Shown here piece by piece: positions 1 through 47,698 of a DNA stretch of 47,698 nt; the stretch's first letter is position 1; the number at the start of each line of letters is the position of its first letter. Origin of the DNA: Halobacteriales archaeon SW_8_68_21 (lineage in GTDB: Archaea; Halobacteriota; Halobacteria; Halobacteriales; Haloferacaceae). The stretch spans positions 49,851 through 97,548 of the forward strand of contig PXST01000025.1 of the NCBI GenBank assembly GCA_003023405.1. Direction: 5' to 3'. The position numbers and the translations under genes were made by a program. Under the pieces are notes generated by a model, which searched no databases, was not told where the DNA came from, and was given only the letters and a program-made list of their open reading frames with translations.

Positions 1-872
1 GGCTCGTCGATCGGCGCGGCGTCCTCCGCGGCGACGCGCGCCGCGAGCGCGGCGACCAGCCGCCTGACGCCCGGGCCGCCCGCCTCGACGTTGCCCTCGC
101 GGACCGCGGCCGGGTTGCGGTCGAACGCGCCGAGGATCGTCTCCGCGCGCCCCTCGCCGATGCCGTCGAGTTCCATCAGCTGCTCGCGGGCGGCCTCGTC
201 GTCCTTCTCGCGGAGGTCGTCGGCGTACTCGACCAGGGCCTCGTGGACGCGCGCGCCCCACCCGCCCTCGGTGCGGAGGACGCGCTTCGTCGTGCCGCGC
301 TCCGAGACGGTGTAGATTACGGCGTCGGTGTCGAGGTCGATGGCGCGCACGTAGTCGACAATCTCCCGGCGGGCGTCGCTGTCTACCCCCCGGACGCTCC
401 CGTCGCGGACGTGGACGTGATACCCTCGTCCGCCGGAGAAGACGACGGTCACGTCCTTGAACGCAAAGTCGTCGTCGATAAAATCGAGCAGGCGCATGAG
501 CGCGTCCTTACACGCCGCGAGCATCTCCGGGTACGAGGTGGTCTCGGGGTCGACGCCGGGGAGGTGGTCGGCGTCCAGATCGAAGACGAGGTCGGCGTTC
601 CGCCACCCCTTCTGGCCCATCGTCGCCGCCCCGGGGTCGTCGTAGCGCGCGGCCGAGAAGTAGGCGTGTCGCGGGGCCGTGTCCGCGAAGAACGTGTCGA
701 CGTCGCCGAGGTCGTACAGCGACTGGTGGCGGACCATCGTCGTCCCGGATCCCGGCGTCCACGGGATGTGGCCCCACTCGCGGAGGTTCGCGTCGGGCGG
801 GAGCGACAGCGAGACCGACCGGTAGTAGTCGCCGAAGCGACCCCGGAGGTACTCGCGGGTCCGGTCGTCCAT
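1..872 (-). CDS. priS: DNA primase small (catalytic) subunit PriS, 3' part cut by window edge
   Basis: Archaeo-eukaryotic primase catalytic subunit, which makes the RNA/DNA primers for replication with the large subunit PriL. About 290 residues are visible from an ATG at 870-872; the C-terminus runs off the left edge, since the family is usually near 380-400 residues. The catalytic acidic motif FDLDADHL lies at residues 97-104 (D98, D100), and the nucleotide-binding motif [10 protein letters not shown] at 146-155. A helix-hairpin-helix-like stretch ([13 protein letters not shown]) follows near residue 240. Reading frame and codon use are typical of the window. It is transcribed away from the repeat element that begins about 90 bases upstream of its start. 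The family call is firm; only the C-terminal end is unseen. Confidence 0.95.
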
Positions 873-950
873 CTCTCCATCCTTACCCGCGGTCGACGTA
901 TCAACGTTGTCGTTCGTGATCGGCCGCGACGAGTGAACGACGACGATTCG

Positions 951-1405
951 CACGAAGCAACCGATGCGGTGGCGCGCGCCTGCGAGCGGCCGCCACCGGC
1001 GGCCGCGAGTAGGGAGAGACCGGAGGTCTCTTTGATAGCCGGCGGCGATAGTGATAGCCGAAAAATTTGTAATGTTGGGGTGTGAGTACAAACTATGCCT
1101 GGACCGTCGAAAGACCATCTTGAACATCTGAGTGAAGAGGAACGGGCAGTCGCCGGCGGTGGAGCCGCCGGCTGCCCGTGGCGCGTCGCGCCTCGCGGCT
1201 GGGGCTTCGGGAGCGTTTGTGCCGATCGGTGATTTATAAGCAGTTACGCACAACCGAGTGGCTGGGGCTTCGGGAGCGTTTGTGCCGATCGGTAATTTAT
1301 AAGCAGTTACGTATAGCCGAGCGGCTGGGGCTTCGGGAGTGTTTGTGCTGATCGGTGATTTATAAGGAGTTACGTATAGCCGAGCGGCTGGGGCTTCGGT
1401 GGTGT
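951..1405 (+). repeat. Dispersed structured element, copy A, with 63-bp tandem array
   Basis: This gene-free stretch upstream of priS holds the longest copy of a dispersed element. The conserved 5' block (GATGCGGTGGCGCGCGCC, then TGCGAGCG) is at 963-988. A hairpin follows with arms 986-994 and 998-1006 and loop ACC. A second hairpin has arms 1015-1021 and 1025-1031, and a third has arms 1152-1159 and 1165-1172. The 3' block, containing GGCTGGGGCTTCGGG, starts at 1197 and opens a tandem array with a 63-base period: 1197-1259, 1260-1322, 1323-1385 and a partial unit at 1386-1405. Each full unit carries a TTTATAAG sequence resembling an archaeal TATA box. A short ATG frame at 964 and another at 1095 exist, but neither shows coding character. 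Other copies lie at 10269-10429, 22117-22307, 23511-23575 and 47646-47698. Confidence 0.85.
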
Positions 1406-1486
1406 TCGCGTCGGCCGTGGAATCGCTTCCCCGATTGTTCCGGTATCGGCCACAACACTATCGGACCACGACCCATACGCCATGGC

Positions 1487-1633
1487 ATGCGCTCCGAAGA
1501 GGAGATCCGAGAGCAGTACGAGTTCCTCCGCGAACAGCTGGACGACGAGGAGATGAACCACCGCGGCGTTGAGGAGCTGTTCACCCACTACAAGCGCACG
1601 CTCGGCTGGGTGTTGGAAGAAGAACACATGTGA
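1487..1633 (+). CDS. Small conserved haloarchaeal protein, function unknown (48 aa)
   Basis: A 48-residue, very acidic, probably helical protein starting MRSEEEIREQYEF and ending VLEEEHM. No known domain is recognised, and no cysteine pair, membrane segment or signal peptide is present. The start at 1487 is preferred because the acidic, helical composition begins there; the open frame upstream reads through the 63-bp repeat and has a different, basic composition. It is followed at once by the candidate small RNA at 1675. The tandem units upstream, each with a TATA-like motif, may supply its promoter. This is probably a real gene because it has haloarchaeal composition and a discrete helical pattern, but no role can be given. 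Confidence 0.65.
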   Translation: MRSEEEIREQYEFLREQLDDEEMNHRGVEELFTHYKRTLGWVLEEEHM

Positions 1634-1648
1634 GCGATGTACGACACG

Positions 1649-1755
1649 TTTATGATGCTCTACAGTGTAAGCTCGGGTGACGCTTCGTCTGGAGGGCCGA
1701 AGCGTCAGCGGGGACCAACCGGCAGGCCCGACGCGGCTTTTTTCCGCGTCGGGCG
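1649..1755 (+). ncRNA. Candidate small RNA with two perfect hairpins
   Basis: A TATA-like TTTATGATG at about 1649-1657 would place transcription start near 1675. Immediately after come two perfect stem-loops. The first has arms 1678-1687 and 1698-1707 (10 bp), and its loop exposes GGAGGG. The second has arms 1726-1736 and 1744-1754 (11 bp) around a T-rich loop. They are joined by an unpaired linker containing GGGACCAACCGG. The layout resembles a short non-coding RNA with a terminator-like end. The GGAGG loop could pair with the 3' end of 16S rRNA (inference). A 60-codon frame starting at 1677 overlaps it, but that frame continues well past the hairpins and has poor composition, so an RNA is preferred. 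Leader or terminator function for neighbours is the alternative. Confidence 0.45.
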
Positions 1756-2039
1756 TGCCTTCTTCCGATAGTTCGACCCGACAGCGCCGGGTTCGTCCCG
1801 TTCCCGCTCGCTCCGACGAGTCGCGACGCTCAGCGCGGTCGGTTTCCCACACTTTCTGACCGGTTTGTTCGTGTGCGGTCGTCGTCGTCGGTTCGCAGCA
1901 CGTATCAGACCCAGAAAACGACGTACGGCCGCGGATCCACCGCCCGCCATCGGCGACGATTGTGGAGTTGACACGACGAGCGTGTCTGTTAAGAGGCGGT
2001 AAGCGGGATCGGCCGGTCGTACGAAGACTAATGTAACGG
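1756..2039. other. Gene-free stretch before the padR-like gene
   Basis: No open frame with haloarchaeal coding character, no repeat copy and no tRNA-like fold was seen here. It separates the candidate small RNA from the promoter of the PadR-family gene. Confidence 0.5.
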
Positions 2040-2047
2040 TATATTTA
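2040..2047 (+). promoter_or_regulatory. TATA box of the PadR-family gene
   Basis: TATATTTA lies 33-40 bases before the ATG at 2080, which predicts a transcript start near 2068 and a leader of about 12 bases. It stands out in an otherwise GC-rich stretch and supports 2080, not the ATG at 2047, as the translation start. Confidence 0.6.
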
Positions 2048-2079
2048 TGTATTCTCGACAGGTATGTATTAGTAGTTGT

Positions 2080-2355
2080 ATGTACGACCTCACAGGTTTT
2101 CAGCGCGACCTGCTCTACGTGATCGCGGGGCTCGACGAGCCGCACGGACTGGCTATCAAAGAGGAGCTCGAAGAGTACTACGAAAAGGAGATCCACCACG
2201 GCCGCCTCTACCCGAACCTCGACACGCTCGTCGAGAAGGGGCTCGTCGAGAAGGGCCAGCGCGACCGCCGCACCAACTACTACACGCTGACGCGTCGCGG
2301 TCGCCGCGAGATCGAGGCGCGCACCGACTGGGAAGCCGAGTACGTCGAACACTAA
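2080..2355 (+). CDS. PadR-family winged-helix transcriptional regulator
   Basis: A 91-residue single-domain PadR-like regulator. After MYDLTGFQRDLLYVIAGL it has the DEPHGLAIKEELEEYY helix pair, then GRLYPNLDTLVEKGLVEKG (recognition helix and start of the wing) and RTNYYTLTRRGRREIEAR, all characteristic of the family. PadR proteins bind DNA as dimers and usually repress their own or neighbouring genes, often in response to a small ligand. There is no C-terminal extension, so this is the minimal form common in haloarchaea. The start at 2080 is chosen because an upstream in-frame ATG at 2047 would lie inside the TATA box. It stands alone between the small RNA candidate and gatD; its targets are unknown. 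Confidence 0.9.
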   Translation: MYDLTGFQRDLLYVIAGLDEPHGLAIKEELEEYYEKEIHHGRLYPNLDTLVEKGLVEKGQRDRRTNYYTLTRRGRREIEARTDWEAEYVEH

Positions 2356-2560
2356 CGCGTCCGCTCGCGACCCCCGCAGCCGACCGGTAGCCGTCGGCTC
2401 CGCCGGTCCCGCCGTCTCTCTTTCCTTCGTTCCGTCATCTCCGCCGAGCGGCTCCGACCGCCGAACCGTGTTCACACGGTTCCGAGTCGGAATGCCGTGA
2501 ACCGACCGGCGCGCGCCGCGAACGGTTGGATTCAAGTCCGCCCCGGCAGAATCCGGTCGT

Positions 2561-3883
2561 ATGCAACCGGGAGATCGCGTCCGCGTCGAGCGCGGGGGCG
2601 TCACCAACGAGGGCGTACTGCTCCCCTCCACGACGCGGGACCACCTCGTCGTCAAGCTCGACGGCGGCTACAACGTCGGGATCGACCGCGACGCGGCCAA
2701 CGTCGAGGTGCTGGAGTCCGCTGTCCGCGAGGTCGACCCCGCGGCCGAGACGGACGAAGACGACGCCACCTCGGAGATCACCTTCGACGACGACCTGCCC
2801 ACGGTCTCGCTCATCTCGACCGGCGGGACCATCGCCTCCACCGTCGACTACCGGACCGGAGCCGTCACGGCGCAGTTCGACGCCGAGGATGTCCTTCGGG
2901 CCGTCCCGGAACTCGCCGGACGCGCGAACTACCGCGGCCGGGTCGTTGCGAACATCCTCTCGGAGAACATGGAGCCGTCCATCTGGCGCGAGCTGGCCGA
3001 GGCCGTCCGCGAGGAGATCGAGGCGGGTGCCGACGGCGTCGTCGTGATGCACGGTACGGACACGATGCAGTACTCCGCGTCCGCGCTCTCGTTTATGCTC
3101 GATTCCCCCGTTCCCGTCGTGTTCACCGGGAGCCAGCGCTCCGCGGACCGCCCCTCCTCCGACAACGTGATGAACGCGGTGTGCGCCGTCGAGGCCGCGA
3201 AGGCTGACCACGCCGAAACGCTGGTGTGTATGCACGCGTCCCCCTCCGACGACGCCTGCGCGCTCCACCGCGGCACGCGCGTCCGAAAGAGCCACACCTC
3301 GCGCCGGGACGCCTTCGAGACGATCGGTGCCGCCCCACTCGGACTGATCGACTACGAGACCGCCGTGGAGGCGGGAAGCGAGGGCGACGCGGCCGACGCC
3401 GCGATCGAGTGGAACCGAGACCCCCTCCCGCGCGGCGAGACGGGGACCGGCCCCGCCGGCGACGACGAGAGCGACGACGTCGCCGTCGCGCCCGACCTCG
3501 ACGGCGACGTGGAACTCGTCAAGTTCACGCCCGGGATGGACCCGGCCGCGTGGACGTACCTCGACGAGACGGACGGCGTCGTGATCGAGGGCACCGGACT
3601 CGGTCACGTCCACACCGACCTCATCCCGCGAATCGAGGCGCTCGTCGAAGGCGGCACCGTCGTCGCGATGACGAGCCAGTGTCTCGCGGGCCGGGTCTGC
3701 GACCGCGTGTACGACACCGGCCGCGACCTGCTCGACGCGGGGGGCGTCGAGGCCGGCGACACCCTCCCCGGCACCGCGAAGGTGAAGCTGATGTGGGCGC
3801 TCGCGAACGTCGCCGACCCCGCCGAGGCGATGGGCCGCGACCTCGCCGGCGAACTGACCGAGGAGTCGCGCCCTTGGCGATGA
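2561..3883 (+). CDS. gatD: Glutamyl-tRNA(Gln) amidotransferase subunit D
   Basis: Archaeal GatD, the asparaginase-like subunit that releases ammonia from glutamine (or asparagine) for GatE, so that misacylated Glu-tRNA(Gln) becomes Gln-tRNA(Gln). It has 440 residues, as expected. An N-terminal beta-barrel domain (about 1-60, MQPGDRVRV to VEVLES) is followed by the asparaginase fold from residue 80. Catalytic features are STGGTIAS (86-93, nucleophile T90), VMHGTDTMQY (162-171) and the lysine in VRKSHTSRRDAF (K243). It heads an operon: its TGA overlaps the ATG of the downstream acetyltransferase gene. A paralogous plain asparaginase lies at 43280-44383. The gatE partner is not in the window. 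Confidence 0.96.
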   Translation: MQPGDRVRVERGGVTNEGVLLPSTTRDHLVVKLDGGYNVGIDRDAANVEVLESAVREVDPAAETDEDDATSEITFDDDLPTVSLISTGGTIASTVDYRTGAVTAQFDAEDVLRAVPELAGRANYRGRVVANILSENMEPSIWRELAEAVREEIEAGADGVVVMHGTDTMQYSASALSFMLDSPVPVVFTGSQRSADRPSSDNVMNAVCAVEAAKADHAETLVCMHASPSDDACALHRGTRVRKSHTSRRDAFETIGAAPLGLIDYETAVEAGSEGDAADAAIEWNRDPLPRGETGTGPAGDDESDDVAVAPDLDGDVELVKFTPGMDPAAWTYLDETDGVVIEGTGLGHVHTDLIPRIEALVEGGTVVAMTSQCLAGRVCDRVYDTGRDLLDAGGVEAGDTLPGTAKVKLMWALANVADPAEAMGRDLAGELTEESRPWR

Positions 3884-4920
3884 CGGGGCCGGAGTCGGAG
3901 TTCGGCGTCGTCGTCCGCGAGGCCCGCCCCGCCGACGCCGACGCGGTCGCGGCGTTCACGCGGGACACGTGGGGCGAGCGCCACGAAGACTACGTCCCGC
4001 GGGCGTTCCCGGACTGGGCCGCGTCGGACGACCCGGACCGCGGGACCTTTGTCGCGACGCTGCCGCCCGAGTCCGTCGAGGCCGGCGACCCGGACGGGCG
4101 GGCGGCGGGCGACACCCTCGTCGAGGGCGACGGGACGGGTGTCGCCGACGCGGGCAACCCGGAGGCGGTCGTCGGCTGTATCCAGGCCGTCTCGCTCTCC
4201 GAGTGGGAGGCGTGGGGACAGGGGATCCGCGTCGACCCCGCCGCGCGCGGCCACGGCGTCGGCACCGCGCTCTCGACGGCCGCGCTCGACTGGAGCCGCG
4301 ACCGCGGCGCGACCGTCTGCCGCAACATGGTGTTCTCCTGGAACGTCATGGGACTCGGGCAGTCGCGGGCGGTCGGCTTCGAGCCGGAGACCGAGTTCCG
4401 CTTCGCCGAGCCGGAGCCGGACGCGGCCGGCTCGGACGGAGCTGACTTTCCCGGGGTCGACGTCCTCGCCGACCCCGACGCCGCGTGGGCGTTCTGGAGC
4501 GACAGCGACGCCCGCGACCACCTACGCGGGCTGGCGCTCGACCCCGGCGAGTCGTGGGCCTGCTCGGCGCTCACGCGCGAGCGGCTGGCGACCGCGGCCG
4601 CCGAGGACAGACTGCTCGGCGTCGCCGACGCGGACGGGTTCGCCGGCTTCGCGGTTCGGACGCGCGTGACGGGACGCGAGACCGACGATGGGACCGTTCG
4701 GACCGCGACGTACGGCGCGGCCGCGTGGCGCGACGCCGACGCGGCGGGGGCGCTGTACGACGCGGTCGCCGCCGACGCCGGGGCGGCCGCGGCCGACGCC
4801 ACCCGCGTGTTTATTCCCGAGACGGTCGAGCACGTGAGCGACACCGGCGCGAACCGCGTCCCGGTCGCGGCCGAACCGGACTTCGTGATGTGCGCCGACC
4901 TCACCGGCGGTGAGCCATGA
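3880..4920 (+). CDS. GNAT-family N-acetyltransferase (346 aa)
   Basis: A GNAT acetyltransferase. The N-terminal half carries the acetyl-CoA pyrophosphate-binding loop RGHGVGTAL (about residues 123-131) preceded by the beta strand GIRVDP, and then the typical NMVFSWNVMGLGQSRAVGF segment. The length is about twice that of a single GNAT domain, and the C-terminal half (about 180-346) looks like a second, degenerate GNAT-like module without a clear loop. The acceptor substrate cannot be told. The ATG at 3880 overlaps the gatD stop (ATGA), and its own stop overlaps the next ATG in the same way, so the three genes are probably cotranscribed and translationally coupled. Confidence 0.85.
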   Translation: MTGPESEFGVVVREARPADADAVAAFTRDTWGERHEDYVPRAFPDWAASDDPDRGTFVATLPPESVEAGDPDGRAAGDTLVEGDGTGVADAGNPEAVVGCIQAVSLSEWEAWGQGIRVDPAARGHGVGTALSTAALDWSRDRGATVCRNMVFSWNVMGLGQSRAVGFEPETEFRFAEPEPDAAGSDGADFPGVDVLADPDAAWAFWSDSDARDHLRGLALDPGESWACSALTRERLATAAAEDRLLGVADADGFAGFAVRTRVTGRETDDGTVRTATYGAAAWRDADAAGALYDAVAADAGAAAADATRVFIPETVEHVSDTGANRVPVAAEPDFVMCADLTGGEP

Positions 4921-5129
4921 CCCTCTTCGGCGTCTCCCTCCCGTGGTCGCTCCCGCTCACGTTCGTGATCTACGGCGTCGTCGTCGCCGTCGCGGTGTGG
5001 ATCTACCGCGACGCGAGGGCGCGCGGCAGCCGCTACGCGATCGTTTGGGGGCTCTCGACGCTCCTCTTTACTATCATTCCGGTGCTGGCGTACCTGTACC
5101 TCCACCGCGACACCGGGCCGGCGCGCTGA
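4917..5129 (+). CDS. Small two-helix membrane protein, function unknown
   Basis: A 70-residue protein with a hydrophobic segment at about residues 10-30 (PLTFVIYGVVVAVAVWIY), a short basic cytoplasmic-type loop RDARARGSRY, and a second segment at about 42-62. This is the layout of a helical hairpin with both ends on the same side. No family is recognised, although small proteins of this kind are common in haloarchaea. It is translationally coupled to the acetyltransferase through an ATGA overlap at 4917-4920 and closes the gatD operon. Confidence 0.75.
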   Translation: MTLFGVSLPWSLPLTFVIYGVVVAVAVWIYRDARARGSRYAIVWGLSTLLFTIIPVLAYLYLHRDTGPAR

Positions 5130-5273
5130 GCCGACCGCGTCCCGCGGCCTTCGCCCGGAACCGCACGTGCTCGGCCGCTCCCGGCCGCTTATGTGTCACG
5201 ACCGGAAACGGGTCGACGGATGCCCTCCCTCAGCCCCGCCGACGGACTGCGCGCGCTCGGTCGCGGCTGTCGC

Positions 5274-5432
5274 CTACGCGCGCTCCCGCTCGCTCCGCCG
5301 GTCGAACGCGAGGACGAACGCGGACGGCCCGAGGCTCGGGAAGACGAACGGCCGGCCGGTCGCCCACGCGACGAGGCCAAGGACGGTGAAAACCAGCCCG
5401 GCGTACAGGCTCGTCCCGAGGCGGCGGCGCAT
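5274..5432 (-). pseudogene. Truncated HPP-family membrane protein remnant
   Basis: The 52 codons read MRRRLGTSLYAGLVFTVLG, then a hydrophobic segment and RPFVFPSLGPSAFVLAF, the N-terminal part of HPP-family integral membrane proteins (signature LGPSA), which are normally about 160-200 residues with several helices. The frame stops at 5274-5276 directly after DRRSERERA. Neither that frame nor the others continue the family downstream, where GC-rich non-coding sequence follows. I infer a 3'-truncated remnant; a functional 52-residue micro-membrane protein is the less likely alternative. The ATG at 5430-5432 matches the usual family start. Confidence 0.6.
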
Positions 5433-5556
5433 TGCGACCGTTTCGGAAGCCGACCCACAAAGCCTCGGCGGATCGGTGGTCTCGAACCGGACCGGCGGTA
5501 TCGATCCCGATACCCGAACCCGAACGTCTAATTGGGCCGGTGTCCCCCGTGGTGAC

Positions 5557-6612
5557 ATGTTCGCGACGCTGCCGGACCTCCTCCGACTGCTCGTCGTCCC
5601 CGTGTTCGCGTGGGCGGCGCTCCGGGACGTCCGGACCCGACGCCTCCCGAACCGACTGTGGCCGCCGCTGTACCTGTTCGGCGCGCTCCTCCTGATCTGG
5701 GAGGCCGTCACCCTGTGGCCGTTCGCGGGGTTCGACGGCCGGATCTTCCTCGTCCGGGCCGCGGTCAGCCTGCTGTTCGTCGCGCCGCTCGGCTACGCCT
5801 TCTGGTACCTCGGGGCGTTCGGCGGGGCCGACGCCAAGGCGCTGATCGCGCTCGCAGTGATCTTCCCGACCTTCCCGGCCTACGAGGTCGGGACCGTCGT
5901 CTTCCCGCTCGTTGACACCGATCTCGGCGTGTTCTCGCTGACGGTCCTCACGAACACGGTGTTGATCGGGCTCGCCTATCCGGTCGCGCTCGCCGCGCTC
6001 AACCTCGTCCGCGGCGAGGTCTCGTCGAACATGTTCCTCGCGCGCCCGGTTGCGACCGAGTCGCTGCCCGACAGACACGGGCGGCTGTTCGAGGGGCCGG
6101 GCGGGTCGACGCGGGGCGGACTTGACCTCGACGCGCTCCGGATGTACCTCCGCTGGCGCGGCCTCACGCTGGCGAACCTGCGGGCCGACCCGGACGGGCT
6201 CCGCGACCCCGACTCGGTCGGCGAGACGTTCGACCCGACCGACGGCGGGACCCACGTCGGCCCGCGGACCGATGGGGGGCGCGCGGTCGACGACGCGGCC
6301 CCGGACGAGGGACGCGCAGTCGACGACGCGGCCCCGGACGGGGAAACCGCGGTCGACGAAACGGTCACGGACGACGAGACGGCCACGGCCGACCCCTGGG
6401 CCGCCGAGCGCTTCCTCGACGACATCGACCACGGCGCGTACGGCACCGACGCCGCGACGCTTCGCGACGGGCTGGAGGTCGTCGCCGACGCGGACCGCGT
6501 GCTTGTCTCGCCCGGCATGCCGTTCGTCGTCCCGATGGCGGCCGGCCTCGTCGTCTCGCTGACGTACGGCGACGCGCTGTTCGCGCTGCTCGGCGCGGTC
6601 GGACTCGTCTGA
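5557..6612 (+). CDS. pibD: Prepilin/prearchaellin peptidase (A24 family, PibD-like)
   Basis: An aspartic membrane peptidase that removes the class III signal peptides of archaellins and pilins at the membrane. It has 351 residues. The first catalytic aspartate is in ALRDVRTRRLPN (D24) and the second in the GxGD-like motif GAFGGADAKAL (D92), each next to transmembrane segments. Four to six hydrophobic helices occupy about residues 8-160, and another lies at the C-terminus (LFALLGAVGLV). Between them is a long hydrophilic acidic loop of about 150 residues, as in other haloarchaeal PibD proteins. This loop contains a 33-base tandem duplication at 6280-6312/6313-6345 encoding RAVDDAAPD twice. The ATG at 5557 opens directly into the first helix. 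Confidence 0.88.
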   Translation: MFATLPDLLRLLVVPVFAWAALRDVRTRRLPNRLWPPLYLFGALLLIWEAVTLWPFAGFDGRIFLVRAAVSLLFVAPLGYAFWYLGAFGGADAKALIALAVIFPTFPAYEVGTVVFPLVDTDLGVFSLTVLTNTVLIGLAYPVALAALNLVRGEVSSNMFLARPVATESLPDRHGRLFEGPGGSTRGGLDLDALRMYLRWRGLTLANLRADPDGLRDPDSVGETFDPTDGGTHVGPRTDGGRAVDDAAPDEGRAVDDAAPDGETAVDETVTDDETATADPWAAERFLDDIDHGAYGTDAATLRDGLEVVADADRVLVSPGMPFVVPMAAGLVVSLTYGDALFALLGAVGLV

Positions 6613-6649
6613 ACCCGCGAGGAGAACGCGCCTCCGGCGGCGAGTCGCC

Positions 6650-8284
6650 TCAGCCCTCGGCCCAGACATCGGCGGCGGCGAGGACGCGCGTCCCGACCGG
6701 CCGCTTCACGAACTCCCCGAGGTCGCGGCCGATCAGGTCGCCGACGCCGCGTTGGGCCGCCACGTCGAGCAGGCGCTGGTCGACGGTCCCGTCGACGACG
6801 ACCGCGTGCGGCGCGGTGTCGGCGGCGTCGAGCGCGTCAAACGCGTCCGCGGCGTCGACCTCGTCGAGACGGTCGAACTCCTCGTTCAGGAAGCGCGCGC
6901 GGCCGGTCTCCCCGTCGACGACCTCCCGGACGTGGTCCCCGATCGACCGCAGTTCGGCCGCGGTCTCGTCGACGCCGTCGGGTCTGTCCGCCTCGTCCGC
7001 CTCCGCGTCTCCGACCGATTCGGCGTCCGCCTCATCCGTCTCCACGTCGAATTCGTCAGCCGCCTCCGCGTCCGGTTCGCCGACCTGCTCTGCGTCGAAA
7101 CTCTCGTCCGTCACCGAGCCGGACTCGGCGTCGACCGCCGCGCCGGCGGCAGGCGGGTCGCCGTCTTCAGCGCCGGGTTCAGAGCCCGCATCCGTCGGTT
7201 CCGCGGGTTCGTCGCCGGGCTCGGTCGGTTCCTCGTCGGACGAACCCGATCCGTCCGCCGGTTCGTCCGTCTCGTCGACGCTCGGCGATTCGTTCGTCGC
7301 GGAGTCGCCCGGTGGGTCGTCCGTCTCGTCGACGCTCGGCGATTCGGGCGAGGGTCCAGCCGAGTCGTCCGCCGAGGAGTCGCCCGGCACCGCGCCGCCG
7401 TCGCCGACGCGGGCGACCGATCCGGGGTCGTCGCCGTCGGCGACCTCCTCGTCGCTCGCGGCCGCCCGGAGGTCGGCGGCGTCCGTGAGGCTCGCGTACG
7501 GGACCTTCCCGCGGAGCGCCTCGAAGACGGCGTCGCGGCCGAGATCCTCGACGGACTCGCCGGGCGGCGCGAACGCGACGTAGTCGACCTCACCGACCTG
7601 CGCGAGTTCGCGGAGGATGAGCTCTCCCCCGCGGTCGCCGTCGAGAAAGGCGGTGACGGTCCGGTCGGCGGTCAGGTCGGCGACCGACTCGGGGACGTTC
7701 GTCCCCTCGACCGCGACGGCGTTTTTGATCCCGCAGTCGAGCAGCGTCAGCACGTCCGCGCGGCCTTCGACGACGATGACGGCATCGGAGTCGCCGACCC
7801 GCGGCCCGGCGGGGAGCCCCTCGTAGTCGACGATGCCCTCGACGCGGGCCGCGTCACGGACCTCCGCTAACACGTCGCTGCTCGCGAGGCTCGTCTCCTC
7901 GAAGCCGCCGGCGACCAGCTCCTTTGCGCGCTCGACAACCTCGCGGCGCTTGGCCGCTCGCACGTCCTCGATGCTCGTCACCTCCACGGAGGCGTGACAG
8001 GGACCGATGCGATCGATCGTCTCCAACGCGGCCGCCAGGATGGCGGTCTCGACCTTGTCGAGGCTGGAGGCGACGGTGACCTCGCCGAACGACTGCCCGT
8101 TCTCGGACTCGACCGCGACATCGATCCGGCCGACGCGCGAGGACTCCTGGAGGTCCCGGAGGTCCAGCTCCTCGCCGAGTAGCCCCTCGGTCTGCCCGAA
8201 CACCGCCCCGACGACGTCGCTCCGCTCGACGACGCCGTCGGCCGCGATGGTGGCGTGTATCAGGTATTTTTCTGTGTCTTTCAT
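6650..8284 (-). CDS. dnaG: Archaeal DnaG primase-like protein
   Basis: Archaeal DnaG, a TOPRIM protein associated with the exosome and with RNA processing, for which primase activity has been shown in some archaea. It has 544 residues. The N-terminal conserved region runs MKDTEKYLIHATI to about residue 160. The TOPRIM domain follows: VVEGRAD at 171-177 (E173) and FLDGDRGG at 213-220 (D215, D217). A long acidic linker (about 310-440) then leads to a conserved C-terminal segment ending VGTRVLAAADVWAEG. The linker contains an exact 30-base duplication at 7263-7292 and 7317-7346 (SPSVDETD repeats). The start is placed at 8284 because the family begins MKDTEKYL; the upstream in-frame extension is not conserved in character. 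An inverted repeat lies in its upstream region. Confidence 0.95.
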   Translation of the reverse strand: MKDTEKYLIHATIAADGVVERSDVVGAVFGQTEGLLGEELDLRDLQESSRVGRIDVAVESENGQSFGEVTVASSLDKVETAILAAALETIDRIGPCHASVEVTSIEDVRAAKRREVVERAKELVAGGFEETSLASSDVLAEVRDAARVEGIVDYEGLPAGPRVGDSDAVIVVEGRADVLTLLDCGIKNAVAVEGTNVPESVADLTADRTVTAFLDGDRGGELILRELAQVGEVDYVAFAPPGESVEDLGRDAVFEALRGKVPYASLTDAADLRAAASDEEVADGDDPGSVARVGDGGAVPGDSSADDSAGPSPESPSVDETDDPPGDSATNESPSVDETDEPADGSGSSDEEPTEPGDEPAEPTDAGSEPGAEDGDPPAAGAAVDAESGSVTDESFDAEQVGEPDAEAADEFDVETDEADAESVGDAEADEADRPDGVDETAAELRSIGDHVREVVDGETGRARFLNEEFDRLDEVDAADAFDALDAADTAPHAVVVDGTVDQRLLDVAAQRGVGDLIGRDLGEFVKRPVGTRVLAAADVWAEG

Positions 8285-8344
8285 GATGTGTGAATTGTGA
8301 TATCGGGCGGCTGAAGCCGCCCACCTTATGTTTCGTCCCTCGCG

Positions 8345-8413
8345 GAAAATAGCTATCGCCACACCCCTCCGTCGACGGTCGTTGAAGAAAATTTCTCTCC
8401 AATAGCTATTTTC
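8345..8413. promoter_or_regulatory. Perfect 12-bp inverted repeat between dnaG and the symporter operon
   Basis: GAAAATAGCTAT at 8345-8356 is exactly mirrored by ATAGCTATTTTC at 8402-8413. Each arm contains the self-palindrome ATAGCTAT, so the two sites are also direct repeats of it. They sit in the AT-rich divergent promoter region between dnaG (minus) and the DUF3311 gene (plus), spaced 45 bases apart. A paired regulator-binding site is a reasonable inference. Confidence 0.5.
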
Positions 8414-8461
8414 GAATTAATCCGATAGTGATTAGTGTCTACGGAAGTAAATCTATCTCAT

Positions 8462-8734
8462 ATGACGCGCTTTCGGAGCGATCTCGCGTGGATTCCGACG
8501 TTCGCAACCCTCGTAGCGTTCGCAGTGCCGTGGCCCCTCTGGGGCGTCGACCGCGTCGTCGCGGGGCTGCCGGTGTGGATCTGGTGGCACGTGGCGTGGC
8601 TGGGGCTGTGTACGGCGCTGTTCGCGCTGTTCGTCCGGAGCGGCGCGTGGGAGCGAGGGATGGGTCAGCGGTCGACGACGGACTCCGGCAGCGGAACCGC
8701 GAAAGCCGTCGACGCGGAGGGCGACCGCCGATGA
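8462..8734 (+). CDS. DUF3311-like small membrane protein, symporter partner
   Basis: A 90-residue protein with two hydrophobic segments: WIPTFATLVAFAVPWPLWG (about 9-27) and WIWWHVAWLGLCTALFALFV (about 39-58). A hydrophilic tail follows. This is the pattern of the DUF3311 family, whose genes typically lie directly before a sodium:solute symporter and probably encode an accessory subunit. Its stop overlaps the symporter ATG (ATGA at 8731-8734), which indicates translational coupling. The start at 8462 is chosen because it gives the family-like N-terminus; an in-frame GTG 27 bases upstream is possible. Family membership rests on context plus hydropathy, so it is likely but not certain. Confidence 0.8.
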   Translation: MTRFRSDLAWIPTFATLVAFAVPWPLWGVDRVVAGLPVWIWWHVAWLGLCTALFALFVRSGAWERGMGQRSTTDSGSGTAKAVDAEGDRR

Positions 8735-10215
8735 CCCTCGGCCTCTCGCTCGGCGTCGTCGTCGGTTACCTCGTCGTCGCGCTCGCGCTCGGTCTGGTCG
8801 CGTACCGGGTCTCGGAGACGACAGCCGAGGATTACTACCTCGCGAGCCGGTCGATCGGGACGCTCGTGTTGCTTTTCACGACGTTCGCCACCCTGCTGTC
8901 GGCGTTCACTTTCTTCGGGGGACCGAACCTCGCGTACGCTGCCGGCCCGGAGTGGCTGGTGGTAATGGGGACGCTCGACGGCGTCCTGTTCGCCGTGCTG
9001 TGGTACGTCATCGGCTATAAGCAGTGGCTGATCGGCTCCCGCAACGGTTACGTGACGCTGGGCGAGATGCTCGGCGACCGGTTCGGCTCCGTCGGCCTGC
9101 GCGCGCTGGTCGCGGGCGTGAGCCTCCTGTGGCTGTTCCCGTACGTGATGCTCCAGCAGATGGGGGCCGGCGAGGCGCTCGTGGGACTCACCGACGGCGT
9201 CGTCCCCTACTGGGGCGGCGCGGCACTCATCACGGCGTTCATGATCCTCTACATCGGCGTCGCCGGGCTTCGCGGCGTGGCGTGGACGGACACGCTCCAG
9301 GGGCTGTTCATGCTCTCTATCGTCTGGGTCGCCGCGGCGTGGGTGCTCTCCGCGGTCGGCGGCGTCGGGGCCGCCACCGGCGCGATGGTATCGGCCCGCC
9401 CCGAGTTCGGGAGCTTCGGCGGGGGGACGTACACGCCCGGCTTCATCGTCTCCACCGCGATCACCATCGCGTTCGGCGTGACGATGTTCCCGCAGATCAA
9501 CCAGCGGTTCTTCGTCGCGAAGTCGGCCGCGACGCTGAAGCGGTCGTTCGCGCTGTGGCCCGTGTTGGTCCTTCTCCTCTTTCTCCCCGCGTTCATGCTC
9601 GGCGCGTGGGCGGCCGGGATGCCGATCGAGGTCCCCGAGGGCGCGAACGTGCTGCCGGTCGTGTTGAACGAGTACGCGCCGGCGTGGTTCGCCGCGCTGG
9701 TGATCGCGGGCGCGATGGCCGCGATGATGTCCTCGTCGGACTCGATGCTTTTGTCGGGGTCGTCGTACTTCACCCGCGACCTCTACCGCCCGCTGATCGA
9801 CGCGACCGCCTCCAAGCGCCGCGAGGCGTGGATCGCCCGGATCGGAGTTGCGGCCTTCGCGACGCTGGCGTTCGTCGCGAGCCTGTTCCGACCCGGGACG
9901 CTGATCGAGGTGGGCGACACCGCCTTCTCCGGGTTCGCGCTGCTCGCTTTCCCCGTGATCTGCGCACTCTACTGGCCGCGGACGACCCGCACGGGCATGG
10001 TCGCCGGGATCGCCGTCCCGCAGGCGGCGTACCTGCTCGTGGTGCTGTCCGCGGTCCTCCCGATCGTCCCGACGCTCCCCCGAACCGTCCTCGGCGGGTG
10101 GGATGTCGCGCTCGGGCTGATGGCGCTGTCGGGCACGCTCACGGTCGGCGTCTCGGTACTCACCGCGCCGACGGAAGAGAGCGACGCCTCGCGGTTCGCG
10201 GTCGCGGGCGACTGA
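8731..10215 (+). CDS. Sodium:solute symporter (SSS family)
   Basis: A sodium-coupled uptake transporter of 494 residues with about 13 transmembrane segments. Family features seen are TTAEDYYLASRSIG after the first helix, TFATLLSAFTFFGGPNLAYAAG, the QINQRFFVAKS loop, and the signature GAMAAMMSSSDSMLLSGSSYFTRDLYRP near residue 330. This last stretch matches the SSS consensus region that holds the sodium-site serines. The substrate cannot be read from sequence; haloarchaeal DUF3311-SSS pairs resemble pantothenate/proline-type transporters. It is coupled to the DUF3311 gene upstream and followed by a repeat element, so the operon probably ends here. Confidence 0.93.
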   Translation: MTLGLSLGVVVGYLVVALALGLVAYRVSETTAEDYYLASRSIGTLVLLFTTFATLLSAFTFFGGPNLAYAAGPEWLVVMGTLDGVLFAVLWYVIGYKQWLIGSRNGYVTLGEMLGDRFGSVGLRALVAGVSLLWLFPYVMLQQMGAGEALVGLTDGVVPYWGGAALITAFMILYIGVAGLRGVAWTDTLQGLFMLSIVWVAAAWVLSAVGGVGAATGAMVSARPEFGSFGGGTYTPGFIVSTAITIAFGVTMFPQINQRFFVAKSAATLKRSFALWPVLVLLLFLPAFMLGAWAAGMPIEVPEGANVLPVVLNEYAPAWFAALVIAGAMAAMMSSSDSMLLSGSSYFTRDLYRPLIDATASKRREAWIARIGVAAFATLAFVASLFRPGTLIEVGDTAFSGFALLAFPVICALYWPRTTRTGMVAGIAVPQAAYLLVVLSAVLPIVPTLPRTVLGGWDVALGLMALSGTLTVGVSVLTAPTEESDASRFAVAGD

Positions 10216-10268
10216 TCCCGGCTGCGGCAGTCCGCCGCTGTGGCGTCTCTCGCTGCTGACGGCTCCAC

Positions 10269-10429
10269 GGTGACCACCGCCGGAGCCCCGAGCCGCTCGG
10301 TCGCACTGCGTCAGTTCTTTCTCGTCAGCGATCGACACGAACCCCTCCGAAGCTCCAGCCCCGACTCCCTGGCGCGGGCGGTTCGCGGCCCCGTGGACCG
10401 CTCACCGGCACGCGCCACCGCACCGATCG
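10269..10429 (-). repeat. Dispersed structured element, copy E
   Basis: This minus-strand copy fills much of the 295-base gap between the symporter and the next gene. Its 5' block (GGTGCGGTGGCGCGTGCC) lies at about 10407-10426. The following hairpin has arms 10395-10401 and 10385-10391 and is closed by one G-U pair on the minus strand. The 3' block GGCTGGAGCTTCGGAGG is near 10346-10362 and begins a 66-base unit that aligns with the 63-base tandem unit at 1197-1259. A second diverged unit start (CGGGGCTCCGGCGG) lies at about 10275-10288. No TATA-like sequence is evident upstream. Confidence 0.7.
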
Positions 10430-10510
10430 AACGGAAACACCGCCATCGAACCGTTCCCATCGCGCCGAACCCGCCGAAAGGCAAAAGCCGGCCTATCTCC
10501 GACTAACGGT

Positions 10511-11368
10511 ATGAACGAGCCCGGAGCCGAGGGCGTGCTGTTGGACCAGGGGACGCTCCGCGGTCGGCTCGACGACGCTCCCGAGTGGCTCCGCGAGCAC
10601 TACCGCACCTTCCGGGAGTCGATGCTCGGCGAGCGCGACGGGTCGCCGTTCCCCTGTTATTTTGGCATTGAGGTCGAACGCGAAGGGGACCTCCTGTACG
10701 CCGCCTGTGAGTCGACGACGGACCCCGCCGCCCTCCTGCGGCTGCGAGATGTCCTCCGCGAGTACCTCGACACCTACGAGGACCACGCCGACCGCGCGCC
10801 GCTGGCGGTGTTTTTCCGGCCGCCCGCCGGCGACCCCGGGGAGGCCCACTACCACGAACGGCTCTGGCATGTATTGGAGTTCCTCCACGTCCACGACCCC
10901 GAGCCGTGGCCCGCGGACATCCCGACGGACCCGGACACCCCGCGCTGGGAGTTCTGCTTCGGCGGCGAGGCGCTGTTCCCGACCTCGCGAGCGCCCTTCT
11001 ACGAGGACCGGAAGAGCCGGTACTCGCCGGTCGGCTTGGAGGTCACCTTCCAGCCGCGGGCCGTCTTCGAGGGGATCACGGCCGACACCGAAGCGGGCGA
11101 GCGCGCCCGCGAGACCATCCGCGACCGCATGGGCGAGTACGACGGCGTCTGTCCCCACGCCGACCTCGGCGACTGGGGCGTGGCGGGCGACCGCGAGTGG
11201 AAGCAGTACCTGTTCCGGGAGGACGCCGACGCCGGTCCGGACGAGTGCCCCTTGTCGCCGACCCGCGACCACCCGAAAGCGCCGGACCCGCTGCTCGAAC
11301 CCGGCGCGTGGCGTCGGTTCGCCGGCGACGCCGACGCGGCGGTCTCCTCGGGGCCGGGCGATGACTGA
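10511..11368 (+). CDS. YqcI/YcgG family protein
   Basis: A 285-residue soluble protein of the YqcI/YcgG family, whose biochemical role is unknown. Recognisable segments are [19 protein letters not shown] near residue 47, LAVFFRPP near 98, [13 protein letters not shown] near 115, and [28 protein letters not shown] near 146. The C-terminal third contains [10 protein letters not shown] and [10 protein letters not shown]. Cysteines and histidines at conserved family positions are present, but no metal site can be assigned. The next gene begins inside its last codons (8-base overlap at 11361-11368), so it forms a two-gene operon with an isochorismatase-like hydrolase. Confidence 0.8.
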
Positions 11369-11918
11369 CCGCGACGACGCGGTCCTCCTCCTCGTCGACT
11401 TCCAGACCGGCTTCGACGGGCCGGGTTGGGGCGAGCGCAACAACCCCGACGCCGAAGCGGTCGCGGCCGCGCTCCTCGACCGCTGGCGCGCCGACGGTCG
11501 ACCGGTCGCACACGTCCGCCACGCCTCGACCGAGCCGGAGTCGCCGCTGCGGCCGGACGCCCCCGGCTTCGCGTGGAGGCCCGAGACGGCCCCCGTCGAC
11601 GGCGAGCCGACCTTCGAGAAGACGGTCAACGGGGCGTTCCTCGACTCCGGACTCGACGAGTGGCTCCACGAGGCGGGTCACGGCTCGCTCGTCGTCTGCG
11701 GGCTGACCACCGACCACTGCGTCTCGACCACGACGCGCGAGGCCGAGAACCGCGGCTACAACGTTCGGGTCGTCGCAGACGCGACCGCGACGCACGCCCG
11801 CGAAGCGCCCGACGGCGAGCGGATCGACCCGGAGACCTCCCACAGGGTCGCGCTCGCGCACCTGAACGGCGAGTTCGCGACGGTCGTCGAGAGCGACGAC
11901 CTGCTCGGAGACCGCTGA
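11361..11918 (+). CDS. Isochorismatase-like cysteine hydrolase
   Basis: A 185-residue protein with the full catalytic triad of the isochorismatase-like hydrolase superfamily. The aspartate is in [10 protein letters not shown] (D13), the lysine in [10 protein letters not shown] (K87), and the nucleophilic cysteine in [18 protein letters not shown] (C120). The last segment also shows the non-proline cis-peptide region before CVSTT. Members hydrolyse amides or vinyl ethers (nicotinamide, carbamoylsarcosine, isochorismate), and the exact substrate cannot be told here. It overlaps the upstream YcgG-like gene by 8 bases, which suggests a shared pathway. Confidence 0.9.
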
Positions 11919-11989
11919 CTGCGACCGCACCACCGAGGTCGACCGCGCTCAGTCGCCGTCGGCCGTCTCCGCGCCGGCTCCGCCCTCAC

Positions 11990-13372
11990 CTACAGGAAGT
12001 ACCCGCCGAGTCCGACGAAGCCGACGACGTTCGAGGCCGCGACCGCCCAGAAGACGGCCTCGACGCCCCACCCCAGCCCCGGCGTCACGGTGACGCCGAA
12101 CGCGCCGAACGTCGTCGCGACCGGGACGGCCGCGACCGCGATCGGGAACCGGACCGCCCAGTACTTTATCAGGTCGGCGACGAACGCCGTCCGGGTCCTG
12201 GACGCGCCGTTGAACCCAGCCAGCAGGGTGTACGTCCCGCCGAGCGCCCAGTAGGAGGCCCCGAGGATCCGGAGGTACGCCACCGCGAGGTCGCGGCCGG
12301 TCGCCGTGAGGTCGGGGGCGAGGAGGTCGGCGATTCCCCCGGCGAACAGGAACTGGACGGTACCGAGCGCGAGGAACCCGGTGACGACCATGCCGGTGCC
12401 GACGGTTGTCGTCCGGCGGGCGCGTCGGGGGGCGTCCGCGCCGAGGCTCTGCCCGACCATCGACTGGGCCGCCTGTTGTATCCCGAGCGCCGGGACGATC
12501 GCGAGCGTCGCGACCCGCGCGCCGACCGTGTACGCCGCGACGCCCGCCGCGCCGCCGGCGATCGCGACCAGCCCGACGACGAACACCCTGACTACCTCGC
12601 TCACGCCGCGCTGTCCGCCCAGCGGGGCCCCCACGGCGACCACCTCGCGGACGAGTCCCGGGTCGAACCTGAACGCCTCGCGGGTGAGTCGGAAGGTGTC
12701 GCGGCCGATCCCGGCCGCGTACCCGAGGATCCACAGGAGCCCGGCGACGCCCGCGAGGACGGTGCCGATCGCGGCCCCGGCGACGCCGAGTTCCGGGGCG
12801 GGACCGACCCCGAAGATGAGGACCGGCGCGGCGACGAGGTTGACGAGGACGCTGACGAGACTCACGTGGAACACCGCGCGGGTGTCCCCGTACGCCGTAA
12901 AGCAGTTCTCGACGGTGTCGCCGACGGCCCCGACCGGGAGGACGGCGATCACGATCGCGAGGTACGTCGCCGTCGTGCCGGCGAGCGCGGGGTCGGCCCC
13001 GAGCAGCGCCACCGTCTCTTCGGCGTACACGACCACCGGAAGCGCGACCGCCGCCGTGACCCCGAACGCGACGAGCGCGCCGTTGACCGCGACGCGGCGC
13101 GCACCCGTCGCGTCGTCGCCGCCAGCGCGCTGCGAGACGAGGATCTGCGTGCCGACCGCGCCGATCACGACCGTCGCGCCGAGCAGCGACTGTACCGGGA
13201 GGCTGAGACCGACCGCGGCGACCGCGTCCTCGCCGACCCGCCCGAGCCAGAAGGTGTCGATTAGCGCGTTCGCGACGTACACGACGTTCTGCGCGACGAG
13301 CGGCGCGGCGAGAACGAGGAGCACGCGCCCGACCGGGCCGTCGGTGATCGCCTCCTGATTGACCTCCAACAT
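11990..13372 (-). CDS. MATE-family multidrug/metabolite efflux transporter
   Basis: A 460-residue cation-coupled exporter of the MATE family in the cytoplasmic membrane. It shows two homologous six-helix halves. The first opens with GPVGRVLLVLAAPLVAQNVVYVANALIDTFWLG, the typical helix 1/2 region (P in LAAPLVAQN, D in IDTFW). The second begins near residue 245 with VVAVGAPLGGQRGVSEV and includes MVGQSLGA. Substrate unknown. The ATG at 13372 is favoured by an AT-rich TATA-like stretch (about 13397-13409) 25-35 bases upstream, behind which lies a 16-bp palindrome. The downstream neighbour converges from the plus strand. Confidence 0.92.
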   Translation of the reverse strand: MLEVNQEAITDGPVGRVLLVLAAPLVAQNVVYVANALIDTFWLGRVGEDAVAAVGLSLPVQSLLGATVVIGAVGTQILVSQRAGGDDATGARRVAVNGALVAFGVTAAVALPVVVYAEETVALLGADPALAGTTATYLAIVIAVLPVGAVGDTVENCFTAYGDTRAVFHVSLVSVLVNLVAAPVLIFGVGPAPELGVAGAAIGTVLAGVAGLLWILGYAAGIGRDTFRLTREAFRFDPGLVREVVAVGAPLGGQRGVSEVVRVFVVGLVAIAGGAAGVAAYTVGARVATLAIVPALGIQQAAQSMVGQSLGADAPRRARRTTTVGTGMVVTGFLALGTVQFLFAGGIADLLAPDLTATGRDLAVAYLRILGASYWALGGTYTLLAGFNGASRTRTAFVADLIKYWAVRFPIAVAAVPVATTFGAFGVTVTPGLGWGVEAVFWAVAASNVVGFVGLGGYFL

Positions 13373-13414
13373 CGAATCGTTCCGGTATTAGCTGGTGATA
13401 ATAAAAGTGTGATG

Positions 13415-13430
13415 GTCGTGAACACGACCG
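13415..13430. promoter_or_regulatory. 16-bp palindrome upstream of the MATE gene
   Basis: GGTCGTGAACACGACC is a perfect palindrome with 7-bp arms and a 2-base spacer. It sits directly behind the TATA-like CTTTTATTATC of the MATE gene (minus strand), where a regulator could either block or recruit transcription factor B. Role inferred from position only. Confidence 0.45.
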
Positions 13431-13632
13431 TCAGGCCGGGGCGTCGGCAGCCGATTCGACGTACCTGCCGCCAGTCGACGCGACGGTCGGCGACCGACGC
13501 GCCGAACGCGAGCGTTCCGCGTTCCGGCCCGGGCGACTGACCCTTCCCGCGCTCGTTCAACCTTCTCCCGTGTGACCGCCAGCCGCCGCGAAGGGAAACC
13601 TCTTAATGGACTACGCGCGGAGTTCGTGGTAT

Positions 13633-14997
13633 ATGAGCAACGGCGACGACGACCCGGCAGACGCCTCCGAGGGGGCCGACGCCGCGGACGACGGCGGGGA
13701 CGCCGGCGAGTCGACGGAGACGGCCGCCCCGACGCTCCCCGAGGACCCGACCGAGGAGTCCCTGACCGAGTACCTCGACGAGATCGCGGACCGCCTCGAC
13801 GACGCCGAGACGGAAGCGGACCTCGACGATGTCAACGCCCTGCTGGACGACGCGGAGACCGGCATCGAGGAGGCGGACCTCCCCGAGCCGGACGGGGACG
13901 ACGAGGACGACCCGCGCGGCGACCTCGAAGCCCGCGTCGCGGAGATCCGTGACGGCGTCGAGGACGCACGCGGCCCATACGGCGAGGATGTCGTCGAGGC
14001 GATCGAGACCGCCGCCGGGACGGTCGAGGACACCGAGTGGACCGAGGACGGCCACGACGACGTCGCGGCCGCGGTCGCATCGTTCGTCGACGCGGCCGCC
14101 GAGACGGTCGACGCCGACGCCGGTCCCGACGGCGACGGGATCGCGGACCTCGTGGCCGCGCTCGACGCCGTCGCCGAGGCGGTCGCCGACGCACACCTCG
14201 ACGCGGACGCGGACGCCGACGGCATCGCCGCGCTGCTCGACGCGATCGACGAGCTGGCGGCCGAACTCGACGACGCCGAGGAGTGGGACGACCTCGAGAC
14301 CCACGAACAGCTCCGCGCACGGGGGTACTACGACGTGCTGGGCCACTACAAGGACTTCCCGGTCGAGTGGGCCGCGCTGAAGGAACACGAGGCGCAGGGC
14401 AACGTCGACATGATCCTGCTCGCGCTCGACTCGCTGGGGTCCGAGTTCATGGAGCGCCACTGTCTGGAGGCGTTCGAGCGGATGGGCAAGCGTGGGAAGA
14501 CCGAGGCGTCCGTCGAGGAGGTCCTCGGCCGCGTCGAGAAGCGCGACCGCCCCGCGATCCGGATCCTCGGCAAGATGGCGGCCGCGGAGGCGACCGACAC
14601 CCTCGTCGAGTACGTCGACGAGGACTCGAACCCGCAGCTCCAGAAGGCCGCGTTCAAGTCGCTCGGCGAGGTCGGCGCGGCGGAGGCGGTCCAGCCGCTC
14701 GCGAACCAGCTCGACCCCGACGGCGACACCGAGGACCTGGTCCGCCCGCACGCCGCCCGTGCGCTCGGACTGATCGGTGACGCCCGCGCCGTTGACCCGC
14801 TGGCCGACGCGCTCGAAACCGACCCGTCCGACGATGTCCGCGCGGCAGCCGGCTGGGCGCTCCGCCAGATCGGCACCCGCGAGGCGCTCGAAGTGGCGGC
14901 CGAGTACGCCGACGAACACTCCTTTGTCGTCTCGACCGAGGGCGAGAAGGCGCGTGACGCGCTCGACGACGAGGCGGAACCCGCGGCGACGGCCTGA
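13633..14997 (+). CDS. HEAT-repeat protein with acidic helical N-terminus
   Basis: A 454-residue protein. Residues 1-220 are extremely acidic and alanine-rich with predicted helices (LTEYLDEIADRLDDAETEADL and similar). From about 250 onward there are PBS-lyase/HEAT-type repeats, for example RPAIRILGKMAAAEATDTLVEYVDED, then QLQKAAFKSLGEVGAAEAVQPLANQL, RPHAARALGLIGDARAVDPLADAL and VRAAAGWALRQIGTREALE. Such repeats form a curved helical scaffold for protein contacts. The start at 13633 (MSNGDDDP) is preferred over 13606 because a TATA-like CTCTTAAT at about 13598 would give a transcript start near 13624. Partner and function are unknown; a second HEAT protein lies in the chemotaxis cluster. Confidence 0.85.
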   Translation: MSNGDDDPADASEGADAADDGGDAGESTETAAPTLPEDPTEESLTEYLDEIADRLDDAETEADLDDVNALLDDAETGIEEADLPEPDGDDEDDPRGDLEARVAEIRDGVEDARGPYGEDVVEAIETAAGTVEDTEWTEDGHDDVAAAVASFVDAAAETVDADAGPDGDGIADLVAALDAVAEAVADAHLDADADADGIAALLDAIDELAAELDDAEEWDDLETHEQLRARGYYDVLGHYKDFPVEWAALKEHEAQGNVDMILLALDSLGSEFMERHCLEAFERMGKRGKTEASVEEVLGRVEKRDRPAIRILGKMAAAEATDTLVEYVDEDSNPQLQKAAFKSLGEVGAAEAVQPLANQLDPDGDTEDLVRPHAARALGLIGDARAVDPLADALETDPSDDVRAAAGWALRQIGTREALEVAAEYADEHSFVVSTEGEKARDALDDEAEPAATA

Positions 14998-15076
14998 CGC
15001 GGCCCCGGCCCGACGCCGCTTTGATCGCCGCTTCCAGCCGCGAACCCTTTTCCCCGATACCGCCGCCACGTCCTCC

Positions 15077-16783
15077 GTGTCGTCTCGCCGTCCGAGCCGC
15101 GCGTCCCGCGTCGCGGCGCTCGTCCTGCTCGTCGCCGTGGCGAGCGTCGGTTGCTGTTTCTCGGCGGCGGCCGCTCCCGCCGAGGCCGAGTCGACGCCGA
15201 CGAACGCCTCTGACGAGGCCCACGAGCCCCGAATCGTCGAACTGTACCCGGACCCGACGACCGAGGAGAACCGCGGCGAGTACCTCGTCGTCGCCCTGCC
15301 GGAACGCGGGAACTGGTCGCTCTCCGACGGCTACCACGACGCCCGGATCCCGGCGAACGCGAGCGGGACGGTGGTGCTGTCGACCGCGCCGAACCGGACC
15401 GCGTCGATCCGCGACGGCTTCCGCCACGCCGCCGAGTCGGCGAGCCCGAACGCGACCGGCGAACCGGCTATCCGTCGCCTCAGCCACCACTTCCCGCTGT
15501 CGGCCGCCGGCGATCGAATCGAACTCCGGCGAAACGGGACCGCGGTCGACGCCGTCGCCTATGACCGCGTCCGCGAGGGACACCGCTGGCGCGCTGCGTG
15601 GGGCGAGTGGCGACCGCGGGGCTACGAGCCGCGGTCACCCCGGCGGACCGCGGACGCGGCCGTGACTCCCTTCGTTTTGCCCGACAGCCCGGGCGTCCCG
15701 GTCGAGTCGCTCCGAGCCGCCGAGGACCGCCTGCTCGTCGCCGGCTACACGCTGACCTCGCGGCGGATCGCCGACGCGCTCGTCGCAGCCGCCGACCGCG
15801 GGGTCCGCGTTCGGGTCCTGCTTGAAGGCTCGCCGGCGGGCGGTTTTCCGGCGCGGAGCGCGCGGCTGCTCGACCACCTGACGGCCGCCGGCGTCGAGGT
15901 CCGGATCCTCGACGGCGAGGTCGAGCGGTTCCGCTTCCACCACCCGAAGTACGCGGTCGCGGACGACGACGCCGTCGTGCTCACGGAGAACTGGAAGCGG
16001 TCTGGCACGGGCGGTCGGAGCAACCGCGGCTGGGGGGTCCGCGTTGAGGGCGATGTCGACGCCGGGGGCGAGGCGGGGCGAAACGCGACCGTCGCGGACG
16101 ACCTTGCGGCGCTGTTCGCCGCCGACTTCCGGGCGCACGACGCCCGCCCGTGGCGTGAGTTCCGCGCCGACGCCGAGTTCCACGGAGGCGATCCGGCGGA
16201 CGGCTCGTACCCGACGCGGTTCGACGCCCCGCCCGCGCCCGCGACGGCGGACGTGACCGTGCTGACCGCGCCCGGTAACGCCGCCGATCGGATCGTCGCT
16301 CGGATCGACGCCGCAGACGAGCGGGTCCTCGCGCTCGCGCCGCGCGTCGGTGGCCCCGACGACCGGATCGTCCGTGCGCTCCGGCGCGCGGCCCACCGGG
16401 GGGTCGACGTTCACCTGCTGCTCTCGGACGCGTGGTACGACCGAGAGGCGAACCGGAACCTCTCGGAGTCCCTCGCGGACGAGCCGATCGCGGTCGGTCT
16501 CGCGGCCGGACGCGGCCGGTACGAAAACGTCCACGCGAAGGGACTCGTCGTCGACGACACTGTGATCGTCGGCAGCCTAAACTGGAACCCGAGCGCGGAG
16601 ACGACCAACCGCGAAGTGCTGCTCGCGGTCGAAAACGAGTCGGTGGCGGAGTTCTACGCTCGGGCGTACGCGGCCGACTGGCGGGGCGGCGGCGTCCACC
16701 TCCCGATCGGACTCCTCGCCGGGTTCGGCGTCGCGCTCGCGGGTGCCGGAGCCGTCGCTCGGCGGCGGCTCGCGTTCGACTGA
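15077..16783 (+). CDS. Secreted/membrane-anchored phospholipase D-like protein with lamin-tail-like domain
   Basis: This is a 568-residue exported protein starting at GTG 15077. A signal segment (VAALVLLVAVASVGCCFSAAA) covers about residues 12-32. A beta-rich region at about 50-195 resembles an extracellular lamin-tail domain. It is followed by two PLD/HKD modules: HPKYAVADDD at 289-298 with TENWKRSG, and HAKGLVVDD at 486-494 with GSLNWNPSAE. A C-terminal membrane helix (about 541-562) ends in RRRLAFD. The pair of HxK motifs is what a phosphodiesterase/transphosphatidylase active site needs. The orientation implies activity outside the cell, possibly on lipids or nucleic acids. GTG is chosen because no ATG precedes the signal segment in frame. 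Confidence 0.85.
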   Translation: MSSRRPSRASRVAALVLLVAVASVGCCFSAAAAPAEAESTPTNASDEAHEPRIVELYPDPTTEENRGEYLVVALPERGNWSLSDGYHDARIPANASGTVVLSTAPNRTASIRDGFRHAAESASPNATGEPAIRRLSHHFPLSAAGDRIELRRNGTAVDAVAYDRVREGHRWRAAWGEWRPRGYEPRSPRRTADAAVTPFVLPDSPGVPVESLRAAEDRLLVAGYTLTSRRIADALVAAADRGVRVRVLLEGSPAGGFPARSARLLDHLTAAGVEVRILDGEVERFRFHHPKYAVADDDAVVLTENWKRSGTGGRSNRGWGVRVEGDVDAGGEAGRNATVADDLAALFAADFRAHDARPWREFRADAEFHGGDPADGSYPTRFDAPPAPATADVTVLTAPGNAADRIVARIDAADERVLALAPRVGGPDDRIVRALRRAAHRGVDVHLLLSDAWYDREANRNLSESLADEPIAVGLAAGRGRYENVHAKGLVVDDTVIVGSLNWNPSAETTNREVLLAVENESVAEFYARAYAADWRGGGVHLPIGLLAGFGVALAGAGAVARRRLAFD

Positions 16784-16806
16784 CGCGGAAAACGGAGTCG
16801 GCGGGG

Positions 16807-18753
16807 TCAGTCGTCGAGCGCGACGGTCGAGGAGAGCGCCTCGTCGATCTCCGCGTCCGCCATCTTCGTGACCAGCGCCTCGATCACCTCGCTCCGGCGT
16901 CCCTTCACGAACTTGATCGAGCCGACGACGAGGTGGCCGCCGCCGGAGACGCCGGCCTCGGGCAGCTCCTCGTTCAGCTCGGTCACCATGTTCGGGATGT
17001 CGAGGCGGACCCCGTCCGAGCGGAGAACGGCGAAGTCCGGCCCGTAGCCGATGGTGATAACCGGGTCGCCCGTCTCCTTCACCTTCGCGTCGTGAAGCTC
17101 GCCTGTCGTCTTCCCCGGGGCGGGGTAGGTGAACCGGTGGGCGTACTCGTCCAGGTCGATCCGGTAGAGGTGCGCGCCGGATGCGAGCCGCTCCTGTTCG
17201 ACGTGGTCGCCGATGGCGTTGAGCTGGCGCTCCACGTCGCGTTCGGCGCGGTCCGAGAGGAACGCCACGAGCTTCTCGTGGCGTTGTTCGTCGTCACAGC
17301 CGACGTTGAGCGCGTCGTTGACGAGCGTCTTCCCCTCGGAGTAGCGGAGCCAGTGGGCGGCGTAGTCGAGCGCCTCGCCGATGTCGAGGAGGTCGGACTC
17401 GTCGTAGCCCACGTCCTCGGCGAGCGCGACGTAGTCGTCCATCGCCTCCGCCTTCGAGCGGTCGGAGAGCCCGGCGACGGCCGGGACGTGCTCCAGTTCC
17501 TCGGTGATCGACGGGTCGATGAGCCGGGCGAGTTCGACGCACATCATCCCCGTGGTGATCCGGTAGTCTTCGTCGTGAAGATACGGGTTGACGTGGGCGT
17601 CGAGCAGCGCCTCGACCGCCTCCGGATCGGGGTGATGGTGGTCGACCGCCGCGATGGGGATGTCGTAGTGCGCGAGGTTCTCGTAGGCCGGCACGTCCTC
17701 CTCGGTCGACCCGTTGTCGAGCATCAAAAGGAAGGGGAGCTTCTGGCCGTGGCGGGCGCGCCCCTCCAAGGCGAAGTTCAGGTCGCGGGTGACGTCCTCC
17801 ATCTCGTAGTACGGGGCCTTGCTCGGGAGCCGCTTGAACAGATGTCGGGCCGCGTCGGGGTCCTCGTGGACCTCCTCAACGAAGTTCTCTAAGGCGAGCT
17901 GGACCGGGATCGCGGCGCACATCCCGTCGCCGTCGGCGTGGTGGCGGACGCGGATCGGGCGGCCGGCGAGTACGGTCCGGCGGAGGAGCCGCGCCAGCTC
18001 GCGGAGATCCTCGTGGATCGGCTCGAACGCCTCCCACTCGACGAGTGGGTCGATGTCGGCCGGCTCGGCGCGCTCGTCGAGGGCCGCTTCGTAGCGCTCG
18101 CGGGCCTCGGCGACGCGCTCGTCGGGGAGCCGCGTCAGCGAGTCGACCTCGAGCTGGAGGGCGTTCTCGCGGGTCTCGACCGTGCCGGCGACGTGGACCA
18201 CGTCGCCGACCTCGATCTCGGGGTACGCCCGGACGCCGGCGGACTCGAAGGCGGCACAGGAGAGTACGCCCGAGGCGTCCGCGACGGCGAAGACCGTCGG
18301 GCCGCCGGTCTGTTTCGCCTGGACGACCTCGCCTTCGACGGTCACCTCGTCGCCCGGGGCGAGCCCGCGGACCCGCGAGACCGTCGGCTCGTGGGCGACG
18401 GTCTCGGTGCGGTAGTCGTCGGGGTCGACATCGTCGAACGCAATGTCGCCGTTTTCTTTCACCTCGGCGAGTCGGACGGCCAGTCGATCGCCGACCGCGT
18501 AGTCGCCGTCGAGGTTCGACTCGTGGACGAGGCCGCTCACGGCGTCGGAGAGGTCGACGAAGACGCCGTAGTCGACGACGCCGTTGACCTCGGCGTGGTA
18601 TAACGCGTCGACCTCGGCGTCTTCGAGGGTACAGTCCGGGGCCAGATCGTAGACGGTCGGCCGGTCGTCGGCCGCCCCCTCCGCCGCGTCGGCATCGGGT
18701 TCGAGGCTCGAATCGCCTCGCGTGCCGGAACCTCCGGCGGTGTTTTCGCTCAT
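16807..18753 (-). CDS. RecJ-like DHH phosphoesterase with S1 and OB-fold domains
   Basis: A 648-residue protein of the archaeal RecJ/GAN-like group, probably a single-strand nuclease linked to replication or repair. An S1-type RNA-binding domain (about 48-105, with GVVDYGVFVDLSDAVSGLVH) is followed by an OB-fold (about 130-205). The DHH module has RHHADGDGMCA at 270-280, LDNGST at 345-350, VDHHHPD at 370-376, and a DHHA1-like C-terminal part with SGGGHLVVGS near residue 610. The first aspartate-containing motif reads HADGDG, as in archaeal relatives. It is divergent from the JAMM/RibL operon, and the ATG at 18753 starts the acidic N-terminal tail. The domain call is firm; the exact activity is inferred. 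Confidence 0.9.
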   Translation of the reverse strand: MSENTAGGSGTRGDSSLEPDADAAEGAADDRPTVYDLAPDCTLEDAEVDALYHAEVNGVVDYGVFVDLSDAVSGLVHESNLDGDYAVGDRLAVRLAEVKENGDIAFDDVDPDDYRTETVAHEPTVSRVRGLAPGDEVTVEGEVVQAKQTGGPTVFAVADASGVLSCAAFESAGVRAYPEIEVGDVVHVAGTVETRENALQLEVDSLTRLPDERVAEARERYEAALDERAEPADIDPLVEWEAFEPIHEDLRELARLLRRTVLAGRPIRVRHHADGDGMCAAIPVQLALENFVEEVHEDPDAARHLFKRLPSKAPYYEMEDVTRDLNFALEGRARHGQKLPFLLMLDNGSTEEDVPAYENLAHYDIPIAAVDHHHPDPEAVEALLDAHVNPYLHDEDYRITTGMMCVELARLIDPSITEELEHVPAVAGLSDRSKAEAMDDYVALAEDVGYDESDLLDIGEALDYAAHWLRYSEGKTLVNDALNVGCDDEQRHEKLVAFLSDRAERDVERQLNAIGDHVEQERLASGAHLYRIDLDEYAHRFTYPAPGKTTGELHDAKVKETGDPVITIGYGPDFAVLRSDGVRLDIPNMVTELNEELPEAGVSGGGHLVVGSIKFVKGRRSEVIEALVTKMADAEIDEALSSTVALDD

Positions 18754-18869
18754 AGATATGTTTTGGGAAGGCCGGTGTTAAGCCTGTTCTCTCGCCGCTC
18801 GGGGCGAGAGACCGCCGCCGAGTCACGCGGTCCGGAACCCCTATGAGGCGACGGCGACTTGTCTCGCCC

Positions 18870-19385
18870 ATGCGACTGTTCCGCTCGGACGAACTCCTCG
18901 GGATCGCCCGAGAGACCCTGGACTTCGTCCTCGAGGCGAGCGAGGAGACGCACCCCAACGAGTACATGGGGTTCCTCCGCGCGGACGACGCCCGGAAGCT
19001 GGATCTTGACCGGGACGGGCAGGTGATCACCGACGTGCTCGTCATCCCGGGCACGGAGTCGAGTCCGACGAGCGCCAGCGTCCGATCTCACATGAAGCCG
19101 AACGACATGCGCTCCGTCGGCTCCGTCCACTCACACCCGAACGGCGTGTTGCGCCCCAGCGACGCCGACCTCGCAACCTTCGGACAGGGGAAAGTCCACA
19201 TCATCGTCGGCGCGCCCTACGGCTGGGGCGACTGGAAGGCGTTCGACAACGAGGGCAGACAGACGACCCTCGACGTGCTCGACGTAGAAGTGCCCGACGA
19301 GCACTTCTTCGATTTCACGCAGGCGGACATCGACCGCGAGCTGGACGACCGCGACGACGGCGGCTTCCTCTCGTGGTTCCGATGA
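18870..19385 (+). CDS. JAMM/MPN-family metalloprotease (possible desampylase)
   Basis: A 171-residue single-domain JAB1/MPN metalloprotease. The zinc site is complete: glutamate E31 in NEYMGF, and the H-x-H-P-x6-S-x2-D motif in [14 protein letters not shown] (H87, H89, S97, D100). Archaeal relatives can remove ubiquitin-like SAMP modifiers, so a role in protein desampylation or sulfur-carrier processing is plausible, though not shown by sequence alone. The start is placed at 18870 ([10 protein letters not shown]) because the ATG 27 bases upstream adds only MRRRRLVSP and the domain begins at MRLF. Its stop overlaps the ribL start, which indicates a coupled operon. Confidence 0.88.
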
Positions 19386-19834
19386 CCCGGGTCGTCGCGC
19401 AGGGGACCTTCGATCTCCTCCACCCCGGCCACGTCCACTACTTGGAGGACGCCGCGGCCCGCGGCGACGAACTCCACGCCATCGTCGCCCGCCGCACCAA
19501 CGTCACGCACAAGCCCGCGCCGGTGCTTTGTGCCCGCCAGCGGCGCGACATGGTCGCCGCGCTCGACGCGGTCGACGAGGCGCACCTCGGTGACCCTAAA
19601 GACGTGTTCGTCCCCATCGAGCGGCTCGACCCCGACGTGATCGTCTTGGGGTTCGACCAGCACCACGACGAGACCGACATCGTGGGCGCGCTCGCGGAGC
19701 GCGGCATCGACTGTCGCGTCGAGCGCGCGTCGGGCCGCGAGCCGAACTACGAGGACGAACTGCTCTCCAGCGGCGACATCGTCGACCGGATCCTCCGAGA
19801 GCGGGGCGGCGGCGCGGACGCCACGTCCTCATAG
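19382..19834 (+). CDS. ribL: FAD synthase (archaeal RibL-type cytidylyltransferase fold)
   Basis: Archaeal FAD synthase, which transfers AMP (or CMP) to FMN. It has 150 residues with the nucleotidyltransferase signature [17 protein letters not shown] (HxGH at H14-H17). A second conserved block is [18 protein letters not shown] (about 76-93), followed by an acidic C-terminal segment [15 protein letters not shown]. The ATG at 19382 lies inside the stop of the JAMM gene (ATGA), so translation is coupled. Glycerol-3-phosphate cytidylyltransferase is the fold's other function and cannot be wholly excluded, but archaeal proteins with this GFDQHH block are RibL. Confidence 0.9.
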
Positions 19835-19963
19835 CCCGCCGACGGGTCGGACGCTACGGTTCCGTCGCTCGCCGGCGAGCGACCCGGCCAGCCGTTCCGA
19901 GCGGGGTCCCGGACGGGGGCGGAAGCGCGGCATCTAAATGGACTGGCTCCCAAATCGAGGTGA

Positions 19964-21367
19964 GTGAACATCCCCGACAGACTCCCCGCAGTGCTGGCCG
20001 CGGCCGCGATGGGCGTGTACCTGCTCGTCGTCGTCGGCGCGACCACCTCTCTCACCGAGGCGGCGACCGCCTGCGGCGGCTGGCCCGCCTGCGGGAACGG
20101 TGCCGCCCTCCCGGCGTCGACCGAGGGCTGGATCGCCCTCGGCCACCGGGTCCTCGCGGTCGCCGTCGGCCTCCTCGTTGCCCTCTCCGCCGCACTCGCG
20201 TGGCGGGACGACGCGGACCGCCGGGTCACAGCGGCGCTCCTCGCTGCGCTCGCCGTGTACCCCGCACAGGCGGGGGTCGGGGCGCTCGTCGCGCTCGGCG
20301 ACCTCCCGGCCCCGCTCGCCTCGGCGCACCTCCTCCTCGGGGTCGGCATCTTCGGTGCCGTCCTCGCCGCGCTCGCGTGGCGGCTGGAGAGCGTGACCGG
20401 CGAGCCGGACGACGCCCCCGACGAGTTTGAGCCGGGGACCGATGGCCTCCCGCCGGTCGAGGAGGCCCCGGAACCCGACCTCCCGACGACGACGCTCCCG
20501 CGACTGAAGGCGACCGCGGCGGCGTACTTCCGGCTGATGAAGCCGCGCCTGATGTGGCTGCTCTGTCTCGTCGCCGCGGCGGCGATGGCGCTCGCGGGCG
20601 GCTCCGGGTTCACGCCCCGCGTCGTGGCGGCAACGCTCGTCAGCGGCGCGCTCGCCGTCGGCGCGTCGGGGACGTTCAATCACGTCTTCGAACGCGACGT
20701 GGACAAGCGCATGCAGCGGACCAGCGACCGCCCGCTCGCGACCGACCTCGTGCCGGTCTCGCACGCCCTCGCGTTCGGCGGGCTCCTCACGCTCGTCTCG
20801 CTCGGGCTGTTCTGGAGGGTGAACCCCCTCACCGCCGCGCTCGGGCTGGTGGCGATCGCGTTCTACAGCGTCGTCTACACGCTCGTACTGAAGCCCAACA
20901 CAGTCCAGAACACCGTCATCGGCGGCGCGGCCGGCGCGCTTCCGGCGCTCATCGGCTGGGCCGCGGTCACCGGCGAGGTCGGCGGCGGCGGGCTGCTGCT
21001 CGCGGCGGTGATCTTCCTGTGGACGCCCACGCACTTCTACAACCTCGCGTTGGCGTACAAGGACGACTACGAGCGCGGCGGCTTCCCGATGATGCCCGTC
21101 GTCCGCGGCGAGACGGCGACGCGCCGCCACATCCTCTGGTACTTCGGCGCGACGCTGATCGCCGCGGTGGCGCTCGCCGCGGCCGTCGACCCGCTCGGCG
21201 CGCTGTACGCCGTTGTCGGGGTCGTCGTCGGAGCCGTCTTCCTCTGGACGGTCGTTCGGCTCCACTACGAGCAGACCGAGGGGGCGGCGTTCCGCGCGTT
21301 CCACGCCTCGAACCCCTACCTCGGACTGCTGCTTTTCGCGGTCGTGTTCGACGCGCTCGTGGTCTGA
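19964..21367 (+). CDS. ctaB: Heme O synthase with fused N-terminal CtaA-like half (CtaA-CtaB fusion)
   Basis: A 467-residue membrane protein from a GTG at 19964. Residues 1-140 form four helices resembling half of heme A synthase, with conserved histidines H61 and H122 and a cysteine pair in TACGGWPACG. A hydrophilic acidic linker covers about 143-182. Residues 183-467 are protoheme IX farnesyltransferase: NHVFERDVDKRM then QRTSDRPL (about 239-258), and TPTHFYNLALAYKDDYERGG with MMPVV, the two prenyl-diphosphate/heme-binding regions. It supplies heme O, and possibly heme A, to terminal oxidases. A TATA-like CATCTAAATGG lies at about 19931. The fusion occurs in other haloarchaea, so it is not an assembly joint. 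Confidence 0.93.
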   Translation: MNIPDRLPAVLAAAAMGVYLLVVVGATTSLTEAATACGGWPACGNGAALPASTEGWIALGHRVLAVAVGLLVALSAALAWRDDADRRVTAALLAALAVYPAQAGVGALVALGDLPAPLASAHLLLGVGIFGAVLAALAWRLESVTGEPDDAPDEFEPGTDGLPPVEEAPEPDLPTTTLPRLKATAAAYFRLMKPRLMWLLCLVAAAAMALAGGSGFTPRVVAATLVSGALAVGASGTFNHVFERDVDKRMQRTSDRPLATDLVPVSHALAFGGLLTLVSLGLFWRVNPLTAALGLVAIAFYSVVYTLVLKPNTVQNTVIGGAAGALPALIGWAAVTGEVGGGGLLLAAVIFLWTPTHFYNLALAYKDDYERGGFPMMPVVRGETATRRHILWYFGATLIAAVALAAAVDPLGALYAVVGVVVGAVFLWTVVRLHYEQTEGAAFRAFHASNPYLGLLLFAVVFDALVV

Positions 21368-21506
21368 AAGCGGTCTCCCCCCGCCGCGAGCCACACCTCG
21401 ACCCCCTGCCCCCGGAGCAGTGGCTCCCACGCGGTTATTGCGTCTCCCTTGATTCTCCCTCCTGAATCGAAGGCAGTTCGGACGCCGGACTCCGATCGCT
21501 GTGGCC

Positions 21507-21734
21507 GGTCTTGGGAGCGGGTTCTACGTCGAGGACGACGGCCCGGGCATCTCGGCCGACGAGCGCGACCGCGTCCTCGATCCCTGGTACACGTCCGCCG
21601 CCGAGACCGGTTTCGGCCTCTCCATCGTCGACAGGATCGCCGCGGTACACGGCTGGACCGTCCGCGTCGCCGAGAGCACCGACGGCGGCGTGCGGTTCGA
21701 GTTCGCCGGCGTAAAGCGATCTGAGTCCGGGTAG
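21507..21734 (+). pseudogene. C-terminal remnant of a sensor histidine kinase (HATPase domain)
   Basis: About 76 codons read GSGFYVEDDGPGISADERDRV, then LDPWYTSAAETGFGLSIVDRI and VRVAESTDGGVRFEF. They hold the G1 box (DDGPGI) and G2 box (GFGLSIV) of a histidine kinase ATPase domain, ending as these kinases usually do. The N box, the dimerisation/phosphoacceptor helices and all sensor domains are missing. Upstream sequence to the ctaB stop shows no kinase-like frame. It may be translated from a GTG at 21501, but it is a 5'-truncated leftover that could bind ATP at best. It lies at the edge of the disturbed 21.5-23.6 kb region. Confidence 0.75.
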
Positions 21735-21836
21735 GGACCTCGCCGCCTCATCGGTACGGCCGGACGTGTCCCCCTCCCGGAAGCCCCTCTCCTCGGGCGA
21801 TCCCCTTTTAAGCTCGCTCGGACCCAACAGGAGGGT

Positions 21837-22079
21837 ATGACACGCGTCGAGATCGAGTACTGCGTACCGTGTGGCATGCTGAACCGCGCTCAGGACGTCT
21901 CTGAGGCGATCCTCAAGCAGTTCGGGGAGTCGATCGACGAGGTCGCGCTGGTGACGGGCGATGCCGGCGTGTTCGTGGTCCGCGCCGACGACGAGGTCGT
22001 CTTCGACAAGGAAGATGACGAGTACGACGTTGACGCCATCGTCCGCGCGGTCAAGCCGTACGTCGGCGCAGCGGCGTAG
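21837..22079 (+). CDS. SelT/SelW/SelH-like (Rdx family) redox protein
   Basis: An 80-residue thioredoxin-like protein of the Rdx (SelW/SelT/SelH) family with cysteines, not selenocysteine. The CxxC motif is in EIEYCVPCGML near the N-terminus, followed by QDVSEAILKQFGESIDEVALVTGD and a second strand-helix unit (VFVVRADDEVVFDKED) ending AIVRAVKPYVG. The family takes part in thiol redox chemistry, and its exact partners in archaea are unknown. The ATG at 21837 follows directly after an AT-containing leader with TTTTAAG at about 21805. It stands alone, with repeat element B just downstream on the opposite strand. Confidence 0.9.
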   Translation: MTRVEIEYCVPCGMLNRAQDVSEAILKQFGESIDEVALVTGDAGVFVVRADDEVVFDKEDDEYDVDAIVRAVKPYVGAAA

Positions 22080-22116
22080 TACTTCCCGTTTGCCTGTCGC
22101 AACCGTCACAGTCCGA

Positions 22117-22307
22117 CGGTGAACACCGCCAAAGCCCCAACCGCGAGGACGGCGCACGTTCGCCCTCGCAGCAGCGAGAATCGAAGGGTCTCCGGCAGCC
22201 AGGGACACGGTTCCTCGGGCCAAGCCCGACGGCTCACGTGACGCTCCTCGCGCTCGTTTAAGAGCGCTCGGAGGCGCGCGCCACCGCATCGCCGTCCAAA
22301 TTTATAA
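22117..22307 (-). repeat. Dispersed structured element, copy B
   Basis: This minus-strand copy lies between the SelW-like gene and sufU. A TATA-like TTATAAAT at about 22299-22306 precedes the 5' block (GATGCGGTGGCGCGCGCC, ending at about 22273). Hairpin 1 has arms 22262-22267 and 22250-22255. Hairpin 2 has arms 22224-22229 and 22215-22220. A third stem (CTCGC/GCGAG) lies near 22165-22180. The 3' block CTCGCGGTTGGGGCTTTGG maps to about 22128-22146. Stem sequences differ from copy A while pairing is kept. From the ATG at 22289 an open frame (MRWRAPPSALKR...) runs through the whole element and on, antisense, into the SelW-like gene. Confidence 0.85.
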
Positions 22308-22361
22308 GCGATTGCGCTCGACGGAACTCTTTTGAGCCGGAGTGGCGTATTCAAAGCCAGT

Positions 22362-22898
22362 ATGGGACTGGGCTCGGACATGTATCGGCAGCAGATCCTC
22401 GACCACTACAAGAACCCGCGCAACTACGGGGAACTCGAGGACCCGGACTTCACGCACGTCGGCGAGAACCCCTCCTGTGGCGACACGATCCGGATAGACA
22501 TCCAGCTCGACGACGCCGGGGAGGCCGTCGAGGCGGTGCGGTTCACCGGCGACGGCTGTGCCATCTCGATGGCCTCCGCGAGTATGCTCTCCGAGCGGCT
22601 CCACGGGATGGCCGTCGACGAACTGGACGCACTCGACACCGACGACGTCACCGAGATGCTCGGCGTCGACATCTCCCCGATGCGCGTGAAGTGTGCGGTG
22701 CTCGGGCGGCAGGGCGCACAGGACGGCGCGGCAGCCGGGGACGAGGCCGGCGACTCGCCGTTCTCGGGCGCGCCTGAATCGGCCGGCACCCCGGCGTCGG
22801 TCGTCCCGGCGTCGGCGTTGACCGTCCCCGCGTCGGCACTGGTCGTCCCGACGAACAGAAACGCGAACACACCCAGCGGATGTCGGAACTCCTCCTGA
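22362..22898 (+). CDS. sufU: SufU/NifU-like Fe-S scaffold, native C-terminus replaced by inverted-repeat sequence
   Basis: An iron-sulfur cluster scaffold or sulfur-transfer protein of the SUF system. Family features are MYRQQILDHYKNPRNYGEL and the three conserved cysteines: C39 in NPSCGDT, C66 in GDGCAIS and C111 in MRVKCAVLG. The natural protein should end some 10-20 residues after CAVLG...AQDGA. Here, from 22750 (residue about 130), the frame runs into an exact reverse complement of 23117-23216. It encodes a meaningless tail (SPFSGAPESAGTPASVVP...) up to a stop at 22896-22898. The functional core is intact, so activity may survive. The start is at 22362 (MGLGSDMYRQQ). Confidence 0.85.
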   Translation: MGLGSDMYRQQILDHYKNPRNYGELEDPDFTHVGENPSCGDTIRIDIQLDDAGEAVEAVRFTGDGCAISMASASMLSERLHGMAVDELDALDTDDVTEMLGVDISPMRVKCAVLGRQGAQDGAAAGDEAGDSPFSGAPESAGTPASVVPASALTVPASALVVPTNRNANTPSGCRNSS

Positions 22899-23216
22899 AG
22901 GGCGCGACGATGACGAACCGCCACTGCGACGACTGCGGCGATCCCGTCTTCCGCCACGACGGCCGCGAGTTCTGTCCCACCTGCGGGAACGAGGTCGGCG
23001 GAGCCGCCGGCGCGAACGCGGACGAGGCCTTGCCCGCCGCCGCCTCCGGCTCCCCGGCCGCTGACTCTCCGGTCACCGCGAACGCGACCTCGGAAGGGGG
23101 AGCCGACGCCGACGCGGGGACGACCAGTGCCGACGCGGGGACGGTCAACGCCGACGCCGGGACGACCGACGCCGGGGTGCCGGCCGATTCAGGCGCGCCC
23201 GAGAACGGCGAGTCGC
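22750..23216. repeat. Perfect 100-bp inverted repeat with 267-bp centre
   Basis: The left arm 22750-22849 is the exact reverse complement of the right arm 23117-23216. The right arm is the native orientation: it encodes, in frame, the linker of the zinc-ribbon protein with three 21-base repeats (ADAGTTS, ADAGTVN, ADAGTTD). The left arm therefore is the copied or inverted one. It replaces the end of sufU and the beginning of the zinc-ribbon gene, whose frame resumes at 22850 without a start codon. A foldback duplication, an inversion by-product or an assembly artefact would all give this. Confidence 0.9.
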
Positions 23217-23423
23217 TCCGCGCCTCGACAGGCCGAGCCTTCCCGGTCTGCGTCTTCCCGCTCGGCCGCCGACGCGGAGGGCATCGACGCCGCTCGCGCG
23301 TCGCTGACGCGCACGCTGACCCGGTTCGCTCGTGCCGCCGAGGACACCGACGACCCGCGGCGCGCCCGCGACCACCTCGAAACGGCCCGCGAAGCGGCCG
23401 AGGCGCTGGCGGCGCTGGACTGA
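22850..23423 (+). pseudogene. Sjogren's/scleroderma autoantigen p27-like zinc-ribbon gene, broken at both ends of the inverted repeat
   Basis: The frame from 22850 reads DEQKREHTQRMSELLLKGAT and then a zinc ribbon (CDDCGDP, CPTCGNE), the hallmark of the archaeal autoantigen-p27 (SSSCA1-like) family. The N-terminal helix and start codon are missing because the inverted-repeat arm ends at 22849. The frame continues through the repetitive acidic linker to about 23216. The native C-terminal helix (DAEGIDAARASLTRTLTRF to EALAALD, stop at 23421-23423) then lies in the +1-shifted frame, so a frameshift falls between about 23200 and 23280. An internal ATG at 22880 could still make the zinc ribbon. 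Function unknown. Confidence 0.8.
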
Positions 23424-23510
23424 GGTCTTTTATAAGTGATCGGAGGTGAGTAATAAGTGAACGCGCTCGTGGATCCAGCCGATCGCTGTTTCGGAGCCGT
23501 TTCCGACGTT

Positions 23511-23575
23511 GTGACCGCGACCACCGAAGCCCCGGCAGCGTAACGCGTCGCGCCACGGCGTCCCGGTTATAAATA
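23511..23575 (-). repeat. Dispersed structured element, short copy D
   Basis: On the minus strand, a TATA-like TTATAACC (about 23564-23571) precedes CCGTGGCGCGACGCG and then GCCGGGGCTTCGGTGG. These align with the 3' block of copy A (1178-1215). The conserved 5' block and first hairpin are not evident, so this is a short or decayed copy. It occupies the gap between the broken zinc-ribbon gene and glmM. Confidence 0.5.
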
Positions 23576-23580
23576 GTGTG

Positions 23581-24945
23581 TCATCGCCCACTCTCGACGG
23601 CGACTCGCATGTCCGTCGCCAACTGCTCGGCGCGGTCGGCGTCGGCCGATTCCGCGTAGATCCGGATCTTCGGCTCGGTGCCGGAGGGCCGGACGAGCAC
23701 CCACGCGTCGCCGTAGTCGAGGCGGTAGCCGTCGGTCGTGTTCGGCTCCGCGTCGGCCGTCTCGACGTACGCTCGGGCGGCCGAGAGCAGCTCGTCGCGC
23801 TCGTCGTTGCCCTCGTACTCGACGTTCGCCCGCACGAAGTGGTAGTCGGCGTACGGCGCGACGACTTCGCTGACGGGCGCGCCGTCCGCGGCCGCGAGCA
23901 GTTCGAGGAACCGGGCTCCGATGTACGGCCCGTCCCGCGAGAGCCGGTACGGTGGGAAGAACACCCCGCCGTTCCCCTCCCCGGCGATCGGGACGGTCGT
24001 CCCCTCCTCGTGGAGGTCTCGGGTCCGAGTGATGATGTTCGTGGCTCCGATGGGGGTAAGCTCGAGGTCGGCGTCGTTGGCGTCGCAGACGTCGACGAGC
24101 CGCTGGGAGACGTTGACCGCGCTGACCACCGCGTCGCCGGATTCGAGGCAGGCGTCCGCCATCGCCGCGAAGGAGGTGTCGCCGTCGACGAACTCGCCGG
24201 TCTCGTCGACGAAGACGGCCCGGTCCGCGTCGCCGTCGTGGGCGATCCCCACGTCGGCGTCGGTGGTCGCGACGAGTCGCCGGAGGTCGGCGAGGTTCCC
24301 CGGCACCGGCTCGGAGTCGCGGCCGGGGAAGTGACCGTCCGGGGTCGCGTTCACCGTCAGCACCTCGCAGCCGAGCCGGCGGTAGATCCGCGGGGAGGCC
24401 ACCGACGCCGCGCCGTGGCCCGGATCGACCGCGACGGTGAGGTCGGCATCGGCGATCGCGTCGCGGTCGACCGCGTCGATCAGCTGGTCGGCGTAGTCGT
24501 CGACGACCCCGTCGATCGGCGTCGTCGCACCCGCGGCCCGCCAGTCGGCCCGGTCGTACTCGTCGTCGAGGACGCGGCGCTCGATCCGTTCTAACACGTC
24601 GACCGAGAGTTCGACGCCGTCGTCGCCGACGAGCTTGATCCCGTTGAACTCTGGCGGGTTGTGCGAGGCGGTAACGAGGACCGCGGGGACCCCGGCCGAC
24701 TCGCAGTAGCTGCCGACCGCCGGCGTGGGGACGACGCCGAGCCGGCCGACATCGCAGCCGACCGCGGCGAGCCCGCTCGCGGCCGCGTTCGCGAACAGCT
24801 CGCCGGTGGTCCGCGTGTCGCGCGCGACGGCGACGCGGTCGGCGTCCCACACCGTCCCGGCCGCCTTCGCGATGTCGAGGACCAGCGCGGGCGTGAGATA
24901 CCGCAGCGCGACCCCGCGGATGCCGCTCGATCCGAACAGCTCCAT
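23581..24945 (-). CDS. glmM: Phosphoglucosamine/phosphomannomutase (alpha-D-phosphohexomutase family)
   Basis: A cytosolic phosphohexomutase of 454 residues with all four conserved loops. The phosphoserine loop is VTASHNPPEFNGIKL (S94), the metal-binding loop is AHDGDADRAVFVD (about 234-246), the sugar-binding loop is AGEGNGGVFF, and the phosphate-binding loop is RPSGTEPKIRIYAES near the C-terminus. It interconverts 1- and 6-phosphates of glucosamine, mannose or glucose for cell-surface glycan synthesis. Haloarchaea carry several paralogs, so the exact sugar is uncertain; the start MELFGSSGIRG fits the glmM-like group. The stop is 4-6 bases from element D's TATA-like sequence. Confidence 0.9.
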   Translation of the reverse strand: MELFGSSGIRGVALRYLTPALVLDIAKAAGTVWDADRVAVARDTRTTGELFANAAASGLAAVGCDVGRLGVVPTPAVGSYCESAGVPAVLVTASHNPPEFNGIKLVGDDGVELSVDVLERIERRVLDDEYDRADWRAAGATTPIDGVVDDYADQLIDAVDRDAIADADLTVAVDPGHGAASVASPRIYRRLGCEVLTVNATPDGHFPGRDSEPVPGNLADLRRLVATTDADVGIAHDGDADRAVFVDETGEFVDGDTSFAAMADACLESGDAVVSAVNVSQRLVDVCDANDADLELTPIGATNIITRTRDLHEEGTTVPIAGEGNGGVFFPPYRLSRDGPYIGARFLELLAAADGAPVSEVVAPYADYHFVRANVEYEGNDERDELLSAARAYVETADAEPNTTDGYRLDYGDAWVLVRPSGTEPKIRIYAESADADRAEQLATDMRVAVESGR

Positions 24946-25072
24946 GCGGAGCCATCCGGCGGCCGACGGGAAATCGGTTCCGAACCGCCGAGCCGGAGTC
25001 CCGACGCGCTCGGCGCGCCGACCGTCCGCGCCGACGCGTGCGGTTCATGTCGCTGGCGCTTCTCGATTCAGT

Positions 25073-25663
25073 ATGGACCACACGCGACGCGACGCGCTCG
25101 CCGGGAGCGCGCTCGCGCTCTCCCTCGCGGCGGCCGGCTGTCTCGACTTCGCGGCGGGCGAGGGCCCGGAGGGACCCGAGGGAACGCCGGGGACGCTGGC
25201 CTGCGAGGACGACGGGTTCGTCCGTCTCGACCAGCCGTTCGAGGCGTCGATCGCCGGCACTCCTATCGAGACCGACGAGACCGAACTGGAGCTCTCCACC
25301 GAGGGGACGACGGAGACGTACGGTCAGTCGCTCCGGGTGGTGCTTCGAAACGCGGGCGAGGCCCCGGCCCCCACGCTCGGCGAGTTCGCCTACTCGCTCC
25401 AGCGCGAGACGGAGGCGGGGTGGCTCGACGTGCGCGGCGCGACGGACGGCGAGGCGGCCGAACTCCCCCGGAGCGAGGACCGGATCGGGGTGAGTTCGGC
25501 GTACTCCTGGGACCTCACGCTGACGGAGCCGGAGATCGCCGACGCGGTCGACGGCGTCGACCTGACGGTGTGTCCGGCGCTCGGACCCGGAACCTACCGG
25601 TTCATCTACTGGGGACTCGTCGACGCGCCCCCGGTCGGAGTGGAGTTCGAACTGGTCGGGTAG
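25073..25663 (+). CDS. Tat-exported lipoprotein, haloarchaeal (196 aa)
   Basis: It begins with a twin-arginine signal and lipobox: RR at 5-6, hydrophobic ALALSLAAAG, and cysteine C23, so it is probably lipid-anchored outside the membrane. The mature part is a beta-rich domain containing LRVVLRNAGEAPAP, ETEAGWLDVRGATDG and a conserved end VCPALGPGTYRFIYWGL. The same domain pattern (GWTELRGTDG ... VCPELVPGRYRFVFFG) closes the larger lipoprotein at 42038-43204, so the two are paralogous. No catalytic residues are evident; ligand unknown. It is divergent from glmM by 127 bases. Confidence 0.82.
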   Translation: MDHTRRDALAGSALALSLAAAGCLDFAAGEGPEGPEGTPGTLACEDDGFVRLDQPFEASIAGTPIETDETELELSTEGTTETYGQSLRVVLRNAGEAPAPTLGEFAYSLQRETEAGWLDVRGATDGEAAELPRSEDRIGVSSAYSWDLTLTEPEIADAVDGVDLTVCPALGPGTYRFIYWGLVDAPPVGVEFELVG

Positions 25664-25692
25664 GCCCGACCGTCCGACACCGTCGACTCCGC

Positions 25693-26301
25693 TCAGAACG
25701 GCTGCCAGTCGGACGGCTGCCCGACGCGGCCGCGGACACGGAACTCCCGTGTATCGTCGTCCACCCGAGTCTCGACGACGGTCTCGAACGGCTCGTGAAG
25801 GGTGTGGACCACCTGCTCGTCGTGGGCGGTCGAGCCGAGGACGCCGACGAACGGCCACCCCTCTCCGGAGGTCTGGGAGGTCATCACCCGGGTGAACTGG
25901 TAGATCCGCTCGGGGTCCCAGTACATGAGCAGCTGCGACAGCGAGTAGACCCCGACCGCGCGCTCGCGGCCGGCCGAGGACTCGACGATGTCGGTGAACT
26001 TGATCCCGATGTCGGTGAGGTTGCCGGCGCTCGCGACGTACTTCGTCGTCGGCGTGTCCTCCCGCTTGTCGCCCTGCTCGTGGGTGACACAGTCGACGAC
26101 GACCACGTCGTCGCCCGGCTTCCCGGTGAGTTCCTCGTAGTCGTCCCGGACCTTCTCCGCGGTCCGTCCCGTCGAGATCACGACCGGGCCGTCGGACCAC
26201 GCCGCCAACAGCCGGTTGAACAGGTCGTACTTCCCGCTCATCGGGGGACCGCTGATGAGGACGCTGTCGGCACCGTGGACAGCGTCGGGAAGCACAGTCA
26301 T
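25693..26301 (-). CDS. RecA-superfamily (KaiC-related) ATPase-like protein, DUF7504-like
   Basis: A 202-residue protein with a degenerate P-loop (GPPMSGK, residues 18-24) and a RecA-like core: a strand GPVVISTGRTAEKVRDDY, then DDVVVVDCVTHEQG as Walker B, and LSQLLMYWDPERIYQFTRVMTSQTSGEG. This suggests a single-domain relative of KaiC/GvpD-type signalling ATPases, which are abundant in haloarchaea. Hydrolysis may be weak because the P-loop lacks the usual SGKT/S threonine after the lysine (it is K-Y). It is the promoter-distal gene of a minus-strand group that also contains a small protein and a KaiC-like ATPase, next to the chemotaxis genes. Confidence 0.7.
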   Translation of the reverse strand: MTVLPDAVHGADSVLISGPPMSGKYDLFNRLLAAWSDGPVVISTGRTAEKVRDDYEELTGKPGDDVVVVDCVTHEQGDKREDTPTTKYVASAGNLTDIGIKFTDIVESSAGRERAVGVYSLSQLLMYWDPERIYQFTRVMTSQTSGEGWPFVGVLGSTAHDEQVVHTLHEPFETVVETRVDDDTREFRVRGRVGQPSDWQPF

Positions 26302-26344
26302 TTGGTGAACGTGAGAGGGTGTTGGGTAAAACCCTTCCGAGGGA

Positions 26345-26737
26345 TCACTTTCGGAGCATGGAAGGGAGATCGAGCGAGGACGGCGGCCCCTCCCGCGGTC
26401 GCTCGATGAGTGTCAGTTCGCGTATCGCGCCGGGCAGTGTCGCGGGCACCGGCGACTCGCGCGGACCCCCGAGACCGTCGACGAGGGAACGCCACACCTC
26501 CTCGTCGTTGGGGTCGTCGCCGTCCGCCTTCGCCTCCAGCGCCTTCGTCCGCCCCTCGTCGTACGCCAGTTGGACGATGCTCCGGTCGTAGCTCCCCGGG
26601 AACGTCTCCAGCACCCGGTCCAGTTCGTCGGGGCGTGGCTCGTCGACCCCGGCAGCTACCCCCAGCGCGAAGGCGCGCTCGACGGCCTCCTCTCGCGAGA
26701 GGTCGTCCCACTCCGTGCCGAACGTGCGGTCGTACAT
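26345..26737 (-). CDS. Conserved haloarchaeal protein beside KaiC-like genes, function unknown
   Basis: A 130-residue soluble, acidic, mostly helical protein (MYDRTFGTEWDDLSREEAVE at the start, and YDRSIVQLAYDEGRTKALEAK near 50-70). No domain with known function is recognised. Its start codon shares one base with the stop of the upstream KaiC-like gene (26737), so the two are translationally coupled and probably act together. The gap of 43 bases to the DUF7504-like gene is consistent with one operon. Confidence 0.75.
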   Translation of the reverse strand: MYDRTFGTEWDDLSREEAVERAFALGVAAGVDEPRPDELDRVLETFPGSYDRSIVQLAYDEGRTKALEAKADGDDPNDEEVWRSLVDGLGGPRESPVPATLPGAIRELTLIERPREGPPSSLDLPSMLRK

Positions 26738-27432
26738 CAGTGGGTCACCGTCGCCGCCGAGCCGACCCGAAGTCCGCCGTCGGTGAAATCCACGTCTTGG
26801 ATGTCGGTGTCGACGTCCGTTCCTCGCATCTTCAGCACCTGAACGCCCCGGCGCATTCCCTCGTCTTCGAGGTAGTTGTGCATGAAGACGACGCCGTGTG
26901 CGAGGTAGTGTTCCTCCGAGTAGGCGCTCGGGTCGGTCATCTCGGAGATCAGAAGCGTCGTGGCGTCGGTCCGCTTCAGCGAGGAGAGCAGCTGGATCAT
27001 CGTATCCTCGTCGTCGTCTAAGAGAAACCGCAGCAGCATCGTCGAGTCGAAGACTACCCGGTCGATGTCGCGGGAGTTGATGAACCCGGTGAGGCGGTTG
27101 GTGACGCCGGACCGGTCGCGGCGGTCGCCGGGCAGCCCGAAGAAGCGCCGACCGTCGGACGAGAAGGAGTCGAGAAACGTGACGCGGTCGGAGTCGAGCG
27201 CGCGGCCGAACCCGAAGTTGTAGCCGCTCATGTCCTCGCGGATCCCCGATTTGGTCTCGTGCATGCTGATGTACAGCACGTCCTCACCGTTCCGAGCGCC
27301 CTGGGCCGCGAACTGCGAACAGAAGGTCGTTTTGCCGCTCCCGGGCGGACCGCTCACAACGTACAGACGGTCCTCGGGGAAGCCGCCGTCGACGAGACCG
27401 TCGAACCCCGGGACGCCGCTTGAGACGCGCAT
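26737..27432 (-). CDS. KaiC-like RecA-superfamily ATPase (single domain)
   Basis: A 231-residue single-domain KaiC-like ATPase. The Walker A motif is SGPPGSGKTTF (27-37), typical of the group after SSGVPGFDGLVDGGFPEDRLYVV. The Walker B region is DIDRVVFDSTMLL (about 125-137). A catalytic-type glutamate lies in HETKSGIRED, and a final segment GVQVLKMRGTDVD matches KaiC-family ends. Haloarchaeal KaiC-like proteins often serve signalling and taxis, and the neighbour is cheW, with which it shares direction. The ATG at 27432 is chosen because the family starts with the MRVSSGVPG-type strand; an in-frame ATG 15 bases earlier is possible. Confidence 0.88.
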   Translation of the reverse strand: MRVSSGVPGFDGLVDGGFPEDRLYVVSGPPGSGKTTFCSQFAAQGARNGEDVLYISMHETKSGIREDMSGYNFGFGRALDSDRVTFLDSFSSDGRRFFGLPGDRRDRSGVTNRLTGFINSRDIDRVVFDSTMLLRFLLDDDEDTMIQLLSSLKRTDATTLLISEMTDPSAYSEEHYLAHGVVFMHNYLEDEGMRRGVQVLKMRGTDVDTDIQDVDFTDGGLRVGSAATVTH

Positions 27433-27572
27433 ACGTACGCAACCCATCAGGCGACTCATAAGCGTTGACACCCGGTTCTCACGGCTGAGAACCGGTGCGT
27501 CCGGCTCGGACCCCGACGTCCCGAAGTCGCGTCGTCGACACCGCGCCGCCTCGGCGCGCCTCCCAGCGCCGC

Positions 27573-28046
27573 CTATGGCTCCGCGGCCTCGATATCGTCG
27601 AGTTCGGCCGCCAGCTCGTCGTCGACGTCCGGGGAGACCCACACGACGAAGCGGTCGTCGGACTTGACGATGCCGCGGACGCCCTCGTCTTCGACGGTGG
27701 TGCTCTGGTCGACGTCCTCGGGCGCGACGTCGCGGACCTGAAACACCTCGTCGACCATCCAGCCGACCGTCCCGCCCTCGTCGATTTCGCCGTCGTCGAA
27801 CACGACGATGCGCTCTCGGAGTCCCTCCTCGTCGATGTCGAACAGCGTCTTCGGATCGACGATCGTCGTCGTCCGGCCCCGCAGGTCCATCACGCCTTCG
27901 ACGTGGTCCGGCGAGTTCGGGATCCGCGTGAGTTCGCCGGCGTCGACGATCTCGTCGATGACGCCGATGTCCAGACAGTACGTCCCGTCGCCCAAGCCGA
28001 ACTCCAACATCTTGGTCGGTTCGGCCTCCGCCTCTGTGGCTGCCAT
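27573..28046 (-). CDS. cheW: Chemotaxis adaptor CheW
   Basis: A 157-residue CheW that links transducers to the kinase CheA. The two-barrel CheW fold is visible as LEFGLGDGTYCLDIGVIDEIVD, TRIPNSPDHVEGVMDLRGRTTTIVD (the conserved NLRG-like motif reads DLRG) and GWMVDEVFQVRDV. The C-terminus IEAAEP is acidic. It is divergent from cheB with a promoter region containing a palindrome, and a TATA-like GGTTATTTG lies about 24 bases before its ATG (minus strand). In many haloarchaea cheY stands between cheW and cheB; here it is absent. Confidence 0.94.
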   Translation of the reverse strand: MAATEAEAEPTKMLEFGLGDGTYCLDIGVIDEIVDAGELTRIPNSPDHVEGVMDLRGRTTTIVDPKTLFDIDEEGLRERIVVFDDGEIDEGGTVGWMVDEVFQVRDVAPEDVDQSTTVEDEGVRGIVKSDDRFVVWVSPDVDDELAAELDDIEAAEP

Positions 28047-28081
28047 GCTCGCACCTGCGGTCAACCGACAAATAACCGTAT

Positions 28082-28099
28082 CCCCTGAGTTATCAGGGG
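28082..28099. promoter_or_regulatory. Palindrome in the divergent cheW/cheB promoter region
   Basis: CCCCTGA at 28082-28088 pairs with TCAGGGG at 28093-28099 around GTTA. It sits between the TATA-like element of cheW (minus, about 28065-28075) and that of cheB (TTTATC, 28119-28124, 25-30 bases before the cheB ATG). It could be an operator controlling both directions. No regulator is identified. Confidence 0.5.
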
Positions 28100-28148
28100 T
28101 GATTACTGGGTCCATGGATTTATCCTGACTCTGGGTCCGGTGTGAGAC

Positions 28149-29246
28149 ATGAGCAGGACGACGGATCGACGCGGCGGTCAGGGCGGGTCGCCGCGGGTGG
28201 TGGTCGTCGACGACTCCCCGTTCATGCGGGGGCTGATAAGCGATCTCCTGAGCGACGCCGGGGTCGCGGTCGTCGGCGAGGCGGGGGACGGGGAAGAGTC
28301 GCTCTCGGTGGTCGCCGAGACGCGCCCCGACGTCGTGACGATGGATGTCGAGATGCCCGGCATGGGCGGACTCGAAGCCGTCGAGCGGCTGATGGAGGAG
28401 ACGCCGACGCCGGTGTTGATGCTGTCGGCGCACACCGACGAGGGCGCGGCGGTCACCTTCGAGGCCTTGGACCACGGGGCGGTCGACTTCTTCGCCAAGC
28501 CCGGCGGCGAGGTCTCGACCGGCGTCTCGCGCGAGTCCGACCGGCTCGTCGACGCGGTGCGGTCGGTCGAGCGGGACGACCCAAGTTCCGCGGCGTCGCG
28601 GCGGCCGGACTCCGGTTCCGACGCGGACTCGGTCGACGTGGACGGACCCCTGACCGTTGTCATCGCGGCGTCGACCGGCGGGCCGAACGCGGTCGAGCGC
28701 GTCCTGTCCGCGCTGCCGATGGCGGACTGTCGCGTGGTGATCGTTCAGCACATGCCGGAGGCGTTCACGTCGCGGTTCGCGAACCGACTCGACGAGGCCT
28801 CCGCGTACGACGTGCGCGAGGCGAGCGACGGGGCGCGGATCGGTGCCGGCGAGGCGCTCGTCGCCCGCGGCGGCAGCCACACCCTGATCGACAGCTACCG
28901 CTCGGGCCGGCTCCGCGTCAAACTCGACGCGGACGACGACTCCCACATCGTCACCCCCGCGGCCGACGTGACGATGCGCTCGGCCGCCGAGGCGATCGAC
29001 GACCCGCTCGTCGGCGTCGTGTTGACTGGGATGGGCTCCGACGCCGCCGAGGGGATCCGCGCGATGGCCGACGCCGGAGCCCGGACGCTCGCGCAGAGCG
29101 AGGGGACCTGCGTCATCTACGGGATGCCGAAACGCGCCGTCGAGACCGGCGGGGTCGACGAGGTACACGACCTCGACGCGCGCCGCGTTCGTCGCCGAGG
29201 CCGAAGACGGGATCACGGACCTGAACAACGCCCTGCTCGCCCTTGA
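28149..29246 (+). CDS. cheB: Chemotaxis methylesterase CheB, 3' end frameshifted into cheA
   Basis: A response-regulator methylesterase that demethylates transducers. The receiver domain has DD21-22, phosphoacceptor D66 in TMDVEMPGMGG, S93 (LSAH) and K117 (FFAKPGG). A variable linker follows. The methylesterase domain has S175 in IAASTGGPN, H201 in VQHMPEAF and D298 in TGMGSDAAEG, so the catalytic triad is complete. Normal sequence ends at VHDLDA (residue 344, 29180). The next 21 codons (RRVRRRGRRRDHGPEQRPARP) are cheA sequence in the wrong frame, up to a stop at 29244-29246. The CheB tail of a few residues and its own stop are missing. Activity is probably intact. A leaderless start is supported by the TATA box at 28119. 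Confidence 0.9.
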   Translation: MSRTTDRRGGQGGSPRVVVVDDSPFMRGLISDLLSDAGVAVVGEAGDGEESLSVVAETRPDVVTMDVEMPGMGGLEAVERLMEETPTPVLMLSAHTDEGAAVTFEALDHGAVDFFAKPGGEVSTGVSRESDRLVDAVRSVERDDPSSAASRRPDSGSDADSVDVDGPLTVVIAASTGGPNAVERVLSALPMADCRVVIVQHMPEAFTSRFANRLDEASAYDVREASDGARIGAGEALVARGGSHTLIDSYRSGRLRVKLDADDDSHIVTPAADVTMRSAAEAIDDPLVGVVLTGMGSDAAEGIRAMADAGARTLAQSEGTCVIYGMPKRAVETGGVDEVHDLDARRVRRRGRRRDHGPEQRPARP

Positions 29247-29271
29247 AGCCGACCCCGAGGACGCGGCGGCG

Positions 29272-31551
29272 ATGGACGACGTGTTCCGCGTCGCGCACAC
29301 CCTGAAGGGAAACGCCGCGGCGATGGGGTACGACGACGTCTCCGACTTCGGACACGCTCTCGAAGACCTGCTGGACGCGGTCCGGCAGGGCGAACGCGAC
29401 GTGACCCCCGAGCTGATGGACCTCCTCTTCGAGGGGGTCGACACCGTCGAGGCGATGGTGGATGAGATCGCCGACACCGGCGACGCGTCGACGGACCCCT
29501 CCGACCTCGAATCGCGCCTGCGCGAGATGGAGGAGCGCGGCACCGTCGGCGGCGACGAGGGCGACGGTGTCGGAACCGACGACGCGGGAAGCGACGACGC
29601 GGGAAGCGACGACGGCGAGAGCGACGAGGCCGCCGACGCCGATCTCGATGCCGACGAGGACGCAGACGAAGTCGGGGCTGACGACGCCGAAAGCGACGGC
29701 GACGCGTCCGACATCTCGGTGCCGGAGCCACCGTCGGCCGCGGCCGACCTCTCCGGGCCGGTCGCGTACGCGGACGTGACGGTCGGCGAGGCGAAGATGC
29801 CGGGGGTCGACGCCGCGCTCGTCCTCCAGGCCCTCGACGAGCAGTTCGACGCGCACGCGACGGACCCCGACCCGGAGGCGTTGGAGGACGGCGAGTACGA
29901 CGAGCGGTTCGACGCGTTCGTCGGCGGCACCGAGCCGGAGGTCCTCGCCGAGGGGCTCGAAGCGCTCACCCAGGTCGAGTCGATGACGGCGGTCGCGGTC
30001 GAGGGGCCGGCGGACGGCGACGCGGACGCCGCCGGCGAGGAGACGGGAGCGGACGCGACGAGCGACGACGCCGATCCGGTCGAGAAGCCGGCCGCGGACG
30101 CCGCGGGCGACGCGCCCGACGACGAGTTCGAGGCCGCCGACCCCGAGCAGGCGGACTCCGAGAGCGCCGACGGCGAGAGTAACGACGCGGACCCCGAGAG
30201 CGCCGACGGTGAGAGTGACGACGCGGGCTCGGAGAGCGACGACGCCGGGTCGTCGTCCGGCGGCTCCGGCCCCACGTCCGGCGACGAGATCAAGTCGATC
30301 CGCGTCGATGTCGATCAGGTCGACGAGCTGTACGGGCTGGTCGAACAGCTGGTGACGAGCCGGATCAAGCTTCGGCGGGAGCTGGAGGCCGCCGACGCCG
30401 AGTCGGACACGTTAGACGAGCTGGACAAGCTCGCCTCCAGTCTTCAGGACACGGCGATGGACATGCGGCTCATCCCGTTCTCGCAGGTGTCCGACTCGTT
30501 TCCGCGGCTCGTCCGCGACATTTCCCGAGACCTCGACAAGCGGATCGACTTCGAGATCGAGGGCGACGATGTCGAGTTGGACCGGACGATCCTCACGGAG
30601 ATGCGCGATCCGCTCGTACACGTCCTGCGGAACGCGGTCGACCACGGGATCGAGCCGCCAGCGGAGCGCGAGGCGGCCGGGAAGGACCCGACCGGCCACG
30701 TGGAACTGACCGCGGAGCGCGAGCGCGACCACGTGATCATCGAGGTCACGGACGACGGCGGGGGACTCGACCCCGATCAGCTCCGCGACAAGGCGGTCGA
30801 CGAGGGCGTCAAGAGCCGCGAGGCGGTCGAGGCGATGGAGGCCGACGAGGCCTACGACCTCGTGTTCCACCCCGGCTTCTCCACCGCAGAGGAAGTCACC
30901 GACGTCTCCGGCCGCGGCGTCGGCATGGACGTGGTGCGGACGACCGCGCGCGACCTCGACGGCTCCGTCTCGATCGAGAGCGAGCCGGGAGAGGGCAGCA
31001 CCGTCCGCTTCCGGCTCCCGGTCACCGTCGCCATCGTGAAGGTGATGTTCGTTGATGTCGGCGGCACGGAGTACGGCATCCCGATAAAATCGATCGCGGA
31101 GGTCGCCCGCGCCGACGACGTCGAGGAGGTCCACGGCAACGAGGTCGTCAGACACGAGGACGACCTGTACCCCGTCGTCAGGCTCAACGAGCGGCTCGGC
31201 GAGATCGACCCGAGCGCGGCCGAGGCGTCCCCGGCGGCGACCGCCGACGAGACCCCGGCCGCAGACGGCGGCGTCGCGGTCGACGACGAGAGCGCCGCCC
31301 CCGGCGCACCCGGGCCAGACGACGCCGAGAACGCGGCCGAGGGGGCCGGGAGCCCGACCGACGGCGGCATGCTCGTCCGGATCCGCGAGGAGACCCGGCA
31401 GGTCGCGCTCCACTGCGACGGGGTGTTAGACCAGGAGGAAGTGGTCGTCAAACCGCTCGACGGCCCCCTCTCGGGGACGCCCGGTCTCAGCGGCACGGCC
31501 GTCCTCGGCGACGGAGACGTCGTGGCCGTGCTCGACGTGGTGAGCCTATGA
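29272..31551 (+). CDS. cheA: Chemotaxis histidine kinase CheA, start codon and first helix lost
   Basis: The central kinase of chemotaxis. CheA-like coding begins without a start codon at about 29182 (AAFVAEAEDGITDLNNALLAL, the first HPt helix). The first in-frame ATG is 29272, just before FRVAHTLKGNAAAM with the phosphorylated histidine (H9 from there). Acidic linkers with short tandem repeats flank a P2-like domain. Next come the dimerisation region (RVDVDQVDELYGLVEQL), the ATPase with N box HVLRNAVDHGIE, G1 DDGGGLD, F box FHPGFST and G2 GRGVGMDVV, and a C-terminal CheW-like domain interrupted by an acidic insert. The stop overlaps the cheR start. If 29272 is used, the HPt bundle lacks helix 1. 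Confidence 0.88.
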   Translation: MDDVFRVAHTLKGNAAAMGYDDVSDFGHALEDLLDAVRQGERDVTPELMDLLFEGVDTVEAMVDEIADTGDASTDPSDLESRLREMEERGTVGGDEGDGVGTDDAGSDDAGSDDGESDEAADADLDADEDADEVGADDAESDGDASDISVPEPPSAAADLSGPVAYADVTVGEAKMPGVDAALVLQALDEQFDAHATDPDPEALEDGEYDERFDAFVGGTEPEVLAEGLEALTQVESMTAVAVEGPADGDADAAGEETGADATSDDADPVEKPAADAAGDAPDDEFEAADPEQADSESADGESNDADPESADGESDDAGSESDDAGSSSGGSGPTSGDEIKSIRVDVDQVDELYGLVEQLVTSRIKLRRELEAADAESDTLDELDKLASSLQDTAMDMRLIPFSQVSDSFPRLVRDISRDLDKRIDFEIEGDDVELDRTILTEMRDPLVHVLRNAVDHGIEPPAEREAAGKDPTGHVELTAERERDHVIIEVTDDGGGLDPDQLRDKAVDEGVKSREAVEAMEADEAYDLVFHPGFSTAEEVTDVSGRGVGMDVVRTTARDLDGSVSIESEPGEGSTVRFRLPVTVAIVKVMFVDVGGTEYGIPIKSIAEVARADDVEEVHGNEVVRHEDDLYPVVRLNERLGEIDPSAAEASPAATADETPAADGGVAVDDESAAPGAPGPDDAENAAEGAGSPTDGGMLVRIREETRQVALHCDGVLDQEEVVVKPLDGPLSGTPGLSGTAVLGDGDVVAVLDVVSL

Positions 31552-32207
31552 GCGAAGCGGGCGACGAGGGCGAAACGGCGTTCGAGGGGGTCCTCCGGCA
31601 GATCGACGACACGGTCCCGTTCGAGCCGGGGTACTACAACGAGTCGTACCTCGACCGTCGGATCACGGCGCGGATGCGGCGGCGCGACACGGAGTCGCAC
31701 GCCGAGTACGAGCGCATCCTCCGCGACGACGCCGACGAGCGACAGGCGCTGATGGACGCGCTCACGATCAACGTCACGGAGTTCTTCCGCAACCCGGAGA
31801 TGTGGGACGTCCTCCGGACGGTGTTGCGCGAACGGACCGCGAACTGGCGGCGCGTCAGGGTGTGGTCCGACATCGCCGAGGAGCTGGAGCCGCTTTCGGA
31901 CCCGGACCGCTACGTCGAGCGCGACGAGGACACGTTCCGCGTGCGCCCGTCGGTCAAGGGCCTCGTCGAGTTCGAGACGCACGACCTGATCCGCGACGGC
32001 GCGCGTGACCCCTTCGACGTGGTCTTGTGTCGCAACCTGCTGATCTACATCGACATCGACCACAAGGCCGCCCTGTTCGACACGCTGGAGGCGTCACTCG
32101 CCGAGGACGGCGTCCTCGTGTTGGGGATGACCGAGAGCGTCCCCCCGAACCGGAGCGACCGCTACGAACCGATCGACAAGCGACGGCGGGTGTTCGGGAG
32201 GCGCTGA
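31548..32207 (+). CDS. cheR: Chemotaxis methyltransferase CheR with internal in-frame deletion of the SAM-binding region
   Basis: CheR methylates transducers using S-adenosylmethionine. The N-terminal domain (YYNESYLDRRITARMRRRDT, DALTINVTEFFRNPEMWDVLR) and the C-terminal part (FETHDLIRDGARDPFDVVLCRNLLIYID, ASLAEDGVLVLGMTESVPP) are normal. Between them, RVRVWS (to residue 107) is followed at once by DIAEELEPL. The expected stretch of about 50 residues with the SAM-binding AACADGREPYS-type motif and the next strand/helix is absent, leaving 219 residues instead of about 270. As read, the enzyme should not bind SAM. The reading frame is kept. It may be a true mutation or an assembly gap. Confidence 0.85.
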   Translation: MSEAGDEGETAFEGVLRQIDDTVPFEPGYYNESYLDRRITARMRRRDTESHAEYERILRDDADERQALMDALTINVTEFFRNPEMWDVLRTVLRERTANWRRVRVWSDIAEELEPLSDPDRYVERDEDTFRVRPSVKGLVEFETHDLIRDGARDPFDVVLCRNLLIYIDIDHKAALFDTLEASLAEDGVLVLGMTESVPPNRSDRYEPIDKRRRVFGRR

Positions 32208-33273
32208 TGTCGCTGTACCAGCACGCTCGGGACGGGAACGCGGAGCGGCTCCGGGACGCGCTCGGCAGCGACAGCGCGGCCGTCCGCCGCCGCGCCGCGG
32301 AGTTCCTCGGCGAGATCGGCGAGGAGAGCGACCAGCCGACGATCGACGGGCTACTCCGCGCCGCGACCACCGACGATGACCCGGAGGTCCGCGGGGCCGC
32401 AGTCGACGCGCTTGACGCCATCGGCGAGGCCGCGCTCGAACAGCTCCTCGAGGAGCTCACCGGCGGCGGCGACGACGCCGAGGCCGAGTGGGTTACCGCG
32501 CGGAAGTTCGCGCGCGCGCTCGACGCCGACCGCCCGGAACTCCGGATGGCCGCCGCGAACGCGCTCGCCCGGCTCGACGACGCCAGCGGCCTCCAGACGC
32601 GCTCGGAACGATCGGGACGGACGAGGCGCTGTCGCCGCTCCTCGACCTGCTCGACGACGGCGACGAGTCGATCCGCCGGATCGCGGCCGGCGCGCTCGGG
32701 AAGGCGAGCAACCCGGAGCCGGTCGAGCCGCTCGCGCGGGCGCTCGGCGACGAGAGCGCGGTCGTCCGCAACGCGGCGGTGTATTCCGTCATCGAACTGC
32801 TCTCGAACGTGCCGACCCAACAGAGCCACGCGGTCCGCGACCAGGTCGTCTCCGAGCTGAAGGCGGCCGACGACGCGACGGTCGTCGAACCGCTCGTCGA
32901 GATCCTCGCCGACGGCCAGCAGTCCCGCCAGCGCCGGAACGCGGCGTGGATCCTCGGGCGTGTGGCGGACTCGGACACGTCGACGGCGGTGGAGTCGCTC
33001 GCGGACGCGCTCGCGGACGACGACCCCCAGACCGCGCAGTTCGCGGCCACGAGCCTGAAGAGCCTCGGCGGCCCAGTGGTCGAGGACCGGCTGCTCGACA
33101 AGCTGAGCCCCGAACACCCGGAGGACGCTCGCGCGAAGGCGGTGTTCGTCCTCGGACAGATCGGCGGGCAGGAGACGCTGAACCACCTCGAAAAGTACGC
33201 CGACGACGACAGTCAGGCCGTCAGAAAGCGCGTGTTCTCGGCCGTCTCGAAGCTCCGCGCGGAGGGTCGATAA
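32207..33273 (+). pseudogene. HEAT-repeat (PBS-lyase type) protein of the chemotaxis cluster, frameshifted
   Basis: From the ATG at 32207 the product has HEAT repeats (VRRRAAEFLGEIGEESDQPTI, VRGAAVDALDAIGEAALEQL, LRMAAANALARLDDASGLQ) up to about 32596. The family then continues only in another frame, from D at 32596 (DALGTIGTDEALSPLLDLLDD) through five more repeats to RVFSAVSKLRAEGR and a TAA at 33271-33273. About 20 residues expected between DDAS and DALG are missing, so a small deletion rather than a single-base slip fits best. HEAT proteins of this type lie next to cheF-like genes in haloarchaea and are thought to link the chemotaxis system to the archaellum. Confidence 0.8.
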
Positions 33274-34146
33274 ATGTCTCAGGAGGACAGCGAGTACAAG
33301 ATCACAGACACCCAAGCGAAGTTCGCGGTCGCGGTCCGCGAAGGGCGCAAGGTGAGCGACGTCTCTTGGACGCCCGGACGGGTCCTCCTCTCGAACCGCC
33401 GGCTGATACTCGCCGGCAACGACGGGAAGCGGACCGTCCCCCTGTCGAAACTGGAGCGGCTCGGCGGTCGCCACGACGCGAACCAGTCGGTCGCGCGCGT
33501 CTCGAACTACGTGAGCTTCGACCTCGGCGAGCAGGTGCTGCTCGTCGCCGCCTCCGACCACGAGTCGTTCGAGCGCGATGTCTACCGCGCGCTGCTCGAC
33601 CAGAAGACCGTGATGGCGAAACACCCCGCGATCGAGGGGGGCGTGGTCCAAGACACCGAGTGGGAGCAGGCCCGCGTGAAGATCGACGAGAACGGACTCA
33701 ACGCCGCCTTAGAGCGCGGGGTCTTCGTGGAGTTCGACCTCGACGACATCAGCGGCCTCAACGCCGCGAAACGCACCGTCAACGGCGACAAAAAGCCCGT
33801 CATCGAGGTGTCACACACCGACGACGAGGGGACGAGCGTCGAGACGCACGTCGCGGGCGACCCGAACCGGATGCGGTTCGTCGAGTCGTGGCTCCGGAAG
33901 GGAGAACAGCGTAGCTCGACGAACGTCGACCTCTCCAGCCGCGACCGGGAGGTGTTGATGGCGCTGTACTCCGGCGTCTCGCCGTTCGAGATCCCCTCGT
34001 TCCTCGGGATAGATGTCGACGACGTCGAGGAGACGTTCGAGCGGCTGGTCGAACTCGAAGTGGTCGAGGAGGTCCGGATCCGCCGGGAGGTCGCGCTCAA
34101 CTCCCGCGGGCGAAACATCGCCAGCGAGGCGATGAACGAGCAGTAG
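33274..34146 (+). CDS. cheF: Archaeal chemotaxis protein CheF (DUF439 family)
   Basis: A 290-residue CheF-like protein, the archaea-specific adaptor that connects CheY/CheC/CheD to the archaellum motor. The N-terminal PH-like part (ITDTQAKFAVAVREGRKVSDV, RVLLSNRRLILAGNDGKRTVPLSKL) is followed by a repeat of similar strands. A C-terminal winged-helix-like end (SRDREVLMALYSGVSPFEIPSFLG, LVELEVVEEVRIRREVALNSRG) closes it. The ATG at 33274 directly follows the TAA of the HEAT gene. Unlike the three preceding genes it shows no break. CheY, CheC and CheD genes are not in the window. Confidence 0.92.
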   Translation: MSQEDSEYKITDTQAKFAVAVREGRKVSDVSWTPGRVLLSNRRLILAGNDGKRTVPLSKLERLGGRHDANQSVARVSNYVSFDLGEQVLLVAASDHESFERDVYRALLDQKTVMAKHPAIEGGVVQDTEWEQARVKIDENGLNAALERGVFVEFDLDDISGLNAAKRTVNGDKKPVIEVSHTDDEGTSVETHVAGDPNRMRFVESWLRKGEQRSSTNVDLSSRDREVLMALYSGVSPFEIPSFLGIDVDDVEETFERLVELEVVEEVRIRREVALNSRGRNIASEAMNEQ

Positions 34147-34242
34147 CGGAGCGACGGCACCCCCCGAGCCGGAACCGGTCCCATCGTCGCCCTCGTCATC
34201 GCGTCGAAGCACGCTTAAGTCGATGCCGCGTCGAGTCCGCCC

Positions 34243-34956
34243 ATGAGCTACGAGGCGGTGCTTTTCGACCTCGACAACACGCTGTACCCGTACGCCCCGT
34301 GTAACGAGGCGGGCAAGCGGGCCGCGCTCGACGCCCTCCGCGAGCGCGGGTACGAACTGGACCGCGAGGCGTTCGACGACCTCTACGCGACCGGCCGCCG
34401 CGAGGCGAAACGCGAGACGCGCACCACCGCGGCGTCCCACGACCGGCACGTCTACCTCAAGCGCGGCCTGTACCGGCACGCGGGCGAGCCGGACGTCGCG
34501 GGCGCGCTGGCCGCCGGCGACGCCTACTGGGACGGCTTCGTCGAGGAGATGGCGCTGTGTGAGGGCGTCGAGTCGCTCTTCGACGCCCTCGCGGCGGCGG
34601 GGACCGATGTCACGGTCGTGACCAACCTCACGACGCGGATCCAGCTGCGCAAGCTCGCGCACCTCGGGATCGACGACCGGATCGACCTGCTCGTCACTTC
34701 CGAGGAGGTCGGCCGCGAGAAGCCGAGCGCGCTCCCCTTTACGACCGCGCTCGCCGAACTCGACCTGCGACCGTCCGAGGCGCTCGTGGTCGGCGACAAC
34801 GTCGACGCCGACATCGCCGGCGCGAACGCCGTCGGCACCGACACGGCGCTTTTCGTCGCCGACGGCGACGCGCCCGCCGCGGCTGACCTCACCGGTCCGC
34901 GCCGTCCCGACCACCGGCTCGACTCTCTCGCCGACCTGACGGAGGTGGCGGCGTGA
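34243..34956 (+). CDS. HAD-family phosphatase, candidate ribulose-1,5-bisphosphate phosphatase
   Basis: A 237-residue HAD-superfamily phosphohydrolase. Motif I is [10 protein letters not shown] (D9, D11), motif II is in [14 protein letters not shown], the motif III lysine is in [12 protein letters not shown], and motif IV is [15 protein letters not shown] helical cap follows motif I. By itself the substrate is open. It is coupled to a class II aldolase gene (GTG inside its TGA, 34953-34956), and R15P isomerase and a PfkB kinase lie a few kb away. These suggest the RuBP phosphatase step of the haloarchaeal non-carboxylating pentose bisphosphate pathway. The function is inferred from context. 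Confidence 0.85.
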
Positions 34957-35618
34957 GCCGAGAGGACCCCGACCGCCTCCGCGAGGCGCGCGAGGCGGTC
35001 GTCGAGTACGCGCCCGCGCTGGCGGACCTGACTCCCGGTCGGACCGGCAACCTGAGCGTCCGCGACGGCGACGCCGTGGCGGTCACGCCGACCGGCGTCC
35101 CGTACGACTCCTTCGACGCCGTCGACGTGCCCGTGGTCTCGCTCTCGGGCGAGCGGCTCGCCGGGCGGATGGCCCCGTCGAGCGAGGTGCCGATGCACAC
35201 CGGCATCTACACGCATGACCGGCCGGGCGCGATCGTCCACACCCACTCGCCGTGGGCGACGACGATGGCGACGCTTCACCGGAAGCTCCCGCCGGTCCAC
35301 TACATGATCGCCGCGGTGGGGCGGGAGGTTCCCTTAGCCGACTACGCGCCGTACGGCACAGAGGAGCTGGCCGCGAACGTCGTCGCCGCGATGGCTGAGG
35401 CCGACTCCGACGCGGCCATCCTCGCGAACCACGGGCTGGTAGTGACCGGTCCGAACGTCGAGACGGCCGTCGAGAACACCCACCTCGTCGAGGACATCTG
35501 TCGGCTCTACCTCCGCGCGTCCGCGGTGGGCGAGCCGCACGTCCTCTCCGACGAACAGATGGCGACCGTCGAGGAGCGGTTCGAGAGCTACGGCCAGCAG
35601 CCGGACGAGGCCGACTGA
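34953..35618 (+). CDS. Class II aldolase, candidate ribulose-1-phosphate aldolase
   Basis: A 221-residue zinc-dependent class II (FucA/AraD-type) aldolase. Zinc and catalytic residues are E78 in [12 protein letters not shown]96 and H98 in [13 protein letters not shown], and H160 in [12 protein letters not shown]; the phosphate-binding segment [12 protein letters not shown] is at 29-40. It would split ribulose 1-phosphate into dihydroxyacetone phosphate and glycolaldehyde (inferred from the pathway); fuculose-type substrates are the alternative. It starts at GTG 34953, overlapping the HAD stop, so the two are made together. The ABC importer genes converge on it from the other strand. Confidence 0.88.
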
Positions 35619-35625
35619 CCGCGGC

Positions 35626-36525
35626 TCACTCCTCCTCGTCGCCCGTCCCGGCGACGTAGCCGGTGACGTTGCCGTAGTTCATCGCGACGGCGAGCGCGAT
35701 CGCGATGGCGAGTACGATGAGCGTCGAGACGACGTTTAGGACGTTCAGGTTCTCCGCCGACGCCTTCGTGATCTTGCCGAACATCCACTGGGTCAGTGGA
35801 TCCGTGGTGACGCCGCTGACGAACAGCGCCCTGATGTAATCCTCAAAGGACCGAACCCACGCGAACAGGAACCCCGCGCCGATCGCCGGCGCGATCACCG
35901 GGAAGGTGATGTCACGAAACGTCGTCAGGGGATCCGCGCCGAGGTCGCGGGCCGCTTCCTCCAACGACTCGTCGAACGTGTACAGGCGGGCGCTCACGAT
36001 GAGCAGGACGAACGGCAGTCCGTACAGCGAGTGTGTGAGCACGGTCGCGAAGAACGACGGGTCGATCCCCACGGTCAGGAAGTAGAATCGGAGCCCGACG
36101 CCGAGGATCACTCCCGGAACGATCATCGGAATGATGCCGAACGTGCGGTACACCTCCCGAAGCGGGAACTGGTAGCGCGTGAGCGCGAAACTCGACAGCA
36201 CACCGAGGACTGTCGCGATGATCGCGGACAGCGTCGCGATGCTGAAACTGGCCACGACGGACGAACGCAGTCCCGGTTCCCCCGTGATCCCCTGATAGTT
36301 GCCGAGGGTGAACCCCTCGAACGGCAGGAGGTTGGGGGACTGTGCGAACGAGAGGAAGACGATGATAAGCAGCGGCAGCCACAGGAACACCAACATCAGC
36401 GCTGCGAAGGCGTACAGTCCGTTTCCTAACAGACTCTCGATCCGTTGGTGGCTGAAGAGTCGATCGGTGTACTCCTGGCTCGTTTGCTCCGCCGGTTCGG
36501 TCGACCCTCCCCTTTCAGTTGCCAT
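35626..36525 (-). CDS. ABC transporter permease (PotC-like)
   Basis: A 299-residue inner-membrane permease with about six helices. The first helix is ALMLVFLWLPLLIIVFLSFAQSPN, and the binding-protein-dependent transport signature (EAA loop) is EEAARDLGADPLTTFRDITFP, which docks with the ATPase. The SFSIATLSAIIATVLGVLSSFAL helix pair and the loop Y-Q-F-P-L-R match the PotC side of spermidine/putrescine-type importers. The C-terminus TGDEEE is acidic. It follows the PotB-like gene with one base between, so it is in the same operon; the substrate need not be a polyamine. Confidence 0.9.
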   Translation of the reverse strand: MATERGGSTEPAEQTSQEYTDRLFSHQRIESLLGNGLYAFAALMLVFLWLPLLIIVFLSFAQSPNLLPFEGFTLGNYQGITGEPGLRSSVVASFSIATLSAIIATVLGVLSSFALTRYQFPLREVYRTFGIIPMIVPGVILGVGLRFYFLTVGIDPSFFATVLTHSLYGLPFVLLIVSARLYTFDESLEEAARDLGADPLTTFRDITFPVIAPAIGAGFLFAWVRSFEDYIRALFVSGVTTDPLTQWMFGKITKASAENLNVLNVVSTLIVLAIAIALAVAMNYGNVTGYVAGTGDEEE

Positions 36526-36526
36526 C

Positions 36527-37477
36527 TCAGACTCCCCCTAGCTCGTCGAGGTTGACGTATCTGAACACGAGGAACATCGCGACGACGATCGAGACCACGA
36601 CCGCCATCGACGCCGCGCTCGCGGTGGCAGCGTTGGTCGCCTCCCCGATGGCTCGTTGCTCGATGAGGATGCCGATCATCTGGACCTTTCCCTGGCCGAG
36701 GATCTGCGGCGTGATGAACGCCCCGACGCTCGGGACGAAGACGAACAGACACCCGCCGACGATGCCGGGCAGCGTGAGCGGGATGATGTGGTCTTTGACG
36801 ATGTCAACCCGCGACGCGCCGAGGTCACGGGCCGCCTCGATCAACGAGAAGTCCAGTCCGTCCAAGCTGGCATACAACGTGATCAACATGTACGGGAAGT
36901 ACGCGTGTGTCAACCCCACGATGATTGCCAGAATGCCGAATTCGAACGCGCCGACGGGGCCGACACCGACGGCACCGAGGACTTGATTGAGCACGCCGGA
37001 CTGCCCGAACATCAGCCGCCACGAGTACGCCCGGACGAGGTACATAGTAAAAAACGGGAGAAGCACGAGATATATCACGATCTTGAACATGCGGTCGTCG
37101 AGCCGGGCCAACACGTACGCCAGCGGGAACGCGAACACGAGACAGAGGACGGTCGCGACCGTCGCTATGGCGTAGGACAGCAGGACCGCCTTCTCGAAGG
37201 CCGTCGCTTTGTATACGAGCGGGCCGAGCGAGTACTCCGACGTGCCGCCGGCGACCAAGTTATAATAGTTGTTCACCGTCGGCTCCCAGACGATATCGAA
37301 GGTGACGCTGTCGATCGACGCGAAGCTGACGGCCGTCATGAACGCCAGCGGCGCGACCAACAACAGAACGATCCAGATCGCACTGGGACCGACGGTTACC
37401 CCGAGGCTAGTGCGACGGCGGCTCAGGCCTCTGACAAGAGTCGCCCGAAGCGTTTCGTCCCTGTCCGGGGCGGCCAT
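36527..37477 (-). CDS. ABC transporter permease (PotB-like)
   Basis: A 316-residue permease paired with the PotC-like protein. The segments IWIVLLLVAPLAFMTAVSFASID and SYAIATVATVLCLVFAFPLAYVLARL are helices, and the EAA loop is EAARDLGASRVDIVKDHIIP. The PSVGAFITPQILG segment is typical of PotB proteins. The start directly abuts the stop of the binding-protein gene (37477/37478), so the order binding protein, PotB, PotC is one tight operon. Within this cluster it probably imports a nucleoside- or sugar-like compound, or a polyamine; sequence does not decide. Confidence 0.9.
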   Translation of the reverse strand: MAAPDRDETLRATLVRGLSRRRTSLGVTVGPSAIWIVLLLVAPLAFMTAVSFASIDSVTFDIVWEPTVNNYYNLVAGGTSEYSLGPLVYKATAFEKAVLLSYAIATVATVLCLVFAFPLAYVLARLDDRMFKIVIYLVLLPFFTMYLVRAYSWRLMFGQSGVLNQVLGAVGVGPVGAFEFGILAIIVGLTHAYFPYMLITLYASLDGLDFSLIEAARDLGASRVDIVKDHIIPLTLPGIVGGCLFVFVPSVGAFITPQILGQGKVQMIGILIEQRAIGEATNAATASAASMAVVVSIVVAMFLVFRYVNLDELGGV

Positions 37478-38668
37478 CTACGCTTTGACCTCCTCCCAGG
37501 CGGCGTTGTACGGCTCCTGAACGTCGGAGTCGATGTCCTTGAACGGAATGAACTGTTCTATCCGCTCGGGATCGATACGGCCGTACAGCTCCGCCTCTGT
37601 TTCGTCAAGTTCGTCCGCAACGTTCGGATTACAGCTCGGCGATTTCCCCTGACGGGCAAGTTCGGCGCCGGTTGCCGGCGAGATGTACTCGTTGACGACC
37701 TCCCAAGCCATCTCGGGGTTGTCCGATGCCTGAGAGACGACGGCCGTCTCGTACCACGCCATCGCGCCCTCCCGTGGGACGACGAACTCGACCCAGTCGG
37801 CGTCCTGATTCTCTTGGAGTCGAACGATCTCGTTCCGGCCGGAGTGACCGACGAGGAAGTTACCCTGCTGGAACTGCTGGATGAACGTGGTGTCCGAGGA
37901 GATGTACCCCTCGAGACTCGGCTTCTGATCGATGAGCAGGTCCCGCATGTTCTGGATCTGGTCTTCGGTGAACGTCATCCGGTCGTTCTCGGTGAGCGCC
38001 TCCTTGTAGGACGAGCCACCCTCCGATGCCGCGAGGTACAGCGCCGCCACCGGCATCGTCTTGGCGGCCTCGTCGTACATGATCACCTGCCCGTCGAGAT
38101 CAGTGTCAACGTAGTCGTCCTCGAACATGATGTTGTAGCTGGGCTCGTGGTCCGGAACCTCGCGGGTGTCGTACGCGTATCCGTACCACCCCCACCGGAT
38201 CGGGACGCCGTAGGCGTTGCCGTCCTGCGTGAACTGCTGACCGACGAAGTCTCTGAACTTCTGATAGATGCTACCGTAGTTGTCGACGGCGTCCGTATTT
38301 ACCGGCTCTATCAAGTCCGCGTTGAGGAACCGAGGAACGAGGTTGTTGTTCGGGACAGCGACATCGAAGTCCCCGCTCTGGTTCATCTGCTGGAACATCT
38401 CCGTCGAGGATGTCGACGACGTTATTTCGACCGTGGCGTCGACGTTCTCCTCGACGCTTTCGACCACTGGATCCTGCGCGAAGTCGTTCCAGGTGATGAC
38501 GTTGATCGTCGGGGCTCCGCCGCCGCCTCCCGCACACCCGGCGCTCGCGAACATCGTCGCGGCACCGGCGCTCGCGAGATAGGCCCGACGGCTGACTCCG
38601 TCGGTTCCCGATCGCTTGCTGTTCGTTGACACCTCAATGTCGTTCGTTGCCTCGTCACAATGTGACAT
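37478..38668 (-). CDS. Extracellular solute-binding lipoprotein (PotD-like)
   Basis: A 396-residue binding protein for the adjacent permeases. A long N-terminus leads to a Tat signal with RR at 27-28 (SRRAYLASAGA) and lipobox cysteine C45 followed by a glycine tether, so it is anchored outside the membrane. The mature part is PotD-like: INVITWNDFAQDPVVESVEE, then MFQQMNQSGDFDVAVPNNN, VPIRWGWYGYAYD and WEVVNEYISPATGAELARQ. Codons are slightly less GC-rich than neighbours. The promoter region shared with the ATPase gene is AT-rich; a TTATAAAT lies about 25 bases before the ATG. The ligand is unknown. Confidence 0.9.
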   Translation of the reverse strand: MSHCDEATNDIEVSTNSKRSGTDGVSRRAYLASAGAATMFASAGCAGGGGGAPTINVITWNDFAQDPVVESVEENVDATVEITSSTSSTEMFQQMNQSGDFDVAVPNNNLVPRFLNADLIEPVNTDAVDNYGSIYQKFRDFVGQQFTQDGNAYGVPIRWGWYGYAYDTREVPDHEPSYNIMFEDDYVDTDLDGQVIMYDEAAKTMPVAALYLAASEGGSSYKEALTENDRMTFTEDQIQNMRDLLIDQKPSLEGYISSDTTFIQQFQQGNFLVGHSGRNEIVRLQENQDADWVEFVVPREGAMAWYETAVVSQASDNPEMAWEVVNEYISPATGAELARQGKSPSCNPNVADELDETEAELYGRIDPERIEQFIPFKDIDSDVQEPYNAAWEEVKA

Positions 38669-38763
38669 GACAGTTTATGTATAATCAAGATTTATAAGTT
38701 TTTACCAATATTTCAGGGTCGATCGGCGATAAGTTGATAACGAGCGTTACATATAATCCGTCG
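38669..38763. promoter_or_regulatory. AT-rich divergent promoter of the ABC importer genes
   Basis: The 95-base gap is unusually AT-rich for the window. It contains TTATAAAT (minus strand, about 38688-38695) at the right distance for the binding-protein gene. On the plus strand, GATAAG at about 38729 and ACATATAAT at about 38750 serve the ATPase gene. Divergent arrangement suggests joint control. No clear palindromic operator was found. Confidence 0.6.
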
Positions 38764-39810
38764 ATGGCAGCACACGACGGGACACTCGTTGAACTCGATG
38801 ACGTCCGGAAGCGGTTCGGCGACGTAGTCGCCGTCGAAGGCATCGACTTCGATGTCCGACAAGGCGAGTTCTTCACGCTGGTCGGCCCGTCGGGCTGCGG
38901 AAAGACCACCACCCTCCGGATGATCAGCGGCTTCGAGCAACCGACCGAGGGTCAGGTCCGCATCGACGGACGGGGAATGACGGCGATCCCGCCGGAGGGG
39001 CGGGACACGAACCTCGTGTTCCAACACCTCTCGTTGTTCCCACATATGACCGTCGGTGAGAACGTCGGCTACGGGCTGAAAAAGACCGGCGTCGAGGCCG
39101 CCCAACGGGACGAGCGGATCCAAGAATACCTCGAACTCGTCGGTCTGAAGGGATTCAGCGACCGACGCCCGTCCGAACTTTCCGGCGGACAGCAACAGCG
39201 GGTCGCGCTCGCGCGCGCGCTCGTCAACGAACCGGCGGTCCTGCTGCTCGACGAACCGCTGTCGAGTCTCGACCGCAAGCTCCGCAAGCGGATGCAGGTC
39301 GAACTCCGCCAGATCCACGAGAAAACGCAGGGATCGTTCTTCTACGTCACGCACGATCAGGAGGTCGCGATGACGCTCTCTGACCGGATCGCGGTGATGA
39401 ACGAGGGCCGGATCGAACAGATCGGTCCGCCCGAGGAGATCTATCGCGATCCGGCCAGCGAGTTCGTCGCCGACTTCATCGGCGACACCAACCTCTTCGA
39501 CGGCGAACTCGTCGACGGCGACGTTGTCCGCGTGGGCGGGACCGACGGCTTCACTGTCCCGGCCGGCGGCGTCATGGCGGACCCGACCGTCTCCGTCCGG
39601 CCGGAGGATTTCCTCGTCGTGGACGGCGACGGCGTCTTGGCCGGCGAGGTCGTCGAGCGTTACTTCCAAGGGGATCAGACGAACTACGTGGTCGACCCGG
39701 TCGCGGACTTCGAGGAGGTCCAAGTCGTCGTTCAGGGCCGCGAGGGTCGGGTCAACACCGGTGACGGCGTCTCGCTGGCCGTCGCCGACGGGGCCCCCGT
39801 CGTCTTCTGA
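38764..39810 (+). CDS. ABC transporter ATPase (PotA-like)
   Basis: A 348-residue ATPase that energises the permeases encoded opposite. Walker A is GPSGCGKTT (41-49), the Q-loop is in LVFQHLSLFPHM, the signature is LSGGQQQR (139-146), Walker B is VLLLDEP (159-165), and the H-loop is FYVTHDQEVAM. The C-terminal TOBE-like region (about 240-348) includes VSVRPEDFLVVDGDGVLAGEVV. The ATG at 38764 is chosen because MAAHDGTLVELDDVRKRFG is the normal start; an in-frame TTG at 38734 would lie inside the promoter. The next gene on the plus strand is R15P isomerase, with its own TATA box. Confidence 0.93.
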   Translation: MAAHDGTLVELDDVRKRFGDVVAVEGIDFDVRQGEFFTLVGPSGCGKTTTLRMISGFEQPTEGQVRIDGRGMTAIPPEGRDTNLVFQHLSLFPHMTVGENVGYGLKKTGVEAAQRDERIQEYLELVGLKGFSDRRPSELSGGQQQRVALARALVNEPAVLLLDEPLSSLDRKLRKRMQVELRQIHEKTQGSFFYVTHDQEVAMTLSDRIAVMNEGRIEQIGPPEEIYRDPASEFVADFIGDTNLFDGELVDGDVVRVGGTDGFTVPAGGVMADPTVSVRPEDFLVVDGDGVLAGEVVERYFQGDQTNYVVDPVADFEEVQVVVQGREGRVNTGDGVSLAVADGAPVVF

Positions 39811-39836
39811 TCGCGGCTCGCCCGCACGGAGACCCG

Positions 39837-39846
39837 ATATTATATG
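39837..39846 (+). promoter_or_regulatory. TATA box of the R15P isomerase-PfkB operon
   Basis: ATATTATATG lies 25-34 bases before the ATG at 39871, which predicts a leaderless transcript and supports 39871 over the ATG at 39844, which overlaps the box. Confidence 0.6.
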
Positions 39847-39870
39847 CCACGGGATCGCGAGCATGTCGAC

Positions 39871-40842
39871 ATGACCGAACCCACGCGACACTCCGCGGTC
39901 GAGGAGACGGCGGAGGAGATCGCGACCATGGAGATCCGCGGCGCGGCGACCATCGCCTCTGCGGCCGCCGAGGCGCTCGCCGATCAGGCGGAGGCGGCAG
40001 CTGCGGCGGACGCGACCGCGAGCGATCCCGAGGCGTTCCGCGCGTCGCTGCGCACCGCGGGACGTACCCTCCGCGAGACGCGTCCGACTGCGGTGTCGCT
40101 GCCGAACGCCCTCCGGTACGTCCTCCAGCGGATGGAGGGGGAGACGGTCGACGCGCTCCGCCGCAGCGTCGTCGACGCGAGCGACGCCTTCGTCCGCCAA
40201 CTCGACCGCGCGCAGGAGGACCTCGGGGAGGTTGGCGCGAACCGGCTCGCCGACGGCGACACGGTGATGACGCACTGTCACTCCACCGACGCGCTCGCGT
40301 GTGTCGAGGCGGCCGTCGAGCAGGGGAAGTCGATCTCGGCGGTCGTCAAGGAGACGCGGCCGCGCCAGCAGGGACACATCACGGCCGAGGCGCTCCGGGA
40401 GATGGGCGTCCCCGTCACGCTGATCGTCGACTCGGCGGCGCGCCGGTACCTCGACGAGGTCGACCACGTGGTCGTCGGTGCCGACTCGATCGCCGCTGAC
40501 GGCGGCGTCATCAACAAGATCGGTACCTCAGGGCTGGCGGTCAACGCCCGCGAGCGCGGCGTCCCGATTATGACCGCGGCCCAGACGATCAAGCTCCACC
40601 CGGAGACGCTGACGGGCCACACCGTCGAGATCGAGATGCGCTCGGAGGAGGAAGTGGTCGAGCCGGGGACCCGCGAGGCGATCGGCGAGATCGCGGTCGA
40701 GAACCCGGCGTTCGACGTGACACCGCCGCGGTACATGGACGCGATCGTCACCGAGCACGGGCAGTTCCCCCCGGAGAGCATCGTGGCGCTCATGCGAGAG
40801 CTGTTCGGCGAGGGAGCCACCGAACCGTGGGCAGAGCAATGA
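39871..40842 (+). CDS. Ribose-1,5-bisphosphate isomerase (eIF2B-related)
   Basis: A 323-residue member of the eIF2B-alpha/R15P isomerase family. It converts ribose 1,5-bisphosphate to ribulose 1,5-bisphosphate. The catalytic cysteine and aspartate of characterised archaeal enzymes correspond to C136 in TVMTHCHSTDAL and D205 in VVVGADSIAADGG. Other signatures are KETRPRQQGHITAEAL and the final FDVTPPRYMDAIVTEHGQFPPE. No Rubisco gene is in the window, as expected for halophiles, where RuBP is instead dephosphorylated. It is coupled to the PfkB gene by an ATGA overlap (40839-40842). Methylthioribose-1-phosphate isomerase is the closest alternative. Confidence 0.9.
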   Translation: MTEPTRHSAVEETAEEIATMEIRGAATIASAAAEALADQAEAAAAADATASDPEAFRASLRTAGRTLRETRPTAVSLPNALRYVLQRMEGETVDALRRSVVDASDAFVRQLDRAQEDLGEVGANRLADGDTVMTHCHSTDALACVEAAVEQGKSISAVVKETRPRQQGHITAEALREMGVPVTLIVDSAARRYLDEVDHVVVGADSIAADGGVINKIGTSGLAVNARERGVPIMTAAQTIKLHPETLTGHTVEIEMRSEEEVVEPGTREAIGEIAVENPAFDVTPPRYMDAIVTEHGQFPPESIVALMRELFGEGATEPWAEQ

Positions 40843-41981
40843 GCGGGCACGACGACTGGGACGAGACGGTCGCCGAGTGGGACCGCGAACTCGACGAGTG
40901 GGAGGGGGACGACGCGCCAGCCGGCGGCGGCGACGGCGCGGCGGCGACCGATGACCCGCCCGCCGACGGAACGCGAGGCGACGACGCGGTCGACCCCGAC
41001 CCCGACCTGCGTCCCGACGACGGCGCTCGCGTGCCGAAGGTCGTCGCCGCGGGCCACATCAACTGGGACGTGACGATACACGTCGACAGCCTCCCGGAGC
41101 CGGACGGCGAGACCCGAATCGAGCGGCTCGAGCAGTCCGGCGGCGGCAGCGCCGCGAACGTCGCGGTCGGACTCGTCGATCTGGGCGGCCAGTCGGTCGT
41201 CTACGGCAGCGTCGGCGGCGACGAGTCGGGCGCACTGGCGCTGCGCGAGCTGTCGAAGGCCGGCGTCGACCCCGGACAGGTTCTCGTCGATGCCGCCGAG
41301 CCGACCTCCGTGAAGTACGTCATCGTTGACGGCGGCGGGGAGCTGCTCATGCTCGCCAACGACGGCGCGAACGAGTCGTTCTCGGCGACCGGACTCGACC
41401 GCGACACGCTCGCGGCCGCCGATCACCTCCACCTCACCGGGCAACAGCCCGAGACCGCGGCGGCGCTGGCGACCGCGGCCGCGGAGGCGGACGCGACCCG
41501 GAGCTTCGACCCCGGTCGCCGCGTCGCCGACCGCGAGTTCGACGCCGCGCTCGCGGCGAGCGACGTCCTGTTCCTGAACGACCGCGAGGCCGACGCGCTC
41601 GACGCCGAGACCGATGTCGACCCGTGGGAGCCGGACGACCGCGTCGTCGCGATCAAGCTCGGCGACGAGGGCGCGACGGTCCGCACCCCGCACGGCAGCG
41701 TCTCGCACCCGGGGTTCGACGTCGACCCGGTCGACACGACCGGCGCGGGCGACGCCTTCGCGGCCGGGTTCCTCGCCGCCGCGCTGCGGAAGCCGGAGAT
41801 CACCGGCGAGGGGTTCTCACACGACCCGCGCGACTATCAGGTGCCGGTCCTAGTCGCCAACGCCTGCGGTGCCGTCGCGACCGAGTCGGTGACCGCGCGA
41901 ACGGACCTCTCGTGGGAGCGCGTCCGCGAGACGATGGGCGAGTCGCCGGAGACGGACTGCCTCATCGAAGTGCGCGCCTGA
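40839..41981 (+). CDS. PfkB-family sugar kinase, candidate ribose-1-phosphate kinase
   Basis: A 380-residue PfkB/ribokinase-family kinase. The first signature is INWDVTIHV followed by SGGGSAANVAVGLVDLGG (about 100-117). The second is VDTTGAGDAFAAGF with catalytic base D305. An acidic low-complexity N-terminal extension of about 65 residues is unusual and probably a haloarchaeal addition. Translational coupling to R15P isomerase suggests that it phosphorylates ribose 1-phosphate to ribose 1,5-bisphosphate, the preceding step of the pathway. A 30-base duplication of its last codons lies directly after the stop region (41949-42008). Confidence 0.88.
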   Translation: MSGHDDWDETVAEWDRELDEWEGDDAPAGGGDGAAATDDPPADGTRGDDAVDPDPDLRPDDGARVPKVVAAGHINWDVTIHVDSLPEPDGETRIERLEQSGGGSAANVAVGLVDLGGQSVVYGSVGGDESGALALRELSKAGVDPGQVLVDAAEPTSVKYVIVDGGGELLMLANDGANESFSATGLDRDTLAAADHLHLTGQQPETAAALATAAAEADATRSFDPGRRVADREFDAALAASDVLFLNDREADALDAETDVDPWEPDDRVVAIKLGDEGATVRTPHGSVSHPGFDVDPVDTTGAGDAFAAGFLAAALRKPEITGEGFSHDPRDYQVPVLVANACGAVATESVTARTDLSWERVRETMGESPETDCLIEVRA

Positions 41982-42008
41982 GACGGACTGCCTCGTCGAA
42001 GCGCGCCT
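41949..42008 (+). repeat. Tandem duplication of the PfkB gene's last codons
   Basis: GAGACGGACTGCCTC...GCGCGCCT at 41949-41979 is repeated at 41980-42008 with one substitution (CATCGAAG to CGTCGAAG) and a 2-base loss. The first copy is the end of the coding sequence; the second is non-coding, past the TGA at 41979-41981. It is a recent slippage-type duplication. Confidence 0.8.
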
Positions 42009-42037
42009 CGAAGGACTGCCGGCGAGTCCGAGTCCGT

Positions 42038-43204
42038 TCACCCGCGGTAGTCGAACGCGACCGCGAGGTCGGCGGCACCGAAGAAGACGAACCGGTACCG
42101 CCCGGGGACCAACTCGGGACACACGCGGAAGGCGTCCGCGCGTGGGCCATCTTCGACGAGTCCCGTCTCGGTCATCTCGAACTCCCAGTTCAGCGTCCCG
42201 TCCGGAGGAACGCTGATCGCCAGGTCGTTGTAGGCGACGATGGGGTCGCCGTCGGTCCCACGGAGTTCGGTCCAGCCGCTCTCGGTCCGGATCTCCAGGT
42301 TGTACTTGGCCTGAGCGCCGACGTACGTCGTGTGGCCCGAGACGTTCGTCAGTTCGATCCGGAACCGCTCGCCGCGGGCGACCGCGAGGTCGTCGGTGTT
42401 CCCAGCGTCGTCGCCAGGCGTCACGACCCGGAGCGCCAGCGGACCGTCGCCCCCCGCGTCTGACCCGGTCCCTCCGCCGCCGCCCCAGTTGACCTCGCCG
42501 TCGTACGCCTGCGGGTGGCGGTTGAACCCCTCGGCGTCGCACTCGAACGACGCGGGGACGTTCGGGGGGTCGCCGTCGGGGCGGATCCCGCCGGCGAGCC
42601 CCGCCGGATCGCGGACCCTGTCGTCGCTGTGAACCGTCCCTGTCTCCCCCCAGCCGTCGGTGACGGAGAGCCGGGCCGTCTCGGGGAGTGGATCGCCCGT
42701 GACGCGGAGCAGCGCGGACGAGTAGGTGATCGCCTCGCCGCAGGCGACGCCGTCGTCGTCGGCTCCTCGGACCGTCGCGTCCGCCACGAGCGTCCCGTCC
42801 TCGACGCCGACTCCGTCGAACGCGATCTCGTCGTGGCAGGTGGTCGGGCCGACGGACTCGACGTAGCAGACGACCGACTCCGCGAAGTCGGTCTCCGAGA
42901 CGAACCCGCGGGCCGGTTCGGGAGCCTCGCCGAGGATCCCCGTTCCGTCGCCGTACCCCTCGGTGATAAGCACGCAGATCCCGCGCCGTTGCCTCCGGTC
43001 CCACGCCACGCCGGAGATCGGTTCGCCGACCTGCTGGACGGCGGTCGAGACCTCGCCGTCGCCGCCATCGCCGTCGGCGTTGTTTCCGCCCCCGTCGGAG
43101 CCGCCTCCGCCCGACACGGGGTCGCCAGCGTCGGCACACCCCGCGAGCGCGGCGGCCCCGCCGGCGACACCGTAGAGGGCCTTCCGTCGCGTGAAATCGG
43201 TCAT
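42038..43204 (-). CDS. Tat-exported lipoprotein with haloarchaeal beta domain (388 aa)
   Basis: It has a twin-arginine signal (RR 6-7) with lipobox cysteine C23, then a glycine/aspartate-rich tether. The mature region has two parts. A calcium/cystine-poor N-terminal domain (about 55-230) contains VACGEAITYSSALLRVTGDPLP. The C-terminal domain (about 235-388) has ESGWTELRGTDG and VCPELVPGRYRFVFFG, shared with the small lipoprotein at 25073-25663. No catalytic motif is recognised. A surface-exposed, lipid-anchored protein is the safest description. It is convergent with the PfkB gene and preceded by an ordinary promoter spacing. Confidence 0.8.
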   Translation of the reverse strand: MTDFTRRKALYGVAGGAAALAGCADAGDPVSGGGGSDGGGNNADGDGGDGEVSTAVQQVGEPISGVAWDRRQRRGICVLITEGYGDGTGILGEAPEPARGFVSETDFAESVVCYVESVGPTTCHDEIAFDGVGVEDGTLVADATVRGADDDGVACGEAITYSSALLRVTGDPLPETARLSVTDGWGETGTVHSDDRVRDPAGLAGGIRPDGDPPNVPASFECDAEGFNRHPQAYDGEVNWGGGGGTGSDAGGDGPLALRVVTPGDDAGNTDDLAVARGERFRIELTNVSGHTTYVGAQAKYNLEIRTESGWTELRGTDGDPIVAYNDLAISVPPDGTLNWEFEMTETGLVEDGPRADAFRVCPELVPGRYRFVFFGAADLAVAFDYRG

Positions 43205-43279
43205 ACACCGCGGTACGCGGCCGACGTATAAGGGCTTCGTGTACGCACAAACAACCGTCTGAGCGACTGCGTCCTGCGA

Positions 43280-44383
43280 TCACGCCGGCGCGAACAGCGC
43301 CTCGATTCCGTCTCGATCGAGGCCGGCGGCGAGACCGAGCGCGAGCGCGACTCGCGCCTTCGCGGCCGGGAGGTCCTCGGCGAAGGTCACCCCGTGTTCC
43401 GCGAGGGTGACGGCTCCGCCCGGCGTTCCGTACACCGGCTCCGTCGGTCCGGCCGGCGGACGGCCCGCCACGACCACCGGGAGGGAGCCGACCGCCTCGC
43501 CGAGCGCGTCGCCGAGCGCGCCCGTGACGTTCCCGAGTCCGGTCCCCTCCACGATGACCCCGCCGACATTCGCGTCGAGTACGCGTTTGAGCGCGCCCGC
43601 GCCGACGCCCGTCCCGGAGTGAATCACCGGAACTTCGGGTACGACCGCGTCGTCGTCGATCGCGTCCGCGAGGGGGTCGACCGGCACGCCGCGCGCGGGC
43701 GTCCGGAGGAGCCGCGAGGCGGCGCGGGTGAACGTCGCGACCGGTCCCGTCCCCGGTGAGGTCATCGCCGACAGCGCGTTGCTGTGGCCCTTTATAACGT
43801 CGCGGGCGGCGTGAAGCTCGCCGTCGAACGCGACGTGGACTCCGGGCGCGAACCGGTCGTCCGCGGCCGCTCGGACCGCGAGCGCGAGGTTCGCGGGCAC
43901 GTCGCTCGACGGCTCGTCGAGCCGTCGCTGCGCGCCGGTCACGACGATCGGCGCGTCGAGGTCGATGAGGAGGTCCAGCGCGAACGCGGTGTCCGCGAGG
44001 GTGTCCGTCCCGTGCGTGACCACGACGCCGTCTACGCCCCCCTCTTCGGACTCGGCCGCTCCGTCGGCGTCGTCCGGCCCCTCGCCGACCGCGTCGCGCG
44101 CGGCGGTCGCGGTCGCGAGCACGTCCCGCCACCGAACGTCGAACCCGGGCCGTGAACACACCTCCCTGGTCGTCACCCTCGCGTGGTCCGCCACGGTCGG
44201 CACCGCCTCGACGAGGTCGGCTCCGCTTTTTTCTGGGGCCGCGCCGTCGTCTCCCGGTTCCGAGGCGATGGTGCCGCCGCAGGCGACGACCGCCACCCGC
44301 CCGCGGCCGCCGTCGGTGCGCGCCCCGAAACGGTCTCGGTCGGTTCGGTCCTCGCGTCGGTCGCAGCGGTCGGTTCCGTTCAC
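43280..44383 (-). CDS. L-asparaginase (type I-like)
   Basis: A 367-residue asparaginase from a GTG at 44383; the in-frame sequence upstream of this is basic and not conserved in character. The first catalytic threonine is in VAVVACGGTIASEPG, and the second motif is VVTHGTDTLADTAFAL. The second half has VPVIHSGTGVGAGALKRVL and VIVEGTGLGNVTGAL. It hydrolyses asparagine to aspartate and ammonia in the cytosol. It is related to GatD at 2561-3883 but lacks the N-terminal beta-barrel domain, so it is not an amidotransferase subunit. It stands alone; the start is the least certain part. Confidence 0.88.
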   Translation of the reverse strand: MNGTDRCDRREDRTDRDRFGARTDGGRGRVAVVACGGTIASEPGDDGAAPEKSGADLVEAVPTVADHARVTTREVCSRPGFDVRWRDVLATATAARDAVGEGPDDADGAAESEEGGVDGVVVTHGTDTLADTAFALDLLIDLDAPIVVTGAQRRLDEPSSDVPANLALAVRAAADDRFAPGVHVAFDGELHAARDVIKGHSNALSAMTSPGTGPVATFTRAASRLLRTPARGVPVDPLADAIDDDAVVPEVPVIHSGTGVGAGALKRVLDANVGGVIVEGTGLGNVTGALGDALGEAVGSLPVVVAGRPPAGPTEPVYGTPGGAVTLAEHGVTFAEDLPAAKARVALALGLAAGLDRDGIEALFAPA

Positions 44384-44518
44384 ACTTCCCGCTCGCCCCC
44401 GACGGACAAATCGGTTGGTGCCGCGGCAGTCGCTCGCGGCCGACGGCGGTGCGGTCGGCTCGGTCCATGACGGTCGGCCCGAACCGAAGCTGCCGGATCG
44501 GACGAGATCCCGAAACAA

Positions 44519-44655
44519 AAGATTAGCGGCGTCCGTAAACAGTTAAAACGAATTTGAACGGGTTTTAAAACGTCTCGCGTGGCCGAGAAACGTGGTGAAA
44601 TTTACCGAACCCTCGTCGGGCTATATGTGGTCCCCTATCGTACGGAGAGGTGTCC
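44519..44655. promoter_or_regulatory. AT-rich leader and TATA box of the small membrane protein gene
   Basis: The stretch includes AAACAAAAGATTAG and AGTTAAAACGAATTTG, unusual for the GC-rich window, and a TATA box CTATATG at about 44621-44627. That is 29-35 bases before the ATG at 44656. The transcript probably starts at or close to the ATG. Confidence 0.5.
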
Positions 44656-44877
44656 ATGTCAACCCCCGCCCCCACGCAGATCGCCTCCGGCGAACGGCTC
44701 GCCGGGCTGATGACCGGGACTGTCAAAGCGGCCGCCTTCTGGGCGGCCATCGCGATCCCCGCCACGTACCCAGTCCTGCTGTACTCGGGACTCGACGGCG
44801 GCACCGGCCAGCTGTTCGTCGCCCTCCTGTTCGCGAACGCCCTCGCGCTCGCGCTCGGCCACGACTACAAGCGCTGA
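44656..44877 (+). CDS. Small membrane protein, two predicted helices, function unknown
   Basis: A 73-residue protein with a short polar N-terminus (MSTPAPTQIASGERLAGLMTG) and two hydrophobic segments, about 23-44 (AAAFWAAIAIPATYPVLLYSG) and 50-68 (LFVALLFANALALALGHDY). It ends KR. No family is recognised, although small membrane proteins with this layout are common in haloarchaea. The TATA box at 44621-44627 supports the ATG at 44656, with GTG 44650 an unlikely alternative. Confidence 0.7.
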   Translation: MSTPAPTQIASGERLAGLMTGTVKAAAFWAAIAIPATYPVLLYSGLDGGTGQLFVALLFANALALALGHDYKR

Positions 44878-45033
44878 AGCCCCTCGACTCGCTCTGACGA
44901 CCGCCGCTACACCGCGTGGACGCGGACGCGACGCCCTCCCACCGTTCCCCCTCCAGTCTCTTTCTCCCGGCCTCGACTCTCTCTCGCCTTCCGCTCTCGA
45001 AGCGCTTACCCCCGGCCCGGTCCGACTGCGGGT

Positions 45034-46692
45034 ATGAGCGACGAGACTCGCGTCGAGTGGCGCGACTGGGATCCCGAGGCGTTCGCCGAGGCGGACGAGC
45101 GCGACCGCCCGGTGCTGCTCTCGCTGTCGGCCACGTGGTGTGAGGGCTGTCACGAGATGGACGCGACCACTTACGCCGAGCCGCGGATCGCCGCCAACGT
45201 CAACGAGGGGTTCGTCCCCGTCCGCGTCGACGTCGACCGCCACCCGCGAGTCCGCGAGCGGTACAACATGGGCGGGTTCCCGACGACCGCCTTCCTCACC
45301 CCTGAAGGGAAACTACTGACTGGCGCGGGGTACCTCGACGTCGACGGCATGCGGCAGGTCCTCGAATCGGTCCGGACGATGTGGGCCGACAAGGGTCGCG
45401 AGGCGGGGCGGGTCCCCCGCGCGCTGAACGCCGATCTCCCGCCTCGCGGCGACCTGACCGACGGGATCGAGAGCCATCTGGCGGGCCAGTTGGCGGTGAA
45501 GTACGACGAGGAGTACGCCGGCTGGGGCACCGACGCGAAGTTCCCGCTGCCGCGCACCGTCGAGTTCGCGCTGAAACGCGACCGGAGCCGCGCGCTGCGG
45601 ACGCTCGACGCGGTCCGCGACCATCTCGCCGACGACGTCGCGGGCGGATTCTTCCGGTACGCGGGCACCCGCGACTGGGGGGATGTCGCCTACGAGAAGC
45701 CGCTCGACACGAACGCCGCGGTGACCCGCGCGTTCGCGAACGCCTTCCTCTACACCGGCGACGACGCCTACCTCGACCCCGCGATCGACGCGGTCGAGTT
45801 CCTCACCGACGACCTCTGGACCGGCTATGGCGTCGGCGGGAGCCTCGGACCGGGACTCGGCCGGGCGTACTACGCGGCCCCGGCCGAGGACCGCGCGGAC
45901 CTGAACGAGCCCCGCCGCGACCTCACCGCCTTCGCCGGGGGTAACGCGCTCGCCGCGGACGCGCTGCTCGCGGTCGCCGCCTACACCGACGACGAGCGCG
46001 CCCGCGAGTACGCCGACCGGATCCTCAACGGACTCGAACGCGACCTGATCGACGCCGACAGCGGCGAAGTGACCCACTACCGCGGCAGCGACGAGGCGGG
46101 CGAGTCGGACCTGCTCGAAGACGCCGCCCGCGTCGTCGGCGCGTACGTCCGCGCCGCCGGCGTGCGGGGCGAGGGAGTCGAAGTCGCTCGGGCGGTCGCG
46201 GACCGGGCGATCGAGAGGCTCCGCGTCGACGGCTCGTTCGTCGACGGGCCGCGCTCGGGGTCGGGCCTGCTCGACCGGTCGTTCCGGCCGCTCGACGCCA
46301 ACGTGGAGATGGCGGCGGCGCTGGCGGATCTGGCGGCGCTCACGGGCGAAAACCGGTACCGCGAACTCGCCCGCGAGACGGCCGAGGCGTTTGCGGGCGC
46401 GACTGAGCGGCTGAGCGTTCAGGTGGCCGGCTACGGGAGCCTCGCCGCCCGTCTCCGTCGCGGAACGACCGTCATCGCGGTCGGGACCGAACCCGGCAGC
46501 GACCTCCACCGCGCCGCGTGGCGGGTCGCCGACCACGAGAAGGTGGTCGCGCCGAACGCCCACGAGGAGGGCGCGCCCGCGCCGCGGTCGGTCCCGGCGG
46601 GCACCGCGGTCGTCCTCGCTGGTGACGACGCCTCCGAGCCGGCGGAAACGCCGGACGAGTTGATGGACCGCGTCGGCGACGCGCTGGCCTGA
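45034..46692 (+). CDS. Thioredoxin-domain protein of the YyaL/Spata20 (DUF255) family
   Basis: A 552-residue cytosolic protein. The N-terminal DUF255 thioredoxin-like domain has ATWCEGCHEM (C36, C39) after the conserved W-R-D-W-D-P-E-A-F segment, and a cis-proline region GGFPTTAFLTPEG. The rest forms an alpha/alpha toroid resembling N-acylglucosamine epimerases: DTNAAVTRAFANAFLYTGDD, LTAFAGGNALAADALL and DANVEMAAALADLAAL. Length is shorter than the about 700-residue full form; the central portion appears compacted, as in other haloarchaeal members. Possible activities include redox or sugar isomerisation; no function is assured. Confidence 0.9.
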   Translation: MSDETRVEWRDWDPEAFAEADERDRPVLLSLSATWCEGCHEMDATTYAEPRIAANVNEGFVPVRVDVDRHPRVRERYNMGGFPTTAFLTPEGKLLTGAGYLDVDGMRQVLESVRTMWADKGREAGRVPRALNADLPPRGDLTDGIESHLAGQLAVKYDEEYAGWGTDAKFPLPRTVEFALKRDRSRALRTLDAVRDHLADDVAGGFFRYAGTRDWGDVAYEKPLDTNAAVTRAFANAFLYTGDDAYLDPAIDAVEFLTDDLWTGYGVGGSLGPGLGRAYYAAPAEDRADLNEPRRDLTAFAGGNALAADALLAVAAYTDDERAREYADRILNGLERDLIDADSGEVTHYRGSDEAGESDLLEDAARVVGAYVRAAGVRGEGVEVARAVADRAIERLRVDGSFVDGPRSGSGLLDRSFRPLDANVEMAAALADLAALTGENRYRELARETAEAFAGATERLSVQVAGYGSLAARLRRGTTVIAVGTEPGSDLHRAAWRVADHEKVVAPNAHEEGAPAPRSVPAGTAVVLAGDDASEPAETPDELMDRVGDALA

Positions 46693-46789
46693 CTCTCGGC
46701 GACGCGTCGGAGGTGACGTGCCGTCGGATCGGTGGCGGCGTCGTCGCGCTCGCCCGGTGCAGTCGCGCAGATCGTAAACGTGCGACGCG

Positions 46790-46795
46790 TTTATA
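46790..46795 (+). promoter_or_regulatory. TATA box of the TrmB-family gene
   Basis: TTTATA lies 24-29 bases before the ATG at 46819, the spacing expected for a leaderless archaeal transcript. It supports 46819 as start over the longer in-frame ATG at 46732. Confidence 0.6.
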
Positions 46796-46818
46796 CGGGT
46801 GCCGTGGCATCCCCGAGT

Positions 46819-47625
46819 ATGGCATCTCTCCGCGACTTGGGGCTCTCCGAGTACGAGGCCCGGGCGTACCGCGCGCTCCTCCGGACCGGGCCGACCACCG
46901 CGAAGGACCTCTCCCGGGCGAGCGAGGTCCCGATGGGCCGCATTTACGACGTGCTCAACAGCTTAGAGCAGCACAGTCTGGTCCGCAGTCAGGCGGCCAG
47001 CCGACCGAAGAAGTACGTCGCGGTCGAGCCGGACGCCGCGCTCGACCGCCTGCTCGACGAGAAAAAGCAGGAGCTTCGGACGCAGGCCGAACAGTACGAG
47101 TCGGTGGTCGACGACCTGTCGACCGAACTCGACGCCGGCGAGCCGGTCGACGGCCAGTTCTGGACCGCGGCCGTCGGCGCGGAGGAGGCGACGGACCTCC
47201 TCTTAGAGCGGATCGCCGCCGCGGAGCGCCGGGTCGTCGTGGTGGTGGGCGCGCCCGCGACCGGGTTCGACCTCGGCACGATCGGCGAGCGCGTGACGGC
47301 AGAACTGGAGTCGGCGCTCGAACGCGGCGTGGAGATCCGCGTGCTGCTGTCACCGGCCACGGTCGACGAGCTACCCCGGAGCGTCGGCCGCCGGTACACG
47401 TCGGAGCTGGCCGAGGAGAGCGGCTTCGAGGTCCGGACGATTCCCGGCGTCAACGGGACGTTCAACGTGTTCGACGAGATCGAGGTGTGTATCGAGGTGC
47501 CACACCCCCTCTCGGCGGACGAGCCGTTCGCGATGATCGACGTGAAAGACATCGAGTTCGCGACGAGCGTCAAAGAGCAGTTCGAGCCGCGATGGGCGGA
47601 GGCGGAGCCGCTGACGTTCGGGTAG
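46819..47625 (+). CDS. TrmB-family transcriptional regulator
   Basis: A 268-residue TrmB-like regulator. The N-terminal winged helix (about 1-70) reads LGLSEYEARAYRALLRTGPTT, AKDLSRASEVPMGRIYDVLNSLE and VRSQAASRPKKYVAVEP. A coiled-coil helix (about 78-105) leads to the TrmB C-terminal sensory domain (DGQFWTAAVGAEEATDLLLERI, RRVVVVVGAPATGFD, VEIRVLLSPATVDELP). In haloarchaea the family includes sugar-responsive repressors and activators. Candidate targets nearby are unclear. It ends 21 bases before the TATA-like sequence of repeat copy C. Confidence 0.92.
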   Translation: MASLRDLGLSEYEARAYRALLRTGPTTAKDLSRASEVPMGRIYDVLNSLEQHSLVRSQAASRPKKYVAVEPDAALDRLLDEKKQELRTQAEQYESVVDDLSTELDAGEPVDGQFWTAAVGAEEATDLLLERIAAAERRVVVVVGAPATGFDLGTIGERVTAELESALERGVEIRVLLSPATVDELPRSVGRRYTSELAEESGFEVRTIPGVNGTFNVFDEIEVCIEVPHPLSADEPFAMIDVKDIEFATSVKEQFEPRWAEAEPLTFG

Positions 47626-47645
47626 TCAGCCTCGGGCAACGACAG

Positions 47646-47698
47646 TTTATAAACGACGGTGCGGTGGCGCGTGCCTGCGAGCGGTCGCCCTGGCGACC
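47646..47698 (+). repeat. Dispersed structured element, copy C, cut by the window edge
   Basis: TTTATAAA at 47646-47653 precedes the 5' block GGTGCGGTGGCGCGTGCC (about 47659-47676), then TGCGAGC. A perfect hairpin follows with arms 47683-47689 and 47692-47698 around CT, and the last base is the window end. The stem (GGTCGCC/GGCGACC) differs from copy A (GCGGCCGCC/GGCGGCCGC), yet both pair fully. Confidence 0.75.

Follow-up and report, generated by a model that had tools for sequence, protein, structure and literature searches.

An exact 100-bp inverted repeat between sufU and a zinc-ribbon gene in a haloarchaeal draft genome is very probably a local assembly error

The window, meaning the whole 47,698-nt stretch of DNA analysed here (G000:C25:49851-97548), comes from a Halorubrum-type draft genome of 2,438,325 bp (2.44 Mb) in 55 contigs, about 80% complete and with many N gaps. 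The closest named relatives found are Halorubrum species. Its two ends, at 1 and 47698, coincide with those of an N-free piece of contig C25, which lies between a 64-N and a 28-N gap. Parts of two genes, sufU and a zinc-ribbon gene, adjoin an inverted repeat in it. The preliminary description gave this repeat as exact, and a repeat scan of the window bore this out: 22750-22849 and 23117-23216 are exact reverse complements of each other, giving arms of 100 bp and a spacer of 267 bp. The features of the locus, with the three joins that are very probably false, are as follows.

22353..22730, forward strand: sufU (NifU_N / SufU), native part (Pfam NifU_N, NCBIfam SufU; relatives collinear to 22728-22730)
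22721..22730, no strand: join J1, with the 10-base microhomology GGACGGCGCG (comparison with relatives)
22731..22849, reverse strand: misplaced inverted copy of the zinc-ribbon interior (22721-22836 matches L036 3991-3876 on the opposite strand)
22750..22849, reverse strand: left arm of the exact inverted repeat (window repeat scan)
22849..22850, no strand: join J2, with 1 base of shared sequence
22850..23216, forward strand: zinc-ribbon gene (Auto_anti-p27), native 5' and middle parts, including the right arm (Pfam Auto_anti-p27; collinear with relatives)
23117..23216, forward strand: right arm of the exact inverted repeat, in its native place (repeat scan, relatives' alignments)
23216..23217, no strand: join J3, with ~95-100 bp of the relatives' sequence absent and ~4 bases shared
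23217..23423, forward strand: zinc-ribbon 3' part, native, in another frame (ORF 23127-23423; 91% to L097 2605-2815)

A chance origin of the repeat was ruled out, because the identity is exact over 100 bp and the runner-up among exact inverted repeats in the 47.7-kb window is just 27 bp long, with arms 13 kb apart. The arm sequence does not occur again in the rest of the genome.

The native arrangement was taken from related genomes. In the close relatives examined, sufU ends in CAVLGRQVAQDGAKIHRGELDPDEDRTVTEE and a stop codon, a short intergenic stretch follows, and the zinc-ribbon gene starts with MSDGFDKEAEREKLREKYADDEQKREHTQRMSELLLKGATM. Comparison with close relatives for an intact junction had been proposed as a check, and both genes were indeed found intact there. 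A strong sufU match is present in 50 of the 51 other genomes of the genus, ending at or just before window position 22730, and the remaining one (G013) has a weak match only. No inverted repeat of this kind was found at the sufU/zinc-ribbon junction in the roughly 90 relatives' loci scanned, which rules out a stable feature of the lineage. Self-matches of ~240-258 bp in two loci (L031 and L071) are most likely runs of N, and were left out of later scripts.

The relatives are collinear with the window up to 22728-22730 and again from 22849/22850, in agreement with the earlier proposal that the right arm is native and the left arm misplaced. The misplaced piece goes beyond the arm, to 22731, or to 22721 if the shared 10-mer is counted; this sequence is common to sufU and the reversed zinc-ribbon gene, and both alignments to L036 overlap there. 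It occupies the place of ~199 bp in the relatives, made up of the sufU end, the intergenic DNA, and the zinc-ribbon start. The inverted copy thus extends past the arm by 19-29 bp, and the native sequence that it takes in there is absent at the right-hand copy. On the forward strand, 22849-23216 matches L036 3568-3962 and the match resumes at 23233 (L036 4077), so that the alignment jumps across J3 from 3962 to 4077, and in L097 from 2503 to 2605. Native sequence is therefore absent at two places, ~199 bp at 22730/22850 and ~95-100 bp at 23216. The second of these absences is the reason that the right arm stops at 23216, and also the reason for the frameshift in the zinc-ribbon gene.

The native part of sufU retains the three conserved cysteines and is without its last ~18 codons, and by comparison with relatives the zinc-ribbon gene in the window is without its first ~20. 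The preliminary description had read the sufU C-terminus and the zinc-ribbon start as removed, with a frameshift just past the right arm. As statements about the assembly these stand (~18 and ~20 residues are missing, and the change of frame is seen), but they probably do not hold for the organism. A few bases before J1, within 22700-22720, the conserved valine codon of the sufU motif GRQVAQDG reads glycine (GRQGAQDG), which could be a genuine variant or one more local error.

With its inverted arms on either side of a short segment, the locus has the general form, though only that, of an invertible segment or a small mobile element with inverted ends. Here the arms are ordinary zinc-ribbon coding sequence, and the spacer is the same gene's own 5' part in its native orientation. 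Neither the ORFs nor the Pfam domains of the spacer include a recombinase or transposase. With this, and with arms that are missing from all of the relatives' loci scanned and from everywhere else in the genome, an element of this kind is extremely improbable and was rejected.

The anatomy can also be drawn as a template switch that really took place during replication, and very recently. The nascent strand would have departed from sufU at J1, been extended along the opposite strand of the zinc-ribbon gene, and come back at J2. The order that results, 1-4-3-2, has been described as leaving one single inverted repeat (PMC7954356), and it can be drawn on the L036 alignment as an inverted nearby fragment between two switch points. 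As in the four-point switches of that paper, local sequence gives way to an inverted copy of a stretch close by, there is one inverted repeat, and J1 carries microhomology, here of 10 bases. A single event is nevertheless insufficient, since the third join, J3, would require a linked or separate small deletion; a deletion falling exactly at the end of an arm is also unlike the described pattern.

The deciding evidence came from the length of the arms, which in a biological repeat would be unrelated to the assembly. It was compared with repeat lengths across the source assembly, of which 1.56 Mb was sampled in stretches (about 64% of the genome), counting maximal exact repeats of at least 60 bp. 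The lengths spike at 99 bp, with 13 pairs, plus two at 98 and two at 100; no length besides 99 bp exceeds five pairs. The eight longest repeats within 3 kb comprise two of 100 bp and six of 99 bp. Several repeats of the spike start at base 1 of a contig or finish at its last base, and those at L101 and L172 begin at contig starts. Direct 99-mers flank an N gap on both sides at L106, and at L128 a 99-mer begins at the edge of one. No pile-up at 99-100 bp was found in four relatives (G045, G042, G022, and G015) in 0.8 Mb from chromosome-sized contigs. The arm length in the window matches this 99-100 bp word, which is characteristic of the source assembly.

Loci of the same anatomy occur elsewhere in the draft. 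At L182, a 99-bp sequence X at 533-631 is followed directly by a 67-bp deletion versus a relative, then a block, and then a second X (1219-1317), which runs on ~13 bp past X and stands in for 147 native bp. At L110, X lies at 10346-10445 and is directly followed by a 34-bp deletion, a block, and a second X replacing 162 bp. The window is an inverted version of this scheme. The direct repeats at these two loci (L182:533-1317, 99 bp, and L110:10346-11160, 100 bp) have no N between them, and the genes there are probably mis-assembled too. An inverted example lies on the same contig as the window, ~33 kb past its repeat (L121:8684-8902 in G000:C25), where a 99-bp pair flanks a 21-N gap (X-N21-X') and the 21 Ns, with most of the inverted 99-bp copy, stand in place of ~257 native bp. 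This pair cuts a gene that, from a reading of its sequence, resembles a sugar-phosphate isomerase / AP-endonuclease-type protein.

Two further sets of repeats were noted. At L111, shorter exact direct repeats (11929-12427 and 13896-14394) keep a steady offset of 1967 bp and look like a diverged tandem duplication, not the 99-bp artefact. At L167, an inverted 59-bp pair (4882-4940/5500-5558) and a direct 73-bp pair (399-471/762-834) lie near N gaps on one contig, and are possibly shorter versions of a similar assembly error.

Under a template switch, the arm length would not be expected to equal an assembly-wide word, and the match would have to be a coincidence; nor does such a switch predict direct copies of the same anatomy at L182 and L110, or 99-mers at gap edges and contig ends. 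The assembly-set length and the direct versions elsewhere in the draft set the window apart from the published four-point pattern, and a switch in the organism is accordingly considered very unlikely.

The same length also bears on a chimera made in the test tube, during multiple displacement amplification (MDA) or library PCR, in which a 3' end would have re-primed on the opposite strand and the product would then have been assembled faithfully. MDA chimeras show inverted joins with intervening deletions (PMC1855051), as here, and the short complementarity at J1 fits; against the 2-21 nt of complementarity given for such chimeras, J1 has 10 nt and J2 just 1. Three joins within 500 bp would be required, and neither the fixed 99-100 bp length, with its direct copies, nor the association with N gaps and contig ends is expected of MDA chimeras. 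This origin is rated less likely still, although chimeric reads may have helped the assembler to go wrong.

We conclude that the inverted repeat is very probably a local assembly error and not a feature of the organism. This is favoured because repeats of 99-100 bp recur at gaps and contig ends and because the relatives' genes are intact. The preliminary description had left a choice between a very recent event and a technical chimera; with an arm as long as the assembly-wide word, the technical side of this is strongly supported and the recent event is not supported.

The organism's order would then be the ordinary one, sufU - e - B - X - d - C, in which e and d are two neighbouring coverage gaps that short reads presumably left in coding sequence that is rich in GC and repetitive. 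Both gaps would have been bridged by a de Bruijn assembler, its largest k perhaps ~100, that used the 99-base node X twice. Used in place, X would give B-X-C, with d skipped; used in reverse, it would give sufU - reversed start of d - reversed X - B, with e skipped. The outcome would be an inverted repeat of 100 bp, made up of the 99-base node and a further base by chance, together with three false joins. Repeats of 99 bp are what a largest k near 100 would produce, and those of 100 bp would arise when one extra base happens to match. Both the spliced sufU and the frameshifted zinc-ribbon ORF would be products of the joins, with no need for a cellular mechanism. One point against an assembly error is that no N gap lies within the window repeat, and a join of the J2 type in an N-free piece calls for either a blind merge or a small number of chimeric reads.

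Errors of this general kind have been described. Contig ends that share a sequence of length maxK or maxK-1 are presented as a known trait of de Bruijn assemblers in a passage of PMC10914622, and a passage of PMC7111523 describes local errors of assembly as well as sequence duplicated on the flanks of inserted Ns, with IDBA-UD particularly suspected. The draft resembles what these passages report for de Bruijn assemblers (IDBA-UD, metaSPAdes, and MEGAHIT) in its exact repeats of fixed length, their positions at contig ends and on the flanks of N gaps, its falsely closed gaps, and its missing native sequence. The same passages treat end overlaps in general and N-flanking duplicates, and an extra copy of a node, whether direct or inverted, filling a second nearby gap was not found in them.

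If the template switch were nevertheless true, guided by microhomology, a haloarchaeon would have made a reversed copy of ~120 bp from a neighbouring gene and given its SufU a new tail. A pile-up of exact repeats at a single length in a draft genome, here 99 bp, is a warning sign of false joins, inverted as well as direct and even where no N gap is visible, and gene calls adjoining such repeats therefore deserve distrust. For this lineage, the verdict of an assembly error guards against wrongly reporting that a fresh rearrangement has taken place and that sufU and the zinc-ribbon gene are broken.
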